The notes below the pieces were generated by a model. It worked only from the letters and a program-made list of their open reading frames with translations. It was not told the origin of the DNA and searched no databases. The translations under genes and the position numbers were made by a program. 64,000 nucleotides of DNA, taken from positions 62,001-126,000 of the forward strand of contig NZ_VFIL01000010.1 in assembly GCF_007858285.1 (NCBI RefSeq), in the 5' to 3' direction. Shown piece after piece: positions 1 to 64,000 of the stretch. Position 1 is the first letter of the stretch; every line of letters begins with the position of its first letter. Origin of the DNA: Pseudomonas brenneri (lineage in GTDB: Bacteria; Pseudomonadota; Gammaproteobacteria; Pseudomonadales; Pseudomonadaceae).

Positions 1-320
1 CCGTCGGGGTCTGAGAAATAAAACGAGTCACCCTCGCTCGAATTGGTTTTCCACTCGATAACGTTCCGTAACCGCAAGCAAACAGTTACTCCTTCAAAAT
101 CGTCCTGCCCCACCGAAAACGCATAGTGAGTGTAATCAGGGTGTTTTTTCGATGCACAGTTCTCATCGAAAGACAAACAAAGCCAGAGATCGCCAAGGGT
201 AAGATAGGCCCCCGTTTCCCAGCGAGCAGCCAGCCTAAAACCGAGTAGCCCCACATAAAATTCGATACTGCGAGGAAGGTTCGCAGTCGCCAACGTAAGG
301 TGATTCAAGCCAGTCAACAT
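1..320 (-). CDS. fosA: FosA-type fosfomycin glutathione transferase (3' end cut by window)
   Basis: I translated the reverse strand by hand from the ATG at 318-320. About 106 residues are visible and the end of the gene lies outside the window. The protein opens [15 protein letters not shown] and matches FosA, a metal-dependent glyoxalase-fold enzyme that inactivates fosfomycin in the cytoplasm by adding glutathione. His7 and Thr9 sit in the FosA positions for metal and substrate binding. His65 corresponds to the second metal ligand, and the SEGDSFYF segment near residue 94 corresponds to the cation/phosphonate-binding loop. The last ligand (a Glu near residue 110) falls beyond the left edge. 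FosA is about 135 residues, so roughly 30 are missing. Chromosomal fosA genes are common in Pseudomonas. Confidence 0.93.
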
Positions 321-546
321 GAGCACCTATCCAAAACAAGTCGATGAGAGGGGGTGAGCATACCAACGTCGACTTTTTCAACACAATCGACCCGCTGCGG
401 TCATTCGAGGAGGGTTGCGAACGATCAGTGTGAGACGCGAGCATGCTCCATGCCTAAGATGAACCTCAATTTGACGTATGTTCTGGATTTGCGCCATCAT
501 CATGACATCAGTAACTGCAAGTTAACGCAGAAGCCATAAATAGACT

Positions 547-1689
547 ATGAATAAGACTTTCAACCCAGAACAATATAAATTAATAATAGAGTGCTCCAAA
601 AAAGAAGACTTTTCAGAATGGAACGATTATGCATCTAAAACCAAAGAAACTATCGATTTGCGAGAGTCGAATCTTGAAGGCATAAAAATTATTGGCGCCA
701 CCTTCATAAATGCCGATGGCAAAGGCGCAACTTTTTGTGACGCCAACCTAAAGGGTGCAACGTTAGAAGGTGTCAATATGTCCGATTGCATTTTCTTGAA
801 TGCCGAAATGACCGGTATCAATGCGACTGGATCTATATTTAAAGGATCTATTTTTGACCGCGCGCAACTGGCCAATACTTCCTTCGAAATTTGCAATTTC
901 GATGAAGCAAGCTTTCAAGGAAGCCGTTTAATTTTAGCCAACTTCTCCAACTCTAGATTTCAAGATTGTAGCTTCTATGCGGCAGACCTCTCGGATGCAC
1001 AATTCCAAGGCGGTGGAAGAAATCCACTTCTAGAGGGGGAGTTGAGATTCAATCTGTGCGGGACAAATTTTTCCAATGCAAAATTTACAACTGGAACTTA
1101 TTTTCATCTTGCAAATGTTTCAAATAAAACAGACTTTAGAACAGTAAGTTTTGAAAGCGCCTGTTACTCTGCTGGCCTTCGTCAAACGCTTCAGTACTGT
1201 AACCGTAGGCATAACTGGGCTGCCTGGTATGAGAAAAACGGAAAAATAAAAAGCCTCCTAGTTAAATTGTTCTGGATGGCATCGGATTATGGTAGATCTC
1301 CACGACAGGTATTAATGTCATTCCTGATCGTGTGCTTGTTCTATGCACTCATTTACTGGCTAATACCTGCATCAACATCGGGGGATGCGGGAAACGATTT
1401 AACTCTAGTTCAGAGCTTGTATTTCTCTGTCGTCACCATGACCACTCTTGGCTACGGAGATATTGCTGCCAACAAATCAAACTGGCTATCTCAGGCGCTA
1501 GTAATAACTCACGTTTTGTTCGGTTATGTCATATTAGGGGCGTTGCTCACGGTATTGTCTAATCTATTCACATCTGACGGTCCTTCAGAGGGGCTGATAA
1601 AGCATCCAAAGAGAGCAGAGGTCCAATTTGCTTTCCATGCTTCTAATGCTGATAAAACTCCGGCAGTGGATGAGACTACTTCGGTTTAG
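547..1689 (+). CDS. Pentapeptide-repeat protein fused to a two-TM potassium channel
   Basis: A 380-residue protein. Residues 37-180 carry degenerate A(D/N)LxG-like pentapeptide repeats, which fold as a right-handed beta helix. A transmembrane helix follows at about 252-273, then a pore loop at 289-307 with the K+ selectivity-filter motif TLGYGD (300-305), and a second helix at 314-340. This is the Ion_trans_2 (2-TM K+ channel) layout with a cytosolic pentapeptide domain in front, so the likely role is a gated inner-membrane potassium channel. The ligand or partner of the repeat domain is unknown. The gene is visibly more AT-rich than its neighbours, with many AAA, ATA and TTT codons. It is flanked by non-coding sequence, which suggests acquisition by transfer. 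Confidence 0.85.
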   Translation: MNKTFNPEQYKLIIECSKKEDFSEWNDYASKTKETIDLRESNLEGIKIIGATFINADGKGATFCDANLKGATLEGVNMSDCIFLNAEMTGINATGSIFKGSIFDRAQLANTSFEICNFDEASFQGSRLILANFSNSRFQDCSFYAADLSDAQFQGGGRNPLLEGELRFNLCGTNFSNAKFTTGTYFHLANVSNKTDFRTVSFESACYSAGLRQTLQYCNRRHNWAAWYEKNGKIKSLLVKLFWMASDYGRSPRQVLMSFLIVCLFYALIYWLIPASTSGDAGNDLTLVQSLYFSVVTMTTLGYGDIAANKSNWLSQALVITHVLFGYVILGALLTVLSNLFTSDGPSEGLIKHPKRAEVQFAFHASNADKTPAVDETTSV

Positions 1690-1782
1690 ATGTATTGGGC
1701 GGCAGCTATCGGCCAAAGACGAAATGAAGCCAGTCAGCACACCTTGTGCTGACAACCCTCTATTTCCTTTTACGAAACGAAC

Positions 1783-2358
1783 CTACGGCTGAATCGATAA
1801 TGATGCGGTCATTTGCGCGTGACACTCCACCAGAATTTCATCGGCCAGCGCCGAGTCGTCAGGGCAGGCGCGCGATAGCATGATCGCGCCGACCGCGCGC
1901 GCCAGTAGGTCGATCATTTTCACCCTCGCCTCACCCGGCGCAGTATCCGGCCCGGTCGGGTATTTTTCGCCGAGTGTTTGCAACGTGCGCTCGATGCCTT
2001 CAGCGAATGCCGATTTCAAATCGCCCGACTGACGCGCCGCGTCACCGCACAACGCCGCCATGGTGCAACCCGTGGAGCGACCGTCGCGATGATCCCTGGA
2101 CACGTACACATCAATGAAATCCTTCACGCTCATTGCTTGGGCGCAGGCCAATGACTGCGCAAGACTGTTGGCCGAGGCTTCGGCCATCAGGTCAGCCTTC
2201 GAACCGAAATGTTTGTAGAAACCGCCATGGGTGAACCCGGCGGTGGCCATCAGGTCGGCCACGCCGACACCATCAAAACCGCGCTCGCGAAACACAACTG
2301 AGGCCGTTTCGACGATGTGCTCCCGATTTGCCTGGGCCTGAGCCTTGGACACTCGCAT
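1783..2358 (-). CDS. TetR/AcrR family regulator, divergent from the Old Yellow Enzyme gene
   Basis: A 191-residue TetR-family repressor. The N-terminal HTH (about residues 31-50, ending FTHGGFYKHFGSK) is typical of the family. I chose the ATG at 2356-2358 because a GAGGGGT ribosome site lies just upstream; the reading frame runs 15 codons further with no better site. Cysteines in the GCTMAALCGDAAR segment could sense electrophiles, as cysteine modification does in NemR, but that is inference. It is transcribed away from an NADH:flavin oxidoreductase gene, an arrangement typical of a local repressor. A TTGACA-like element lies at 2428-2433 in the shared 145-base promoter region. Confidence 0.88.
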   Translation of the reverse strand: MRVSKAQAQANREHIVETASVVFRERGFDGVGVADLMATAGFTHGGFYKHFGSKADLMAEASANSLAQSLACAQAMSVKDFIDVYVSRDHRDGRSTGCTMAALCGDAARQSGDLKSAFAEGIERTLQTLGEKYPTGPDTAPGEARVKMIDLLARAVGAIMLSRACPDDSALADEILVECHAQMTASLSIQP

Positions 2359-2503
2359 GTTCGATACCCCTCTACCGCTGCAATTCATCGGCCGATCATA
2401 CATAGATGTTGATCATAATCAAAGTTGTTGACAGTTTAGATTTCGATCATCATCCTAAATACCAGCGATATGCCCACTTACTCCCGGCACGGAATAAACA
2501 CCC

Positions 2504-3604
2504 ATGAGCGACCTGAATCTGTTTACCTCTTACACACTTGGCGCCCTGCCGCTGTCAAACCGCGCGGTTCTCGCGCCATTGACGCGCAATCGCGCAGGCA
2601 CAGGCTTTGTGCCCAGTGAATTTGCTGCTGCCTATTACAGCCAGCGGGCCAGTGCGGGTTTGCTCATTTCCGAAGCCTCGCAAATCTCGCAGCAGGGACA
2701 GGGTTATCAGGACACCCCAGGCATTTACACAGCGGCTCAAATAGAAGGATGGCGCAAGGTCACCGATGCCGTGCACGCCAAGGGCGGGAAAATTTTCCTA
2801 CAGCTGTGGCATGTGGGCCGTGTTTCTCACGTGGATTTGCAACCGCAGGGCGCGTCGCCGGTAGCCCCTTCCGCGCTTCGTCCCGCGACCAAGGTGTTCG
2901 TCAACAATCGCTTCAAGGACGCTTCCGAGCCGCGAGCACTGGACGCTGACGAACTGCCGGGCATCGTCAACGATTTCCGCCAAGCGGCAGCAAACGCTAT
3001 TGCGGCAGGCTTTGACGGCGTGGAAATCCACGGTGCAAACGGCTATTTGCTGGATCAGTTCATCAAGGACGGCGCCAACCTGCGTACGGATGCCTACGGT
3101 GGCTCGATCGCAAACCGTGCGCGCCTACTGCTGGAAGTGACGGCCGCCGTGACCGCCGAGATTGGTGCTGATCGCACGGGCATTCGTCTTTCGCCTGTCT
3201 CGCCGGCCAATGGTGTATCGAGCAGTGATCCACAGGCTCAGTTCGATTACATCGTCGACCAACTCAATGCTCTGGACATCGTTTATCTGCACGTTGTCGA
3301 AGGTGCGACCGGTGGGCCACGCGACGTGGCGCCCTTTGATTTCGACGCCTTGCGCCAGCGCTTCAAGAACACCTACATCGCCAACAACGGCTATGACCTG
3401 GACCTGGCCACGGCACGCCTTGCGCATGACAAAGCCGACCTGATCGCCTTCGGTCGCCCCTTCATTGGCAACCCTGATCTGGTCGAGCGACTCAAGAGCG
3501 GTGCGCCACTGTCTGCCTTCGACCCCTCGACACTCTACGGCGGCGGTGCGGCGGGATACATCGACTACCCGACGCTGGCCGAATCAGGGGCTGCCGCCAA
3601 CTAG
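2504..3604 (+). CDS. Old Yellow Enzyme family NADH:flavin oxidoreductase (NemA-like alkene reductase)
   Basis: A 366-residue FMN-dependent ene-reductase of the OYE family, which reduces activated C=C bonds of enones, maleimides and nitro compounds with NAD(P)H in the cytoplasm. The fold runs the full family length. The signature HGANGYLLDQF gives His176 and Asn179, the pair that binds the substrate carbonyl, with Tyr181 next to them. Thr27 in LAPLTR matches the FMN-tuning residue. TDAYGGSIANRARL is the conserved OYE segment downstream. It is the first gene of a co-directional run with an SDR, a hydrolase and an MDR reductase, and it faces a TetR regulator. Together these suggest detoxification of reactive carbonyls. 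It is close to NemA, but orthology is not proven. Confidence 0.92.
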   Translation: MSDLNLFTSYTLGALPLSNRAVLAPLTRNRAGTGFVPSEFAAAYYSQRASAGLLISEASQISQQGQGYQDTPGIYTAAQIEGWRKVTDAVHAKGGKIFLQLWHVGRVSHVDLQPQGASPVAPSALRPATKVFVNNRFKDASEPRALDADELPGIVNDFRQAAANAIAAGFDGVEIHGANGYLLDQFIKDGANLRTDAYGGSIANRARLLLEVTAAVTAEIGADRTGIRLSPVSPANGVSSSDPQAQFDYIVDQLNALDIVYLHVVEGATGGPRDVAPFDFDALRQRFKNTYIANNGYDLDLATARLAHDKADLIAFGRPFIGNPDLVERLKSGAPLSAFDPSTLYGGGAAGYIDYPTLAESGAAAN

Positions 3605-3676
3605 GCACTGGCTGATCGAGCCTGGTTTTATTCCTGTATCAACCCCAATCCATGTTCCTGGCAAAGAGCTGACATC

Positions 3677-4465
3677 ATGACTACTCGCCCTATCGTTTTC
3701 ATCACTGGCGCTTCCACTGGCATCGGCGCAGTTTACGCCGAGCGTTTCGCCCAACGCGGGCACGATCTGGTGTTGGTCGCCCGCGACCACTCGCGCCTGG
3801 AAGCGCTCGCGGCGAAGTTGCGTGGCGAACACAACGTCGCCATTGAAGTGCTTCAGGCCGACCTGACTCACCTCAGCGACCTGCACACCGTCGAAACGCG
3901 CCTGCGCGATGACGCGCGCATCGGCATCCTCGTCAACAACGCCGGTGCCGCACAGTCCGGCACCTTCATCGAGCAAAGCACCGACAGCGTTGCGCAACTG
4001 GTGGCCCTCAACACCACCGCGCTGGTGCGGCTGGCCAGCGCCATCGCGCCACGCCTGGCCAAAGCAGGTGAAGGCGCGATCATCAACATCGGCTCGGTGG
4101 TGGGCCTGGCACCTGAGTTCGGCATGACGGTCTATGGTGCGACCAAGGCGTTCGTACTGTTCCTTTCCCAAGGCCTGAGCCTGGAGCTTTCACCTCAGGG
4201 TGTTTATGTACAAGCCGTACTACCGGCCGCCACTCGCACGGAGATCTGGGATCGCGCCGGTATCGACATCAATACCTTGAGCGAAATCATGGAAGTGGGT
4301 GATCTGGTCGATGCCGCCCTGCTCGGCTTCGACCGTCGCGAACCGGTGACCATTCCTGCGCTGCAAGAAGGCGAGCGCTGGGATGCCCTGCAAACCGCAC
4401 GTCAGGGGCTTTTGTCGCAAATCAGGCAGTCCGCCGTGGCGCAACGCTATTTGACTCAAGCCTGA
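3677..4465 (+). CDS. SDR family NAD(P)-dependent oxidoreductase
   Basis: A 262-residue classical short-chain dehydrogenase/reductase. The Rossmann glycine motif TGASTGIG is at residues 10-17 and NNAG at 87-90. The catalytic set is Ser140, Tyr153 and Lys157 (YGATK). The charged residues after strand 2 (VARDHSRLE) favour NADP(H). The substrate cannot be read from sequence. The gene follows the ene-reductase by 72 bases in the same direction and precedes an alpha/beta hydrolase, so it may act on the same class of carbonyl compounds. Confidence 0.9.
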   Translation: MTTRPIVFITGASTGIGAVYAERFAQRGHDLVLVARDHSRLEALAAKLRGEHNVAIEVLQADLTHLSDLHTVETRLRDDARIGILVNNAGAAQSGTFIEQSTDSVAQLVALNTTALVRLASAIAPRLAKAGEGAIINIGSVVGLAPEFGMTVYGATKAFVLFLSQGLSLELSPQGVYVQAVLPAATRTEIWDRAGIDINTLSEIMEVGDLVDAALLGFDRREPVTIPALQEGERWDALQTARQGLLSQIRQSAVAQRYLTQA

Positions 4466-4512
4466 CTCATGTCGAGCAGGTCAGCCTCACCTCGCAAGCG
4501 GACAGAATAAAC

Positions 4513-5382
4513 ATGACGTTTATAGCTGCAAGACATCTCCCTGGGCCGCAGCCGTCATTTATCAACGCGGCGAACCAGTCGATTCTGATTGGCGGGATAC
4601 CGTTCGCCTATCGTGACCTAGGCCCCAGGGAGGGGGTCCCGCTGGTCATGTTCAACCATTGGGGGGCAGTGCTGGATAACTTTGACCCCAGGATCATTGA
4701 CGGCCTGGCAAAAAACCGGCGCGTCATCATCACCGATTACCGCGGTATCGGTGGCTCGGGTGGCGCCGCGCCGTTGACTGTCGGTGAGATGGCTGACGAT
4801 GGCATCGGCTTTATTCGTGCGCTGGGTTTGGACAAGGTTGACCTGCTCGGCTTTTCACTCGGAGGCTTCGTCGTTCAAGACATCGCCCTGAAAGCGCCCG
4901 AACGCGTTCACCGGCTGATCCTCACCGGCACCGGGCCGGCCGGCGGCGCAGGCATCGACAACGTCGGCTCGGTGACCTGGCCGTTAATGATCAAGGGGCT
5001 GCTGACGCTACGCGATCCAAAATTCTATCTATTCTTTACCCGCACGGCCAACGGGCAACGCGCCGCGTCTGAGTATTTGCAACGATTGAAAGAGCGCCGC
5101 CAAGACCGGGACAAAGGTCCGACACCCCGTGCGTTTTTACGGCAATTGAAAGCCATTACGGCGTGGGGCAAACAGGCGCCGCAAGCGCTCGGTCGCCTAC
5201 AGATGCCGACGCTGATCGCCAACGGGGACAACGACATCATGGTGCCTACGGTCAACTCGCTTGAGCTGGCAAAGCGAATCCCCAACGCGCAACTGATCAT
5301 TTATCAGGACGCCGGGCACGGCAGTATTTTTCAGTACCCTACCGATTTCGTGGCCAAGGCTTTGGCGTTCCTCGGCGCCTGA
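4513..5382 (+). CDS. Alpha/beta hydrolase
   Basis: A 289-residue alpha/beta-hydrolase-fold protein. The nucleophile elbow is GFSLGG with Ser115. A likely catalytic Asp lies in NGDNDIMVP and the His in DAGHGSIFQYP near the C-terminus, so the triad looks complete. The oxyanion region reads FNHWGAVLDNF in place of the common HGxP. The family includes esterases, lyases and carboxyl-ester hydrolases, and the substrate is unknown. It sits 47 bases after the SDR gene in the same direction, probably in one transcription unit with the OYE gene. Confidence 0.88.
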   Translation: MTFIAARHLPGPQPSFINAANQSILIGGIPFAYRDLGPREGVPLVMFNHWGAVLDNFDPRIIDGLAKNRRVIITDYRGIGGSGGAAPLTVGEMADDGIGFIRALGLDKVDLLGFSLGGFVVQDIALKAPERVHRLILTGTGPAGGAGIDNVGSVTWPLMIKGLLTLRDPKFYLFFTRTANGQRAASEYLQRLKERRQDRDKGPTPRAFLRQLKAITAWGKQAPQALGRLQMPTLIANGDNDIMVPTVNSLELAKRIPNAQLIIYQDAGHGSIFQYPTDFVAKALAFLGA

Positions 5383-5458
5383 CAGCTTGAATGCCTCATC
5401 GCATCAACGTTGCCGGGGCGCGCCCCTTTCTCATTCAACCGACAAGAGCAACTGCAAC

Positions 5459-6457
5459 ATGAAGGCATTTTTTATCGACCGCTACGGCAAGCAAAACGGA
5501 ATGATTGGCGAAGTGCCCGACCCTGCGGTCGGTGTGCATGACGTTCTGGTCCAGGTGCATGCAACGAGCGTCAATCCGTTGGACTCGAAGATCAGAACCG
5601 GGGAATTCAAACTGATCCTGCCCTATACCTTTCCATTGGTATTGGGCAATGACCTCGCCGGAGTGGTCGTTAGCACCGGTGCGGCGGTGAAACGATTCAA
5701 GCCGGGCGACGAAGTCTATGCACGCCCTCCCGAGGATCGGATCGGGACGTTTGCCGAACTGATCGCCGTGAACGAAAACGCACTCGCGCTCAAACCCTCG
5801 AACCTTGACATGGCCCAAGCGGCATCCGTCCCCTTGGCCGCCTTGACGGCCTGGCAGGCGCTGGTTGAGACCGCCCAGGTGAAAAAAGGCCAGAAGGTGT
5901 TGATTCATGCCGGATCTGGCGGTGTCGGCACGTTTGCCATCCAGCTCGCCAAACACCTCGGCGCCTTCGTTGCAACGACCACCAGCACGGCGAATGTCGA
6001 ATGGGTGAAGGCGCTCGGGGCGGATGTGGTCATCGACTACAAGAAGCAAGATTTTACAAGCCAATTACACGACTTCGACGTGGTGTTGAACAGCCTGGGC
6101 AACGATGTACTGATGAAATCAGTCGAGGTTCTCAAGCCCGACGGACAGCTCATTTCCCTCTCTGGGCCACCGACAGCAGCGTTCGCAAAGGAGCAAGGCT
6201 TGTCCTGGATGCTCAGGCAAGTCATGCGCCTGCTGAGCAGCGGTATTCGTAGAAAAGCCCGCAAGCATGGGGTGAGCTATGCATTTTTGTTTATGCGTGC
6301 CGACGGGATACAACTGCAAAAAATCACCTCGCTTATCGAAGCGGGCGTCATCAAACCGGTCATCGATCGTTCCTTCCCCTTTGAATCGACTGCTGAGGCG
6401 TTGCGATACGTCGAGCAGGGTAGATCAAAAGGCAAAGTCACCTTAACAATCAAATAA
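5459..6457 (+). CDS. MDR family NADP-dependent oxidoreductase (quinone oxidoreductase type)
   Basis: A 332-residue zinc-independent medium-chain dehydrogenase/reductase. The N-terminal GroES-like domain carries GNDLAGVV. The nucleotide-binding motif HAGSGGVGTFAIQLAK is at about residues 150-165, and the sequence ends VEQGRSKGKVTL, typical of quinone/enone reductases. No structural-zinc cysteine cluster is present. I chose the ATG at 5459, where homology to the family begins (MKAFFIDRYG); the frame is open back to a TTG at 5387. It probably closes the OYE-SDR-hydrolase run, consistent with reduction of quinones or unsaturated carbonyls. Confidence 0.88.
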   Translation: MKAFFIDRYGKQNGMIGEVPDPAVGVHDVLVQVHATSVNPLDSKIRTGEFKLILPYTFPLVLGNDLAGVVVSTGAAVKRFKPGDEVYARPPEDRIGTFAELIAVNENALALKPSNLDMAQAASVPLAALTAWQALVETAQVKKGQKVLIHAGSGGVGTFAIQLAKHLGAFVATTTSTANVEWVKALGADVVIDYKKQDFTSQLHDFDVVLNSLGNDVLMKSVEVLKPDGQLISLSGPPTAAFAKEQGLSWMLRQVMRLLSSGIRRKARKHGVSYAFLFMRADGIQLQKITSLIEAGVIKPVIDRSFPFESTAEALRYVEQGRSKGKVTLTIK

Positions 6458-6608
6458 ACGCACGCCAAAAAATGTCCGTCGATAACGTACATGCCGTCAA
6501 GCATCACATTCCAGCGCCTGAACCAGAGGTCAGCAGTGAACCCGAATGGCGTGCATCGGGCTCAGGCCAATACCGCCGGCCGGATCGATTTGTCCGTGGC
6601 CTTGCCAC

Positions 6609-6842
6609 CTAGGGCAAGACGGCCTTCTTGAAGATCGGTTCGCTGTGCAGCACCCGAACCCCTTCCGGGCCGCTTTCAAGCAGCCGGCGCTCGCCATCGG
6701 CGACCTGGAACTCAATGTCGTAACCGGCATCCGCCAGGCAGCGTGCGATGTCTTGCACGGCGTCGAGCGCCCAGGGGGTGGCGGATTCGAAATGCCCTGC
6801 CAGCCGGTTGTTGCGGCTAACCATCAGTCGGTATCTATTCAT
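6609..6842 (-). CDS. Small conserved-looking protein of unknown function in the thioredoxin/Rof operon
   Basis: A 77-residue protein starting MNRYRLMVSRNNRLAGHFES, with a GAGAGAACAGG stretch directly before the ATG. I do not recognise a domain. It is soluble, acidic to neutral, has no signal peptide and contains one cysteine. It lies 10 bases after the Rho-binding antiterminator gene and in the same direction, so it is very likely the last gene of a three-gene operon with the thioredoxin-like gene. The tight spacing and good ribosome site make a real gene more likely than a chance frame. Confidence 0.6.
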   Translation of the reverse strand: MNRYRLMVSRNNRLAGHFESATPWALDAVQDIARCLADAGYDIEFQVADGERRLLESGPEGVRVLHSEPIFKKAVLP

Positions 6843-6852
6843 CCTGTTCTCT

Positions 6853-7113
6853 CTATGTCAGCTCGATACGGCCGAAACGGGCATTATCGTCGAGCGGGGT
6901 AATGGCCAGCAATTGGTCAAGACGCACCTCGAACTGGCCGCTGTCGCTGCACAGTACGAGAAACTCTTCCTTGCTTGTCGCGGTACGCGTAGTCAGCGCC
7001 CTGGCTGCGTAGCTGCGCCCGTCGATCAGTTCAACCTGCAGGCGGTAGCCGTGCAGGCAGGCGATCTCCAGGTAATCGTGCACATCGCAGTTCAGGGGCT
7101 GATACGCGTTCAT
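6853..7113 (-). CDS. rof: Rho-binding antiterminator (Rof/YaeO family)
   Basis: An 86-residue protein opening MNAYQPLNCDVHDYLEIACL. It matches the Rof family pattern (Y-Q-P-I/L-N-C-D followed by LE-A-C). Rof is a small Sm-like protein that binds Rho, blocks its RNA site and reduces Rho-dependent termination. The length agrees with E. coli Rof. The gene is the middle member of a reverse-strand operon, 25 bases after a thioredoxin-like gene. Co-expression with a redox protein under a cysteine-bearing MarR regulator suggests stress-tuned antitermination, which is inference. Confidence 0.85.
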   Translation of the reverse strand: MNAYQPLNCDVHDYLEIACLHGYRLQVELIDGRSYAARALTTRTATSKEEFLVLCSDSGQFEVRLDQLLAITPLDDNARFGRIELT

Positions 7114-7138
7114 GGTGGTTCTCCTGGCTGGCAGCGCC

Positions 7139-7369
7139 TTACTTCAGATCGTCAATGGAGGCACCAAAATTCAGGTGTAGCACCTGGCCGTCGTGAACAA
7201 ACGCCGGGACCGACTTGACCCCGACCAGTTCGGCTTCGGCGATGCGCTGGGGTTGTTCGCCAAGGTGGACGACCTCGACCTTGAGTGCCGGGTCCAGCAG
7301 GTTGAGCAGGGTCTGTTCGGCAGAAACACAGACAGAGCAGCCGGCATGGTAGAAGCGTGCAGTGGACAT
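7139..7369 (-). CDS. Thioredoxin-fold (glutaredoxin-like) small redox protein
   Basis: A 76-residue thioredoxin-fold protein. The active-site pair is Cys11 and Cys14 (AGCSVCVSAEQ), and the cis-proline motif VKSVPAFV is near residue 55, both as expected for a minimal thioredoxin or glutaredoxin-like protein. It begins the reverse-strand operon that continues into rof. Its promoter region holds two palindromes shared with the divergent MarR gene, so it is probably repressed by that regulator. Its partner protein is unknown. Confidence 0.85.
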   Translation of the reverse strand: MSTARFYHAGCSVCVSAEQTLLNLLDPALKVEVVHLGEQPQRIAEAELVGVKSVPAFVHDGQVLHLNFGASIDDLK

Positions 7370-7392
7370 TTTGAGTCTCCTTCATTCAATTA

Positions 7393-7407
7393 GTATCGAA
7401 TCGATAC
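7393..7407. promoter_or_regulatory. Palindromic operator candidate 1 in the MarR divergon
   Basis: GTATCGAATCGATAC is a 15-base palindrome around a central A. It sits 24 bases upstream of the thioredoxin-like gene start and shares the GTAT/ATAC half-site pattern with the second palindrome at 7445-7465. It is probably a MarR binding site. Confidence 0.65.
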
Positions 7408-7444
7408 CTAAACAAGAATTGCGCGCATCTTGGCGTTTGTCAAT

Positions 7445-7465
7445 ATAGTATTTAGTCGATACTAT
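7445..7465. promoter_or_regulatory. Palindromic operator candidate 2 in the MarR divergon
   Basis: ATAGTAT and ATACTAT form perfect 7-base inverted arms around a 7-base spacer, 19 bases upstream of the chosen marR start. With the palindrome at 7393-7407 it makes a two-site divergent promoter, consistent with autoregulation. Confidence 0.65.
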
Positions 7466-7484
7466 GTGTCGACAGGAGCGACTT

Positions 7485-8054
7485 ATGTCCGACACCACCC
7501 TTTTTGATCTGCTTGAAAGGCTCGCCAGCCTCAGCCGCATCTGGTTCCGCCAGCACCCGCTGCTGGCCGAATTGCAACCCATCCAGTTGAGCGCGCTGAT
7601 GTACCTGGCACGCTGCAACCGCTACTCCAATACGCCGTTGGGCGTGACGGACTACCTGGGCCTGACCAAAGGCACGGTGTCGCAGTCGCTCAAGGCGCTG
7701 GAGGCCAAGGGGCTGATCGTCAAGACCCAGGATGCGCACGACAAGCGCAGCGTTCACCTGCAGTTGACGGACACCGCGCGCAGCCTGCTGGACGCGTTGT
7801 TGCCACCGCACTTCCTCGCCGCAGGTGAGGCGCGGATGGGCGTGCGCGGCCTGCAACTGGAGACACTGCTGGGCGAGTTGCTGCGCGAAGTGCAGCGCAG
7901 CGCGGATGTGCCCAGTTTCGGTCTGTGCAGCACCTGTCGCTTCCATCAGCAGGTTAATAACCAGCCGTTTTGCGGCCTGACCCAGGAGCCCCTGGCGCCG
8001 AGCGATGCCGCATTGATCTGTCGTGAACATCAAACACCGGAGGTCCCTGCATGA
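7485..8054 (+). CDS. MarR family regulator with a C-terminal four-cysteine tail
   Basis: A 189-residue winged-helix MarR protein. The DNA-binding part runs about 34-96 (LTKGTVSQSLKALEAKGLI, then the wing DAHDKRSVHLQLT). After the dimerisation helices the protein adds an unusual tail with Cys148, Cys151, Cys163 and Cys179, plus His154 and His182. The spacing C-x2-C-x11-C-x15-C could bind zinc or an iron-sulfur cluster. I chose the ATG at 7485 because AGGAGCGACTT precedes it; an in-frame ATG at 7464 lies inside a palindrome. The stop overlaps the MOSC gene start by 4 bases, so the two are translationally coupled. Confidence 0.88.
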   Translation: MSDTTLFDLLERLASLSRIWFRQHPLLAELQPIQLSALMYLARCNRYSNTPLGVTDYLGLTKGTVSQSLKALEAKGLIVKTQDAHDKRSVHLQLTDTARSLLDALLPPHFLAAGEARMGVRGLQLETLLGELLREVQRSADVPSFGLCSTCRFHQQVNNQPFCGLTQEPLAPSDAALICREHQTPEVPA

Positions 8055-8737
8055 GCCTGCCCACTATTTGCCTCGACACCCTGCTCACCGGCCGCGCGCA
8101 GCCTTTCACCCGCCCAGGCACCCAAAGCGCCATCGACAAACAGCCGCGACACGGCCAACTGAAGGTCGCAACCCTAGGCCTTCACGGCGACGAACAGGGC
8201 GACCTGCGCGTGCATGGCGGGGTGGAAAAAGCCATTCACCACTACCCGCTTGAGCACTACGCCCGCTGGGCCGACGAATTGGGCGCTCATCCCTTGCTGA
8301 TGCAGCCGGGGGCCTTTGGCGAGAACTTCAGTACCACCGGCTGGAGCGAGCATGACGTGTGCCTGGGTGATCGCATTCAGGCCGGGACGGCATTGCTTGA
8401 GGTGTCCCAGGGACGCATGCCGTGCTGGAAGCTCAGCGACCGCTTCGCCGTGGCCAACCTGGCCTTGCGCGTGCAGCAGTCGGGGCGCACCGGCTGGTAC
8501 TACCGGGTGCTGGAGGAAGGCGTGGTGAGCGCGGGCGATCGCCTGCAACTGGTCGAACGGCCCTTTGCCGACTGGTCACTGGCACGCTTGTCCGCCGTGC
8601 TGTTCGACAAGCGAGTGGAGACCGAGCTGTTGCGCGAATGCCTGGCGCTGCCGTTGGTGCCATCATGGCGGCGTACGCTGGAACGGCGCCTGGAAAAAGG
8701 CATGACCGAGGACTGGGGCCCGCGCCTGCAAGGCTGA
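8051..8737 (+). CDS. MOSC domain protein (YiiM-like)
   Basis: A 228-residue protein of the MOSC superfamily, the C-terminal domain of Moco sulfurases and of stand-alone YiiM proteins that detoxify N-hydroxylated compounds. The conserved features are HGDEQGDLRVHGG (46-57), the GAFGENFSTTG core (88-97) and Cys125 in GRMPCWKL, the expected functional cysteine. It overlaps the MarR gene by 4 bases and is presumably co-expressed. Its sulfur or metal chemistry fits a neighbourhood with a cysteine-rich regulator and a thioredoxin-like protein. Confidence 0.88.
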   Translation: MSLPTICLDTLLTGRAQPFTRPGTQSAIDKQPRHGQLKVATLGLHGDEQGDLRVHGGVEKAIHHYPLEHYARWADELGAHPLLMQPGAFGENFSTTGWSEHDVCLGDRIQAGTALLEVSQGRMPCWKLSDRFAVANLALRVQQSGRTGWYYRVLEEGVVSAGDRLQLVERPFADWSLARLSAVLFDKRVETELLRECLALPLVPSWRRTLERRLEKGMTEDWGPRLQG

Positions 8738-8792
8738 GCGCCCCCCTATAGGAGCTGATATCATCCCCGCATCAACGCGCTGAGTAGAAAGC

Positions 8793-8960
8793 ATGAACCG
8801 TCGTAAGAAACTCAATCAGATTTTGAAAAAAAACGCCCAAAAGGCCAATGCCAAACTGGCCCCCAAAAGCAAAGACAAGTACATCAGCAAGGCCGATCGT
8901 TTGAAGCTGGAAGCACAACCCGCGCCGGACGCAACGATTTCCCCTGACACGCCCAACTGA
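8793..8960 (+). CDS. DUF2986 family small basic protein
   Basis: Hand translation gives 55 residues beginning MNRRKKLNQILKKNAQKANA and continuing with KYISKADRLKLE. This matches the short, lysine-rich DUF2986 family found across gamma-proteobacteria. The function is unknown; the strong positive charge suggests RNA or nucleic-acid contact. The gene lies 55 bases after the MOSC gene on the same strand. The ribosome site is weak (GAGTAGAAAGC before the ATG). Confidence 0.82.
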   Translation: MNRRKKLNQILKKNAQKANAKLAPKSKDKYISKADRLKLEAQPAPDATISPDTPN

Positions 8961-9029
8961 TTCAGGGCACTCTACGCCGGCGCAGCAGTCTGCTATCAGA
9001 CACCCCACTCTCGCCCGGCGGAGCTTCCC

Positions 9030-9656
9030 ATGATGATTGTTCACCACCTCAACAACTCACGTTCGCAGCGCATCCTCTGGCTGCTCGAAGAACTCGGCCT
9101 GCCCTACTCGCTCAAGTGCTACCAGCGCGACCCAAAGACCAACCTCGCACCACCGGAGCTCAAGGCGATCAACGCGCTGGGCAAATCGCCGGTGCTTGAA
9201 GATGGGCCGCGCGTGGTAATCGAGTCCGGCGCCATTGTCGACTACCTGATCCGTCGCCACGGCCAGGGCCGCCTGCAACCAGACCCGACCACCGCCGACT
9301 ACGACACATACGTGCAATGGCTGCACTTCGCCGAAGGCTCGGCGATGCTGCCGCTGATGCTCAACCTGTACGTCGGCCGCCTGGGTGAGGCCGGCGCGCC
9401 GTTGCATCCACGGATCGAGTCGGAACTGGCCAACTACCTGGGCTACCTGGATAACGCCCTGGCGCAGTCGCCCTACCTGTTGGGCGATGAGCTGAGCGGC
9501 GCAGATATCCAGATGAGCTTTATTGGCGAAATCGCCAAGGCCCAGGGCAAGCTGCAGGCGTATCCGAACCTGGCGGCGTGGGTGCGGCGGTTCCAGGACC
9601 GCCCGGCGTATCGCAAGGCGCTGGAACAGGGCGGGGAATATGCGTTTGCCAAGTAA
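9030..9656 (+). CDS. Glutathione S-transferase
   Basis: A 208-residue GST with an N-terminal thioredoxin fold (about 1-80, starting MMIVHHLNNSRSQRILWLLEEL) and an all-helical C-terminal domain (about 87-205). The N-terminal SRSQRILW segment holds the usual catalytic Ser position. The glutathione gamma-glutamyl-binding pair is at ESGAIVDYL (about 66-74). It conjugates or reduces electrophiles with glutathione in the cytosol. CGGAGC precedes the ATG, and a rho-independent terminator follows the stop. Confidence 0.92.
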   Translation: MMIVHHLNNSRSQRILWLLEELGLPYSLKCYQRDPKTNLAPPELKAINALGKSPVLEDGPRVVIESGAIVDYLIRRHGQGRLQPDPTTADYDTYVQWLHFAEGSAMLPLMLNLYVGRLGEAGAPLHPRIESELANYLGYLDNALAQSPYLLGDELSGADIQMSFIGEIAKAQGKLQAYPNLAAWVRRFQDRPAYRKALEQGGEYAFAK

Positions 9657-9683
9657 ATAGCCGGGCGTTTGACTCCCCTTCTG

Positions 9684-9708
9684 AAGCCGGCATAATTGCC
9701 GGCTTTTT
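9684..9708 (+). terminator. Rho-independent terminator after the GST gene
   Basis: AAGCCGGC and GCCGGCTT form 8-base arms around ATAATT, followed directly by a T run. It ends 13 bases before the next gene, so it also sits in that gene's leader. Confidence 0.8.
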
Positions 9709-9721
9709 TCAGGACGTCTCC

Positions 9722-10261
9722 ATGCAACGGATTGTAATTCTGGGCAACGCCGGCAGCGGCAAATCCACCCTCGCCCGCGCCATTGGCGAGCGCCTCGGCC
9801 TGCCCGTTGTGCACCTGGACACGCTGTTCTGGGAACCCAACTGGGTCGAGACCGACGCCGAACAGTTTCGCACCCGGGTCCGCGAAGCCGTGGCGTCGGA
9901 CACCTGGGTGTGTGAAGGCAACTACGCCCGCCGCACCTTCGACCTGCGCCTGCCCCGTGCCGACCTGATCATCTGGCTGGATACACCGCGCCTGACCTGC
10001 TTCACCCGGGTCCTTATTCGCAGCGCCCTGAAACGTCCTCGCGCGGACCGGCCGGTGGGCTGTACCGATAAGCTCGACCGGGAGTTCCTGACGTTTCTGG
10101 ATTTTGTGTGGAACTTTGATCGCGGCTACCGGCCGGGTATCGAGGCGATGCGCCTGGCGGTGGGGCCGCAGATTCCTACGGTGCATTTGCGCGGTAACCA
10201 GCAGGTGGCGGAGTTTCTCGACAGTCTGTCCGTATCAGGTATCGGCGCGATCGAGCGCTAG
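9722..10261 (+). CDS. P-loop kinase-like protein (FlaR/adenylate-kinase-related)
   Basis: A 179-residue P-loop NTPase. The Walker A motif GNAGSGKST lies at residues 8-16, followed by LARAIGERLGLPVVHLDTLFW, the pattern of proteins annotated as DNA topology modulation protein FlaR and related small-molecule kinases. The RADLIIWLDTPR segment is Walker-B-like. The true substrate is not known. I chose the ATG at 9722, right where homology starts; an upstream in-frame extension overlaps the GST gene and lacks similarity. A terminator hairpin lies just upstream, so it probably has its own promoter. Confidence 0.82.
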   Translation: MQRIVILGNAGSGKSTLARAIGERLGLPVVHLDTLFWEPNWVETDAEQFRTRVREAVASDTWVCEGNYARRTFDLRLPRADLIIWLDTPRLTCFTRVLIRSALKRPRADRPVGCTDKLDREFLTFLDFVWNFDRGYRPGIEAMRLAVGPQIPTVHLRGNQQVAEFLDSLSVSGIGAIER

Positions 10262-10353
10262 TGAGGCTGCACTGGCGGCGGCATTGCCAGCATTGATGTG
10301 GCCTGACCTACCGCTATCGCAGCCTCGCCGGGGCTCGACAGCTCCTACAGGGA

Positions 10354-10653
10354 TCACTGCGGTTTCGGGGCCGTCATGTACTGGCTGAAGTTGTTGATGT
10401 GATCATCAAGATTATCTTCCAGCATCATCCGGTACTGCTCACAGAAGTACTTCAACATCGCTTCGCGCGCCTCCGCCATTTCGGCACCGGACTTGAAGTT
10501 GCGCGCACTCGCCCAGGCATTGAAACGGGTGGTGCCGAACATCATCGAAGCACTGACCTGGCCAAGGTTTTCGAGGATTTTCAGTTGTTCGTTCGACAGC
10601 TCGATATGCGCATCCGCGCGGTCGTAGAAGGCTTGGTCTGTAGCGTCTGGCAT
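10354..10653 (-). CDS. DUF3144 domain protein
   Basis: A 99-residue protein starting MPDATDQAFYDRADAHIELSNEQ, which fits the DUF3144 family (short soluble proteins with a FYxRAD-HI-LAN-Q opening). The function is unknown. An in-frame GTG three codons upstream (10660-10662) is an alternative start. The rest is predicted helical with a C-terminal MMLEDNLDDHINNF segment. It stands alone, convergent with the FlaR-like gene and followed at its 3' side by a REP-like remnant. Confidence 0.78.
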   Translation of the reverse strand: MPDATDQAFYDRADAHIELSNEQLKILENLGQVSASMMFGTTRFNAWASARNFKSGAEMAEAREAMLKYFCEQYRMMLEDNLDDHINNFSQYMTAPKPQ

Positions 10654-10707
10654 GCGGGGCACCTGGGTTGGAGGATGGCGTATTGGAGCATTTCTGAGGA
10701 AGCTGAT

Positions 10708-11403
10708 CTACACCAACAGCGCCGTGATCCAGCGTACCTCCTGCGCCAACTCCTGCACCTTCTGCTCGGGCAGCGCCTGTCGCGCCTCGGCGAGTTGGCC
10801 CAGGGTCCGTTGCTTGTAGCGCAACAGGCGCTGCCACTTGGCCAGGAAGGCCGGGCTGCGGGCCTGCATCTGCAAGGGACCGAAGTACAGTTGTTCGGCG
10901 CTGTAGCTCACCGGTGTACCGCGCTCGGCAACAATGATTTCGTAGTCGAAGCGGTTTTCCCGCAGCAGCTCCTCACAGAGGATGCGGTAACCGTTGTCCA
11001 TCAGCCACAGGCGCAGCGGTTGCTCGCCGCCGTTGGGTTGCAGGATCAGGCGCTCCCGGCCGCTGAGGTACGCCTTGCCGCGGTCGAGCATATCGCGGAT
11101 GGTCTCACCGCCCATGCCGCAGATGCTGACTGCATCGATCCGGTCTGCCGGCTCGATTGCCGCCAGGCCATCGGCCAGGCGCACGTGAATGTGCAGCTCA
11201 TGGCCGTTGTCGTGCACGGTGCGTTGGGCGGCGCGAAACGGTGTCACAGCCACCTCGCCGGCGACCGCCGCGACAATCGCGCCACGGTTCATCAACGCCA
11301 CCGGCAGGTAGGCGTGATCCGAGCCGATGTCAGCCAGGCGCGCACCGGTCGGTACTTGCGCCGCCACGCGTTCGAGACGCATGGACAATGTGTGTGGGTT
11401 CAA
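10708..11403 (-). CDS. trmK: tRNA (adenine22-N1)-methyltransferase TrmK family
   Basis: A 231-residue class I SAM-dependent methyltransferase. The family motif ADIGSDHAYLPVAL binds SAM, and SICGMGGETIRDML and ILQPNGGEQPLRLWL match the TrmK (YqfN) family that methylates A22 of tRNA in Bacillus; related proteins occur in Pseudomonas. I prefer the TTG at 11401-11403, preceded by AAAAGGAACAGC, because the upstream extension is cysteine- and arginine-rich and unlike the family. An ATG seven codons downstream is a second choice. Confidence 0.82.
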   Translation of the reverse strand: MNPHTLSMRLERVAAQVPTGARLADIGSDHAYLPVALMNRGAIVAAVAGEVAVTPFRAAQRTVHDNGHELHIHVRLADGLAAIEPADRIDAVSICGMGGETIRDMLDRGKAYLSGRERLILQPNGGEQPLRLWLMDNGYRILCEELLRENRFDYEIIVAERGTPVSYSAEQLYFGPLQMQARSPAFLAKWQRLLRYKQRTLGQLAEARQALPEQKVQELAQEVRWITALLV

Positions 11404-11616
11404 CTGCTGTTCCTTTTCACGGCACCACTGACATGGGTGCCGGCGGCGCATGATGCGCGGTGATCGGCGCAGGGTAAAGCACTAAACCCAACGCACATTG
11501 AGCATCACAAACCCCAACTGCACCCAGCCCACCAGCACCCAGTGGGTCAGTTGCAGGCCCTCCTGAGTGGTAGGCAAAGAAAGCGGTTGCAGCAAAGAAC
11601 GGGCGGGACTATAAAA

Positions 11617-11634
11617 CCTCAACTTAACCTGAGG
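11617..11634. promoter_or_regulatory. SoxR-box operator upstream of soxR
   Basis: CCTCAACTTAACCTGAGG closely matches the SoxR consensus CCTCAAGTTAACTTGAGG. It lies 10 bases before the soxR start codon, which implies autoregulation by SoxR. Confidence 0.8.
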
Positions 11635-11643
11635 ATAACCCCC

Positions 11644-12126
11644 ATGGCAGCAGAAAAGAACCCGGACGGTGTGCGCTCGCTCACCATCGGCGAGGTTGCC
11701 AGACGCAGCGGCGTACCGATCTCCACCCTGCACTTCTATGAGGCCAAGGGTTTGATCGCCAGCACGCGCAACGCCGGCAACCAACGGCGCTTCCCGTCGC
11801 TGGTGCTGCGCAGCATTGCGATCATCAAGGTGGCGCAACGTACCGGGATCCCCCTGGAAGAAATCAAGCGCGCCATGAGCCGCTATCCACCGAACAGCAA
11901 ACTGACCGCCGCACAATGGGGGGAAATGTCCTCCGCCTGGCGCGACAACCTCAACGAACGCATCAGAACCCTGGAAGCCTTGCGCGACAGCCTGGACAAC
12001 TGCATTGGTTGCGGCTGCCTGTCGCTTAGCGACTGCCCGTTGCGCAACCCCGGCGATACCTTGAGCCAGGAAGGACCGGGGCCGAGGATCCTCGAACGTG
12101 CCAGCCGGGCGCAACCCACCCTGTAG
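11644..12126 (+). CDS. soxR: Redox-sensitive MerR-family activator SoxR
   Basis: A 160-residue MerR-type regulator. The winged HTH occupies residues 11-60 ([21 protein letters not shown]), followed by the coiled-coil dimerisation helix. The [2Fe-2S] cluster ligands are Cys120, Cys123, Cys125 and Cys131 in the SoxR-specific [19 protein letters not shown]. SoxR senses redox-cycling compounds; in pseudomonads it controls efflux and monooxygenase genes and not soxS. The ATG at 11644 is preceded by a near-perfect SoxR box. The stop codon lies inside a perfect inverted repeat. Confidence 0.96.
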
Positions 12127-12150
12127 GAGCCGGCTTGCCGGCTCCTACAG
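12121..12150. repeat. Perfect inverted repeat (REP-type) overlapping the soxR stop
   Basis: Two 14-base arms, CTGTAGGAGCCGGC and its complement, flank a TT centre with no mismatch. The core GTAGGAGCCGGCTTGCCGGC recurs at 46002-46105. It could act as a terminator or REP element. Confidence 0.8.
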
Positions 12151-12266
12151 TGCAATCCATGGGCCGTAGGTCGGTGCTGACTATGCCGATGACACTTTTG
12201 AAGTAAGCCGCCCCAGGCGCTTTCCCGATAATCGAGGGCTTACTGACGAAATGCCGAGGCCCCGCC

Positions 12267-13565
12267 ATGACGCGCTCATCTACCGAACAGGTCCCGCCGC
12301 AAACCCTGAGAAAAGTCATTGTCGCCGCCGGTATCGGCAACTTTGTCGAGTGGTTCGACTTCGCCGTGTATGGCTTTCTCGCCACCACCATCGCCCAACA
12401 GTTTTTCCCCAGCGGTGATGCCAGCGTGGCGCTGCTCAAGACATTCGCGGTGTTTGCCGTGGCCTTTGCCTTTCGGCCCCTGGGCGGGATTTTCTTCGGC
12501 ATGCTCGGCGATCGCATTGGCCGCAAGCGCACCCTGGCGATGACGATTTTGCTCATGGCCGGGGCGACGACCTTGATCGGCCTGCTGCCCACCTATGCCG
12601 CGATTGGGGTCACGGCGCCGATCCTGCTGTCGCTGATCCGCTGCGCCCAGGGCTTTTCCGCCGGCGGTGAATACGCCGGGGCCTGTGCCTACCTGATGGA
12701 GCACGCACCCAGTGATAAACGGGCGTGGTACGGCAGCTTTATCCCGGTGTCGACCTTTGCCGCCTTCGCCTCGGCAGCGGTGGTGGCCTATGCGCTGGAA
12801 GCCTCGCTGTCGGCCGAGGCCATGGGCAGTTGGGGCTGGCGCCTGCCGTTCCTGATCGCCGCGCCGCTGGGCCTGGTGGGCCTGTACCTGCGCTGGCGGC
12901 TGGATGAAACCCCGGCGTTCCAAGCGGTAAAGCAAGAACATGCCGTGGCCCACTCGCCGCTCAAGGAAACCCTGCGCAACCATGGCGCAGCGATCTGCTG
13001 CCTGGGCGCCTTTGTGTCGCTGACGGCGCTGTCGTTTTATATGTTCACCACCTACTTTGCCACGTACCTGCAAGTGGCCGGTGGCCTGAGCCGGGCGACA
13101 GCGCTGCTGGTGTCGCTGATTGCGCTGATCTTCGCCGCGGCGATATGCCCGGCAGCCGGCTGGTATTCCGACCGCGTCGGGCGGCGCGTCACGGTAATGA
13201 CCGCCTGCGGGCTGTTGATGGTGGTGGTGTATCCGTCGTTCCTGATGGCCAGTTCCGGCTCGTTCGCCGCGTCCATCGTCGGCGTGATGCTGCTGGCGGT
13301 GGGGGCGGTGTTGTGTGGCGTGGTCACGGCCGCCCTGCTCTCGGAAACCTTTCCGACCCGCACGCGCTACACCGCCTCGGCGATCACCTACAACATGGCC
13401 TACACGATCTTCGGCGGCACTGCGCCACTGGTGGCAACGTGGCTGATCAGCACCACCGGCAGCAACCTGTCACCGGCGTTTTACCTGATTGCCGTGGCCT
13501 TGCTCGCACTGGCCGGTGGCCTGGCCCTGCCGGAAACCTCGCGCATTTCCCTGCACGAAGCCTGA
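12267..13565 (+). CDS. MFS transporter, metabolite:H+ symporter (MHS) type
   Basis: A 432-residue, 12-TM major facilitator. The opening GNFVEWFDFAVYGFLA is diagnostic of the MHS (ProP/ShiA/KgtP-like) family, and GDRIGRKRTL is the loop 2-3 signature. SFIPVSTFAAF and DETPAF near residue 215 also fit the family. The likely role is proton-coupled uptake of an organic acid or osmolyte in the inner membrane; the substrate is unknown. It lies 140 bases after soxR on the same strand. A perfect inverted repeat separates them, so SoxR control of this gene is not implied. Confidence 0.9.
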   Translation: MTRSSTEQVPPQTLRKVIVAAGIGNFVEWFDFAVYGFLATTIAQQFFPSGDASVALLKTFAVFAVAFAFRPLGGIFFGMLGDRIGRKRTLAMTILLMAGATTLIGLLPTYAAIGVTAPILLSLIRCAQGFSAGGEYAGACAYLMEHAPSDKRAWYGSFIPVSTFAAFASAAVVAYALEASLSAEAMGSWGWRLPFLIAAPLGLVGLYLRWRLDETPAFQAVKQEHAVAHSPLKETLRNHGAAICCLGAFVSLTALSFYMFTTYFATYLQVAGGLSRATALLVSLIALIFAAAICPAAGWYSDRVGRRVTVMTACGLLMVVVYPSFLMASSGSFAASIVGVMLLAVGAVLCGVVTAALLSETFPTRTRYTASAITYNMAYTIFGGTAPLVATWLISTTGSNLSPAFYLIAVALLALAGGLALPETSRISLHEA

Positions 13566-13642
13566 AAAACGACGAACCTTTCTTGCGCAAACACCGTCCG
13601 AGCTAGGGCACTGATGCTTTTCGCCCGCTCGGAGGTTTGTGT

Positions 13643-14536
13643 TTGAAAGCTGCCATCGTCAAAAAGTACCGGCTGATTATCAAGACCATGGGGTATGTAG
13701 GCTGGGCATTGTTCTGGCTGCTGCTCTGGGACATTGCGGTCACCGTAGACTTCATGCTGTTCCTCAACGCCAAGATCAACCTGCCGCTGATGCCCCTGAC
13801 GCTGCTCGGTTCGGCGCTGGTGGTGCTGATCAGTTTTCGTAACACCAGCGCCTACAACCGCTGGTGGGAAGCGCGCACGCTGTGGGGCTCGATGGTCAAC
13901 AATTCGCGCAGTTTTGCGCGGCAGGTACTGACGTTGCTCGATGACCCCGACAGCGAGGTCAACCCGATCAAGTCGACCCTGCTGCGCCGCCACGTGGCCT
14001 ATGTGAATTGCCTGGCCGCACACCTGCGGGGTGAGCCGTGCCCGGAGGAAGTGCGGGCGTTTATTCCCATGGATGAGTTCGCGCGCAACGGTGCCACCAA
14101 CAACTTTGCCAACGACATCCTCACCGGCTCTGCCGCCCTGCTGGCCCGGGAGTACAAGGCCGGGCGCCTGGACAGCATTCGCCTGGCGCGGCTCGAATCC
14201 ACCCTGGTCGAGTTGTCCAACAGCCAGGGCGGCATGGAGCGCATCGCCAATACACCACTGCCCTACCCGTATGTGTATTTTCCACGGCTGTTTATTTCGC
14301 TGTTCTGCCTGATCGTGCCGGTGGGGCTGGTGGAGTCCCTGGGCTGGTTCACCCCGCTGGCCTCGACGGTGGTGGGGTTTATGCTGCTGGCCATCGAACG
14401 CATCGGCACCGACCTGCAAAGCCCGTTTCGCTCCAGCGAGCACCAGATCCAGACCGAAGCCATCTGCGAAACCATCGAGAAAAACCTGCAGTCGATGCAG
14501 CGTGATTCGTTGGGGGATGTGCGCAGGGGCCATTAA
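13643..14536 (+). CDS. Bestrophin-family anion channel (UPF0187)
   Basis: A 297-residue bestrophin homologue. The conserved FRNTSAYNRWWEARTLWG block (about residues 68-85) is the family signature, as are N-terminal TM helices and FVSL-like segments at TM3-4 (YFPRLFISLFCLIVPVGLVESLGWFTP). Bacterial bestrophins form pentameric ion channels in the inner membrane. I chose the TTG at 13643, placed 7 bases after GGAGG; there is no good ATG nearby. It sits 77 bases after the MFS gene. Confidence 0.88.
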   Translation: MKAAIVKKYRLIIKTMGYVGWALFWLLLWDIAVTVDFMLFLNAKINLPLMPLTLLGSALVVLISFRNTSAYNRWWEARTLWGSMVNNSRSFARQVLTLLDDPDSEVNPIKSTLLRRHVAYVNCLAAHLRGEPCPEEVRAFIPMDEFARNGATNNFANDILTGSAALLAREYKAGRLDSIRLARLESTLVELSNSQGGMERIANTPLPYPYVYFPRLFISLFCLIVPVGLVESLGWFTPLASTVVGFMLLAIERIGTDLQSPFRSSEHQIQTEAICETIEKNLQSMQRDSLGDVRRGH

Positions 14537-14561
14537 AAAGCCTGCATTTTTTGAACCTCTA

Positions 14562-14581
14562 TATAATAATGCGTCGCATTA
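14562..14581 (+). promoter_or_regulatory. Candidate -10 box plus palindrome before the DUF3857 gene
   Basis: TATAAT at 14562-14567 runs into a 15-base palindrome TAATGCGTCGCATTA at 14567-14581. GCGTCGCATTA repeats directly at 14617-14627. The position suggests a promoter with an operator overlapping the transcription start. The regulator is unknown. Confidence 0.5.
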
Positions 14582-14642
14582 AACATTTCGTTTATCGCGA
14601 TGCCCTCACCCGGTAAGCGTCGCATTAGTCAGAAGGATCTCT

Positions 14643-16502
14643 ATGCAAGGCTCTTACCTGCCCCCTCTGCGCCTGCTGGGCGTACTGCTTTTGGCGGCCT
14701 GTTCACTGACGGTCCAGGCCGCCACCGATGAAACCGACCACTCGGCCACCTTCGAAAAAAATCAACAATCCTACGTGATCAATGCCGATGGCAGTTTCGT
14801 CCAGACCATTGAACTGGTGACACGGATCAATGAAGAGCGGGCGATCAAGAATAATGCGCAACGTTCGCTGAGCTACAACCGCTCCCTGGAAACCCTCGAA
14901 GTGCTTGAAGCCTTCACCCAGAAGGCCGATGGCCGCCAGGTGAAGGTGGGCGCCGAGCAGATCAAGGAACAGCAGGAGACGGCCTCTTCCGAGGCGCCGA
15001 TGTTCCAGGACTCACGGGTCAAGGTGGTGATTTTCCCGCAGGTGGCGGTCGGTGACCGGCTGGTCCTGCGTTACCAGCGCCAGCGCACCACGGCGCTGTT
15101 CCCCCAGCAGTTCGAAGACTTCTTCGTGCCGGACTTCTACGACACCGAACAGTTGAGCCTGAGCTACGACTTGCCGGCCGACAAGCCGCTGTTTGTCGAC
15201 GCCCGGGGCTTCAAGGCAAGCACACCGGCCGCCGCCGCCGGGCGCAAGGTGTACCGTTGGGACTACGTACCGCAGGCAAAGGCGCGTATTGAAACCGGCG
15301 CCGTGTCCTATGTCGATTACGGCCAGTTCCTCGCGGTCTCGACCTTCGCCAGCTACAAGGACTTTGCCCAGGCCTATGAAGCCAGGGCCCAGGTAGAGGT
15401 CACGCCGGCCATTACCGCCCTGGCCAAGCAACTCACGGCCAACCTGACCACCCCGCACAGCAAGGCCCTGGCCCTGAGCGACTGGGTGCGCAAGAACATT
15501 CGTTATGTGGCGGTGTATGTCGGCGCGGGCGGTGTGGTGCCGCATCCAGCCCAGGCCGTGCTGGATAACCGTTATGGCGACTGCAAGGACCACGTGGCCC
15601 TGCTTGAAGCCATGCTGCGCGCAGTGGCAATTGAAAGCTCGCCGGTGCTGGTCAACCTGGGTAACAGCTACACCCTGGCCAAAGTGCCTACCCTGGGCGT
15701 GCTCAACCATGCGATCACCTACGTGCCGGCCCTGGATCTGTACCTGGACTCGACCGCCACGGCCATCGCCGCCGGTTACCTGCCAATCCCCGTGCTGGGC
15801 AAGCCAGTGCTGTTGACGCAATCCGGCGAACTGGCCAAGACCCCGGCCGCGCAAACCGGCAAGGTCAGCAACGACCTGCTGTTCAAGGTCGACAGCAACG
15901 GTGCGGCGGACTTTGTGCATGCCACCACCGTGGAAGGCTGGGGCTCGGAATTCAATCGCTACCTGCTCAATGCCATGAAGCCGGCTGACCGCGACTCGAT
16001 GATCCGTAACGTCCTCGGCTGGTACGGGCAAACGGGCCAGGGCACGTTCAAAAGCGACTCGCTGCAAGATGAAGTCAACCCGTTCAAGAACACCCTTGAA
16101 GGGCGCACCGACAACCTGGTCAACCTGCCAGGCCCAACCGGTGTACCAGCACTCAGCAGCCTGGTCGGCGGCATTGCGCAGAACGTGTTTGCCTTTGCCT
16201 CCGAAAAAGACCGCACCCAAGGCTTCGGTTGCCTCTCGGGAGAAACCCAGGAGCAGGCCCGCTTCGAGTTTCCCAAGGAAGTCAGCGTCCTCGCCGTGCC
16301 CAAGCCGCAGTCCCTGCAACAGGCCGGCTTTGACTACCAGGCGACCTACGCCAAGGAAGGCAATACGGTGCTGATCACCCGCCATTTCAAGTTCGCCCAT
16401 GCCAATACGGTATGCAGCCCCGAGGACTTCAAGGCGATGAAGCCGGTGATTGAAAGCATGGTCAACGACCTCAAGAGCCAGATCATCGTGCAGACCCTGT
16501 AA
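14643..16502 (+). CDS. DUF3857/transglutaminase-like exported protein
   Basis: A 619-residue secreted protein. The N-terminal signal ends near LLAAC (residues 17-20), which could be a lipobox; otherwise cleavage at VQAA is likely. A DUF3857 domain covers roughly 45-230 and a transglutaminase-like core lies at about 255-375. The triad is visible: Cys314 in RYGDCKDHV, His356 in LNHAITYV and Asp369 in YLDST. A C-terminal beta-rich region follows. Such proteins act in the periplasm or outer membrane, probably as proteases or amidases rather than cross-linkers. The ribosome site AGAAGGATCT is strong. Confidence 0.88.
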   Translation: MQGSYLPPLRLLGVLLLAACSLTVQAATDETDHSATFEKNQQSYVINADGSFVQTIELVTRINEERAIKNNAQRSLSYNRSLETLEVLEAFTQKADGRQVKVGAEQIKEQQETASSEAPMFQDSRVKVVIFPQVAVGDRLVLRYQRQRTTALFPQQFEDFFVPDFYDTEQLSLSYDLPADKPLFVDARGFKASTPAAAAGRKVYRWDYVPQAKARIETGAVSYVDYGQFLAVSTFASYKDFAQAYEARAQVEVTPAITALAKQLTANLTTPHSKALALSDWVRKNIRYVAVYVGAGGVVPHPAQAVLDNRYGDCKDHVALLEAMLRAVAIESSPVLVNLGNSYTLAKVPTLGVLNHAITYVPALDLYLDSTATAIAAGYLPIPVLGKPVLLTQSGELAKTPAAQTGKVSNDLLFKVDSNGAADFVHATTVEGWGSEFNRYLLNAMKPADRDSMIRNVLGWYGQTGQGTFKSDSLQDEVNPFKNTLEGRTDNLVNLPGPTGVPALSSLVGGIAQNVFAFASEKDRTQGFGCLSGETQEQARFEFPKEVSVLAVPKPQSLQQAGFDYQATYAKEGNTVLITRHFKFAHANTVCSPEDFKAMKPVIESMVNDLKSQIIVQTL

Positions 16503-16983
16503 GCAGGACCAGCGCCCAGGCGGCCAGGTACAGACCCACCCCAAACACCCCATGGGCCAGCGTGCTGCGCAACCGCGCAGTATTAGGCCTGGGGGTTCTG
16601 GACGCCGCGATGCCGGCGCCCATCGCCGGTTGCAAGACGAAGAACGGCGCGACCACTGACAGCACACCAAAGGCCAGGGCCGGCAGCAACGTCGGCTGTC
16701 GCGCCCATTCAAGCCCCACCATCAACAGCAGCAACGCCGCAAAGAACACCCCGATCAGGTAATGGGTGACCCAACCCAACAATCCCTCCCCCGACACCGC
16801 TGGTGATTGGGCGATACCGGCATGCATCCAGCGCCCACGCGGCAGGTGGCCGACCCAGCGACCGACCATGGAAAAATCCAGGGACGGCACGCCAAGGCAA
16901 CGCTTGAGCAACAATGCCCAAAGATCCATGACCAGGGTCGCACCGGCCCCGATAACCACCGAATACCCAACAAACTCAAGCAT
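16483..16983 (-). CDS. DUF2938 integral membrane protein
   Basis: A 166-residue hydrophobic protein with about four TM helices (near 5-25, 68-90, 98-118 and 140-160). The FSMVGRWVGHLPRGRWMHAGIA segment matches the DUF2938 family. The function is unknown. Its 3' end overlaps the 3' end of the transglutaminase-like gene by 20 bases, convergently. Its start faces the ArsR-rhodanese gene across a 28-base operator palindrome, so it is probably that regulator's main target. Confidence 0.85.
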   Translation of the reverse strand: MLEFVGYSVVIGAGATLVMDLWALLLKRCLGVPSLDFSMVGRWVGHLPRGRWMHAGIAQSPAVSGEGLLGWVTHYLIGVFFAALLLLMVGLEWARQPTLLPALAFGVLSVVAPFFVLQPAMGAGIAASRTPRPNTARLRSTLAHGVFGVGLYLAAWALVLLTGSAR

Positions 16984-17045
16984 GCCGCGCTTCCTTCTGA
17001 TCGTGGACGGTGAACGCAGCAGAGAGGCTTAGGCGTCACCCAGAC

Positions 17046-17073
17046 AAACATTCAATTAATTGATTGAATGTTT
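17046..17073. promoter_or_regulatory. ArsR-type operator palindrome
   Basis: AAACATTCAAT and ATTGAATGTTT form perfect 11-base arms around TAATTG, midway between the DUF2938 gene and the ArsR-rhodanese gene. The A/T-rich ATTCAAT...ATTGAAT pattern is like ArsR-family sites. Confidence 0.75.
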
Positions 17074-17095
17074 GGCCGATGCTAGGATCTTTGCC

Positions 17096-17782
17096 ATGAA
17101 ACCGTCAAGCCCCCTATTCCCCGCCGATCACTTCACCGCCCTGGCAGACATCGCCCGGACCCTGGGCCATGCCCATCGTCTGGCACTGCTGGAGCACATT
17201 GCCCAGGAAGAACGCTCTGTCGAACAACTGGCGCAACTGTCCGGCGTGTCTGTCGCCAATGCCTCGCAGCATTTGCAGCAACTCAAGCGCGCGGGCATCG
17301 TGCAGACGCGTCGCGATGGCAAACGTGTGCTGTACAGCCTGGGGGCCGGGCCGGTGACACCTTTGCTGGAAGCATTGCGGGGTTTCCTGGCGTTCCAGCA
17401 TGCCGAGATACGCGAGGTCGCCCTCGACAGTCTTTCGCGACGTGAGCGCCTGGAGGGCATCTCCATCGAGGAGCTGCTGATGCAGATGCAAAGCCAGAGC
17501 GTGGTGCTGCTGGATGTGCGCCCCGAAGATGAGTTCGCTTCAGGGCACTTGCCCGGTGCGCTCAACATCCCGGCGCAGGCCCTGCAACAGCGTTTGGCCG
17601 AGCTGCCCAAAGGCAAGCACGTGGTCGCCTACTGCCGCGGGCCTTATTGCGTACTGTCCACCGATGCCATCAACACCTTGCACGCCCATGGCTTACCCGC
17701 GCGCCGGCTGCGCGCCGGGTTTGACGACTGGAAAGCGGCCGGCCTGAGTGTCGAACAACCCCCTGCAAGACTGGAAAAATGA
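17096..17782 (+). CDS. ArsR-family HTH fused to a rhodanese domain
   Basis: A 228-residue two-domain protein. Residues 12-85 are an ArsR winged helix (VEQLAQLSGVSVANASQHLQQLKRAGIV, then RRDGKRVLYSL). Residues 124-220 are a rhodanese domain with active-site Cys180 in YCRGPYC and the GHLPGALNIP motif. The HTH part has no cysteine, so it lacks the metal or persulfide sites of classical ArsR sensors; sensing may use Cys180 and Cys185. The ATG at 17096 follows AGGATCTTTGCC. The next gene overlaps by 4 bases. Control of DUF2938 and its own operon is likely. Confidence 0.9.
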   Translation: MKPSSPLFPADHFTALADIARTLGHAHRLALLEHIAQEERSVEQLAQLSGVSVANASQHLQQLKRAGIVQTRRDGKRVLYSLGAGPVTPLLEALRGFLAFQHAEIREVALDSLSRRERLEGISIEELLMQMQSQSVVLLDVRPEDEFASGHLPGALNIPAQALQQRLAELPKGKHVVAYCRGPYCVLSTDAINTLHAHGLPARRLRAGFDDWKAAGLSVEQPPARLEK

Positions 17783-18216
17783 TCCGACTCCTGGAACCCA
17801 AAGACCTCGACTGCGTCCTGCAAATCTGGCTGGATGCCTCGCTCATCGCCCACGACTTTATCGACCCCGCCTTCTGGCAATCGCAGGTCGAGAACATGCG
17901 CAACCTGTATATCCCGGCCTCAGAAACCTACGTCATGGAGCGCGACTCAAGGGTCGTGGGTTTCTACTCGCTGCTCGATAACCAGATGGCCGCGCTGTTT
18001 GTCGCCCCCGACTGCCAGGGCCAGGGCATCGGTAAACGCTTGATGGCTCACGCCAGGAAGCAGCGCCCCGTGCTGACCCTGGCGGTGTATAAAAACAACA
18101 CCGCCAGCTGCCAGTTCTACCTGTCGCAAGGGTTTGTAGTCACCCATGAACAGGTCGATGAACACAGCGGCCAAGTGGAATACTTGATGAGCAGTGGCGC
18201 CAGCGCGCCTCAGTAA
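17779..18216 (+). CDS. GNAT family N-acetyltransferase (YjaB-like)
   Basis: A 145-residue GNAT-fold acetyltransferase. The acetyl-CoA pyrophosphate loop is DCQGQGIGKRLM at about 78-89, preceded by the LFVAPD strand, and the FYLSQGF motif near 117 is typical. The opening LLEPKDLDCVLQIWLDASLIAHDFI resembles E. coli YjaB. The acceptor is unknown. Its start overlaps the ArsR-rhodanese stop by 4 bases, so it is translationally coupled to that regulator. Confidence 0.87.
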   Translation: MIRLLEPKDLDCVLQIWLDASLIAHDFIDPAFWQSQVENMRNLYIPASETYVMERDSRVVGFYSLLDNQMAALFVAPDCQGQGIGKRLMAHARKQRPVLTLAVYKNNTASCQFYLSQGFVVTHEQVDEHSGQVEYLMSSGASAPQ

Positions 18217-18827
18217 TCCGTCATCACCACCATCACTTCAGCGTCCGCCTCGCTTTCCGCCAGGTAGATATGACCGATGCCGCTGTTGAAATAAGCGGTT
18301 TCGCGGCAGCCAATGCTGATGGACTCGCCCGTTTCGAATTGAATCCGCACCCGTCCGGACAGCACCACCGCAAACTCCTGGCCGGGATGGCGGATGTAGT
18401 CGTCAAACTGGGTCAGTTCACGGGCGAAGATGCGCGCGTACATCGGCGTCATGCGCCGCCCGGGGAAGTCCCCTGCCATCGGGTGGTAATCGTAATTGCC
18501 CGTGCTGTAGCCCGCCGCGCTATCAATGGCGGTGCTGACCACTGTGGGCTGGAGCAGGTTCGCCAGCGCCTTCACCGGGCTGAATAACTGCGCAATATCC
18601 ACACCCAGCGCACGCGCCGCCGCCGCCAGCTTTTCGTAGCTCACCGAGACCTGCGCCAACTCCATCTTCGACAGGGTCGACAGCGCCACGCCCGAACGCT
18701 CGGACAACTGCTTGAGCGTCAGCTTCTGGTCTTTGCGGATCCCCCGCAAACGCGCGCCGACCTGGCTGCGATCTATCAGCGGATGGTCCGGGGAACACGA
18801 AGCGGGCGCTGTCTGATCGGAACTCAT
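18210..18827 (-). CDS. XRE-family regulator with C-terminal cupin domain
   Basis: A 205-residue regulator. An HTH_3 domain spans about 25-80 (LRGIRKDQKLTLKQLSERSGVALSTLSKMEL). A cupin_2 domain follows at about 130-200 (HPGQEFAVVLSGRVRIQFETGE). This two-part design is shared with PuuR-type regulators of amine and amino-acid use. It faces the FAD oxidoreductase-RidA-transporter operon across 159 bases containing an inverted repeat, so it probably controls that operon. Its 3' end overlaps the GNAT gene's end by 7 bases. Confidence 0.9.
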   Translation of the reverse strand: MSSDQTAPASCSPDHPLIDRSQVGARLRGIRKDQKLTLKQLSERSGVALSTLSKMELAQVSVSYEKLAAAARALGVDIAQLFSPVKALANLLQPTVVSTAIDSAAGYSTGNYDYHPMAGDFPGRRMTPMYARIFARELTQFDDYIRHPGQEFAVVLSGRVRIQFETGESISIGCRETAYFNSGIGHIYLAESEADAEVMVVMTDY

Positions 18828-18904
18828 GCGGTCTCTCTGTCGTACAAAAAACGGTGCGGGGACTAGGGCCGGAATATTAACCCACGACGAAGGCTTGACT
18901 GGAA

Positions 18905-18940
18905 AATTCTCATATCCTACATTTCTCTTATGTGAGAATT
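18905..18940. promoter_or_regulatory. Inverted repeat in the XRE-cupin/FAD oxidoreductase divergent promoter
   Basis: AATTCTCA (18905-18912) and TGAGAATT (18933-18940) are perfect 8-base arms 20 bases apart, with imperfect extension inward. This is a candidate operator for the XRE-cupin regulator. Confidence 0.5.
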
Positions 18941-18986
18941 ATCAAAAACGAGAAAAACTTCATTCGCACACACAAGGGACGTCGGC

Positions 18987-20123
18987 ATGCAGGACAGTGA
19001 TTGTTTCGATTTCGCCATCATCGGCGGCGGTATTGCGGGCGCGTCACTGGCCTATCGCCTGGCCGGCGAAGCCAGTGTGGTGGTGCTCGAACGTGAGAGC
19101 CAGCCGGGGTATCACGCTACCGGCCGGTCTGCCGCCATGTTCATGGAAACCTACGGCACTGCGCAGACTCAAGCGCTGACCCGCGCCAGCCGGGCCTTCT
19201 ACGAGCAGCCACCGGCAGGCTTTACCGAGCACGCGCTGCTGGAGCCACGCGGCTGCCTGTATGTGGCCAGTCACGAGCAGCAGTCGTTACTGCAAAAAAC
19301 CTTCGACGGCCATCAGGCAAACACGGCCAATGTCTCGTTGATGGATTGCGAACAGGCGCTGGCATTGGTGCCTTGCCTGCGTCCGGAAATCATCGCCGGC
19401 GCCATGCTTGAAACCGAGGCCCGCGACCTTGATGTGCATGCGCTGCACCAGGGTTTCCTGCGGGCCATGCGTCGTGCTGGGGGTGTCTTGCAGTGTGACG
19501 CGCAGTTGAGCACCGCCATCCGCCAGGGCCGGCATTGGCTGCTGACACTGGCCGACGGCCGACAATTGCGAGCTCGCAACCTGGTCAACGCCGCTGGCGC
19601 CTGGGCCGATCAGGTGGCGCAACAATGCGGCGTAGCACCGATCGGCCTGCAACCATGCCGCCGTACCGCCTTTACCTTCGACGGTCCCGAAGGCCTGGAC
19701 TTTTCACGCTGGCCCGCCGTTATCGGCATCGATGAAAGCTTTTACTTCAAGCCCGACGCCGGCCAACTGCTGGGCTCACCGGCCAACGCCGACCCGGTCC
19801 CGCCACAAGACGTGATGCCCGAAGAGCTGGACATCGCCACCGGGATTTACCACATCGAAGCCGCCACCTCCCTGAGCATTCGCCGGCCACGCCACAGCTG
19901 GGCCGGCCTGCGCTCGTTCGTGGCCGATGGCGATCTGGTGGTGGGCTGGGACGAGCGCTGTGAAGGCTTCTTCTGGCTCGCCGCCCAAGGCGGTTATGGC
20001 ATTCAGTCGGCGGCCGGGGTCTCGCAACTGGCCTATGCCCTATTGCTCGATCAACCCTTGCCTGAGGCGCTGCGGCGCCAGGGCGTCGAACCCCAGCGCC
20101 TGGCTCCCGCCCGCTTGCGCTGA
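18987..20123 (+). CDS. FAD-dependent amino acid/amine oxidoreductase (DAO family)
   Basis: A 378-residue flavoprotein of the D-amino-acid oxidase/DadA superfamily. The N-terminal FAD motif is FAIIGGGIAGASLAYRLA (about 10-27), followed by VVVLERE and the family's GRSAAMF segment. The C-terminal FAD-contact region is near GYGIQSAAGVSQL. It oxidises an amino acid or amine to an imine; the substrate is unknown. RidA, which hydrolyses reactive imines, is 27 bases downstream and a permease follows, making a coherent uptake-oxidation-imine hydrolysis operon. Confidence 0.9.
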   Translation: MQDSDCFDFAIIGGGIAGASLAYRLAGEASVVVLERESQPGYHATGRSAAMFMETYGTAQTQALTRASRAFYEQPPAGFTEHALLEPRGCLYVASHEQQSLLQKTFDGHQANTANVSLMDCEQALALVPCLRPEIIAGAMLETEARDLDVHALHQGFLRAMRRAGGVLQCDAQLSTAIRQGRHWLLTLADGRQLRARNLVNAAGAWADQVAQQCGVAPIGLQPCRRTAFTFDGPEGLDFSRWPAVIGIDESFYFKPDAGQLLGSPANADPVPPQDVMPEELDIATGIYHIEAATSLSIRRPRHSWAGLRSFVADGDLVVGWDERCEGFFWLAAQGGYGIQSAAGVSQLAYALLLDQPLPEALRRQGVEPQRLAPARLR

Positions 20124-20150
20124 TCATTCACTCTGCCGAGGTTCCCTGTC

Positions 20151-20534
20151 ATGCCAGAAAGTCTCCAGCGTTATCCCAGCCACCTGCCCTACCCGTTTTC
20201 CAAAGCCATTCGGGTGGGCGATCTGTTGTACCTCTCCGGGCAAGTGCCCATGGACCCGAAAGGTGAAGTGGTACGCGGCGATATCCAGCTGCAAACCGAA
20301 GCCGTCATGAGCCGCATCGGCGAAACCCTGGCCGAATGCGGCGTGGGGTTTGACCAAGTGGTAAAGGCTACGGTGTGGCTGTCGGACATGCAGCACTTCG
20401 CCGGTTTCAACGAGGTGTATGCGCGCTACTTCAAACAAGGTTTCCCGGTGCGCTCCACCGTCGGGGCGCAACTGGCGCTGGGGGTCGATATAGAAATCGA
20501 AGTCCAGGCCTGGGTCGGCCCGCCAACCCGCTGA
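20151..20534 (+). CDS. RidA family enamine/imine deaminase
   Basis: A 127-residue Rid-family protein. The substrate-binding arginine is in FPVRSTVGAQL (about residue 104), the position of Arg105 of RidA, and the glutamate is in DIEIEVQAW. Rid proteins are trimers that hydrolyse imines and enamines to ketones plus ammonia. The neighbouring FAD oxidoreductase probably makes the imine. It is a pathway-specific paralogue and not necessarily the housekeeping RidA, so I give no symbol. Confidence 0.9.
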   Translation: MPESLQRYPSHLPYPFSKAIRVGDLLYLSGQVPMDPKGEVVRGDIQLQTEAVMSRIGETLAECGVGFDQVVKATVWLSDMQHFAGFNEVYARYFKQGFPVRSTVGAQLALGVDIEIEVQAWVGPPTR

Positions 20535-20630
20535 TACCTGGCGAAAAGCCTCAAGGCAACGCGTTTCGTTGAGGTGTTTCACAAGCAAGCTCGCACGCCC
20601 CTTAACAACAACAATTCAAGGGAAGTCGTC

Positions 20631-21692
20631 ATGAAAGAAAGTCTGAAGATTGCCGGTGCATTTGTCGGTGTGATCGTCGGTGCGGGGTTCGCCTCGGGCC
20701 GGGAACTGTTGCTGATGTTCGTCGATTTCGGCGTGTGGGGATTACTCGGTGCGGTGCTCAGCGCCGTACTGTTCACCTTCCTCGGCATGGCGCTGGCGGG
20801 CATGGGAAGCCGCCTGCGCGCCACCTCCCATAAAGATGTGGTGTATGCACTGTGCGGGCGCCACCTGGGGGTGTTGGTCGACTTGATGATCACCTTTTTC
20901 ATGTTTGCGGTCACCGTGGTCATGCTGGCGGGCGGCGGGGCATTGCTGGAACAGCAGTTCGGCATCCCGGCCACACTGGGCAGCGTGGCGGTCACCCTGG
21001 TGGTGATCGTTATCGTGTGCCTGGACGTGCACAAGGTCATCGGCCTGATCGGCTCGGTCACGCCGTTTTTGATCCTCACAGCCGTCGGTGTAGCGCTCTA
21101 CGGCGTTGCCACCCGTGGCCAGGGCTTCGCAGAGCTGGATCAACTGGCCAGCCGCCAGAGTGCCGGTGCCAGCCATTGGCTGCTCGGTGCATTGCTGTAC
21201 GTGTCCTACAACATCGTGGCCGGCGTACCGATCCTGGCGATCATGGGCGGCGCGGCGAAAAGCGAAAAACAGGCGATCTGGGGCGGAATTCTCGGCGGCG
21301 CCATCCTGGGCCTGCTGATGCTGGTCATGAGCCTGGGACTGTTGTCGCGCCTGGACAGCGTGGCGGATCTGCCGATGCCAATGCTGTCCATCGCCAGCGA
21401 AGTCTCTCCAGCCCTCGGGCTGCTGATGGCGGTGATTATCTTCCTGATGATCCTCAACACCGCCGTCGGCACCTTGTACTCTTTCTCGGCCCGCCTGCTG
21501 CCACCCGGCACCCGCACATTCCGTATCGGTTCGGCCGCCTTCGCGGTGCTGGCCTTTGCCGGCAGCCTGATCGGTTTTATCAGCCTGGTCGGCCAGGTGT
21601 ATCCGCTGTTTGGCTACCTGGGCTTCTTGCTGATCGCCGCCGTGTTGATTGGCTGGTTGCGCCTCGGGCGCCTTGCCGGGGCAACGGGCTAA
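20631..21692 (+). CDS. YkvI family membrane transporter
   Basis: A 353-residue protein with about ten TM helices. The opening SLKIAGAFVGVIVGAGFASGRELLLMF is the signature of the YkvI family, distant relatives of APC-type amino acid transporters. I chose the ATG at 20631, preceded by AAGGGAAGT, over an upstream ATG at 20574 whose extra residues are not membrane-like. As the third gene of the oxidoreductase-RidA operon it probably imports the amine or amino acid substrate. Its stop overlaps the reverse-strand stop of the next gene. Confidence 0.85.
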   Translation: MKESLKIAGAFVGVIVGAGFASGRELLLMFVDFGVWGLLGAVLSAVLFTFLGMALAGMGSRLRATSHKDVVYALCGRHLGVLVDLMITFFMFAVTVVMLAGGGALLEQQFGIPATLGSVAVTLVVIVIVCLDVHKVIGLIGSVTPFLILTAVGVALYGVATRGQGFAELDQLASRQSAGASHWLLGALLYVSYNIVAGVPILAIMGGAAKSEKQAIWGGILGGAILGLLMLVMSLGLLSRLDSVADLPMPMLSIASEVSPALGLLMAVIIFLMILNTAVGTLYSFSARLLPPGTRTFRIGSAAFAVLAFAGSLIGFISLVGQVYPLFGYLGFLLIAAVLIGWLRLGRLAGATG

Positions 21693-22798
21693 ACCCAAGG
21701 CTGGTGGCTGGTCACGCAGTGAATGCCACCGCCGCCTGCGGCGATGGCATCGATATTGAGCTGCACCACCTTGCGCCCCGGGTAGAGCCTGGACAGCAGG
21801 TCGAAGGCCTTGCGGTCGGCGACCTTGTCGCCAAACTCTGGCGCAATCACTGCGCCATTGATCACGAAATAGTTGATGTAACCCGCCGCATAATCCGGGT
21901 TGTCACGACTAAAGCGGTTGCTGCGTGGGTTGAGCGGCGGCGACACGGTGTGTACTTGCAATGGCCGGCCATCGGCATCGGTGGCCTGCTTGAGAATGTC
22001 CAAGTGGGCCAAGGTGACTTTGTGATCGTAGGACTCAGGGTCGGTGTCCAGGTTGGCGATGACCACGCCCGGCGTGACAAAGCGTGCGTAAAAGTCGACA
22101 TGGGCGTCGGTAATGTCCTTGCCCTTGATGCCCGGCAACCAGATGATCTTGCGCAAGCCCAGCCGGGCTTTCAGTTCGGCCTCCACATCGGCCTTGCTCC
22201 AGCCAGGGTTGCGGTTGGTATTGATCCAGCTGCTTTCAGTCATGATCCCGGTGCCATGACCGTCCACTTCGATGGCACCGCCCTCGCCCACCAGTTCGCT
22301 GCGGATATAGGTTGCGCCTGCCAGTTCGGCAACGTGAGCCGCCAGTTCGGCATCGTCGGCGTGCTGCTGCTTGTTGCCCCAGCCGTTGAAGTTGAAGTCC
22401 ACCGCGCCCAACTGGCCCTGGTCATCCACGACAAAGTTGGCGCTGGTGTCACGCATCCAGATGTCATCCAGTTCGGCGTGGACGAAAGTGATATTGCGGG
22501 TGCCGCATTTTTCCTCGGCCAGCTCGCGCTCCTCTTCGCGGCAGAACACCGTGACTGGCTCGTACTCGGCAATGGCCCGGGCGATACGGCCCAGGGCGTC
22601 CTGCACAGCGGGAGTGAAGTCTTCGTGAATCGCCTCCTGGGCGCCAAAAGCGATAAAGGCGCGCTGGTGTTTCTCGCCCTCATCGGGCATGAACCAGCGG
22701 CCCTGGAGCGCCGCCTGCACAGGCAAGCCCATGGACGCGACGGCGCCCAGGCTGGCCACCACCGCGGCCTGTTTGATGAATTGGCGACGTGTGCTCAT
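21689..22798 (-). CDS. Tat-exported agmatine deiminase family protein
   Basis: A 369-residue member of the agmatine/peptidyl-arginine deiminase (PAD_porph) family. It opens MSTRRQFIKQAAVVASLG, a Tat signal with twin arginines, so it is probably periplasmic. The catalytic Cys361 sits in AAGGGGIHCVTS, with the family motifs DIWMRDTS (Asp) and GEGGAIEVDGHG upstream, so the active site looks intact. I chose the ATG at 22796-22798 because the Tat motif begins there. It is the last gene of a polyamine cluster and a paralogue of the cytoplasmic AguA at 24819-25871. Confidence 0.88.
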   Translation of the reverse strand: MSTRRQFIKQAAVVASLGAVASMGLPVQAALQGRWFMPDEGEKHQRAFIAFGAQEAIHEDFTPAVQDALGRIARAIAEYEPVTVFCREEERELAEEKCGTRNITFVHAELDDIWMRDTSANFVVDDQGQLGAVDFNFNGWGNKQQHADDAELAAHVAELAGATYIRSELVGEGGAIEVDGHGTGIMTESSWINTNRNPGWSKADVEAELKARLGLRKIIWLPGIKGKDITDAHVDFYARFVTPGVVIANLDTDPESYDHKVTLAHLDILKQATDADGRPLQVHTVSPPLNPRSNRFSRDNPDYAAGYINYFVINGAVIAPEFGDKVADRKAFDLLSRLYPGRKVVQLNIDAIAAGGGGIHCVTSHQPWV

Positions 22799-22818
22799 GT
22801 GTACCTCTGTGTGAACCA

Positions 22819-23904
22819 TCATTGACCGATGGCTGTCTTGAATTTAGTCCAAACCCGCATGCGTGCACGCATGTCGGCCTGGGGAATGTCCTGCCCGGCC
22901 ACCAGCCGCTTGAAAGTGGCGTCATCCGGGTAAATCTGCGGGTTGTTGCGCATGGCCGGCTCAACGCTGGCGCGGGCCTTGGCATTGGCCGTGGGGTAAC
23001 CGGTGAAATTACTGATGGCCGCCATGTTCTCCGGGCGCATGACAAAGTTGATGAACGCGTAGGCGTATTCCGGATGCCGCGCATCCACAGGAATGGCCAT
23101 GGTGTCCATCCACACCGTCGTGCCCTCGCGGGGAATGTGGTACTGGAACTGGGCTTTTTTACCCGCCGCATCGGCCGCCCGTTGCGCCTGGGTCATGTCG
23201 CCGCTGTAGCCCAGGGACAGGCACAGGTTGCCATTGACCAGGTCGCTCACCGGCTGCGACTGGAACTTGCGGATAGAGGGCCGCAGCTTGAGCAACAGTT
23301 CGCTGGCCGCCGCCAGGTCCTCGGGCTTGGCACTGCGCGGCTCGCGCCCCAGGTAGATGAGCACGACGGCCAGCACTTCATCCGGCGAGTCGATCAGCGA
23401 GATACCGCAGTCGGCAAATTGGCGGGCCAATTCAGGCTTGAACAACAGGTCCAGGCTGTTGACCGGCGCATTCGGCATGCGCTGTAGGATCTGCTCCGCG
23501 TTATAGGTCAGGCCAATCGTGCCCCAGGTGTAGGGCACGGTAGCCTGATTGGAGGCTCGATAATGACTGCGCAGCTGTTGCAGGCCCGGCTCGATATCAT
23601 CCAGCGCCTCAAGTTTTGCCGGATCCAGCGGTTGCAGACTGCCGGCACGCATCAGGCGCTCGCCCACGGTGTCGCCGGGGAAGATCAGGTCGTAGCCACT
23701 GCCACCGGCCATCAACTTGGCCTCCAGGGTCTCGCTGCCCTCCATCACGTCGTAGATCACCTGGATCCCGGTTTCGGCAGTGAAGCGGGCCAGGGTGTCT
23801 TCGGCAAAATAGTCGGCCCAGTTGTACAGGCGCAGGATCTTTTCGTCGGCCTGTACCGTCGGGATGACGATGCTCAGGGCCAGGGTGCAGTGGATCAGCT
23901 TCAT
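22819..23904 (-). CDS. Polyamine ABC transporter periplasmic substrate-binding protein (PotF/SpuD-like)
   Basis: A 361-residue type 2 solute-binding protein. The signal peptide MKLIHCTLALSIVIPTVQA is cut before DEKILRLYNWADYF, the classic start of spermidine/putrescine-binding proteins. TVWMDTMAIPVDARHPEYAYAFINF is the conserved C-lobe segment. Aromatic residues such as Trp29 in LYNWADYF match the polyamine cage. It is an orphan: no permease or ATPase gene is adjacent. It lies between the exported deiminase and aguB, 1 base from aguB's stop. Confidence 0.9.
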   Translation of the reverse strand: MKLIHCTLALSIVIPTVQADEKILRLYNWADYFAEDTLARFTAETGIQVIYDVMEGSETLEAKLMAGGSGYDLIFPGDTVGERLMRAGSLQPLDPAKLEALDDIEPGLQQLRSHYRASNQATVPYTWGTIGLTYNAEQILQRMPNAPVNSLDLLFKPELARQFADCGISLIDSPDEVLAVVLIYLGREPRSAKPEDLAAASELLLKLRPSIRKFQSQPVSDLVNGNLCLSLGYSGDMTQAQRAADAAGKKAQFQYHIPREGTTVWMDTMAIPVDARHPEYAYAFINFVMRPENMAAISNFTGYPTANAKARASVEPAMRNNPQIYPDDATFKRLVAGQDIPQADMRARMRVWTKFKTAIGQ

Positions 23905-23905
23905 G

Positions 23906-24814
<909 letters not shown>

Positions 24815-24818
24815 GGCA

Positions 24819-25871
24819 TCACCCCTGTACCGGCCAGGCCGGCTGTTGCTGGGTGATGCAATGCACACCGCCGCCGCCATGGGCCAGGTGATTGATGCGC
24901 ACCGGCACCACCACACGACCTGGGAATGCCTGGGCCAGCACATCAGCCGCCACTTGATCCGCCGCGATGCCATAGGCCGGCATGATGATCGCGCCGTTGG
25001 CAATGTAGAAGTTGGTGTAGGACGCGCAAAACACCTCGGCGTCGGCATCCACTGCCTCGCTGGCTTCATAGAGCTCGATCAACTCGAACCGGCGGCCCTG
25101 GGCATCGGTGGCCAACTCCAGGGCGCGGCGGTTTTCCCTGGCCACCTCGGCGTACACCGAGCCCTGATCATGGGTGGCGTCGACCAGCAACACGCCAGGT
25201 CGGGCAAAGGCACATACGCCATCGACATGGCCATCGGTCATGTCCCCGGTGACAGACTGCGGATCCCCCGGCAACCAGATGGTTTTTGTCACCCCCAGCC
25301 AGCGCGCAAAGATCGCCTCCATCTCGGCTTTACTCATGCCCGGGTTGCGGTTGGGGTTGAGCAACACCGATTCGGTGGTGATCAGCGTGCCCTCACCGTC
25401 CACATGAATTGCCCCGCCTTCATTGCTCAACGGCGTGCCGAAACAAGGCAGGCCCAAATGGTTAAGGGTACGCCGGGCCAGGCCCTCATCCAGGTCATGG
25501 GCCGACTTGCCGCCCCACGCGTTGAAACGCCAGCTGACACCGGCCAGGCCCAGTTGCGAGTGGCCAATGAAACTGGGGCCGGAGTCGCGGCACCAACTGT
25601 CGTTGACCGCCAGCGCGATCAGTTCAATGTTGGGGCCGCACAGGGCTTGGGCACTGTCGAGTGCAGACGGGTCAACCACCAGTTTCACCGGCTCGAAGCG
25701 TGCAATGGCATTGGCGACCCGGGCAAAATCCTCCTGCACCTGGGCCAGGGTCACGCGCCACCCGGATTCCCAGAGCGCCTGGTTATGGGGCCAGACCATC
25801 CAGGTCGCGGCATGCCGGGCCCATTCCGCCGGCATCCACCAGCCGCTGTGTGGCATCTCGTTATGCAGCAT
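24819..25871 (-). CDS. aguA: Agmatine deiminase
   Basis: A 350-residue cytoplasmic agmatine deiminase, which converts agmatine to N-carbamoylputrescine and ammonia. Cys338 in HGGGGVHCITQQQP is the nucleophile. NDSWCRDSGPSF and NEGGAIHVDGEG provide the acidic and histidine residues. I chose the ATG at 25869-25871, preceded by AGAAGGGGG on the reverse strand; the frame extends upstream without similarity. It leads the operon aguA-aguB-binding protein-exported deiminase and faces a LysR regulator. Confidence 0.95.
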   Translation of the reverse strand: MLHNEMPHSGWWMPAEWARHAATWMVWPHNQALWESGWRVTLAQVQEDFARVANAIARFEPVKLVVDPSALDSAQALCGPNIELIALAVNDSWCRDSGPSFIGHSQLGLAGVSWRFNAWGGKSAHDLDEGLARRTLNHLGLPCFGTPLSNEGGAIHVDGEGTLITTESVLLNPNRNPGMSKAEMEAIFARWLGVTKTIWLPGDPQSVTGDMTDGHVDGVCAFARPGVLLVDATHDQGSVYAEVARENRRALELATDAQGRRFELIELYEASEAVDADAEVFCASYTNFYIANGAIIMPAYGIAADQVAADVLAQAFPGRVVVPVRINHLAHGGGGVHCITQQQPAWPVQG

Positions 25872-26006
25872 GAAAACCCCCTTCTGAGTTAAGCCTTTGT
25901 GTTCACCAAAAACGGCGTACACGCTATGGGGATCCATGCTACGTTTGGCCAAACCGCCAAACAAACGATGGATTTTGCTGGAAAATGATTAGAAAAACTT
26001 ATCAGC

Positions 26007-26879
26007 ATGCTTAAGCACTGGCCGCCCCTGGGGGCACTGCGTGGCTTTGAAGCAGCCGCGCGGCTGGGCAGTTTTCATAAGGCTGCCAACGAACTGCACC
26101 TGACCCAATCGGCCATCAGCCAGCAGATCCGCAGCCTGGAAGCGTACCTGGAACAGCCGTTGTTCTTTCGCAATGGGCGCAGCGTCGCCCTGACCGATGC
26201 CGGCCATGATTTCCTCAGCACCACCCAGGCCCTGTTGCAGCAACTGTCGGTGGGCGTGCGTCGACTGGGGCAGTACCGCAAGGCCAATCAACTGGTGCTC
26301 AACACCACGCCCGCCTTTGCCCGCCACTGGTTACTGCCGCGCCTGGGGGATTTTCGCCGGCGCCATCCGGACGTGGACTTATGGCTGTTCAGCACCGATG
26401 AAGTGCCGGACATGGCCACCCAGACCATCGACCTTGCCGTGCGCGATGACATCAGCGCCCAGGCCGAATGCAGCTTCAAAGTGCTGCATGCCGACTGCCT
26501 GTATCCCGCCGCCCATCCCAGCGTACTGACCCTGCCCCGCGAACAGCGCACGACCCTGCATGGCGAGCGGGAAATGGACTGGAGCCATTGGGCGGTGGAG
26601 GCCGGGATCGATGTCGGCCAGCAGGACCAGGGCCTGAATTTTTCCGATCCCGGCCTGTTGCTGGACGCGGCCTGCGGCGGCCTGGGCATCGCGCTGGTCA
26701 GCCAATTGCTGAGCCAGCACGCGCGGGACAATGGCCTGCTGCAACCTTTGGTCGAGGCGACCATTCGCGGCCCCAACTGGGCCTTGCTGACCCACCGTGA
26801 CAGCGAAAACGACCCATTGGCGCGCAGCTTCAGCCAGTGGCTGATAGGTAACCTGACGCCTGGAGGCTCGGATGAGTGA
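26007..26879 (+). CDS. LysR family regulator (GcvA-like), divergent from the agmatine operon
   Basis: A 290-residue LysR protein. The N-terminal HTH is at about 20-45 (FHKAANELHLTQSAISQQIRSLE) and the LPPLGALRGFEAAARLGSF-like opening places it near GcvA. The effector domain covers about 90-285. It is transcribed away from aguA across 135 bases, the usual arrangement for a LysR target, so agmatine or a product is a plausible inducer. P. aeruginosa controls aguBA with the TetR protein AguR instead. It overlaps mug by 8 bases. Confidence 0.9.
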   Translation: MLKHWPPLGALRGFEAAARLGSFHKAANELHLTQSAISQQIRSLEAYLEQPLFFRNGRSVALTDAGHDFLSTTQALLQQLSVGVRRLGQYRKANQLVLNTTPAFARHWLLPRLGDFRRRHPDVDLWLFSTDEVPDMATQTIDLAVRDDISAQAECSFKVLHADCLYPAAHPSVLTLPREQRTTLHGEREMDWSHWAVEAGIDVGQQDQGLNFSDPGLLLDAACGGLGIALVSQLLSQHARDNGLLQPLVEATIRGPNWALLTHRDSENDPLARSFSQWLIGNLTPGGSDE

Positions 26880-27384
26880 AGGTCTGGAAGACATTCTGGC
26901 TGATCGGCTGGCGGTGGTCTTTTGTGGGATCAACCCCGGCATGCTCGCCGCTGCCCAGGGCCATCACTTCGCCGGGCGCGGCAACCGCTTCTGGCGCACC
27001 CTGCACCTGGCCGGGTTTACCCCGCATCAAGTGCCCCCCGAGGAGGATCGGACGATCTTGCAGTACGGCTGCGGGCTGACCACGGTGGTAGAGCGGCCAA
27101 CGGCGCGGGCGGATCAGTTATCGCTGGATGAGTTCAAGGCGGCGGCCGAAGGGTTTGAACACAAGATCCGCCGCAACGCCCCGCGCTATGTGGCGTTTCT
27201 GGGTAAGGCGGGTTATTGCGCGTTGTCGGGCCAGCGGGAGGTCGCGTGGGGACTTCAATCCAGGACGTTGGGGGATGCTGCGGTGTGGGTACTGCCTAAT
27301 CCCAGTGGCAGAAACCTCGCCTTTACGCTGGACCAACTGGTGGATGCCTACCGTCAGTTGCGCCAGGCAATGGATGGCAGATAA
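26872..27384 (+). CDS. mug: G/U mismatch-specific DNA glycosylase
   Basis: A 170-residue member of the uracil-DNA glycosylase superfamily, Mug branch. Motif 1 reads FCGINPGM (about 17-24), with Asn in the catalytic position, and motif 2 is LPNPSGRN (about 142-149). It removes uracil or ethenocytosine from mispairs with guanine during base excision repair. HHFAGRGNRFWR is the conserved region after motif 1. Its start overlaps the LysR gene end by 8 bases. Confidence 0.94.
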   Translation: MSEGLEDILADRLAVVFCGINPGMLAAAQGHHFAGRGNRFWRTLHLAGFTPHQVPPEEDRTILQYGCGLTTVVERPTARADQLSLDEFKAAAEGFEHKIRRNAPRYVAFLGKAGYCALSGQREVAWGLQSRTLGDAAVWVLPNPSGRNLAFTLDQLVDAYRQLRQAMDGR

Positions 27385-27507
27385 CCAACATCTCTCACAA
27401 GTGCCTTGATAAAGCCGCTTCACCCGAAAGCGACCGATGCAAAGTTCCCATAGCCACACCTCAATATGTAACATTTTATGCCAAAACAGCTTTTGGCATA
27501 AATTCTC

Positions 27508-27527
27508 AAATAGTATTCATTCTCATT
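27508..27527. promoter_or_regulatory. Fur-box-like site before the TonB receptor gene
   Basis: The stretch AAATAGTATTCATTCTCATT resembles the Fur consensus (repeats of the GATAAT/ATTATC hexamer type), 23 bases before the receptor start. A second AATTCTCAAATAG-like element partly overlaps on its left. Confidence 0.55.
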
Positions 27528-27549
27528 TTAATAATTGAGAATAGTTCCC

Positions 27550-29757
27550 ATGCGCGTCGGCACCACCCCTCCGCTCCCACAGCGTCACCTTCTGGCTTCT
27601 ACCATCAGCGTTGCCATCGCCTCGTCTTCCGGCTTTGCTATCGCCGCCGAAGGCCAGAAGGCCCTGCAATTGGATAGCATCAAGATCGAAGCCGCGCGCA
27701 AAGACTCCAGGACCGAGCACTCGGCGTCGAGTAAATATGTGGCCCCGCTACTCGATACGCCGCAAACCATCACCGTGGTGTCGCCCAAAGTGATTCAGGA
27801 GCAGCAGGCACTGAGCCTGCGCCAGGTGCTGTCCAACGTGTCGGGCATTACCTTCAATGCCGGTGAAGGGGGTGGCGGATCTGGGGACAGCATTAACATC
27901 CGTGGCTTCTCTGCCAACAGCAACATCCAGATCGATGGCCTGCGCGACAGTGCGCAAACCAGCCGCACCGATACGTTCAACGTCGAACAAGTGGAAGTGA
28001 TCAAAGGCCCCAACTCGGTATTCGGCGGTGCCGGCACCACAGGCGGCAGCATCAATATCATCAGTAAACAGCCTCAGGATCAGGCATTCACCCGCCTTGG
28101 CGGCAGTATTGGCACTGACAACTACTACCGTCTGACACTGGACACCAACCAGCCGCTTGAGGGTGTAGGCGACAACAGCGCGGTGCGCCTCAACCTGATG
28201 GGGCATCAGAACGACGTCGCCGGCCGTGAAGAGATCGATCGGGAACGCTGGGGGATCGCGCCGTCGCTGCGGTTGGGCTTCAACGAATCTACAAGCCTTA
28301 CCCTCAGTGCATTTCACCAAGTCGATGACAATTTGCCGGACTACGGCGTCCCGGCGCTCGACGGCAAACGTTTGTCCGGCGTTGACCGCGATGCTTACTT
28401 CGGCTGGAAGAATCTCGACAAGGAGAAGTTCGAACAAAGCGCCTTCACCGCCAACTTTGAACACGACTTCAACGACAACCTGCGCCTGCAAAACCTCACA
28501 CGCTACAGCCGTACTGACCGCGATACCATCGTGTCGGCCTCGCACGTCAACACCGGCGGCGTGCCAGCGGGCCGCTACCGCCCGGCTGGCCCACAAGCTT
28601 ATGGACGTGATGCCATCACCGAAATGTGGATCAACCAAACCAACCTGATCAGCAACTTTCAACTTGCCGGAATGCGCCATGACCTGGTGACCGGTGTTGA
28701 AATCTCCCGTGAAACCCTGGACCTGAAAACCTACAACCATGGCCTCGGTACCTCTTTGTACCCCGGCAACGGTTATGACCTGGGCAATCCGCCTGGCCAC
28801 TGGAGTGGCCCGGTCAACAAAACCACCAGCGGTTACACCGAAACCAAACTGACCGACAAAGCGTTGTACCTGTTCGACTCCATCGCCCTGCATGAGCAAT
28901 GGGACCTCAACCTGGGCCTGCGTTACGACAAGATCGAAGGCCGGGCAAACGGATACACAGGCACCCACGTACAAACCTCCAGCCTGTCCTCCACCGACGA
29001 AAAACTGAGTGCCCGCACCGGCCTGGTGTACAAGCCGACCGAGAACGGTCGCTTCTATGTTGCCTGGGGCAACTCTTTCAACCCATCGGCAGAAAACCTG
29101 GCATCAAACGGCGGCGGCTTGAGTGCGGCGACCGAAAACCTGGCGCCGGAGAAAAATGAGACCTGGGAGCTGGGTACCAAATGGGAACTGTTGGACAAAC
29201 GCGTGGAGCTGGATGCCGCGCTGTTTCGTGTCGAAAAAACCAACGCTCGCGAAACGATGTCTGACGGCTCCACCCAGTTGGCCGGCAAACAACGCGTGCA
29301 AGGCTTCGAACTCGGCGTGACCGGTCGCGTCACTGAACTGTGGGATGTGTTCGCCAACTACACCTTCCTCGACAGCGAAACCCTGGATGCCGCCAACACG
29401 CCAGCCGGTAATGATCGCAAAGGCCAAGCCCTGGGAAATACGCCACCGCACTCATTCAACCTGTGGACAACCTATGAACTGCCGGCTGGCTGGTCTGTCG
29501 GTTATGGTGCGCGATATGCCAGCAAACGCAATGTAACCTCCAGCACCACCGCCAAGCTGGATGCCTTCTGGGTGCACAACGCGATGGTGGGTTATCAGGT
29601 CAACGACGATTTGGAGCTGCAGTTGAACGTCAATAACCTGTTCAACAAGGACTATGTCGAGCGAGTACGCCAGCAGAACGGCAACGCTGCACGCTCCTCG
29701 GCTATTGAATACGGCGATGCGCGCTCAGCGATTGCTTCGGCGACCTACTCGTTCTGA
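27550..29757 (+). CDS. TonB-dependent siderophore receptor (catecholate type, Fiu-like)
   Basis: A 735-residue outer-membrane receptor. A signal peptide ends near FAIAAE. The plug domain spans about 55-165 (TPQTITVVSPKVIQEQ, then VEVIKGPNSVFGGAGTTGGSIN). A 22-strand barrel follows, ending in the terminal aromatic ATYSF required for barrel assembly. The plug and the LSNVSGITFNAGEGGGGSGD segment resemble Fiu/PiuA catecholate receptors. Likely role: energised uptake of a ferric catecholate. A Fur-like site precedes it. No siderophore synthesis or partner enzyme gene is adjacent. Confidence 0.93.
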   Translation: MRVGTTPPLPQRHLLASTISVAIASSSGFAIAAEGQKALQLDSIKIEAARKDSRTEHSASSKYVAPLLDTPQTITVVSPKVIQEQQALSLRQVLSNVSGITFNAGEGGGGSGDSINIRGFSANSNIQIDGLRDSAQTSRTDTFNVEQVEVIKGPNSVFGGAGTTGGSINIISKQPQDQAFTRLGGSIGTDNYYRLTLDTNQPLEGVGDNSAVRLNLMGHQNDVAGREEIDRERWGIAPSLRLGFNESTSLTLSAFHQVDDNLPDYGVPALDGKRLSGVDRDAYFGWKNLDKEKFEQSAFTANFEHDFNDNLRLQNLTRYSRTDRDTIVSASHVNTGGVPAGRYRPAGPQAYGRDAITEMWINQTNLISNFQLAGMRHDLVTGVEISRETLDLKTYNHGLGTSLYPGNGYDLGNPPGHWSGPVNKTTSGYTETKLTDKALYLFDSIALHEQWDLNLGLRYDKIEGRANGYTGTHVQTSSLSSTDEKLSARTGLVYKPTENGRFYVAWGNSFNPSAENLASNGGGLSAATENLAPEKNETWELGTKWELLDKRVELDAALFRVEKTNARETMSDGSTQLAGKQRVQGFELGVTGRVTELWDVFANYTFLDSETLDAANTPAGNDRKGQALGNTPPHSFNLWTTYELPAGWSVGYGARYASKRNVTSSTTAKLDAFWVHNAMVGYQVNDDLELQLNVNNLFNKDYVERVRQQNGNAARSSAIEYGDARSAIASATYSF

Positions 29758-29767
29758 TCAGAACCAT

Positions 29768-30271
29768 TCATACCCCCCGCTCACGCGGGGGCTCGCCCAG
29801 GCACGCCGCCTGCGCCCGCTCGGAAAGCGGGACGCTGCTGGGCAGCAGACTCAGGACATAAGCCACTCGCGATGCACTGCCCAGGTTCACGATGAAGGTG
29901 AACGGCGAGTCGGTGAATTCAAAAATCAGGTTGAAGGTGCCATAGGCGCTGCGCGTGTCCACCAGCAAAATATCGTGAAACATGCGCTGCTTTTGCCGAA
30001 AAACCCGGTAAAACAACTGCTGACCGTCAAGGCGAAACATCGGGTTAAGACTATTGGAAGCCACAGCCACCCAAGGAACACGCCTCAACCCGGTGAACGT
30101 CGCCAACACTGGAATCGCCTTACCATCAAGACCAGTGTCAAGGGCGTAGGCAGGCGCTGCCGACTTGGGTTTTCGTAGCTTTTTAAACAACCAATACATG
30201 AACCAAAACGACAGGCCCTGGGCGATGATCACCATCGCGCCAAAAGCTAACTCTACCCAACTGAAACTCAT
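29768..30271 (-). CDS. Membrane-anchored hypothetical protein
   Basis: A 167-residue protein with one N-terminal TM helix (about 5-29, VELAFGAMVIIAQGLSFWFMYWLFKKL). A basic stop-transfer and a soluble domain rich in beta-type segments follow (FRLDGQQLFYRVFRQKQRMFHD). I do not recognise a family. I chose the ATG at 30269-30271, preceded by AAGGAAAAGTTC on the reverse strand. A longer upstream reading frame runs through the tRNA gene and is not real. It lies between the receptor gene (convergent) and tRNA-Asn. Confidence 0.7.
   Translation of the reverse strand: MSFSWVELAFGAMVIIAQGLSFWFMYWLFKKLRKPKSAAPAYALDTGLDGKAIPVLATFTGLRRVPWVAVASNSLNPMFRLDGQQLFYRVFRQKQRMFHDILLVDTRSAYGTFNLIFEFTDSPFTFIVNLGSASRVAYVLSLLPSSVPLSERAQAACLGEPPRERGV
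29774..29791. terminator. GC hairpin at the 3' junction of receptor and hypothetical gene
   Basis: CCCCCGC and GCGGGGG pair around TCAC, between and overlapping the convergent 3' ends. It has no T run, so intrinsic termination is uncertain. Confidence 0.45.
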
Positions 30272-30403
30272 GAACTTTTCCTTGGGCACTCGGCACCGAA
30301 GGTATTGCGGCGATAGGCAATCCGTTGCGTACCCTGCCATGCACAGGCACAAAAAACACGAAACGTTTGACTTATCCTTTTCAATCAGTAAGATACGCCG
30401 CAT

Positions 30404-30479
30404 TCCGCGATAGCTCAGTTGGTAGAGCAAATGACTGTTAATCATTGGGTCCCTGGTTCGAGTCCAGGTCGTGGAGCCA
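30404..30479 (+). tRNA. tRNA-Asn (anticodon GUU)
   Basis: A 76-base cloverleaf starting TCCGCGATAGCTCAG. The anticodon GTT is at 30437-30439 in ACTGTTAAT. The T-arm is GGTTCGAGTCC and the acceptor ends GTGGAGCCA, with CCA encoded. The 5' TCCGCGA pairs with TCGTGGA. A terminator follows 12 bases later. Confidence 0.97.
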
Positions 30480-30491
30480 TACACTAGAAGA

Positions 30492-30518
30492 AGCCTGCAG
30501 AAATGCAGGCTTTTTTTT
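30492..30518 (+). terminator. Rho-independent terminator after tRNA-Asn
   Basis: AGCCTGCA and TGCAGGCT form 8-base arms around GAAA and are followed by eight T residues. Confidence 0.9.
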
Positions 30519-30561
30519 GCCCGAAATTTCTCGTGTACCCCTATCGACAAGGAGTCGACCC

Positions 30562-31185
30562 GTGAAAAAACTGCATGACCATCCCTTTTTCAAACCGCGC
30601 CGCCCCACCGCCACACTGACACCGAAAAAGCCCACGCTTTCCTCCGGCACCCTCCTTTCCCTGGCAGCAGTGGTGATTTCCATTGCCGCCGCGTCGATTT
30701 CCTTCTGGCAACTGGACCTGATGCGCGAGCACAACCGCCTTTCCGTACGGCCCTACCTGATGATTACACCGCATTTGACGGCGAAAAAAAGCGGACTGTA
30801 CTTATCCAACGAAGGGATTGGGCCGGGCATCATCACGTCGTTCACTGTTCGCGTCGGCGACAAGCAGTTCGACGGGCTGGGGGACAGTCGCTGGCCGGCC
30901 GTGCTGGAGAAAGCGCGATTGAATCCCGAGTGTTTCGCCAAAGGCTGGCCTACCGAAGGCGCAGCGGTCAGGCCTGGAAATGACATCGTGATTCTGGAGC
31001 CGACTAAAAGCACGCAGTTCGGCCCCTTGTGCCTGCTGCAAATGAGCCTGTTCCTGCAAAGGAATGACGTGTTTGTGGAGATGCACTATGAATCGCTCTA
31101 CAAGGAACCCTTCACCTTTTCCGGCCCGTTGAGCATGAATGAAGCCATGGACATGGGCGCGTTGGGCAAAATATTGCAGCGGTGA
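30562..31185 (+). CDS. Hypothetical single-TM membrane protein
   Basis: A 207-residue protein from a GTG start placed after AAGGAGTCGACCC. A basic N-terminus (KKLHDHPFFKPRRP) is followed by a TM helix at about 28-50 (GTLLSLAAVVISIAAASISFWQL). A periplasmic or cytosolic domain of about 150 residues follows, containing RPYLMITP and SNEGIGPGIITSF. This is a pattern seen in many uncharacterised bacterial proteins, and no catalytic motif is visible. It is separate from the tRNA by a terminator and convergent with the CoA-transferase gene. Confidence 0.75.
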   Translation: MKKLHDHPFFKPRRPTATLTPKKPTLSSGTLLSLAAVVISIAAASISFWQLDLMREHNRLSVRPYLMITPHLTAKKSGLYLSNEGIGPGIITSFTVRVGDKQFDGLGDSRWPAVLEKARLNPECFAKGWPTEGAAVRPGNDIVILEPTKSTQFGPLCLLQMSLFLQRNDVFVEMHYESLYKEPFTFSGPLSMNEAMDMGALGKILQR

Positions 31186-31200
31186 CCACGCGCGCCCTCG

Positions 31201-32433
31201 TTACGGTAACTGTTCAATCACCCCACTGCTCTTCAACAGCCCCAACTGCTCACTGGACAACCCCAACCGCCCCGCCAACACCTCATCCGTATGCTGGCCC
31301 AACATCGGCGCCGGTCGCACGTACTCCACCGGGGTGCCGGACATCTTGATCGGGCTGCCGACCATGGCGAAGTCAGGGTTTTGCGGATGGGGAATCTTCA
31401 CCATCAGTTCGCGGGCGATTACCTGTGGCTCTTCCAGGGATTGGGCGATGTTGTTGATCGCGCCCACCGGGACTTTCGAGGCATGGATACAGGCGACCCA
31501 CTCATCCGCCGTGCGTCCAAGAAAGTGCGCCGACAACAGCTCGACGATCTCGGCGCGATGAGCAACGCGATCGGCATTGCGCCGAAAGCGCGGATCATCC
31601 GGCAGGTGTGGCAGGCCGATGCTCTGGCACAACGCGATAAATTGGCTGTCGTTGCCGCAGGCGATGATGAAGTCGCGGTCGGCCGCACGGAACACCTGGT
31701 ACGGCACGATGTTGGCGTGGGCATTGCCAAAGCGCTGGGGTACTTTGCCAGAGGCCAGGTAGTTCATGCTCTGGTTGGCCAGGGTCGCGACTTGCACATC
31801 CAGCAGGGCCATATCGATATGCTGGCCGACGCCGCTGCGTTCGCGGCTGAGCAGCGCGGCCTGGATCGCCACGGTGGAATACAGCCCGGTCATCAGATCA
31901 GAAAATGCCACGCCGACCTTTTGCGGGCCGCCACCCGGCAAATCATCACGCTCGCCGGTGATGCTCATCAGCCCGCCAATACCCTGGATGATGAAATCGT
32001 AACCGGGCTCTTCGGCACGTGGGCCGGTCTGGCCGAAACCGGTGATGGAGCAATACACCAAACGTGGATTGACCTCGGCCAGAGTCGCATAGTCCAGGCC
32101 GTAGCGCGCCAGGGAGCCGGCCTTGTAGTTCTCGATCAGCACATCGGAGCTGGCCGCCAGCGCCCGCACCAGTTCCTGGCCTTCGGCGCTGGCCAGGTCG
32201 ATGGCCACCGACAGCTTGCCACGGTTGGTGGACTGGTAATACGACGCCTGCCCGGACGACTCGCCGGTGTCGGTCTTCATCCACGGCGGCCCCCAGCCTC
32301 GTGTGTCGTCGCCACTGTGCGGGCGTTCGATCTTGATCACTTCTGCGCCCAGGTCCGCCAACACCTGGCCACACCAGGGACCGGCCAATACCCGGCTCAA
32401 ATCCAGTACCCGCAAACCTGTTAAAGCACCCAT
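31201..32433 (-). CDS. Class III (CaiB/BaiF) CoA-transferase
   Basis: A 410-residue formyl-CoA-transferase-type enzyme. The opening GLRVLDLSRVLAGPWCGQVLADLGAEVIKIE is the family signature. Asp179 in GVAFSDLMTGLY occupies the position of the catalytic aspartate that forms the acyl anhydride. It moves CoA from an acyl-CoA to a carboxylic acid, often a dicarboxylate such as glutarate. It faces an IclR regulator, with an acyl-CoA dehydrogenase and an MFS transporter beyond. The set suggests uptake, CoA activation and dehydrogenation of one organic acid. Confidence 0.92.
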   Translation of the reverse strand: MGALTGLRVLDLSRVLAGPWCGQVLADLGAEVIKIERPHSGDDTRGWGPPWMKTDTGESSGQASYYQSTNRGKLSVAIDLASAEGQELVRALAASSDVLIENYKAGSLARYGLDYATLAEVNPRLVYCSITGFGQTGPRAEEPGYDFIIQGIGGLMSITGERDDLPGGGPQKVGVAFSDLMTGLYSTVAIQAALLSRERSGVGQHIDMALLDVQVATLANQSMNYLASGKVPQRFGNAHANIVPYQVFRAADRDFIIACGNDSQFIALCQSIGLPHLPDDPRFRRNADRVAHRAEIVELLSAHFLGRTADEWVACIHASKVPVGAINNIAQSLEEPQVIARELMVKIPHPQNPDFAMVGSPIKMSGTPVEYVRPAPMLGQHTDEVLAGRLGLSSEQLGLLKSSGVIEQLP

Positions 32434-32500
32434 TGTTTTTATTCCTGAAGGTCTGTATCGCCGACTGTGGATTATAGATTAAAAACCCATTACTAATTTT

Positions 32501-32522
32501 GCAGTGCGAAATAACATTTCGC
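32501..32522. promoter_or_regulatory. Operator candidate near the CoA-transferase gene
   Basis: GCGAAAT and ATTTCGC are perfect 7-base arms around AAC at 32506-32522. The overlapping GCAGTGCGAAATAAC (32501-32515) recurs inverted at 32654-32668 with one mismatch. It is probably bound by the IclR regulator. Confidence 0.6.
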
Positions 32523-32653
32523 ATTTTCCACAAATCATATGTAGCGGCATGGAGGATGTAAACGTAAAAACCTAAAACACCAATAAAAATAATCCTAAGT
32601 GACTGTTTAAAAACGAATAAATATAAAGACACCGTTAAAACTCAACAATTCCA

Positions 32654-32668
32654 GTTGTTTCGCACTGC
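32654..32668. promoter_or_regulatory. Second, inverted operator copy near the IclR gene
   Basis: GTTGTTTCGCACTGC is the reverse complement of the 32501-32515 element except for one base. It lies 47 bases before the iclR-type gene, so each divergent promoter has one copy. Confidence 0.6.
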
Positions 32669-32715
32669 GGAATATGGTTTTGTTTTGTTGATTTTATAAA
32701 AGAAGGATGTCTACC

Positions 32716-33573
32716 ATGCGCCGTCGAAGCCAGGACCCGAACACACCAGAGACACCTGCAGGCAGCACTGCTTTCGAACACCTGCTGGTGGATCCGATGA
32801 ACACCGAAGAGGAGGAAGACAAGGATCGCCAGTTCATCACGGCACTGGCCCGTGGCCTGGAGTTGCTGCGCTGCTTTACCCCTAGCGAAAGCGTGTTGAG
32901 TAATCAGGAGCTGGCGCGCAAGACCGGCCTGCCGAAACCGACGATTACCCGCATGACCCACACCCTGACCCGCTTGGGTTACCTCAAGCACCTGCCGCAG
33001 TCGGGCCGGTACCAGTTGAATGTGGGCGTGATGGCGTTTGGTTACGCGATGCTTTCCAACCTGTCGGTGCGGGCCGTGGCCCACCCGGTGATGGAGACCA
33101 TGGCCAAGTACGCCCAGGCCGCCGTCGCGATGGCTACCCGGGACCGCCTGGACATGGTGTACCTGGACGTGGTCCAGGGCGAAGCGAACATGACCATGCG
33201 CCGCCAGGTCGGCACGCGCTTGCCGCTGCACTTGAGTTCTGCGGGGCGCGCGTGCCTGGCGGCGATGCCGGGGAACGAGCGTGAATTCATGCTTGAGCAT
33301 ATCCGCCAGCGCCATCCGGAGGATTGGCCAAAGATTCGCAAAGGGCTGGAGCGCGCGTTCCGGGATTACACCGACTTCGGCTACTGCATGTCGATCGGTG
33401 AGTGGCACCGCGATGTCAACGCCATCGCCGTGCCCATGCTGCACTCACAACATGGGCTGTTGACGTTCAACTGTGGCGGGCCGAGTTTTCACCTTTCCCG
33501 GGAAAAACTCGAAGACGACATCGGGCCGCGTCTCAAGCACATGGTCAATAACATCGAGGCCGCCGCCCGCTAG
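32716..33573 (+). CDS. IclR family transcriptional regulator
   Basis: A 285-residue IclR-type protein. The winged HTH is at about 43-100 (ALARGLELLRCF, then SNQELARKTGLPKPTITRMTHTL). The effector-binding domain covers about 118-280 and includes LHLSSAGRACLAAM. The N-terminus carries an unusual acidic stretch (MNTEEEEDKDRQ). I chose the ATG at 32716, which is well spaced from AAGAAGG; the ATG at 32707 touches that site. It sits between the CoA-transferase and acyl-CoA dehydrogenase genes and is very likely their regulator. Confidence 0.92.
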   Translation: MRRRSQDPNTPETPAGSTAFEHLLVDPMNTEEEEDKDRQFITALARGLELLRCFTPSESVLSNQELARKTGLPKPTITRMTHTLTRLGYLKHLPQSGRYQLNVGVMAFGYAMLSNLSVRAVAHPVMETMAKYAQAAVAMATRDRLDMVYLDVVQGEANMTMRRQVGTRLPLHLSSAGRACLAAMPGNEREFMLEHIRQRHPEDWPKIRKGLERAFRDYTDFGYCMSIGEWHRDVNAIAVPMLHSQHGLLTFNCGGPSFHLSREKLEDDIGPRLKHMVNNIEAAAR

Positions 33574-33642
33574 ACAGATCGGTGCATGGCCTCGGCAGAT
33601 TCAATACAACAGGCCCGCCGAACGGGCCGCCGAGGAATGTAC

Positions 33643-34797
33643 ATGATCCGAGACCCGCAAACGCTTGACCTGCTGCTGGACTCCATTCGCCAGTTCGTCA
33701 ACGAAGCGCTGATCCCCCGGGAAAACGAAGTCGCCGAGACTGATGAAATCCCGGCGGATATCGTCCAGCAATTCCAGGACATGGGCCTGTTCGGCCTGAC
33801 CTTGCCCGAAGCCTATGGCGGCCTGGGCGCGACCATGGAAGAAGAAGTGAGCATTGCCTTCGAGCTGGGTCACACCTCGCCGGCGTTCCGCTCCTACTTC
33901 GGCACCAACAATGGCATCGGCGCCATTGGCATTCTGCTGGACGGCACCGAGGCGCAGAAACAACACTACTTGCCCAAGCTTGCCAGCGGCGAGTTGCTCA
34001 GTTCGTTCTGTCTGACCGAACCGGATTCCGGCTCTGACGCCGCCTCGCTGAAAACCACCGCCGTGCGCGATGGCGAGCATTACGTGATCAATGGCACCAA
34101 GCGCTTTATCACCAACGCGCCCCACGCCGGGGTTTTCACGGTGATGGCCCGCACCAACCCGCACATCAAGGGCTCCGGTGGCATCAGCGCATTTATCATC
34201 GAGCGCAACACGGCGGGCGTGTCCCTGGGCAAGCGCGACCATAAGATGGGCCAGAAAGGCGCCCATACCAGCGACGTGATTTTCGACAATGTACGGGTGC
34301 CTGCCGAGCAACTGATCGGCGGCATCGAGGGTGTGGGTTTCAAGACGGCAATGAAGGTACTCGACAAGGGTCGGCTGCATATCGCGGCTATCAGCGTCGG
34401 TGCAGCAGAGCGCATGCTCGACGATGCCCTGCACTACGCCATCGACCGCAAGCAATTCGGCCAGCCGATTGCCGAGTTCCAGTTGATCCAAGCCATGCTC
34501 GCCGACAGCAAGGCTGAAATCTATGCGGCCCGCTGCATGGTGCTGGACGCCGCGCGCAAGCGTGACGAGGGCCTGAATATCGGCACCGAAGCCTCCTGCG
34601 CAAAAATGTTCGCCACGGAAATGTGCGGTCGCGTGGCTGACCGTTGCGTACAGATCCACGGCGGCGCGGGCTATGTGAGCGAATACGCGATCGAGCGGTT
34701 CTATCGCGATGTGCGCCTGTTCCGCCTGTATGAAGGCACCACGCAGATCCAGCAGTTGGTGATCGCGCGCAACATGATTCGCGAGGCCCAGCGCTAA
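33643..34797 (+). CDS. Acyl-CoA dehydrogenase
   Basis: A 384-residue flavin acyl-CoA dehydrogenase. CLTEPDSGSDAASLKTTAV is signature 1 (FAD binding). QIHGGAGYVSEYAIERFYRDVRLFRLYEGT is signature 2, with the catalytic base Glu364 in YEGTTQIQ, so it is a standard alpha,beta-dehydrogenating enzyme. I chose the ATG at 33643, where the family begins; the upstream extension is arginine-rich. It follows the IclR gene and, with the CoA-transferase, should oxidise the CoA ester of an unidentified acid. Confidence 0.93.
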   Translation: MIRDPQTLDLLLDSIRQFVNEALIPRENEVAETDEIPADIVQQFQDMGLFGLTLPEAYGGLGATMEEEVSIAFELGHTSPAFRSYFGTNNGIGAIGILLDGTEAQKQHYLPKLASGELLSSFCLTEPDSGSDAASLKTTAVRDGEHYVINGTKRFITNAPHAGVFTVMARTNPHIKGSGGISAFIIERNTAGVSLGKRDHKMGQKGAHTSDVIFDNVRVPAEQLIGGIEGVGFKTAMKVLDKGRLHIAAISVGAAERMLDDALHYAIDRKQFGQPIAEFQLIQAMLADSKAEIYAARCMVLDAARKRDEGLNIGTEASCAKMFATEMCGRVADRCVQIHGGAGYVSEYAIERFYRDVRLFRLYEGTTQIQQLVIARNMIREAQR

Positions 34798-34831
34798 ACC
34801 CCACACAACCCTTTGGGGGGAACCGGGCTTG

Positions 34832-34920
34832 TGTGGGAGCGGGCTTGCTCGCGAAGGCGCAGTGTCAGTCAACTTTTTATTAACTGACCCACCGCTTTCG
34901 CGAGCAAGCCCGCTCCCACA
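34832..34920. repeat. REP/BIME-type inverted repeat
   Basis: TGTGGGAGCGGGCTTGCTCG is followed by CGAA and, about 40 bases on, its complement ending GCAAGCCCGCTCCCACA. The arms are perfectly complementary over 24 bases. It sits between the acyl-CoA dehydrogenase and MFS genes and belongs to the same family as 37155-37265. Confidence 0.88.
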
Positions 34921-34984
34921 GTAGATATTCATTGTTCATGCAACACCCATAACCAGTGCCCTACAACTACAACAAGGTATCGCT

Positions 34985-36259
34985 ATGGAAGTCGCCACAT
35001 CGACGGGGGCGTTGTCGCCCGCAAAAAACAACCTGTGGATCATTGTCTTCATCTTCTGCTTCCTCGGTCTTTTGATCGACGGCGCAGACTTGATGCTACT
35101 TTCCTACAGCCTCAGCAGCCTGAAGGCCGAGTTCGGCCTGACCAGTGTCGAAGCTGGCAGCCTGGGCAGTTTCACCCTGGCCGGGATGGCGGTCGGCGGG
35201 ATTTATGGGGGCTGGGCCTGTGACCGCTTTGGCCGGGTCAAGACCGTGGTGTGGAGCATCGTGCTGTTCTCGGTAGGCACCGCGATCCTCGGCCTGACCC
35301 ACAGCTACTGGCAGTTCGCGGCCACCCGCTTTTTCGCCTCCCTCGGGCTGGGCGCACTGTATGTCGCGTGCAATACCCTGATGGCCGAATACGTACCGAC
35401 CCGCTACCGCACCACCGTGCTCGGCACCCTGCAGGCCGGCTGGTCGGTGGGTTACATCGTCGCCACCTTGCTGGCCGGCTGGATCCTGCCGGACCACGGC
35501 TGGCGCTGGCTGTTCTACGTGGCGATCATCCCGGTGATCCTCGCCGTACTGATGCAGCGCCTGGTGCCAGAACCCCAGGCCTGGCTCAACGCCCAGGCCG
35601 AACGTGCGCGGGAAAAAGCCGAAGGCATCCAGCGCGTTTCGGCGAAAAAGCCCGATGGCATGTTCAAGCTGATCTTCAGCGACCCCAGGGCCAGCCGCAT
35701 GTTCCTGCTCTGGGCGCTGACCGCAGGCTTCCTGCAGTTCGGCTACTACGGGGTCAACAACTGGATGCCGTCCTACCTGGAAGGCGAACTGGGGATGAAC
35801 TTCAAGTCGATGACCAGCTACATGGTCGGTACCTACGCGGCGATGATTTTCGGCAAGATCCTCGCCGGCCTCGCGGCTGATCGCCTGGGTCGGCGTGTGG
35901 TGTTTGCCTTCGGTGCCCTCGGCACGGCGGTGTTCCTGCCGGTGATCGTGCTGTACCAGAGCCCGGACAACATCCTCTGGCTGCTGATTGCCTTCGGCTT
36001 CCTGTACGGCATTCCCTACGGCGTGAATGCGACCTACATGACCGAAAGCTTCGAAGCGAAATTCCGCGGCTCGGCCGTGGGCGGCGCCTACAACATCGGC
36101 CGGGTTGGCGCGGCAGTAGCGCCGGCGGCCATTGGCTTCCTGGCGTCCCACGGCTCGATTGGCGTGGGCTTTATGGTGATGGGCGCGGCGTACTTTATCT
36201 GCGGGGTGATCCCGGCGCTGTTTATCCGTGACAAGCAGTTTGATCCGCAGAAGCAATAA
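34985..36259 (+). CDS. MFS transporter (aromatic/organic acid:H+ symporter-like)
   Basis: A 424-residue 12-TM major facilitator. LLIDGADLMLLSYSL in TM1 carries the acidic residue typical of AAHS and related acid symporters, and GGWACDRFGRVKTV is the loop 2-3 motif. NNWMPSYLEGELGMNFKSM opens TM7. It probably imports the acid handled by the neighbouring CoA-transferase and dehydrogenase. AAGGTATCGCT precedes the ATG. A REP element lies upstream and a hairpin downstream. Confidence 0.88.
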   Translation: MEVATSTGALSPAKNNLWIIVFIFCFLGLLIDGADLMLLSYSLSSLKAEFGLTSVEAGSLGSFTLAGMAVGGIYGGWACDRFGRVKTVVWSIVLFSVGTAILGLTHSYWQFAATRFFASLGLGALYVACNTLMAEYVPTRYRTTVLGTLQAGWSVGYIVATLLAGWILPDHGWRWLFYVAIIPVILAVLMQRLVPEPQAWLNAQAERAREKAEGIQRVSAKKPDGMFKLIFSDPRASRMFLLWALTAGFLQFGYYGVNNWMPSYLEGELGMNFKSMTSYMVGTYAAMIFGKILAGLAADRLGRRVVFAFGALGTAVFLPVIVLYQSPDNILWLLIAFGFLYGIPYGVNATYMTESFEAKFRGSAVGGAYNIGRVGAAVAPAAIGFLASHGSIGVGFMVMGAAYFICGVIPALFIRDKQFDPQKQ

Positions 36260-36272
36260 GCCAAACCTGGGC

Positions 36273-36294
36273 GGGAGCCGGGTTACCGGTTCCC
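36273..36294 (+). terminator. Hairpin after the MFS gene
   Basis: GGGAGCCGG pairs with CCGGTTCCC around GTTA, with one G-T wobble, 13 bases after the stop. No strong T run follows. It may be a degenerate REP arm serving as a terminator. Confidence 0.5.
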
Positions 36295-36391
36295 ACCTGG
36301 GTCAGCAGGAAAACCTAGCCGTTTTGCCAGTTACTTAAACGTTTTGTTCACACTATCGTGTCCCGACCAATTGCTGATGGCAGGGCCGGAA

Positions 36392-37141
36392 ATGGAATTC
36401 ATCGAACAGACCCACCAGGGCTACGCCGCCTTTCGCGGCTACCAGACCTGGTATCGCGTGACCGGGAACCTCGACAGCGGCAAGCCCCCCTTGGTCATCC
36501 TCCATGGTGGCCCCGGCGGTACCCATGACTATCTGGACGCCTTCAAGGACGTAGCTGCCAGTGGCCATGCGGTGATTCATTACGACCAACTGGGCAATGG
36601 CCATTCCACCCACCTGCCCCACCAGCCCGCCGATTTCTGGACGGTTGAGCTGTTTCTCGAAGAGCTGGACAACCTGCTCGACCATCTGCGCATCAGCAAC
36701 CATTACGCGATCCTCGGGCACGCCTGGGGCGCCAGGCTCGGCAGTGAACACGCGATTCGCCAACCCAAGGGCCTGTGCGCACTTATCGCCGCCAACCTGG
36801 CTGCTGGCTTCGATGACCAGCCTCTGTGCCGGATCAACCCGTGGCCCGAAGAAGTGGCACGCACCTTCGCCCAGATGGCGGCCGATCCTACGGTGTACAA
36901 CGCCCTGCACGGCCCGATCAGGATTGGCCAGCTAACGCAGATCCGAGTACCGACCCTGATGATTTGCGGGCGCCATAACCAGGTCATACCACTGGAATTC
37001 AAGGTGTTCCTCGATGAAATCGCCGATGTGCGCGAGGCGTTGTTCGAAGACTCCAGCCATATGCCCCATGCCGAAGAGCGCCAGGCTTGCATGGGCACAG
37101 TGGTGAAGTTTTTGGATGAGGCCTGTCACCCCCGATGTTGA
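36392..37141 (+). CDS. Proline iminopeptidase-like alpha/beta hydrolase lacking its nucleophile
   Basis: A 249-residue protein matching the proline iminopeptidase family at its start ([16 protein letters not shown]), with the oxyanion motif HGGPGG (38-43) and YDQLGNG. The nucleophile elbow reads G109-H-A111-W-G113: the expected serine of GxSxG is alanine. The cap region is also short. It jumps from [20 protein letters not shown] to [23 protein letters not shown], so the protein is about 40-50 residues below the usual 290-310. A hydrolase is therefore unlikely unless the activity changed. The frame is open; it may be a decaying gene or a repurposed binding protein. Other ATGs at 36344 and 36377 are possible starts. 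Confidence 0.75.
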
Positions 37142-37154
37142 AACCACACATATC

Positions 37155-37265
37155 AAATGTGGGAGCGGCGGTGCGACGATTCGACTTGCTCGCGAAAGCC
37201 GTTTTTCAGTCGCCGGATGTACCGACTGATCCACCGCTTTCGCGAGCAAGCCCGCTCCCACATTT
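37155..37265. repeat. REP/BIME-type inverted repeat with extended left arm
   Basis: AAATGTGGGAGCGG...CTTGCTCGCGAAAGC faces GCTTTCGCGAGCAAGCCCGC ending CTCCCACATTT. The left arm has an extra block of about 16 bases (GTGCGACGATTCG core) between its two halves. Confidence 0.85.
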
Positions 37266-37282
37266 AGTGCGTGGTGTTCGGG

Positions 37283-38794
37283 CTAAACCTCGCTGGTTTC
37301 AGCCCTGCCCGGCGCCGTCGCTTTGTGCTGCGAGTTCGCCACCACCGGAATTTCCTTACCGTCGGCATCGAACAATTTGCCTTTGCTGAAGTAATCCCCA
37401 TCCCGCAGTGCCGCCACATCCTGGAAGCACAGGCTACGCTCGGTGCCGGCGACGAACACCGACTGCTGGTCTGAGTTACCGGCGGTGAAGTGGTTGAACG
37501 CCAGGTTCAGCAGGATCGCCATGATCGCCGAGGAGCTGATCCCCGAGTGGAAAATGGTGGCGAACCAGCTGGGGAACTGATCGTAGAAACTTGGTGCGGC
37601 GATGGGGATCATGCCGAAACCGATGGAGGTGGCGACGATGATCAGGTTCATGTTGTTGCGGTAATCGACCTTGGACAACGTACGGATCCCACTGGCCGCC
37701 ACGGTGCCGAACAACACGATCCCGGCGCCGCCCAGTACCGAGGTCGGTACCGCCGCAATCACCCGGCCCATAAAGGGCAACAGGCCAAGGATCACCAGGA
37801 ACAGGCCGCCCGTGGCCACCACATAACGACTCTTGACCCCGGTCACCGCCACCAGGCCGACGTTCTGGGCGAAGGCGCTTTGCGTAAACGAGCCGAAGAT
37901 CGGCGCGAACATGCTCGACAACATGTCCGCACGCAGGCCGTTGCCCAGGCGCTTGGAGTCAACCTTGGTGTCGATGATCTCGCCCACCGCGAGGATATCC
38001 GCCGAGGTTTCCACCAGCGTCACCATGACCACGATGCACATGGAAAGGATCGCGGCCACATGGAAGGTCGGCATGCCGAAATGGAACGGCGTGGGGAAAC
38101 CGATCATCGGGCCTTGGGTCACGGTAGAGAAGTCCGCCATGCCCAGGAACACTGCGATCAGCGTACCAAACACCATCGCCAGCAGGATCGACAGGCGCGA
38201 GATCGTGGCGCTGCCCACCTTGCTCAACAGCAGCACCAGCACCAGGGTGATGGCCGCCAGGCCAATGTTCGGCATGCTGCCGAAATCCGCGGCACGGCTG
38301 TTGCCGCCCATGGCCCAACGGGCGGCGACCGGCATCAGCGTCAGGCCGATGGTGGTAATCACGATCCCGGTCACCAGGGGCGGGAAAAACTTGGTAATTC
38401 GCGAAAAGATCGGGGTGATCAGCAACCCGATCAACGACGCGGCCATCACCGCGCCAAGGATCGCCGGCACACCGCCCGCACCATCGCTGCCGACAATCGC
38501 CACCATGGTCGCCACGCCGGCAAACGACACCCCTTGCACCAGCGGCAACTGGCAGCCAAAAAACGGCAGGCCCAGGGTTTGCAACAACGTGGCCAGGCCA
38601 CCGGCAAACAACGACGCCGCGATCAACAGGCCAATATCGGCTGGAGATAACCCGGCCGCCTGGCCAACGATCAACGGCACGGCGACGATGCCGCCGTACA
38701 TGGTCAGTACATGCTGCAGGCCGTAAGCCATGTTGGCAGCGACGCCAAGATTCTCATCTTCTGGCCGTTGCGGTGACGCCTTCGGGATAGTCAT
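37283..38794 (-). CDS. NCS2-family nucleobase:cation symporter (xanthine/uracil permease type)
   Basis: A 503-residue NCS2 transporter with about 14 membrane segments. The conserved elements are QHVLTMYGGIVAVPLIVG in TM1, the SADILAVGEI segment of TM8 and NVGLVAVTGVKSR in TM10, the substrate-binding region of xanthine/uric-acid permeases. It imports a purine base with a cation. It faces a LysR regulator across 172 bases containing a TTGTATACAA palindrome. A Tsx-like porin and the PunC/PunR pair follow, so the region appears devoted to purines. The C-terminal tail of about 60 residues is cytosolic. Confidence 0.92.
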   Translation of the reverse strand: MTIPKASPQRPEDENLGVAANMAYGLQHVLTMYGGIVAVPLIVGQAAGLSPADIGLLIAASLFAGGLATLLQTLGLPFFGCQLPLVQGVSFAGVATMVAIVGSDGAGGVPAILGAVMAASLIGLLITPIFSRITKFFPPLVTGIVITTIGLTLMPVAARWAMGGNSRAADFGSMPNIGLAAITLVLVLLLSKVGSATISRLSILLAMVFGTLIAVFLGMADFSTVTQGPMIGFPTPFHFGMPTFHVAAILSMCIVVMVTLVETSADILAVGEIIDTKVDSKRLGNGLRADMLSSMFAPIFGSFTQSAFAQNVGLVAVTGVKSRYVVATGGLFLVILGLLPFMGRVIAAVPTSVLGGAGIVLFGTVAASGIRTLSKVDYRNNMNLIIVATSIGFGMIPIAAPSFYDQFPSWFATIFHSGISSSAIMAILLNLAFNHFTAGNSDQQSVFVAGTERSLCFQDVAALRDGDYFSKGKLFDADGKEIPVVANSQHKATAPGRAETSEV

Positions 38795-38861
38795 GGTGAG
38801 GGGATCTCTGTTTTTGTTGTGCGCTCACTGTATGCAATAGAAAGATTGGATGTCCATAGAG

Positions 38862-38871
38862 TTGTATACAA
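38862..38871. promoter_or_regulatory. TTGTATACAA palindrome between the permease and LysR genes
   Basis: A perfect 10-base palindrome, with a related TGTATGCAA about 35 bases to its left. It lies between the two divergent start codons and is a candidate operator. Confidence 0.45.
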
Positions 38872-38966
38872 TCATTTCCACAAGATACCTGCCATCGACG
38901 TTACAAAAATCCATTCAGCCGCCCTGCCCCAAGGCTTGAAGCCGTGCCCACAAGGACCTGAAAAAA

Positions 38967-39917
38967 ATGCTCAACCGCACGCTGCGCATTCACTCTGCGG
39001 CCATTTGCTACTTCGATATGGTCCGTCGCTGCCATTCGATCCGCGAAGCCGCACGCCGGCTGAACGTGGCATCGTCCGCAGTGAACCGGCAAATTCTCAA
39101 GCTTGAAGGCGAAGTCGGCACGCCTCTGTTCGAACGCCTGCCCGGCGGGCTGCGCCTGACCGCTGCCGGGGAAATCCTGACCCGCCATGTGACCCTGGTG
39201 CTGCAGGATGTGGAACGGGTACGCGGCGAACTGGAAGGATTGAACCAAGTGCAGACCGGGCATGTGGAAATCGCCACGGTGGAAGGCGCCACGGTGGAGT
39301 TGTTGCCGGCCGTGCTCAAGCGCATGCGCCAGCGCTATCCGGCGGTGACCATCGGTGTGACCGTGCAGGGTTCACAATCGATTCCGGCAGCGGTGATCAA
39401 CGGCCAGGCGGACCTGGGGCTGGCTTTTGCCCTGCCGCGCAGCGCAGAAACCACGCAACTGTGTGTCGGCCATTTCCGCCTCGGTGCGTTGGTGGCTCCG
39501 GGTCACCCACTGGCCTCCCACGCCAGCGTCAGCTACACCCTGTGCGCTGAACACGGGGTGATCCAGGCCAACAGCGAGCTGTCGATCCATCACTTGATCG
39601 CCCCGCTGCACAAGCGTTCGCCGGCTGCGCACAAGCCGTTGCTGCAAAGCAACTCCATGGAACTGGCGCGGCAGTTGGCGCGTCAGCAGTTAGGGGTGGC
39701 GTTCCAGACGCGGATCGGGATCGAGGCCGATTTGGCCAGGGGTGAGTTGCTGCATATCCCCCTGAGTGATCAGGGCGGAATGTTCAGCGACCTGGGGCTG
39801 TATGCGCGCAAGGGTCGGGATTTGCCTACGGCAGTCGAGTCGATGGCCCACCTGATCAGCGAGGAAATCGCTTTGCGTGAACGCGAGGAATTACCCTGTA
39901 CACCACGCATTTCCTGA
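38967..39917 (+). CDS. LysR family regulator, probably of purine transport
   Basis: A 316-residue LysR protein with a long N-terminus. The HTH is at about 25-50 (SIREAARRLNVASSAVNRQILKLEGEVGTPLFERLPGGLRLT). The effector domain includes GHVEIATVEGATVELLP and the binding-site LVAPGHPLA. It is divergent from an NCS2 permease and followed by a porin, so it probably controls purine or nucleobase uptake. AAGGACCTGAAAAAA precedes the ATG. Confidence 0.9.
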   Translation: MLNRTLRIHSAAICYFDMVRRCHSIREAARRLNVASSAVNRQILKLEGEVGTPLFERLPGGLRLTAAGEILTRHVTLVLQDVERVRGELEGLNQVQTGHVEIATVEGATVELLPAVLKRMRQRYPAVTIGVTVQGSQSIPAAVINGQADLGLAFALPRSAETTQLCVGHFRLGALVAPGHPLASHASVSYTLCAEHGVIQANSELSIHHLIAPLHKRSPAAHKPLLQSNSMELARQLARQQLGVAFQTRIGIEADLARGELLHIPLSDQGGMFSDLGLYARKGRDLPTAVESMAHLISEEIALREREELPCTPRIS

Positions 39918-40061
39918 CCTTGCGGCCAACTTCAGTGCTGCCGATTCGGCAGCGGCCCAGTCGACATTCTGTTCTTTGAGCGTCACCGCGGTTGTGCCGA
40001 TACTGCGCCCGGCAGCCCTTGCACGGCTGCCAAGAGCCAAAACGCCAAAGGAATTAAAACA

Positions 40062-40895
40062 ATGAAAAAGGCACTGCACGGCGCAACCGTATTATTCACC
40101 CTCCTCGGCGGCGGGGAGGCTGTCGCGGTGGAGTGGATGAACAACAGCGTAGGATTTCGCTACGGGCAACAGTTCACCAATCCGAACAACCCCGACGACT
40201 TCAGCAAACGCATCTACAGCTTCACCCACGCCAGCGGCTACCAGTACGGCAGTAACTTCCTCAACCTCGACGTGTTCCTGTCCGACAGCCGCGACCCGCG
40301 CAAGGGCACCGATCACGGCGGCAGTGAAGTGTATGCGGTCTATCGGCACCAGCTGTATGCGTCACGGATATTTGACCAGCCGCTGGGCACGGGGCTGATC
40401 AAGGATTACGCGCTGACCCTGGGGTTCGACGCCAACCGCAACAACAACCTGGCCTCGGCGAAAAAGCGCGCCCTGGTGATCGGGCCGACCCTGAAGTTCA
40501 ACACGGTCGGGGTGCTGGACCTGAGCCTGATGTACTACAAGGAAAACAACCATTCCGGCATCCCCGGGGCGAAGGATCCGAACCACACCTTCGACGACAC
40601 CTACATGCTCAACCTGACCTGGATGCGCCCGTTCGAGATCGGCAACCATGGCGCAAAATTCCAGGGGTTCATCAACCATGTCGGAGACAAGGGCCACGAC
40701 TACAACAGTCGCGACACTGCGGCCGAGACCCTGATGCGCACCGCGCTGATGGTCGCGGTACGGCCAGGCAAAAGCGTCAAGCCCAACCTGTACCTGGGCG
40801 TGGGCTACGAATACTGGCATAACAAGTTCGGTGTGGATGGCGGCCGTGGTAGCCGCACCTCGACACCAACCGTGAACATGGAAGTGACGTTTTAA
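40062..40895 (+). CDS. Tsx-like nucleoside-specific outer membrane channel
   Basis: A 277-residue outer-membrane beta-barrel. A signal peptide ends at VAVEW. The segments [36 protein letters not shown] and the C-terminal VNMEVTF are characteristic of the Tsx nucleoside channel family (Channel_Tsx), and the final Phe fits barrel assembly. Likely role: passive entry of nucleosides through the outer membrane. It lies between a purine permease/LysR pair and the PunC transporter. Its stop overlaps the punC stop on the other strand by 4 bases. Confidence 0.82.
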
Positions 40896-42076
40896 GCCGC
40901 CGCCAGCTCCGACTCATCCGACTTGGGCCGCGCCAGCCAATACCCCAGCACTGCCAGCGGCGCGGTCGCCAGCATCACGATTGCGGTGATCTGCAAGGGT
41001 TCCTCGATCAGCGACGACACCAGCAGGCTGGCGACAAAGCACAAGCCCAGTTGCAGGGTGTTTTGCAGCGCGGCAGCCTTGCCGGAGTTTTCCGAAAAAG
41101 GCATCAGCGCATTCGCCACCACAATCGGGTAGCTGGCGCCGTTGACCAGGGCCATCAGGCAGAACGGAATCAGCAAGGTGGTCAGTGTCGGCACCGTCAG
41201 GGTCGCCACCAGATACAGCGCCACCATGCTGATGCAGTACGCCACCAGCAACCAGGGCAACAGGACTTTGCCCTGGAACCGTTGCAAGGCACTGCGGCAA
41301 CTGTAGCCACCCACCAGAAACGCCAGGGTCGGCAGGACATAGCTCAGGCCAATGTCATTGGGGCTGTAACCCATGCCACCGAGAATAAACGGCGATGCGG
41401 TCAGCCAGGCGAAGAAACTGGCGGAGCATGCGGCAAAGATCATCACGTTGCCGGTGAACACCCGCGACTTGAACAGTTGCCCGTAGCCCAACCGGGCTTT
41501 TTCGCCGTCGCCAGCCAGGCGTTTGGGCATGGATTTGAGCAACAACGTTGGCACCAGCAATAACAGCGAGACGCCCAGCAACACGGCGAAGATCGCCTGC
41601 CAGCCCCAGTGATTCAACACCACCGCGCCCAACAGCGGCGCCAGCGCCGGTGACAGGGACATCAGCGGCATGATGCTGGCAAACACCCGATGCGCCTTGT
41701 CGGCCGGGTAACGGTCAATCACCAGCGCCTGCCAACTGACAGCGGCGCTGCACACCCCGATCGACTGCACAAACCGCAACGCCAGCAGTTGCGGCGCGGT
41801 CTCGACCCAGAACATCCCCAGGCAGCCGAGCACAAACAGACTCAGGCCGGCCAGCAGGATTGGCTTGCGCCCCAGGCGGTCAGACAGCGGCCCCCAGAGC
41901 AGTTGCCCCACGGCAAAACCGGCGAGGAAGATGCTCAGACTGGCGCCCACCGCACCGGGTGAAATCTGCAGGTGTTCGCCCATGGCGCCGAACGCGGGCA
42001 AGTACATATCCATGGCCAGGTAGCCGAGCATGCTCAGCCCCGCCAGGTACCAGGTGAAACCAAAAGAGTTTTTCAT
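40892..42076 (-). CDS. punC: Bcr/CflA-family MFS transporter, PunC-like
   Basis: A 394-residue 12-TM Bcr/CflA-type MFS protein. The opening [21 protein letters not shown] and [14 protein letters not shown] loop are standard for the family. The divergent LysR gene is a near match to E. coli PunR (YdhB), whose partner PunC (YdhC) is a purine nucleoside transporter, so orthology to PunC is likely from context. I chose the ATG at 42074-42076. Both genes sit in the purine-transport region. E. coli shows the same divergent pair. Confidence 0.85.
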
Positions 42077-42198
42077 TGAAGCCTTGTAGGTCCTGCCATC
42101 AAACAATTTGCTGACTGGCGCCTATTATGAAGCTGACAGCCGCCCTGTGAAGCGATAATAATTGGACACTCTTATCAATATTTTTGAAGGCAGAACCC

Positions 42199-43116
42199 AT
42201 GTGGTCCGAATACTCCCTGGATGTGGTGGATGCGGTGGCGCGTCACGGCAGCTTCAGCGCCGCCGCCCAGGAACTGCACCGCGTGCCCTCGGCCATCAGC
42301 TACACAGTACGACAGATCGAGGAATGGTTGGCGGTGCCGTTGTTTATCCGCCGCCACCGTGATGTGGAACTGACACCTGCCGGCCGCCTGTTTATCGACG
42401 AAGCCCGCGGCGTGATGAAAACCATGCTCGGTACCCGCCGTCTGTGCCAGCAGGTGGCCAATGGCTGGAGCGGCCAGTTGAAAGTGGCGGTGGATTCCAT
42501 CGTCAAGCAGCAGCGGTGCCGGCAACTGGTACTGGATTTCTATCGCCAGTTCCCGGAAGTGGAATTGTTGCTGGAATACGAGGTGTACAACGGGGTGTGG
42601 GACGCCCTGGCGGACGAGCGCACCGACATCGTGATCGGCGCCACCAGTGCGGTGCCGGTGGCCAGCCACTTCACGTTTCGCGACATGGGGCTGTTGAACT
42701 GGCTGTGCGTGGTCAGCGCCCGGCATCCGCTGGCGCAGGTCGAGGGTTTACTCAGTGACGATCAACTGCGGCCCTTTGCATCACTGTGTATGACCGACAC
42801 CTCGCGCAACCTGCCCAAGCGCGATACCTGGACCCTGGACAACCAGCGACGCCTGGTAGTCCCCAACTGGGCATCGGCCATGGATTGCCTGCAAGACGGG
42901 CTGTGCGTCGGCATGGTTCCGGCGCACTTGGTGCAACCGCTGATCGACAGCGGCGAACTGGCCGCCCTGCAACTGTCCCGGCCCTTCCCGGCCAGCCCGT
43001 CCTGCGTGGCCTGGGCGCAGAACAAACTGTCCCCGGCCATGACCTGGCTGCTGGAATACCTGGGGGATAGCGAAACGATGAACCAGGAGTGGCTGAACGG
43101 GCCAGGTTTACAGTAA
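42199..43116 (+). CDS. punR: LysR-family purine regulator PunR
   Basis: A 305-residue LysR protein. The opening [20 protein letters not shown] and the segments [33 protein letters not shown] and [14 protein letters not shown] match E. coli PunR over the whole length. PunR activates punC in response to adenosine. The ATG at 42199 follows GAAGGCAGAACCC. It is divergent from punC with 122 bases between, as in E. coli, which supports the assignment. Confidence 0.9.
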
Positions 43117-44274
43117 CCGCGCGATGCCCCGCACGATCATCTCCACTTCCTTGCTATCCAGGGTCAGGGGCGGCAGCAGGCGAATGACCTTGCCCCGCGT
43201 GACATTGAGCAACAAACCCTGCTCCCGTGCGGCCCGCTCGGCCAGGTCGCGCTGCGGCGTAGCCAGTTCAATGCCGATCATCAAACCGCGCCCACGGATC
43301 GCCAGCACTTGCGGGTGCTCGCTCAATTCCACCCGCAGCCGCGCCAGCAGCCGCTCGCCTTGACGCGCGGCGTTCTCCAGCAGGCCTTGCTCCTCAATGA
43401 TATCCAGCACCGTACAACCCACACGGCACGCCAGTGGGTTACCGCCAAAGGTGCTGCCATGGCTGCCGGGGGTGAAGAGCTTGGCTACCGGGGCACGCGC
43501 CAGGCAGGCGCCAATCGGGATACCGTTGCCCAGCCCCTTGGCCAGGGTCATGACGTCCGGGACAATGCCCTCCTGCTGGAAGGCAAACCAGGTGCCGGTA
43601 CGGCCAACGCCGGTCTGGATCTCATCGAGCATCAATAACCAACCGTGCTGGCTACAGTGCGCACGCAAGGCTTTCAGATAGCCCGGCGGGGCGAGTTGCA
43701 CGCCACTTTCACCCTGGATCGGCTCCAGCAACACCGCGACGACCCTGGGGCCGAACTCACGGGTCAGCGCCTCCAATGCCGCCAGGTCACCAAAGCCAAT
43801 CTTGATGAAATCCCCCGGCAAACGCTGAAACCCCAGGCGCACTGATGGCCCATCACTGGCGGCCATGGTGCCCAGGGTACGGCCGTGGAAGGCATTCTCC
43901 ATGACCACCACCAGCGGCTGCTCTATGCCCTTTTTCCAGCCATGCAGGCGCGCCAGTTTCAACGCTGTTTCATTGGCTTCGGCGCCGGAGTTGTTGAAGA
44001 ACGCCTGATCCAGGCCCGACAACTGGGTCAGCCGTTGCGCCAGGCGCTGCTGCCAGTCAATGCCGTACAAGTTGGAAGTATGCAACAGCAACCCGGCCTG
44101 CTCGCTGATTGCCGTCACCAGCCGTGGGTGGGAGTGACCGACATTGGTCACGGCCACCCCGGCCACGGCGTCGAGGTACTCACGGCCTTGCTGGTCCCAC
44201 AGGCGTGTGCCCAGGCCACGGGTAAAACTCAGGGCCAGGGGTTGATAGGTGGTCATCAGGCAAGCGGCGGTCAT
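43108..44274 (-). CDS. Class III aminotransferase (acetylornithine aminotransferase-like)
   Basis: A 388-residue PLP-dependent fold-type I class III aminotransferase. The Schiff-base lysine is Lys246 in [14 protein letters not shown], Asp217 in [14 protein letters not shown] contacts the pyridine nitrogen, and [15 protein letters not shown] binds phosphate. It resembles ArgD, but there is no arg context, so it may be a paralogue for another omega-amino acid. I chose the ATG at 44272-44274, at a good distance from GGAG; a GTG at 44319 is also possible. It faces a LysR regulator. Confidence 0.88.
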
Positions 44275-44372
44275 GGCATAGGGCTCCATCGGGGTCAGGG
44301 CCTTAGTATCGTTAGCCACTCAAGCTGGATAAACTGCACATATATGCAATGACTTTGAATCAAGGGTTGATA

Positions 44373-45278
44373 ATGGATCTGTTCCAGGCAATGACCGTCT
44401 ACGTCAAAGTGGTGGAGGCCGGCAGCATGACTGCGGCAGCCCAGGCCTGTGGACTGTCGACCACCATGGTCGGCAATCACCTGCGCGCCCTGGAACAGCG
44501 CCTCGGCGTCAGCCTGCTCAAGCGCACCACCCGCAAGCAAAGCCTGACCGAGTTCGGTGGCCTGTATTACCAGCGCTGCCTGGAGGTGCTGGGGCTGGTG
44601 GCCAACTCCGAGCAGTTGGCTGAGCAAATCCATACCGAGGCGCCACAAGGGCTGCTGCGCATCACCGCCCCGCCGGCGTTTGGTGCCGAGCGCCTGGCAC
44701 CGGCGCTCAGTGAGTTTTCCCGGCGCTATCCACAGATCCAGCTGTACGTGGTGCTGAGCAATCAAGCCATGGACCTGATCGACAGCGGCTTCGACGTGGC
44801 AATCCGCCTGGGTGAGCTGCAACCTTCCAGCCTGATCGCCCGGCCGTTGCAGGACTACACCATGACCCTGTGCGCCTCGCCGCAATACCTGGCGCGCCGG
44901 GGTACGCCCCAGCAGCCCATGGATTTGCAGGACCATGACTGCCTCGCGTTTGCCTACCCTTCGACCGATGACTGGCGCAACGCCGACAAACTCTGGCGCC
45001 TGCGGGGCCCCGAGGGTGAAGTTGAAGTCGCCGTGTCCGGCCCCATGACCATCAACAGTTCCCAGGCCCTGCATCGTGCCGCCGTCGAAGGCATGGGCAT
45101 CGTGATGCTGCCTGACGCCCTGGTCGGCGCCGATCTGCTGGCGGGCAGGCTGGTGGCGCTGCTGCCAGGCTATCAGTCACCTTCGCGCTCGATGCATCTT
45201 CTCTATGCGCAGGACCGCTATCGCCTGCCCAAACTGCGGGCCTTTGTCGACTTCGTGATCGAACAATGGGCGCGCTAG
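44373..45278 (+). CDS. LysR family regulator divergent from the aminotransferase
   Basis: A 301-residue LysR protein. The HTH is at about 15-42 (AGSMTAAAQACGLSTTMVGNHLRALEQRLG), followed by the effector domain with GLLRITAPPAFGAERLAPALSEF, the CrgA-like subgroup. I chose the ATG at 44373, where the conserved MDLFQAMTVYVKVVEAGS begins. It is divergent from the aminotransferase with about 100 bases between them and probably regulates it. It overlaps the HAD gene end by 4 bases. Confidence 0.9.
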   Translation: MDLFQAMTVYVKVVEAGSMTAAAQACGLSTTMVGNHLRALEQRLGVSLLKRTTRKQSLTEFGGLYYQRCLEVLGLVANSEQLAEQIHTEAPQGLLRITAPPAFGAERLAPALSEFSRRYPQIQLYVVLSNQAMDLIDSGFDVAIRLGELQPSSLIARPLQDYTMTLCASPQYLARRGTPQQPMDLQDHDCLAFAYPSTDDWRNADKLWRLRGPEGEVEVAVSGPMTINSSQALHRAAVEGMGIVMLPDALVGADLLAGRLVALLPGYQSPSRSMHLLYAQDRYRLPKLRAFVDFVIEQWAR

Positions 45279-45898
45279 AAACTCAGCCCCAGGGCCTGCA
45301 GTTGGCGGCGGGTCTGCTCGGGTGATACGTGATGAATGCCACGCCAGCCCAAGGCACTGGCGGCATTGGCGTTTTCGGCCACATCGTCGATAAACACCAC
45401 TTGCTCAGGCTCGATGTCCGGCAAATCAGCACGCACCTGATCGAGGCTCGCGCGGTAGATCGCCGGGTCAGGCTTGATCAGCTTGACCTCGCCGGACACC
45501 ACGATATTGCGAAAGTACTTCAAGAAGGGATAGTTGGCGCGGGCATAGGGGAAGGTTTCAGCCGACCAGTTGGTCAGGCCGAATAGCGGCACTTTGGCTT
45601 CATGCAGGTCTTCAAGAATCGCCACGCCATCTGCGAGCGGGCCGCGCAGCATTTCATGCCAGCGCTCGTAGTAGGCCCGAATCAAGGCCTCATGTTGCGG
45701 GTGTTTGGCGATCAGGGTGCGGGTGGCCTCGGCCAGGGTGCGCCCAGCATCCTGTTCAGTATTCCAGGCCTGGGTGCAGATGTTGTCGAGGAACCATTGC
45801 CGCTCCTCGTCACCGGTAATCAGTTTGCGATACAGGTGCTGTGGGCTCCAATCAAACAGGACACCGCCGAAATCAAAAACTACTGCACGAATCGTCAT
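45275..45898 (-). CDS. HAD-superfamily phosphatase (YihX-like)
   Basis: A 207-residue HAD-IA hydrolase. Asp9 in VVFDFGGVLF is the nucleophile position (the second Asp is absent, as in several HAD-IA members). Motif 2 is FGLTNWS and motif 4 is VVFIDDVAENANAA, with Lys in VKLIKPDPAIY. E. coli YihX acts on glucose-1-phosphate, but the substrate here is unproven. It stands alone, convergent with the LysR gene by a 4-base overlap. Confidence 0.88.
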   Translation of the reverse strand: MTIRAVVFDFGGVLFDWSPQHLYRKLITGDEERQWFLDNICTQAWNTEQDAGRTLAEATRTLIAKHPQHEALIRAYYERWHEMLRGPLADGVAILEDLHEAKVPLFGLTNWSAETFPYARANYPFLKYFRNIVVSGEVKLIKPDPAIYRASLDQVRADLPDIEPEQVVFIDDVAENANAASALGWRGIHHVSPEQTRRQLQALGLSF

Positions 45899-46001
45899 GG
45901 AGATCCTCCGTTAGCCTAGTGTGATAACGGACGCAGTCTGGCACACCGAGGTAAAGAAGGGGCAAGCAAGGAAAGGTAGGAAGGTTCCCAAATGTGAGCT
46001 T

Positions 46002-46105
46002 TTTGTAGGAGCCGGCTTGCCGGCGAAAAACCCGAGAACGCCACGGGGCGCCAGGCACCCCGCGTAATCGTTGACGATTTTCGCCGGCAAGCCGGCTCCT
46101 ACAAA
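46002..46105. repeat. REP-type inverted repeat between the HAD gene and fabV
   Basis: TTTGTAGGAGCCGGCTTGCC, then GGCGAAAA, faces TTTTCGCCGGCAAGCCGGC ending TCCTACAAA about 50 bases later. The GTAGGAGCCGGCTTGCCGGC core equals that at 12121-12150. It ends 4 bases from the fabV stop. Confidence 0.88.
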
Positions 46106-46108
46106 GGG

Positions 46109-47302
46109 TTAAGCCTGGACCAGGCCTTCGATCTTCACGGTCGGATTGACGTCGGCCTCATAATCCACGCCATCGATCTCAAAACCGAACAGACGCAGGA
46201 ACTCAGCCTTGTAGCCGGCAAAATCGCTGATCTCGTTGACGTTGTCGTCGGTGACCTGGTTCCACAGCGCCGCTACGGCGTCCTGGACCTTCGGCTCCAG
46301 CTCAGCCAGGTCGGCACGCAGGCGGCCATCGGCGTCCAGCTTAGGCTCGCTGCCATACAGGCTATCCTTGAACAGGCCGTAGACCTGCTCGATGCAACCT
46401 TCGTGGGTACCCTGCTCTTTCATCACTTTAAACAGCAGCGACAAGTACAGCGGCATGATCGGGATCGCCGAGCTGGCCTGGGTGACCACGGCCTTGAGCA
46501 CCGATACACGGGCATCGCCCTTGAGTGCCGCGAGGTTGTCGCGCAGGGTCAGGACTTTCTTGTCGAGGTCTTTCTTGGCCTCGCCGATGGAGCCGTTCCA
46601 GTAGATATCCTGGGTCAGCTTTTCACCCAGGTAGGTGAACGCAGTGGTCTTGGCGCCTTCGGCCAGCACGTCGGCGTCGCGCAGGGCGTCGATCCACAGC
46701 TGCCAGTCTTCGCCACCCATCACTTTGACGGTACCGTCGATTTCTTCCTGGGTTGCAGGTTCCAGTGTGGTGTCGACCACAACGCCCTTGTCGGTGTTGA
46801 TCCCGCGCAGGGTCACAGCCTTGCCGATCGGCTTGAGGGTGGAGTTGTGCACCACGCCTTGCGGGTCGGTACGGCGTGGCGCGGCCAGGCTGTAGACCAC
46901 CAGGTCGATCTTGCCCAGGTCTTTCTTGATGGTTTCGATGGTCAGGCGCTTGATCTCGTCAGAGAACGCATCGCCATTGATGCTCTTGGCGTACAGGCCT
47001 TTTTGCGCGGCAAACTTGTGGAAAGCGGCGCTGTTGTACCAGCCGGCAGAGCTGAGCTTGCCTTCTTCGCCTTCTTTCTCAAAAAACACGCCGAGGGTAT
47101 CGGCGCCACAACCAAAAGCGGCACTGATACGCGCTGCCAGGCCATAGCCAGTGGACGCACCGAGCACCAGGACTTTCTTCGGGCCGCCTTCGATGGCGCC
47201 GTGTTCGGTCACGTAGTCGATCTGCTCTTTGACGTTCGCTTCGCAGCCAACAGGGTGAGCGGTCACACAGATAAAGCCACGAACCCGCGGTTTGATGATC
47301 AT
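46109..47302 (-). CDS. fabV: Trans-2-enoyl-ACP reductase FabV
   Basis: A 397-residue FabV-type enoyl-ACP reductase, the last step of fatty acid elongation (NADH-dependent). The GASTGYG motif at 48-54 binds the cofactor. The catalytic pair is Tyr234 and Lys243, the FabV-specific Y-x8-[12 protein letters not shown] is the conserved loop. FabV is insensitive to triclosan, which explains the natural tolerance of pseudomonads that carry it. I chose the ATG at 47300-47302, the start of homology. Confidence 0.96.
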
Positions 47303-47630
47303 AAAATTTCTGCCTCTTCCAAGGTGCCGATGGCCAATGGTGGCCATTACGGCGTCAATCGTACTGGTCTATGACGTCCGAAAAACCGAAGCGTCACGAT
47401 AGTCGCAATTCTTCTGTTCTCAAAATCCAATCCACAGCGGGGAAAGGCACTCTATTTTTCCGACATGAACGCAGATTCAGCACATTCTGCGGCATGATGA
47501 GGCTGTACGGAGTTTGCGTCCTGCCTGTAGGGCAGGGAAAATGCCCGTCCTGTGCGACCGTATTCGGCGCTCGTCATCCTCATGCCACTGGCTGTTCATC
47601 ACCCGGTGGCTGCGCTTTCAGGGAATAAGA
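47303..47630. other. Divergent promoter region between fabV and ppnN (no gene seen)
   Basis: A 328-base stretch with no convincing reading frame. The only structure I see is a small hairpin, CCTGCC-TGTA-GGGCAGG, near 47520-47536, in the ppnN leader, and a GGGAATAAG ribosome site directly before ppnN. Confidence 0.6.
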
Positions 47631-49004
47631 ATGCCTCAACGCCAAGTCATCAATGCCTCCGTCAGCCCCAAGGGCAGCCTCGAAACGCTGTCGCAACGTG
47701 AAGTCCAGCAACTGAGCGAAGCCGGCTCCGGCAGCATCTATACACTTTTTCGCCAGTGCGCCCTGGCAATCCTCAACACCGGCGCTCATATCGACAACGC
47801 CAAGACCATCCTCGACGCCTACAAGGACTTTGAGGTGCGCATCCATCAACAGGATCGTGGCGTGCGCCTGGAGCTGTTGAACGCACCGGCTGACGCGTTC
47901 GTGGATGGCGAAATGATCGCCAGTACCCGCGAGATGCTGTTCAGCGCCCTGCGCGACATCGTCTATACCGAGAACGAACTGGACAGCCAGCGCATCGACC
48001 TGAGCACCTCCCAGGGCATCACCGACTACGTGTTCCACCTGCTGCGCAACGCGCGTACGCTGCGGCCCGGAGTCGAGCCGAAGATCGTGGTGTGCTGGGG
48101 TGGGCACTCGATCAATACCGAAGAATACAAATACACCAAGAAAGTCGGGCATGAACTGGGCCTGCGCAGCCTTGATGTATGTACCGGTTGCGGCCCTGGC
48201 GTGATGAAAGGTCCGATGAAGGGTGCGACCATTTCCCACGCCAAACAACGTATCACCGGCGGGCGCTACCTGGGCCTTACCGAGCCCGGCATCATCGCCG
48301 CCGAAGCGCCAAACCCGATCGTCAACGAACTGGTGATCCTGCCGGATATCGAAAAACGCCTGGAAGCCTTTGTGCGCGTAGGCCATGGCATCATCATCTT
48401 CCCGGGCGGCGCGGGCACGGCCGAAGAGTTCCTGTACCTGCTGGGTATCCTGATGCATCCGGACAACCGCGACGTGCCGTTCCCGGTGATCCTCACCGGG
48501 CCAAAACAGGCCGCGCCGTACCTGCAACAACTGCATGCGTTTGTCGGCGCGACCCTGGGCGAGGCGGCCCAGGCCCACTACCAGATCATCATCGACAACC
48601 CCGCTGAAGTCGCGCGGCAGATGACTGCCGGTTTAAAAGCCGTGAAACAATTCCGCCGCGAGCGCAACGACGCCTTCCACTTCAACTGGCTACTGAAGAT
48701 CGACGAAGGCTTCCAGCGCCCGTTCGACCCGACTCACGAAAACATGGCCAGCCTGCAACTGAGCCACGCGCTGCCGCCCCATGAGCTGGCAGCCAACCTG
48801 CGCCGGGCGTTCTCCGGGATCGTGGCGGGTAACGTCAAGGACAAAGGCATCCGCCTTATCGAGCAAAACGGCCCGTACGAAATCCACGGCGACCTGGCCA
48901 TCATGAAGCCACTGGATGAGCTGCTGAAGGCATTTGTGGAACAGCACCGGATGAAATTGCCCGGTGGAGCGGCGTATGTGCCGTGCTATCGCGTGGTGCA
49001 GTAA
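47631..49004 (+). CDS. ppnN: Nucleotide 5'-monophosphate nucleosidase PpnN (LOG family)
   Basis: A 457-residue LOG-family protein with the length and extra domains of PpnN (YgdH). The LOG core shows CTGCGPGVMKGPMKGA (substrate loop) and FPGGAGTAEEFLYLLG, the PGGxGTxxE motif that gives the catalytic acid. PpnN cleaves purine and pyrimidine mononucleotides to base plus ribose-5-phosphate and is stimulated by (p)ppGpp. The ATG at 47631 follows GGGAATAAG and begins the conserved MPQRQVINASVSPKGSLETL. Confidence 0.94.
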   Translation: MPQRQVINASVSPKGSLETLSQREVQQLSEAGSGSIYTLFRQCALAILNTGAHIDNAKTILDAYKDFEVRIHQQDRGVRLELLNAPADAFVDGEMIASTREMLFSALRDIVYTENELDSQRIDLSTSQGITDYVFHLLRNARTLRPGVEPKIVVCWGGHSINTEEYKYTKKVGHELGLRSLDVCTGCGPGVMKGPMKGATISHAKQRITGGRYLGLTEPGIIAAEAPNPIVNELVILPDIEKRLEAFVRVGHGIIIFPGGAGTAEEFLYLLGILMHPDNRDVPFPVILTGPKQAAPYLQQLHAFVGATLGEAAQAHYQIIIDNPAEVARQMTAGLKAVKQFRRERNDAFHFNWLLKIDEGFQRPFDPTHENMASLQLSHALPPHELAANLRRAFSGIVAGNVKDKGIRLIEQNGPYEIHGDLAIMKPLDELLKAFVEQHRMKLPGGAAYVPCYRVVQ

Positions 49005-49052
49005 CAGGCAAACTGCCAGGTCATATGTTGTAGTGTTTTAAGGGCCTTTTAC

Positions 49053-49109
49053 AGGTGTCGTTGGCAGGAATCCGGACTAGGTTTTATCTATTCCGACCCA
49101 CCGACACCT
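49053..49109. repeat. Inverted repeat upstream of the toxin-antitoxin pair
   Basis: AGGTGTCG (49053-49060) and CGACACCT (49102-49109) are perfect arms 41 bases apart, outside any gene. The meaning is unclear; it may be a relic of a small mobile or regulatory element. Confidence 0.45.
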
Positions 49110-49148
49110 AAAGAGCGACCTATGGACCAACGGATCTTGTCTTCCATC

Positions 49149-49172
49149 ATTCCTTACCCTAGGGTAAGGAAT
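49149..49172. promoter_or_regulatory. Perfect 24-base palindrome before the antitoxin
   Basis: The half ATTCCTTACCCT is followed directly by its full complement. The site ends 21 bases before the antitoxin start, which is where TA complexes autoregulate. A longer reading frame from 49122 would translate through it. Confidence 0.75.
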
Positions 49173-49193
49173 ATCCCGATGGAGATCTTCATT

Positions 49194-49436
49194 ATGGCCA
49201 CCGCCACACTCACCTCAAAAGGGCAAATCACTATCCCCGTTCAAGTTCGGACCGCATTGGGCCTGGACACCGGAGACCGGGTGGAGTTTGTCGAAATGGA
49301 AGATGGCAAGTTTGCCATCATCGCCGCCAACCATAGCGTCCAGGACCTCAAGGGCCTGATCCGCAAACCCGCCCAGGCCGTCAGCATTGAACAGATGAAC
49401 CAGGCCATCGCCACACAGGGAGCGAAGGCTGGATGA
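49194..49436 (+). CDS. AbrB/MazE-fold antitoxin (VapB-like)
   Basis: An 80-residue SpoVT-AbrB family protein. The swapped-hairpin DNA-binding domain is at residues 1-45 (TATLTSKGQITIPVQVRTALGLDTGDRVEF), and the C-terminal tail (VQDLKGLIRKPAQAVSIEQMNQAI) should wrap the toxin. I chose the ATG at 49194 because GGAG lies 9 bases upstream; ATGs at 49122 and 49179 are in frame. It overlaps the PIN toxin gene by 4 bases, the standard TA arrangement. Confidence 0.9.
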   Translation: MATATLTSKGQITIPVQVRTALGLDTGDRVEFVEMEDGKFAIIAANHSVQDLKGLIRKPAQAVSIEQMNQAIATQGAKAG

Positions 49437-49828
49437 TAGGCCTGGATACCAATGTGCTGGTGCGCTATGTCACCCAGGATGATCCGGTTCAATCGGCCAA
49501 GGCCTCAAGCCTGATCGAATCCTTCACTGCCACTTCACCGGGGTTTGTCAGCCTGGTTTCGGTGGTGGAGTTGGTGTGGGTATTACAAAGCTGCTACCAA
49601 TGCCCCAAGACGCAAGTGGTGGCGGTTCTGGAAACCCTGCTGCGCACCCGTGAGCTGATCATCGAACATACCGAACTCATCTGGCAGGCTGTGCGCCGAT
49701 TTACCACGACCAAGGCTGATTTCGCCGACTGTCTGATCGAGCGCTGTGCCCACGCTGCCGGGTGCGAATACACCGCCACCTTTGATATCGACACCGCAAA
49801 GGCCACCGGCATGCGACGCCTGGACTGA
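49433..49828 (+). CDS. PIN-domain toxin (VapC-like ribonuclease)
   Basis: A 131-residue PIN-domain protein. The acidic metal-binding residues are visible: Asp5 (GLDTNVLVRY), Glu46 (VVELVWVL), Asp96 and Asp99 (KADFADCLI) and Asp118 (ATFDID). VapC toxins cleave tRNA or rRNA and halt translation; the co-transcribed AbrB-type protein should neutralise this one. Its start overlaps the antitoxin stop by 4 bases. Confidence 0.92.
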   Translation: MIGLDTNVLVRYVTQDDPVQSAKASSLIESFTATSPGFVSLVSVVELVWVLQSCYQCPKTQVVAVLETLLRTRELIIEHTELIWQAVRRFTTTKADFADCLIERCAHAAGCEYTATFDIDTAKATGMRRLD

Positions 49829-49900
49829 TCCCTGGCGTTGCTGCAATGCATCTGCTTTGGTAAAACCTGTATTCCACCGCCCCTTGAGAGACCGCCCAAC

Positions 49901-50275
49901 GTGCGCACGCTTCTGCTCGCTGCCTTGCTCCTGACACCCGCCCTGGCCCAGGCGCAAACCATCGCCTGGCCCGACCTGCCCGAGAGTTGTTTCGTCAGCG
50001 GGCGGTCTGCCACCAACGACGATGTCGACAATGGTTGTGCGGCGTTTCTGATCAATGTGAAAGGCAAGGCGGCAGGTACACCGATCAAGATGGATATTCC
50101 TCAATACGCCCTGCACGTCGAAGCGGGTACAGGCAAGGAGACACCAGTGATCATCATCCAGGCGGAACAGAACGGTGATATCAAGGCGGTGGGGTACAAG
50201 GAACTGGGTACCGAGCAACTGGGGGCGGCGTTGCTCAAGGAAGTGCGGCTGTTGGGAACAAAAAAACCGAGCTAG
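49901..50275 (+). CDS. Small exported protein of unknown function
   Basis: A 124-residue protein from a GTG start. A signal peptide (VRTLLLAALLLTPALAQAQ) is followed by a soluble periplasmic domain of about 105 residues with two cysteines (ESCFVSG and DNGCAAF) likely to form a disulfide. I do not recognise a family. GAGAG lies before the start at moderate spacing. It follows the toxin gene by 72 bases but has a different character and is probably independent. A terminator lies 38 bases after its stop. Confidence 0.72.
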   Translation: MRTLLLAALLLTPALAQAQTIAWPDLPESCFVSGRSATNDDVDNGCAAFLINVKGKAAGTPIKMDIPQYALHVEAGTGKETPVIIIQAEQNGDIKAVGYKELGTEQLGAALLKEVRLLGTKKPS

Positions 50276-50313
50276 AGCCCAGCCCTAAACCTCTTCGATA
50301 AAAAGCCGCAATC

Positions 50314-50350
50314 AAAAAGCCCGCTGACCGTTACCGGTTCAGCGGGTTTT
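50314..50350. terminator. Bidirectional rho-independent terminator
   Basis: AAAAGCCCGCTGACCG pairs with CGGTTCAGCGGGTTTT around TTAC, with A and T runs on both sides. It serves the convergent small exported protein gene and mqo. Confidence 0.82.
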
Positions 50351-50391
50351 CAAGTGTCGACTCAATCCTGTTTCAGAACCTGGTCAACCGC

Positions 50392-52038
50392 TTACAGCGC
50401 GATATCAGCCGCCGGCTTACTCGGCTCGGCCGCAGGCTTGGCAGCCTCGGTCGCTTGCGGAGCGGGCATTGCAGGAATGGCAGGCGGAGGCGTCAGTTGC
50501 AGAACCTTGGCGGTGTAGGCCCATTCTTGCGCAACACGCTCAGGGCTACCGTTCAGCTTGGTGCCATAGCTAGGCACGATCTGCTTCAGTTTTTCCTGCC
50601 AGGCCGGGGTGGCGACCTTGTCCTTGAACACTTTTTCCAGCACGGTCAACATGATCGGCGCTGCGGTGGACGCACCAGGCGATGCACCCAGCAGGCCGGC
50701 GATGGTGTTGTCGGCGGAGCTGACCACTTCGGTACCGAGTTTCAGGACGCCGCCCTGCTCTTCGTCACGCTTGATGATCTGCACACGCTGACCGGCTTGC
50801 CACAGGCGCCAGTCTTCTTTCTTGGCGTTCGGGAAGTACTCTTGCAGCGCCTTGAAGCGGTCGTCATCCGACTGCATCAGTTGGCCGGCGAGGTACTCGA
50901 CCAGTGGGTATTCGCGGATACCGACTTTGGTCATTGGCCAGATGTTGTGGGTGGTGGTGCTGGTCAGCAGGTCCAGGTACGAGCCTTCTTTCAGGAACTT
51001 GGTGGAGAAGGTCGCGAATGGGCCAAACAGGATCACGCGCTTACCATCCAGCACACGGGTGTCCAGGTGCGGAACCGACATCGGTGGCGAACCCACCGAA
51101 GCCTTGCCGTAGGCCTTGGCCAGATGCTGCTCGGCAATCGTTGGGTTCTCGGTTACCAGGAACGAGCCGCCAACCGGGAAGCCTGCATATTCCTTGCCTT
51201 CAGGAATGCCCGATTTTTGCAGCAAGTGCAAAGCACCGCCGCCCGCGCCGATGAACACAAACTTGGCGTCGGTCTCGGTCTTGGTGCCGTCTTTCAGGTT
51301 TTTGTAGCTGACACGCCACGAACCGTCGGCGTTCTTGGTGATGTCCTGCACTTCGCTCGACAGTTTCAGATCAAACTTCGGCGTGGTCTGCAGGTGAGCA
51401 ACGAACTGACGGGTAATCTCGCCAAAGTTCACGTCGGTACCGATCGGAGACCAGGTAGCCGCGATTTTCTGGCTCGGGTCACGCCCTTCCATCATCAACG
51501 GAACCCACTTCTTGATCTGTACCGGATCTTCGGAGTATTCCATGCCGGCAAACAACGGGCTTGCCTGCAATGCTTCGTAACGCTTCTTCAGGAACTTGAT
51601 GTTGTCATCGCCCCACACAAAGCTCATGTGCGGAGTGGAGTTGATGAACGAGCGCGGGTTCTTCAGAACGCCTTGCTGAACCTGCCACGACCAGAACTGG
51701 CGGGAAATCTGGAATGCTTCGTTGATCTCGACCGCTTTCGGGATCTCAACGGTGCCGTCCTTGTTTTCCGGGGTGTAGTTCAACTCAGCCAGGGCCGAGT
51801 GACCGGTACCGGCGTTGTTCCAACCGTTGGAGCTTTCTTCGGCGACGCCGTCCAGGCGCTCGACCATCTCCATCGACCATTGCGGCTCCAGCTCATTGAG
51901 CCAGACACCCAGGGTCGCACTCATGATGCCCCCGCCGATCAGCAGCACATCAACTTTCTTTGCCTCTTCCGCCTGAACGGAAGTAATCCCCATCGACAAA
52001 GCCAGCCCCAGCAGGGCAGTGTTCACTTTTTTAAACAT
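50392..52038 (-). CDS. mqo: Malate:quinone oxidoreductase
   Basis: A 548-residue FAD enzyme that oxidises malate to oxaloacetate and passes electrons to quinone, replacing or supplementing malate dehydrogenase. The FAD motif [16 protein letters not shown] follows an N-terminal signal-like helix ([25 protein letters not shown]), and the C-terminus is Pro/Ala-rich and ends ADIAL. E. coli Mqo shows both features (it ends VADIAL), so they are family traits. [20 protein letters not shown] is strongly conserved. It is a peripheral inner-membrane protein. Confidence 0.96.
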
Positions 52039-52313
52039 CGTAGCACCTATGATAAAACGCCTTCCGCCCTACCGTCCTCGACCTTCCGGCAACCGTTGTT
52101 CACAAAACATCAGGCAATGTTTTGCTGGTTCCCGTACTCGCAAGAACTGCAGGGTGGGCACACAAGGCCGACGTATCGACCTCACTTTTATGTCCCTTCT
52201 GCGCTGACTTCTTATCATTATTGGCTTCAGCTACCTCGGCGACAGCTACCCTGCCGGTACGCATTCGGGAGTGCGTACCAGAGAGAGAATAGACCAAGAT
52301 GGCGCGCAGAATA

Positions 52314-52940
52314 TCATGGTCCGGCTGGATCGGGCGTCTGTTCTGGACTTGGTGGTCGTGTTGGCAACAGGCCCAGCGCTACCTCGACAGACTGGCGAAG
52401 ACGCTCAGGCGTAACGCCATCCCTCGCCTGGATGGAAATACCGTGCAAAAAGGTCGCATAAAAGTCCCCCAGCGCCTGCACATCGACATCCTCGCCAAGC
52501 TCGCCGCTTTCCTGCCCGCATTGCAATCTGTCGATAATCGACTGGGTACGTTGCCGGCGGTGCTCACACAGCCATTGCTGAACCTCGACACCGTCCGGGC
52601 TGGTGCTGCTTGCGGCACTCACCACCAGGCAGCCGCCGGGACGACCCGATTGCGTGTATGTGCTGATGGCATCGTCCAACATGCCCCTGATCGCGCTTCT
52701 CAGGTCTGCCTGCGCCAGCGCATAGTCGGCAAAGCCACCCTCGCCGCTTTCATATAAAGCCACCGCCTCACGGAACAGCGCCTGCTTGCTGCCAAAAGCG
52801 GCGTAAATCCTCGCCGAGGCAATGCCCAGCGCCTCCACCAGCGCCGACATGCTGGTGCCCTCGTACCCTTGCTCCCAGAACAACAACATGGCGCGCTGCA
52901 ATGCCGCTTCCCTATCAAATTCGCGCGGACGTCCGGCCAT
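52314..52940 (-). CDS. TetR/AcrR family regulator, divergent from the isomerase gene
   Basis: A 208-residue TetR protein. The HTH is at about 28-50 (TSMSALVEALGIASARIYAAFGSKQALF). The C-terminal ligand domain includes GGCLVVSAASS and ends in a Pro-rich tail. It faces a sugar-isomerase-like gene across 109 bases that contain a 30-base palindrome, so it probably represses that gene pair. The ATG is at 52938-52940. Confidence 0.9.
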   Translation of the reverse strand: MAGRPREFDREAALQRAMLLFWEQGYEGTSMSALVEALGIASARIYAAFGSKQALFREAVALYESGEGGFADYALAQADLRSAIRGMLDDAISTYTQSGRPGGCLVVSAASSTSPDGVEVQQWLCEHRRQRTQSIIDRLQCGQESGELGEDVDVQALGDFYATFLHGISIQARDGVTPERLRQSVEVALGLLPTRPPSPEQTPDPAGP

Positions 52941-53010
52941 TAATTGCTTACCTGTGGGTGTGATTTCATCACTTTAACTCATATCGAGTTGACGGTAATG
53001 AATGGGCAGG

Positions 53011-53040
53011 CCTATTCTTTGTCGATCGACAAACAATAGG
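53011..53040. promoter_or_regulatory. 30-base near-perfect palindrome, TetR operator candidate
   Basis: The core TTTGTCGATCGACAAA at 53018-53033 is perfect. It extends to CCTATT...AATAGG with only one mismatched pair, 10 bases before the isomerase start. A repressor bound here would block that promoter. Confidence 0.75.
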
Positions 53041-53049
53041 AACAATCTG

Positions 53050-54120
53050 ATGCGTACGCTTAAAGGACCTAGTTTGCACCTGGCGCAATTCAGCGCCGCC
53101 GAGCCGCCTTTCAATAGCCTGGAGAACATCGCCCAGTGGGCCAGGACACAAGGTTTCAAGGCGCTGCAGATTCCGGCGTGGGACAGCCGATTCTTCAATG
53201 TCGAACTGGCTGCGCAAAGCCAAGCGTACTGCGATGACATCAAGGGCATGCTCGGCGACCATGGCCTGCAGATCAGTGAACTGACCAGCCACATTTTTGG
53301 CCAACTGGTGGCGGTTCATCCTGCCTATGACGCCCTGTGGGACGCCTCCATTCCAGCGCCGCTGCGAGGTAAACCCCAGGCCCGTACAGAATGGGCGATC
53401 GAGCGCATGAAATTGACCATCACTGCCTCGCAAAGGCTCGGTCTTGAAGACCTGGGCACATTTTCCGGCGCCCTCGCCTGGCCCTATCTATTCCCCTTCC
53501 CGCAGCGCCCAGAAGGTCTTATCGATGCCGCATTCGATGAGTTGGCCCGGCGCTGGCGACCGCTCCTGGATCTCGCCGATGAGAAAGGCATCAACCTCTG
53601 CTACGAAATCCACCCCAGCGAAGACCTCCACGACGGCACCAGCTTCGAGCGCTTCTACGAACGGGTTGACCAGCATCCGCGCTGCCGAATCCTGTTCGAC
53701 CCCAGCCATTTCGTATTGCAACAACTGGACTACTTGAGCTACCTCGACATTTACCAGTCGTTCATCCGCATGTTTCACGTCAAGGACGCCGAGTTCAACG
53801 CCACCGGCCGCCAGGGTATCTACGGCGGATACAGCGACTGGGCCGACCGTGCCGGACGCTTCCGCTCACTGGGTGACGGTCAGGTGGATTTCAAAGGCAT
53901 TTTCTCCAAGCTGGCCCAATACGACTATCCAGGCTGGGCCACGCTGGAATGGGAGTGCTGCTTGAAAAACCAGGAAGACGGAGCCCGCGAAGGCGTCGAG
54001 TTTATCAATCGACACATCATTGAAGTCACCAACCGGGCCTTTGACAACTTCGCCGGTGCACCGGTCGATCAGCGGCAGATCCAGGCTATGCTCGGCCTGC
54101 AGCACGAGGCAAGACCATGA
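53050..54120 (+). CDS. Sugar phosphate isomerase/epimerase family protein (TIM barrel)
   Basis: A 356-residue AP-endonuclease-2-fold (xylose isomerase-like TIM barrel) protein. Metal-ligand candidates are Glu in LCYEIHPSEDLHD, Asp/His in LFDPSHFVL and MFHVKDAEF, and Glu in TLEWEC, the positions used by IolE, IolI and related enzymes. The substrate is unknown. I chose the ATG at 53050, after AATAGGAAC. It overlaps the next gene by 4 bases and faces the TetR regulator. Confidence 0.88.
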   Translation: MRTLKGPSLHLAQFSAAEPPFNSLENIAQWARTQGFKALQIPAWDSRFFNVELAAQSQAYCDDIKGMLGDHGLQISELTSHIFGQLVAVHPAYDALWDASIPAPLRGKPQARTEWAIERMKLTITASQRLGLEDLGTFSGALAWPYLFPFPQRPEGLIDAAFDELARRWRPLLDLADEKGINLCYEIHPSEDLHDGTSFERFYERVDQHPRCRILFDPSHFVLQQLDYLSYLDIYQSFIRMFHVKDAEFNATGRQGIYGGYSDWADRAGRFRSLGDGQVDFKGIFSKLAQYDYPGWATLEWECCLKNQEDGAREGVEFINRHIIEVTNRAFDNFAGAPVDQRQIQAMLGLQHEARP

Positions 54121-55007
54121 GCGCGCACACCGCCAGATCGCTGCGTACGGGCGACGATTTCACACATCGCTATGTGCGAATCGACGGCAAGAAAATCCAC
54201 TGCGTCGTGGCCGGAACCGGGGAGCCGGTGTTGCTGATCCCGGGCTGGCCACAAACCTGGTACGCCTTCCGGCATATCATGCAAGCCCTCGCACTTCAGG
54301 GCTTCCAGGCCATTGCTGTCGACCCGCCCGGCCTTGGCAACTCAGACCGGCCTGCACTGGGCTTCGACACCGGTAATATTGCCGACGTGCTCCATCGGAC
54401 GATGCTGGGGCTCGGGATCTCACGCTATCACCTGGTCGGGCACGATGTCGGCATGTGGGTAGCCTATGCCCTGGCAAGCGACCAGCCACACGCCGTGCGC
54501 ACACTGACCGTAACCGAAGCCGTCATACCCGGCCTGGCCCCACCGCCACCGATTTTTGTCGCGCCGGAACACAACATCTTCCTGTGGCACTTCCTCTTCA
54601 ACCAGATCCAGGACCTGCCCGAGGCCCTGATTACCGGTCGGGAAGAAACCTACCTCAACTTCATGTTCGATCGCTGGTCATTTCACCGCGATGCCGTCGC
54701 CTCCGACGTCTACATTCGCGCCTACTCGACACCCGGCGGCTTGCGTGCGGGGTTCGACTATTACCGCGCGATTCCCGAAACAATCCGGCAAAACACCGAA
54801 CGCGCTACCCGCATGCTGGAAATGCCAGTACTGGCCATCGGTGCTGAACATGCCACCAACGATGCGCCACTGATAACGCTCCAGGGTCGCGCAACTGACC
54901 TGCGCGGGGCGATCATCACGAATTGTGGGCATTTTGTAATGGAGGAGGCACCGGAGGCTTTTTTGGAACACTTGCTCGGCTTTTTGCTGGCGCATCCTGA
55001 AGTCTGA
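54117..55007 (+). CDS. Alpha/beta hydrolase with Asp nucleophile (epoxide hydrolase/dehalogenase-like)
   Basis: A 296-residue alpha/beta hydrolase. The nucleophile elbow is VGHDVGM with Asp110, the residue used by epoxide hydrolases and haloalkane dehalogenases. The oxyanion segment is IPGWPQTWY (41-49). A catalytic His lies in NCGHFVMEEAPEAF near the C-terminus. The substrate is unproven. It is translationally coupled to the isomerase-like gene (ATGA overlap), suggesting a two-enzyme pathway under the TetR regulator. Confidence 0.85.
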   Translation: MSAHTARSLRTGDDFTHRYVRIDGKKIHCVVAGTGEPVLLIPGWPQTWYAFRHIMQALALQGFQAIAVDPPGLGNSDRPALGFDTGNIADVLHRTMLGLGISRYHLVGHDVGMWVAYALASDQPHAVRTLTVTEAVIPGLAPPPPIFVAPEHNIFLWHFLFNQIQDLPEALITGREETYLNFMFDRWSFHRDAVASDVYIRAYSTPGGLRAGFDYYRAIPETIRQNTERATRMLEMPVLAIGAEHATNDAPLITLQGRATDLRGAIITNCGHFVMEEAPEAFLEHLLGFLLAHPEV

Positions 55008-55150
55008 GACTTCGTGCCAGACGAGTAACGGGGCAAAGTCGGGAAATTCAGAAATCAGAAAAACCGATGGGAATCATCGAGTTTTTACGGTTTTCCGACA
55101 GGCCCAATTGTCGATAATCGCGTCTTCTCAAAAGGGAGGCGCGTATCCAG

Positions 55151-55699
55151 ATGACTGAGGCAAAAAGCTATACGGCCACGGCAAAGTGGCTGCACTGGGG
55201 CATGGCGCTCATCTGGATTGTCGCCTGGGTCGTGGGGATCGTGGCCGTTCACTGGCGCGATGAATTCAATCCACAGCATCAACTCACCTTTTTACACAAG
55301 GCAATGGCCAGCACGCTGTTATTCCTTATCGTCCTGCGCATCGCCTGGCGCCTGGCCCATCCAGCCCCAGCGATGCCAAACACGATGACACCGCTGGTCA
55401 AGCGTGCTGCTTTCATCGGCCATCTGCTGCTGTACAGCGTCGCGCTAGTTGGGTTGCCGATATCCGGCTGGTACTGGAGTTCGGTCGCCGACAAACCCAT
55501 TCTGGTTGCGGGCTTATTCTTGCTGCCGCCGCTGGTGGAGGCAGATAAAAGCCTCTATGACCTGGCAAAGGCGATCCATACCTACACCTCCTGGCTATGC
55601 GGAGTCCTTGTGGGTGGGCATGTGGTTGTAGCGCTGAAACATCACTTTATTGATAAAGACAAGGTACTGACAGGCATGCTACCGGGCCGTGTCGACTGA
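55151..55699 (+). CDS. Cytochrome b561
   Basis: A 182-residue four-TM cytochrome b561. Histidine ligands are available in KWLHWGMAL (TM1), LTFLHKAM (TM2 start), and IHTYTSW plus GGHVVVALKHHF in TM4. It transfers electrons between quinol and periplasmic or superoxide acceptors in the inner membrane (CybB-like). GGGAGGC precedes the ATG by 11-17 bases. It stands alone between the hydrolase and dusA. Confidence 0.9.
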   Translation: MTEAKSYTATAKWLHWGMALIWIVAWVVGIVAVHWRDEFNPQHQLTFLHKAMASTLLFLIVLRIAWRLAHPAPAMPNTMTPLVKRAAFIGHLLLYSVALVGLPISGWYWSSVADKPILVAGLFLLPPLVEADKSLYDLAKAIHTYTSWLCGVLVGGHVVVALKHHFIDKDKVLTGMLPGRVD

Positions 55700-55790
55700 A
55701 TATGCGGAGGCGCTCAATACCTGGCCTCAACGAGGCCACTCCGATCCTGATAAACTGATCGCCCTTCGCCGCCCCCATCCAGATACCCCA

Positions 55791-56783
55791 ATGCCCCTAC
55801 ACATTGCATCACCCGTACTCTCTCGGCGCTTTAGCGTTGCACCCATGATGGATTGGACCGACCGCCACTGCCGCTTCTTCCTGCGCCTACTCTCCAAAAA
55901 CGCCCTGCTCTACACCGAAATGGTCACCACCGGCGCAATCCTGCACGGCGACCACGAACGCTTCCTGCGCCACAACGAAGCCGAGCACCCGTTAGCGTTG
56001 CAACTGGGCGGCAGTGTTCCAGCAGATTTAGCCGCCTGCGCTCGCATGGCCCAGGATGCAGGCTACGACGAAGTGAACCTGAACGTCGGCTGCCCCAGCG
56101 ACCGGGTACAGAATAATATGATCGGCGCGTGCCTGATGGGGCACCCGGCCCTGGTGGCTGATTGTGTGAAAGCGATGCGTGATGCGGTGTCGATTCCGGT
56201 TACGGTGAAGCATCGCATCGGGATCAATGGCCGGGACAGTTATGCTCAGTTGTGTGATTTTGTCGGACAGGTGAAAGACGCGGGCTGTACCAGTTTTACC
56301 GTGCATGCACGGATTGCGATTCTGGAGGGCTTGTCGCCCAAGGAAAATCGGGACATTCCACCGTTGCGCTATGACGTAGCGGCGCAGTTGAAGCGGGATT
56401 TTGCCGAGCTGGAGATTGTTCTCAATGGCGGGATCAAGACACTGGAGCAATGCGACGAGCATTTGCAGGTGTTTGATGGGGTGATGCTGGGGCGTGAGGC
56501 GTATCACAATCCGTATTTGCTCGCAGAGGTGGATCAGCGCTTGTTTGGCAGTACGGCGCCGGTCATCAGCCGGGCCGAGGCGTTGGCGCAGTTGCGGCCT
56601 TATATCGCTGAGCATTTGGCCAATGGAGGGTCGATGCATCACATTACGCGGCATGTGTTGGGTTTGGGTACTGGGTTTCCTGGAGCGCGCAAGTTTCGAC
56701 AGTTGTTGTCGGTGGACATTCATAAAGCTAGCGACCCGTTGGCTTTGTTGGACCAGGCTGGGGCGTTGCTGGAAGGCCGCTGA
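55791..56783 (+). CDS. dusA: tRNA-dihydrouridine(20/20a) synthase
   Basis: A 330-residue FMN-dependent Dus enzyme that reduces U20/U20a in tRNA. The family motif NVGCPSDRVQ holds the catalytic Cys101. APMMDWTDRHCRFF at the N-terminus and VKHRIGI in the barrel are DusA-specific, and the length fits DusA. I chose the ATG at 55791 because the upstream extension shows no similarity. It is apparently monocistronic. Confidence 0.95.
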   Translation: MPLHIASPVLSRRFSVAPMMDWTDRHCRFFLRLLSKNALLYTEMVTTGAILHGDHERFLRHNEAEHPLALQLGGSVPADLAACARMAQDAGYDEVNLNVGCPSDRVQNNMIGACLMGHPALVADCVKAMRDAVSIPVTVKHRIGINGRDSYAQLCDFVGQVKDAGCTSFTVHARIAILEGLSPKENRDIPPLRYDVAAQLKRDFAELEIVLNGGIKTLEQCDEHLQVFDGVMLGREAYHNPYLLAEVDQRLFGSTAPVISRAEALAQLRPYIAEHLANGGSMHHITRHVLGLGTGFPGARKFRQLLSVDIHKASDPLALLDQAGALLEGR

Positions 56784-56960
56784 CCGGGCGGCTCGTAAAA
56801 TGGGTGAGGGTCGCGGGCAAGTCCCGTGAACTTACCCACTCCCACGTAAAGAGTTCATATAAATTCCCTATTCCCCATAACGATTACGTCGCCTCTATTG
56901 AGCACTAAGCCCAGACACTCTACCGTCACTTCCTACCCCCAACACCCGTAGGAAGTCATC

Positions 56961-57077
56961 GTGGAAAGTTCAACTTTAGGCATGATCGTCCTGTCAATGA
57001 TTGCGCTCTTCGGTACCGCCGCATTTTGCTTTGAACACCTCGCCACCCGCGGCGAGAAGAAAAAGAAAGCCAAATAA
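56961..57077 (+). CDS. Small membrane protein of 38 residues upstream of kdpF
   Basis: From a GTG start after TAGGAAGTCATC, hand translation gives MESSTLGMIVLSMIALFGTA and then AFCFEHLATRGEKKKKAK. One TM helix (about 6-24) is followed by a basic tail. I do not recognise a family. It has its own terminator (57112-57147), so it is a separate transcription unit 200 bases before kdpF. Ribosome site, TM helix and terminator together support a real gene. Confidence 0.65.
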   Translation: MESSTLGMIVLSMIALFGTAAFCFEHLATRGEKKKKAK

Positions 57078-57111
57078 GCGGCTCGTCAACACCAGCAGCA
57101 CCCCAGTGTTT

Positions 57112-57147
57112 AAAGGGATACCCGGGCGGCGGGCTATCCCTTTTTTT
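57112..57147 (+). terminator. Rho-independent terminator after the 38-residue gene
   Basis: AAAGGGATA and TATCCCTTT form 9-base arms around a GC-rich loop and run into seven T residues. Confidence 0.85.
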
Positions 57148-57279
57148 CGTGCGCCCGACATAACTTTTCTATATGTCGTCTTAATACCGCTTCGTGTAAT
57201 CAGTGCCAGAACTTGATACCCCAGGGATTAACCTCCCCGCGTCCGCAATTGCGGCTTATTCATTCAGGGGAGTTACACC

Positions 57280-57378
57280 GTGCTCACACTCACGTTCATT
57301 TATATCGCCAGCGGCTTATGTGCTGTGGGGCTGTTCGTTTACTTGGGCTACGCCCTTATTCGCGCAGAGAAATTCTAG
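57280..57378 (+). CDS. kdpF: K+-transporting ATPase small subunit KdpF
   Basis: From a GTG start after CAGGGGAGTTACACC, 32 residues are encoded: a TM helix (MLTLTFIYIASGLCAVGLFV) ending YLGYALIRAEKF. The end resembles the YALINAEAF end of E. coli KdpF, which stabilises the KdpABC complex in the membrane. It lies first in the operon, as expected. I translated this frame by hand. Confidence 0.75.
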   Translation: MLTLTFIYIASGLCAVGLFVYLGYALIRAEKF

Positions 57379-57388
57379 GGAGCTGGCC

Positions 57389-57472
57389 ATGTACGACCTG
57401 ATGTTTATCAGCCTTTCCCTGGTGTTTTTTGTTGCGACTGCCATGGCCATTGTCGCCATGGGCAAGATTTGA
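57389..57472 (+). CDS. 27-residue hydrophobic peptide between kdpF and kdpA
   Basis: ATG at 57389 after CTAGGGAGCTGGCC. The peptide is [20 protein letters not shown] followed by IVAMGKI, essentially one TM helix. It lies 10 bases after kdpF and 13 before kdpA, in the same direction. It could be a second KdpF-like subunit or an unrelated membrane peptide. The clear ribosome site and tight spacing favour a real gene. Confidence 0.6.
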
Positions 57473-57485
57473 ACGGAGCCACGAC

Positions 57486-59192
57486 ATGTTAAGCACGCTG
57501 CTGGAATTTGCGCTGGTCCTGGGGGTAATGACGGGGCTCGCCGTACTGATGGGCAAATGGCTGACCCGGGTATTCACCGGGACCCACCATGCCTTGCCGG
57601 AACGTTATACCTATCGCCTGTTGGGCATCGACCCACAGGAAACCATGGGCTGGGCCCGCTTCGGTTCGGCGCTGTTGTTGTCGAACGCGGCGATGATGCT
57701 GCTGGGCTACTGGGTCCTGCGCTTGCAGGCGGTTATGCCGATCAACCCGCTGGGGCTAGCCGCACAAACGCCGGACCTGGCGTTCAACACCGCCGCGTCC
57801 TTTATTACCAACACCAACTGGCAGGCGTACGCAGGCGAGACCAGCCTGTCGAACTTCAGCCAGATGGCGGTCATCACCTTTCTGATGTGCGTCGGCGCCA
57901 CCTCCGGCGTGGTCGCGGCGGCCGGTTTCATTCGTGGTTTGAGCCGCTCAAGTTCGGGCGATATCGGCAACTTCTGGGTCGACTTCACCCGCACGCTGTA
58001 CCGCGTGATGCTGCCGCTGTGCGTGGGCATGGCGCTGGTGTATGTCTGGCAGGGCATGCCACAGACTTTCGCCTCCCAGGCCCTGGCCACCACCCTTGAA
58101 GGGGCGCAGCAACAGTTGATTGTCGGCGCAGTGGCCAGCTTTGAATCGATCAAGCACATCGGCACCAACGGCGGCGGTTTCTTCAGCATGAACGCCGCGC
58201 ACCCGTTCGAAAACCCGACGCCGCTGACCAACATCCTGCATATCCTCAGCATGTTGCTGATCCCTTCGGCATTGACTTACACCTTCGGCAGCATGCTGCT
58301 GCAACGTCGTCAGGGCTGGGTGTTTTTCGGCACCTTCCTGGTGATGTTCATCGGCTTCCTCGCCCTGGTCTACGGCGCCGAACAAAACGGTAACCCGCTG
58401 CTGACCCAGGCCGGCGCCAACCAGACCCTGTCGCTGGAGCACAGCGGCGGCAACATGGAAGGCAAGGAACTGCGCTTCGGCATCGCCGACAGCAGCCTGT
58501 TCATTGCCACCACCACGGCGGCGACCACTGGCTCAGTCAACACCATGCACGACTCGCTGACCCCCATGGGTGGCTTCGTGCCCCTGGCGCAGATGATGCT
58601 CAACTGCGTGTTCGGCGGTGACGGCGTGGGCTTTATCAACCTGATCCAGTACGCCCTGCTGACGGTGTTCCTGGTGGGCATGATGATCGGCCGCAGCCCG
58701 GAGTTCCTTGGCAAAAAAATCGAGGCGAGGGAGATCAAGCTGGTGATGCTCTCGGTGCTCGCGCACCCCATCAGCATCCTCGGCTTCACCGCCCTCGCCG
58801 CCCTGTGGCCCGACACCATAGCCAGCCTCAACAACCTCGGCCCCCATGGGTTCAGCGAGGTGTTGTACGCCTACACCTCCGGCACCGCCAACAACGGCTC
58901 GGCCTTTGCCGGCTTGAACGCCAACACGCCATTTTTCAACACCACCATTGGCCTGGCGATGTTGATCGGGCGCTTCTTCACCATGCTGCCGATGCTGGCC
59001 GTGGCCGGCTCCCTGGCGATGAAAAAGACCGTACCGGCCGGTGCCGGCACCATCCCCACCGCAACCCCGCTGTTCATGCTGCTGGTGGTGTTCGTGGTGT
59101 TGGTGGTTGGCGGCCTGACCTTTTTGCCAGCGCTCGCGCTCGGCCCGCTGGTGGAGCAACTGCAGTTGCTGTCCGGCCAGACGTACAACTGA
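57486..59192 (+). CDS. kdpA: Potassium-transporting ATPase subunit KdpA
   Basis: A 568-residue K+-binding channel-like subunit of the KdpFABC pump, inner membrane. The four selectivity-filter regions are seen: ITNTNWQAY with Gln113 (Gln116 of E. coli), [23 protein letters not shown] and [10 protein letters not shown]. It is homologous to the SKT superfamily. I chose the ATG at 57486 with GGAGCCACGAC before it. The next gene is kdpC, not kdpB as in E. coli. Confidence 0.97.
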
Positions 59193-59202
59193 GGACACGT
59201 AG

Positions 59203-59856
59203 ATGACGACTCAATCGATATTCAAGGGGCTGTTGCGCCCGGTACTGGTTTCGGCGGTGTTTTTCATGCTGTTGACGGGGTTCGCCTACCCCGCGCTCAC
59301 CACCGTGACCGCGCAACTGATGTTCCCGTTCCAAGCCCGCGGCTCGCTGATTGAACGCGACGGGCTGGTCATTGGCTCGACCCTGATTGGCCAGCACTTC
59401 ACCCGGCCGGAATACTTCCACGGCCGCCCGAGCATGACCCTGGGCGCCGACCCGCAAGACCCGAGCAAAAGCGTGTCGCAGCCGTATAACGCCGGCGCAA
59501 GCGGCGCCAGCAACCTGGGGCCAACCAGTCAGAAACTGGTGGACCAGGTGGCCGCACGCGTGCAGGTCTATCGCCTGGCCAACGGCCTGGCCGCCGACGC
59601 CCAGGTGCCGGTGGACGCGGTCACCGCCTCCGCCTCGGGCCTCGACCCGCATATCTCGGTGGCCAATGCGCGGCTGCAATTGCCACGGGTGGCACGTCTG
59701 CGGCAGATCCCCGAAGCCGAGCTGCTGCAACTGGTTAGCCAGCACACCAGCGCACGTACTCTCGGCCTGCTCGGCGAACCCCGGGTCAATGTGCTGCAAC
59801 TCAACCTTGCGCTGGACGCCCGCCTGCCATCGCCTCCTATTGCGGCCAGTGAGTAA
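59203..59856 (+). CDS. kdpC: Potassium-transporting ATPase subunit KdpC
   Basis: A 217-residue KdpC: an N-terminal TM helix (about 11-32, PVLVSAVFFMLLTGFAYPAL), then the periplasmic domain with IGQHFTRPEYFHGRPS, YNAGASGASNLGPTSQ and DPHISVANARLQLPRVARLR, all typical. KdpC assists assembly and K+ binding. Here it lies between kdpA and kdpB, 10 bases after kdpA and 12 before kdpB. The usual E. coli order puts it after kdpB. Confidence 0.95.
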   Translation: MTTQSIFKGLLRPVLVSAVFFMLLTGFAYPALTTVTAQLMFPFQARGSLIERDGLVIGSTLIGQHFTRPEYFHGRPSMTLGADPQDPSKSVSQPYNAGASGASNLGPTSQKLVDQVAARVQVYRLANGLAADAQVPVDAVTASASGLDPHISVANARLQLPRVARLRQIPEAELLQLVSQHTSARTLGLLGEPRVNVLQLNLALDARLPSPPIAASE

Positions 59857-59868
59857 GAGATTGCCCTT

Positions 59869-61938
59869 ATGAAGAATGCTCGTTTACCTCTGTTTGATCG
59901 CGCCATCGTGCTCACCGCGTGTGGGGATGCGCTGAAGAAACTGCTGCCCCAGGCGCAATGGAAAAACCCGGTGATGTTCGTGGTCTACCTGGGCAGCATC
60001 CTCACCACCCTGCTGTGGTTCCAGTCCCTGGGTGGCCAGGGGGAAGCGCCCAGTGGCTTTATCCTCAGCATCACCTTGTGGCTGTGGTTCACCGTGCTGT
60101 TCGCCAACTTCGCCGAAGCCTTGGCCGAGGGCCGCAGCCGCGCCCAGGCCGCCAGCCTGCGCGGGATGAAACGCCAGACATTGGCCAAGCTGCTGCAACA
60201 ACCCAAGCACGGTGCGGCGTGGCTGCCGACCGAAGCGTCGCTGCTGCGCAAGGATCAGGTGGTGCTGGTCGAAGCCGGCGACCTGGTGCCGCTCGATGGC
60301 ATCGTGATCGAGGGCGTGGCGTCGGTGGATGAAAGCGCGATCACCGGCGAATCGGCGCCGGTTATTCGTGAGTCCGGTGGCGATTTTTCCTCGGTCACCG
60401 GCGGCACGCGCGTGCTGTCGGACTGGCTGGTGGTGCGCATCAGCGTCAACCCGGGCGAGTCGTTTCTGGACCGCATGATCTCGATGGTCGAGTCGGCCAA
60501 GCGCCAGAAAACCCCAAACGAAGTAGCCCTGACCATCCTGCTGGTGGGCTTGACCCTGCTGTTCCTGCTGGTGATCGCCACGCTGAGCCCTTACTCGATC
60601 TTCGCCGTGGCCATGAGCGGCAGCGGCAGAGTGGTCAGCGCCACAGTACTGGTGGCCCTGCTGGTGTGCCTGATCCCCACCACCATCGGCGGCCTGCTCT
60701 CGGCCATCGGCGTGGCCGGCATGAGCCGGATGATGTCGGCCAATGTCATCGCCACCTCCGGGCGGGCGGTCGAGGCCGCAGGTGACGTGGACGTGTTGCT
60801 GCTGGACAAGACCGGCACCATCACCCTGGGCAATCGTCAGGCCAGCAGCTTTTTGCCGGCGCCGGGAATAAAGGAGGCCGACTTGGCGGACGCCGCACAA
60901 CTGGCCTCCCTGGCTGATGAAACCCCGGAAGGGCGCAGTATTGTGGTCCTGGCCAAGCAGAAGTTCGACATTCGCGCGCGGGACATCAACCAACTGGGCG
61001 CAAGCTTTGTGCACTTCACCGCACAAACCCGCATGAGCGGTGTCGACCTGCCCGCAGGCCGGGCGATTCGCAAGGGTGCAGCGGACGCGATTCGCCGCCA
61101 TGTCGAGGCCTTGGGCAGTAGTTTTCCGACAGCCTTGCAGGCCAAGGTCGATGAAGTCTCACGGCGCGGCAGCACACCGCTGGTGGTCAGCGACGGCGCC
61201 ACGGCGCTGGGCGTGGTGGAACTCAAGGACGTGGTCAAAGGTGGCATCAAGGAGCGCTTCGCCGAGCTGCGGCGCATGGGCATCAAGACCGTGATGATCA
61301 CCGGCGACAACCGCCTGACCGCCGCCGCCATTGCGGTAGAAGCCGGCGTGGATGACTTCCTCGCCGAGGCTCGCCCGGAAGACAAACTGCAATTGATCCG
61401 CGACTACCAGGCCAAGGGCAAGCTCGTGGCCATGACCGGCGACGGCACCAACGACGCACCGGCGCTGGCCCAGGCGGACGTGGCGGTGGCAATGAACAGC
61501 GGCACCCAGGCCGCCAAGGAGGCCGGCAACATGGTCGACCTCGACAGCAACCCGACCAAGCTGATCGAAGTGGTCGAGGTCGGCAAACAGATGCTGATGA
61601 CCCGCGGCGCCCTCACCACCTTCAGCGTGGCGAATGACGTGGCGAAGTACTTTGCAATCATCCCGGCGGCGTTTGTCGCGACCTATCCACAGCTCGGCGC
61701 ATTGAACGTGATGCAGTTGAGCAGCCCCAACTCGGCGATTCTCAGTGCGGTGATTTTTAACGCGCTGATCATTGTCGCGTTGATTCCCCTGGCCCTGCGT
61801 GGCGTGACTTACCGCGCGATCGGCGCGGCGGCGCTGCTCAACCGCAACCTGCTGATCTATGGCCTGGGCGGGGTGTTGGTGCCGTTTGCCGGGATCAAGC
61901 TGATCGACATGCTGCTGACGGGATTGGGCCTCGTGTAA
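59869..61938 (+). CDS. kdpB: Potassium-transporting ATPase ATP-binding subunit KdpB
   Basis: A 689-residue P-type ATPase subunit. Phosphorylation Asp313 sits in DKTGT. The A-domain TGES motif is at 159-162, its Ser being the known inhibitory phosphorylation site, and the P-domain hinge [16 protein letters not shown] is present. It hydrolyses ATP to drive K+ uptake with KdpA. Length and motifs match the family (682 residues in E. coli). It follows kdpC and is separated from kdpD by a REP element. Confidence 0.97.
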
Positions 61939-61950
61939 CGCCCCATCCAC

Positions 61951-62050
61951 TGTAGGAGCGAGCTTGCTCGCGAAGGGCGTTAACGAGAACGCGGAAAACC
62001 TGACACCCAGCGGCGCCATCAGGTTTTTCGCGAGCACGCTCGCTCCTACA
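61951..62050. repeat. REP-type inverted repeat inside the kdp operon
   Basis: TGTAGGAGCGAGCTTGCTCG then CGAA faces TTTTCGCGAGCACGCTCGCTC then CTACA, the arms near-perfectly complementary. It lies between kdpB and kdpD, 12 bases after the kdpB stop and 18 before the kdpD start. Confidence 0.88.
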
Positions 62051-62068
62051 GACAACTAGAGGAATGAC

Positions 62069-64000
62069 ATGCCTGCCTTAAACAACGAACGCCCCGATCC
62101 CGACGCCCTGCTGGCACGTGTCCAACAGGAAGAACAGGCCGCCTTGCGCGGCAAGCTGCGTATCTACTTTGGCTCCAACGCCGGCGTGGGCAAGACCTAC
62201 GCGATGCTTGCGGCGGCGCGCCGTGAAGCCGGACTGGGCCGCGATGTGCTGGCCGGCGTGGTGGAAACCCACGGCCGCGAGGAAACCGCCAAGCTGCTCC
62301 ACGGCCTCGAACAACTGCCCCGCGCCCAGCACCTGCACCGTGAATTCGCCCTGACCGAATTTGATCTCGATGCCGCCCTATTGCGCCATCCTACCGTGGT
62401 ACTGGTGGACGAACTGGCCCACAGCAACGTGCCCGGCTCGCGCCACCCCAAACGCTGGCAAGACGTGGAAGAACTGCTCAGCGCCGGCATCGACGTGTGG
62501 GCCACCCTCAACGTCCAGCATCTGGAAAGCCTGAATGACCTGGTCAGCGGGATCATCGGCATACGCGTGCGGGAAACGGTGCCAGACCATGTGTTCGACA
62601 ACGCCCACGAAGTGGTGGTGATCGACCTGCCGCCAGACGATCTACTGCAACGCTTAAAGGACGGCAAGGTGTACCTGGGTCCGGCGGCGGCGCGCGCGTC
62701 ACGGCATTTTTTCCGCAAGGGCAACCTGTTGGCACTGCGCGAGCTGGCCCTGCGGCGCACGGCCGACCGGGTCGACACGCAGATGCGCGTGTACCGCCGC
62801 GAACAGTCGATCAAGACCCTGTGGCCGGCCCGCGAACGGCTGTTGGTCGGTATCGCCGGTGATACCGGCGATGAACGCCTGGTGCGTGAAGCGGCGCGCC
62901 TGGCGCAAAAACTGGAAGCCGACTGGATTGTCGTCCATGTCGCCTCGGCCCAGGGGCGCGGCGCCAAGCGCTACCTGAGCGCGATGAAAGCCCTGGCCCT
63001 GGCCGAAGAGTTCGGCGCCGATACCGCCACACTGCCGGGCATGGAAGTCGCCGAAGCCCTGGTGGCCTGTGCCCGTGAGCACAATGCCAATCGCCTGGTA
63101 CTCGGCCATCATCCGCGCCGTCGGTGGCGGTTCTGGCATCAGTCGGTCAGCGATCGGATCAGCCGCCACCACCCGCAAATCGATCAGATCGTGATTGCCC
63201 ACGGCCTGCTGCCGAGCAAGCCCGTCGCGCTCGAAAAAACCGCAACGCTGCCTGGCACTCGCCTGGCCTACCTCTGGGCCAGCCTGGCCTGCTTCGCCGC
63301 CAGCGCCGTCGCCGCGCTGCTGCTGCAAGTGTTCGACCTGGCCAACGTGGTCATGTTGTTTTTGCTCACGGTGGTGCTGGTAGCGCTGCGCTTTGGACGC
63401 GGCCCCGGCGTGTGGGCGGCGATGCTTGCAGTACTGTGTTTCGACTTCTTTTTTGTACAGCCGCGCTATTCATTCACCGTCAACGACACCCAGTATTTCT
63501 TCACCTTTGCGCTGATGCTCGGCATCGCCCTGATCACCGGCCAACTCACCGCGCGCCTGCGGCACGAAGCGCGCACCGCCGCCGCACGCGAGCGCCGCGC
63601 AACTTCCCTGGCGCGCCTGGCCCGCGACCTGTCGGCGGCGCTGACCGTAGAACAAATCAGCGAAGTCGCGCTACGCACCTTCAGCGGCGTCTTCGAAGCA
63701 CGGGTGGGCCTGGCCCTGCCGGACGCCGCCGATGGTGTACACAGCGTGAGCGCCGGTGGGCTGCCGATCGACGACAGCATCGCGCAATGGACCTACGACC
63801 ACGGCCACCCCGCCGGCCACGGCACCGACACCTTGTCGGCGGCCAAGGGCTGCTACTTGCCGCTCAAGGCGCCGATGCGCGTGCGCGGCGTGCTGGTGCT
63901 GGAGTTGGCCCAACGCGATCGCTTGCACGACCCGCAGGAACGCCGCCTGCTGGAAGCCTGCATGAGCCAACTGGCGATTGCCCTGGAGCGTGTGCATTTC
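62069..64000 (+). CDS. kdpD: Sensor histidine kinase KdpD (3' end cut by window)
   Basis: A partial kinase: 644 residues are visible. The N-terminal KdpD domain holds a P-loop GSNAGVGKT (35-43) and VVETHGREET. A USP-like domain follows (RLLVGIAGDTGDERLVREAARL, about 250-370). Four TM helices run about 400-500 and a GAF-like segment follows before the edge (about 520-640). The histidine kinase core lies beyond the window. KdpD with KdpE turns on kdpFABC when K+ is scarce. The ATG at 62069 follows AGAGGAATGAC. Confidence 0.95.
   Translation, partial: MPALNNERPDPDALLARVQQEEQAALRGKLRIYFGSNAGVGKTYAMLAAARREAGLGRDVLAGVVETHGREETAKLLHGLEQLPRAQHLHREFALTEFDLDAALLRHPTVVLVDELAHSNVPGSRHPKRWQDVEELLSAGIDVWATLNVQHLESLNDLVSGIIGIRVRETVPDHVFDNAHEVVVIDLPPDDLLQRLKDGKVYLGPAAARASRHFFRKGNLLALRELALRRTADRVDTQMRVYRREQSIKTLWPARERLLVGIAGDTGDERLVREAARLAQKLEADWIVVHVASAQGRGAKRYLSAMKALALAEEFGADTATLPGMEVAEALVACAREHNANRLVLGHHPRRRWRFWHQSVSDRISRHHPQIDQIVIAHGLLPSKPVALEKTATLPGTRLAYLWASLACFAASAVAALLLQVFDLANVVMLFLLTVVLVALRFGRGPGVWAAMLAVLCFDFFFVQPRYSFTVNDTQYFFTFALMLGIALITGQLTARLRHEARTAAARERRATSLARLARDLSAALTVEQISEVALRTFSGVFEARVGLALPDAADGVHSVSAGGLPIDDSIAQWTYDHGHPAGHGTDTLSAAKGCYLPLKAPMRVRGVLVLELAQRDRLHDPQERRLLEACMSQLAIALERVHF

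Follow-up and report, generated by a model that had tools for sequence, protein, structure and literature searches.

A MarR-type regulator with a conserved four-cysteine tail, divergent from a thioredoxin-like/Rof gene chain in Pseudomonas brenneri

Introduction

MarR repressors such as MepR, SlyA and OhrR share a winged-helix core, a divergent gene arrangement and palindromic operators. In ArnR of Corynebacterium and in SufR, a winged helix-turn-helix (wHTH) domain is followed by a C-terminal cysteine region that holds an Fe-S cluster (PMC12343034). CioR of Chromobacterium, a regulator of the GbsR type, is described as acting on a cytochrome bd operon (PMC11837568), and on that description it was set aside as a relative of the regulator analysed here.

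The genomic contexts of the Rho inhibitor Rof have been described by Said et al. In Enterobacteriaceae, rof always overlaps the upstream yaeP gene, and the contexts of this family differ from those of Vibrionaceae; in size-exclusion chromatography, Rof variants with the exchange Y13A or D14A no longer bind Rho (PMC11018626). In the hypothesis of Said et al., Rof serves to silence Rho during stresses that await identification; the word Pseudomonas is absent from that text (PMC11018626). Among the papers listed in literature searches, none dealt with MarR control of Rof. Here we analyse a locus that brings a cysteine-tailed MarR protein and Rof together within a 64,000-nucleotide stretch of the Pseudomonas brenneri genome, referred to as the window.

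Results

Layout of the divergent locus

A MarR-MOSC gene pair was predicted to run divergently from an operon of thioredoxin-like, Rof and 77-residue protein genes, with two palindromes in between, and this arrangement was confirmed at the positions collected in Table 1. The MOSC protein contains both domains of its type in Pfam (MOSC, 2.2e-38; YiiM_3-alpha, 7.8e-13), and its score against the NCBIfam YiiM equivalog, 173.1 bits, lies below the cut-off of 294. Among 80 related loci, just 29 have a MOSC match after marR, with partial matches such as that of L041 counted. The 80 were the best among 359 confirmed relatives, and counts drawn from them are therefore biased towards loci similar to that of the window. 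The thioredoxin-like gene is the first divergent gene in 51 of these best 80. Its product carries a CxxC motif with a best Pfam match of 17.8 bits, under the cut-off of 22, and two plasmid records name its homologues "glutaredoxin domain-containing protein". The 77-residue protein had no significant match in Pfam or NCBIfam, and a homologue was observed in 12 of the best 80 loci.

Table 1. Features of the locus, in positions of the window.
Feature	Position	Strand	Remarks
77-aa protein, no family	6609..6842	-	next after Rof, same strand
Rof (Rho-binding antiterminator) homologue	6853..7113	-	PF07073 match
Thioredoxin/glutaredoxin-like gene	7139..7369	-	76 aa, with CSVC
Candidate operator O1	7393..7407		GTATCGAATCGATAC; just downstream of proposed divergent -10
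marR promoter, -35 TTGTCA	7437..7442	+	-10 TACTAT at 7460-7465, spacer 17; promoter scan
Putative divergent promoter, -35 TTGACA	7438..7443	-	weak -10 AATTCT at 7420-7415; read from sequence
Candidate operator O2	7445..7465		between marR -35 and -10, covering -10
MarR-family gene	7485..8054	+	189 aa, numbered from ATG at 7485
MarR winged-helix and dimerisation core	7485..7922	+	residues 1-146, approximate
Four-cysteine tail	7923..8036	+	approximately residues 147-184, with a beta hairpin predicted at 154-163
MOSC/YiiM-type gene	8051..8737	+	4-nt overlap with the end of marR

Operators and promoters

Both palindromes have perfect 7-nt arms (7393-7399/7401-7407 and 7445-7451/7459-7465) and are 82% identical to each other across 17 nt. 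Their conservation was evaluated with a 14-position consensus over the marR-distal 130 nt of the 200 nt in front of marR, in the best 80 of 359 loci. O1 was found at 11 or more consensus positions in 78 of the 80, perfectly in 43, the remaining two scoring 8 and 10, and O2 at 12 or more positions in all 80. When the full 200 nt were considered, the best match to the O1 consensus reached at least 11 in every locus, in three of them at the place of O2; the highest score in first-order Markov resamples of these regions was 8. As DNA sites, both candidate operators are well supported by the comparison of loci. In the whole genome of the host (5.99 Mb), GTATNNANTCGATAC occurs without mismatch only at O1 and O2. 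With one mismatch it occurs at seven further places, against two for a reversed control pattern. On the exact sites, which are confined to this locus, a wide regulon is not supported.

The end of O2 coincides with TACTAT in 74 of the 80 loci, and TTGTCAA stands 11 nt before O2 in each of the 75 of 80 loci that have it. Of 3702 random pieces of 110 nt taken from these loci, one contains TTGTCAA. The -35 element of the putative divergent promoter shares bases with that of marR. The promoter scan did not find this divergent promoter; TTGACA with AATTCT, the -10 included, is put forward as a putative assignment from inspection of the sequence.

The MarR protein and its tail

The regulator matched MarR_2 at 45.7 bits (cut-off 27) and MarR at 29.2 bits (cut-off 24.6) in Pfam. 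Its AlphaFold2 model had a mean pLDDT of 82, and the 50 PDB matches listed in a fold search were all of MarR type (129-150 alignment columns of 189 residues, TMq 0.42-0.57). Pfam matches and PDB sequence matches end at residue 138 or before, among the 60 PDB matches listed. The segment beyond carries cysteines with the spacing C148-x2-C151-x11-C163-x15-C179, which agrees with the residues named in the original prediction when counted from the ATG at 7485. Per block, the pLDDT was 68-83 over residues 141-180 and 53 beyond.

All four cysteines were present in 80 of the 80 relatives examined (best 80 of 359), 79 by regular expression and that of L118 by reading the tail, and in 16 of 17 matches across the phylum, own window included, the seventeenth being a partial match. 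Conservation of the cysteine tail is thus supported. The histidine after the last cysteine lies outside the conserved core, being phenylalanine in L118, and distant tails carry F, W or Q. Full-length orthologues were found in 15 of 149 genomes of the genus, own included.

The tail gave no meaningful match to PDB sequences, and no solved relative with a four-cysteine tail was found among the PDB matches listed. Against Pfam, tail rows returned weak matches to a mixture of zinc-ribbon and Fe-S families (best E ~0.03); because these are weak, they do not discriminate between zinc and Fe-S, and the role of the site may be structural alone. The tail would form a small site of four cysteines, with Zn(II) or an Fe-S cluster as its most likely occupant.

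Rof in the divergent chain

The window Rof scored 92.2 bits against PF07073 (cut-off 27.6), is the only match to this family in its genome and aligns with E. coli Rof chains. Against the NCBIfam Rho-binding antiterminator equivalog NF008636 it scored 46.2 bits, the cut-off being 117. Chains were assembled from five gene families alone, with other intervening or later genes uncounted; on this basis 64 loci of the best 80 of 359 have Rof in their divergent chain, at a median gap of 9 nt from the DUF2024 gene, and 16 do not, some of which are cut by contig ends (e.g. L055 and L107). Contact residues were scored in 64 of 65 rows, L112 having been missed by the pattern. The equivalents of Cys10, Asp14 and Glu17 (E. 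coli numbering) are kept in all 64, and the Tyr13 position is His in 59 of these MarR-linked proteins.

Rof was present in 12 of the 15 MarR-bearing genomes of the genus versus 17 of the 134 others, and seven of the 12 genomes with both carry a second Rof. Rof also stays with MarR and the thioredoxin-like gene in eight of nine Citrobacter loci and on those plasmids of Enterobacter and Lelliottia that were inspected. Twenty of 24 places of Rof genes unlinked to MarR were retrieved, and several unlinked Rof genes fall among the MarR-linked ones in a tree. A separate clade of MarR-linked Rof is not supported: the tree, with few columns and unsettled bootstrap, needs eight label changes.

Distant tail-MarR loci

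Ten distant tail-MarR loci from eight genomes were compared, the MarR genes of L138 and L143, missed by gene calling, being placed by tblastn. Rof was found in none of the ten, so the regulator must have a core purpose other than antitermination. The co-occurrence of MarR with Rof and a thioredoxin-like gene is supported by the best 80 loci. In the ten distant loci the usual partner is a periplasmic protein, AHD (7 of 10), often accompanied by a redoxin (5 of 10, with a query taken from L145, itself one of the ten). Perfect palindromes with the same ATCGANTCGAT core precede three of the seven distant marR genes scanned (L139, L142 and L144; L138, L143 and L146 were omitted) and all three same-family marR genes. 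AHD gave nothing significant against Pfam, NCBIfam and PDB sequences and no match in the P. brenneri genome, and its AlphaFold2 model (mean pLDDT 42.5) was too low for use. By eye, AHD opens with a histidine after the signal peptide; copper was considered as a candidate signal.

Discussion

The comparison of loci supports the gene order, the operators as DNA sites, the promoter geometry, the conserved cysteines and most Rof contact residues. The model that we propose, and regard as somewhat probable, is that of an autorepressor with a zinc- or Fe-S-binding cysteine tail that derepresses the thiol-protein, Rof and MOSC genes, with Rof lowering Rho termination. A MarR dimer would repress the transcription units on both sides, that of marR among them. 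Bound to O2 it would cover the -35/-10 of the marR promoter, and bound to O1 it would lie immediately downstream of the divergent one. As the two promoters share -35 bases, one repressor complex could silence both. Loss, oxidation or thiol modification of the four-cysteine site would weaken DNA binding, and derepression would in turn raise the thioredoxin-like thiol protein, Rof and the MOSC protein. Rof would then bind Rho and lower termination during thiol repair. We infer a metal or Fe-S cluster in the tail, a redox or sulfur signal, repression by the MarR protein, and inhibition of Rho by the window Rof in its host. The observation behind the original prediction is confirmed and its interpretation as a whole partly supported.

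The tail could instead have a structural role, as a zinc knuckle stabilising the dimer, while a phenol, a quinone or another electrophile is sensed in the usual MarR pocket. The core does resemble the ligand-binding MepR and SlyA in the fold search, weak double-zinc-ribbon similarity was seen in two of 12 tail rows, and small ligands are bound by most MarR proteins (PMC5487221). We nevertheless consider this rather unlikely, in that a cysteine-based sensor better fits four invariant cysteines and the thiol-protein neighbourhood seen in much of the family. Quite unlikely is a metal-free tail whose cysteines act by disulfide formation or persulfidation, after the manner of oxidant- or sulfane-sulfur-sensing MarR proteins; the CxxC of the tail, a thioredoxin-like partner that could reduce it and the reported sensing of sulfane sulfur by MarR proteins (PMC11211675) speak for it, whereas the spacing of the invariant cysteines and the hairpin predicted between the second and third resemble a metal site.

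Rof, in turn, could be a passenger or no longer a Rho inhibitor, making the module a plain thiol-stress operon. The finding of Rof in none of the ten distant loci, its presence at other places in further Pseudomonas genomes, in part as a second copy, the histidine at Tyr13 and the NCBIfam score under the equivalog cut-off all point that way. Against this stand its place in the chain in most of the best 80 of 359 loci, its retention with MarR and the thioredoxin-like gene in Citrobacter and on the plasmids, and the fully kept Cys10, Asp14 and Glu17, and we judge the passenger explanation unlikely. The best reading is that Rof was recruited into a thiol-stress operon by Pseudomonadaceae and some Enterobacteriaceae. 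More tentatively, and with doubt prevailing, the locus may be a mobile module for stress, with Rof gated directly by a MarR tail that carries a metal or an Fe-S cluster, so that thiol or metal damage would result in less Rho termination genome-wide. Given the position of Rof at or near the promoter-distal end of its own operon, full-length transcription of that operon would be secured as well.

For Rof induction, the conserved operator pair and the cysteine-tailed repressor provide a named candidate regulator with exactly located sites, together with a few candidate signals, and such a regulator would offer a concrete handle on when bacteria switch Rho off. The four-cysteine tail proteins would join the MarR family as a subgroup spanning at least two classes of Pseudomonadota, with an operator core common to part of its distant members.

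The window regulator is similar to MepR, SlyA and OhrR in its winged-helix core and divergent palindromic layout and differs, among the solved relatives listed, in the four-cysteine tail. With ArnR and SufR it shares conserved C-terminal cysteines behind a wHTH domain. ArnR, MarR/ArsR-like and almost confined to Actinobacteria, is a [4Fe-4S] protein with three conserved cysteines (179, 193 and 223) at another spacing, as opposed to the four of the window MarR (PMC12343034). The MOSC protein has the MOSC and YiiM 3-alpha domains of YiiM, the 6-hydroxyaminopurine reductase, with a score under the NCBIfam equivalog cut-off. The MarR-linked Rof is like Rof/YaeO of E. coli in PF07073 and in Cys10, Asp14 and Glu17, and unlike it in that Tyr13 is mostly His. 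Unlike rof in Enterobacteriaceae, which overlaps yaeP, the window rof lies behind a conserved operator and beside a thiol gene.

Divergon and putative operators

The window (G000:C1:62001-126000) lies within a 5.99-Mb genome, and its MarR is 95% identical to that of Pseudomonas gessardii, the nearest named genome among the matches listed, from which very near records may be missing. The original prediction of a divergon, in which two palindromes separate a MarR-MOSC operon from a thioredoxin-like/Rof/unknown operon, was confirmed by the gene coordinates and by the 115-bp intergenic sequence between marR and the thioredoxin-like gene (Trx), whose two palindromes, O1 and O2, are related to each other. 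A MerR-type regulator gene is found some 3.5 kb from marR (11542-12126, +); by its motif we take it to resemble SoxR.

Features of the divergon, in window coordinates
Feature	Position	Strand	Remark
MarR gene	7485-8054	+	
MOSC gene	8051-8737	+	
Thioredoxin-like gene	7369-7139	-	
Rof gene	7113-6853	-	
Gene for 77-aa unknown protein	6842-6609	-	
O1	7393-7407		half site TCGATAC, common to O2
O2	7448-7462 (15-mer; arms extending to 7445-7465)		half site TCGATAC, common to O1
Proposed divergent -10, weak	7420-7415	-	AATTCT; inferred

Operator conservation was evaluated in the best 80 of 359 confirmed MarR relatives. Of the 200 nt preceding marR, the upstream 130 were searched for O1 and the remaining 70 for O2. 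O1 agreed with its 14-position consensus throughout in 43 loci, at 13 positions in 19, 12 in 14, 11 in 2, 10 in 1 and 8 in 1; O2 scored 12-14 of 14 in all 80. The 200-nt regions, resampled by a first-order Markov model, gave at most 8/14 for the O1 consensus. The two sites are 51-56 nt apart in 76/80 loci. Throughout the window's own genome, exact matches to GTATNNANTCGATAC occur only at O1 and O2, and one mismatch added 7 further places versus 2 for a reversed control pattern.

The marR -35 TTGTCAA was present in 75/80 loci, always exactly 11 nt upstream of O2, and in 1 of 3702 random 110-nt pieces drawn from the same loci; the end of O2 coincides with TACTAT in 74/80. On the opposite strand these -35 bases read TTGACA, a consensus -35 for the divergent operon, which would make the marR and divergent promoters overlap in this element. 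The putative divergent promoter would pair TTGACA with AATTCT, placing O1 8-22 nt downstream of that -10. A promoter scan of 6400-8900 returned 2 sites versus 0.5 expected, one being the marR promoter, and did not pick up the TTGACA/AATTCT pair.

The four-cysteine tail

The MarR tail (C-x2-C-x11-C-x15-C with the spacing of the window protein), described as non-canonical in the original prediction, is kept in relatives, all four cysteines being found in 80/80. A tail-only profile search of 398 phylum genomes recovered it in 15 genomes and 10/212 genera, own genome counted; the cysteines were complete in 16 of 17 matches, the other being partial. Three positions past the last cysteine the residue is not fixed (H, F, W or Q, and Y in one Pseudomonas). 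In the predicted structure a beta hairpin (residues 154-163) starts past the second cysteine and ends on the third. Pfam zinc-ribbon and Fe-S models matched the tail rows at E about 0.03 or worse, and we therefore make no choice between zinc and Fe-S. One Pseudomonas genome (G005) retains a MarR remnant of roughly the last 90 residues (L024:1501-1767), the DNA-binding part gone and the fourth cysteine absent, as expected of decay.

Partner genes of MarR

The first divergent gene in the 80 loci was thioredoxin-like in 51, AHD (a probably periplasmic partner) in 27, DUF2024 in 1 and none recognised in 1. Rof lay within the divergent chain in 64/80; in 53 it was the last recognised gene, and in 11 a member of the 77-aa family came next. 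Intergenic distances were short (DUF2024-Rof median 9 nt). The predicted co-occurrence with Trx and Rof was supported. A MOSC match lay downstream of marR in only 29/80. Isochorismatase-like genes (L045, L052) and catalase genes (L052, L080) seen downstream by eye are consistent with oxidant stress.

Within the genus sample, almost full-length orthologues of MarR, with 66% identity or more, occurred in 15/149 genomes and Rof in 29/149. Rof was present in 12/15 genomes with MarR versus 17/134 without; by coordinates it lay at most 1.4 kb from marR in all 12, of which 7 carry a second Rof elsewhere. The analysis covered 20 of the 24 places with MarR-unlinked Rof, and no other module gene matched there at E 1e-4 within about 3 kb per side. 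Linked and other Rof were not separated in a tree (8 label changes, few alignment columns), which suggests that Rof and the module may have joined or parted more than once.

Distribution beyond Pseudomonas

Trx and Rof accompanied MarR in 3/3 loci from another genus of the same family and in 8 of 9 Citrobacter loci, the ninth having MarR and Trx only. MarR matches were found in 67 plasmid records, 56 from Enterobacter. The one Enterobacter record viewed is a conjugative IncHI2A plasmid, with Rof, Trx and MarR amid a long chromosome-like gene run (L177:6100-14564); an aminoglycoside phosphotransferase gene lies some 6 kb from them. A Lelliottia plasmid carries Rof, DUF2024, Trx and MarR together.

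Ten distant tail-MarR loci from 8 genomes (12 kb per locus, E 1e-4) had AHD as commonest partner (7), then redoxin (5), MOSC (3) and Trx (1); Rof was found in none. Perfect palindromes with the ATCGANTCGAT core of the window operators occurred at 3/7 distant loci scanned, and the scan returned none in the other 4. AHD (reference L071:3908-4642, -; a 245-aa family) gave no significant match to Pfam, NCBIfam or PDB sequences. Judged by eye, it begins with a signal peptide, after which comes His; it also contains the stretch WHSHW (L101 has WHAHW), and two of its cysteines are the same in all 26 rows. Members were further found on one plasmid each of Deinococcus and Hymenobacter, and a Phaeobacter plasmid has MarR-MOSC with AHD divergent. 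This partner pattern looks like an older core of cysteine-tailed MarR, AHD and thiol proteins, to which Rof was probably recruited later, in the Pseudomonadaceae-Enterobacteriaceae branch. At L142 a gene resembling cytochrome P460 by eye (6663-7142) adjoins the distant tail-MarR; it may point to chemistry of N-oxides or hydroxylamine, which would agree with the MOSC partner.

Comparison with known Rof proteins

Sequence comparison gives good support for a conserved unit of repressor, operators and operon; the steps proposed for redox, metal and Rho are plausible hypotheses. Among the open-access papers listed, no title or abstract opening was recognised as reporting a MarR regulator of Rof or the four-cysteine tail. 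Of two papers listed for a Rho-binding antiterminator, one reports a soil-induced fusion antisense to Pfl01_3287 in P. fluorescens Pf0-1 (PMC3646685) and the other includes the antiterminator in an E. coli protein table (PMC9927464). A further paper states that, before its own work, no physiological function had been known for Rof as a host factor (PMC11018607).

Rof of the window can be aligned with the E. coli protein from solved structures; it scores above the Pfam cut-off but below the NCBIfam equivalog cut-off (46.2 vs 117 bits). In E. coli Rof, according to PMC11018626, Rho binding is abolished by Y13A and by D14A. Equivalents of Cys10, Asp14 and Glu17 were retained in all 64 scored of 65 MarR-linked Rof rows. 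At the Tyr13 position, 59 of these rows have His and 5 have Tyr; of 20 unlinked rows, 14 have Tyr and 6 have His.
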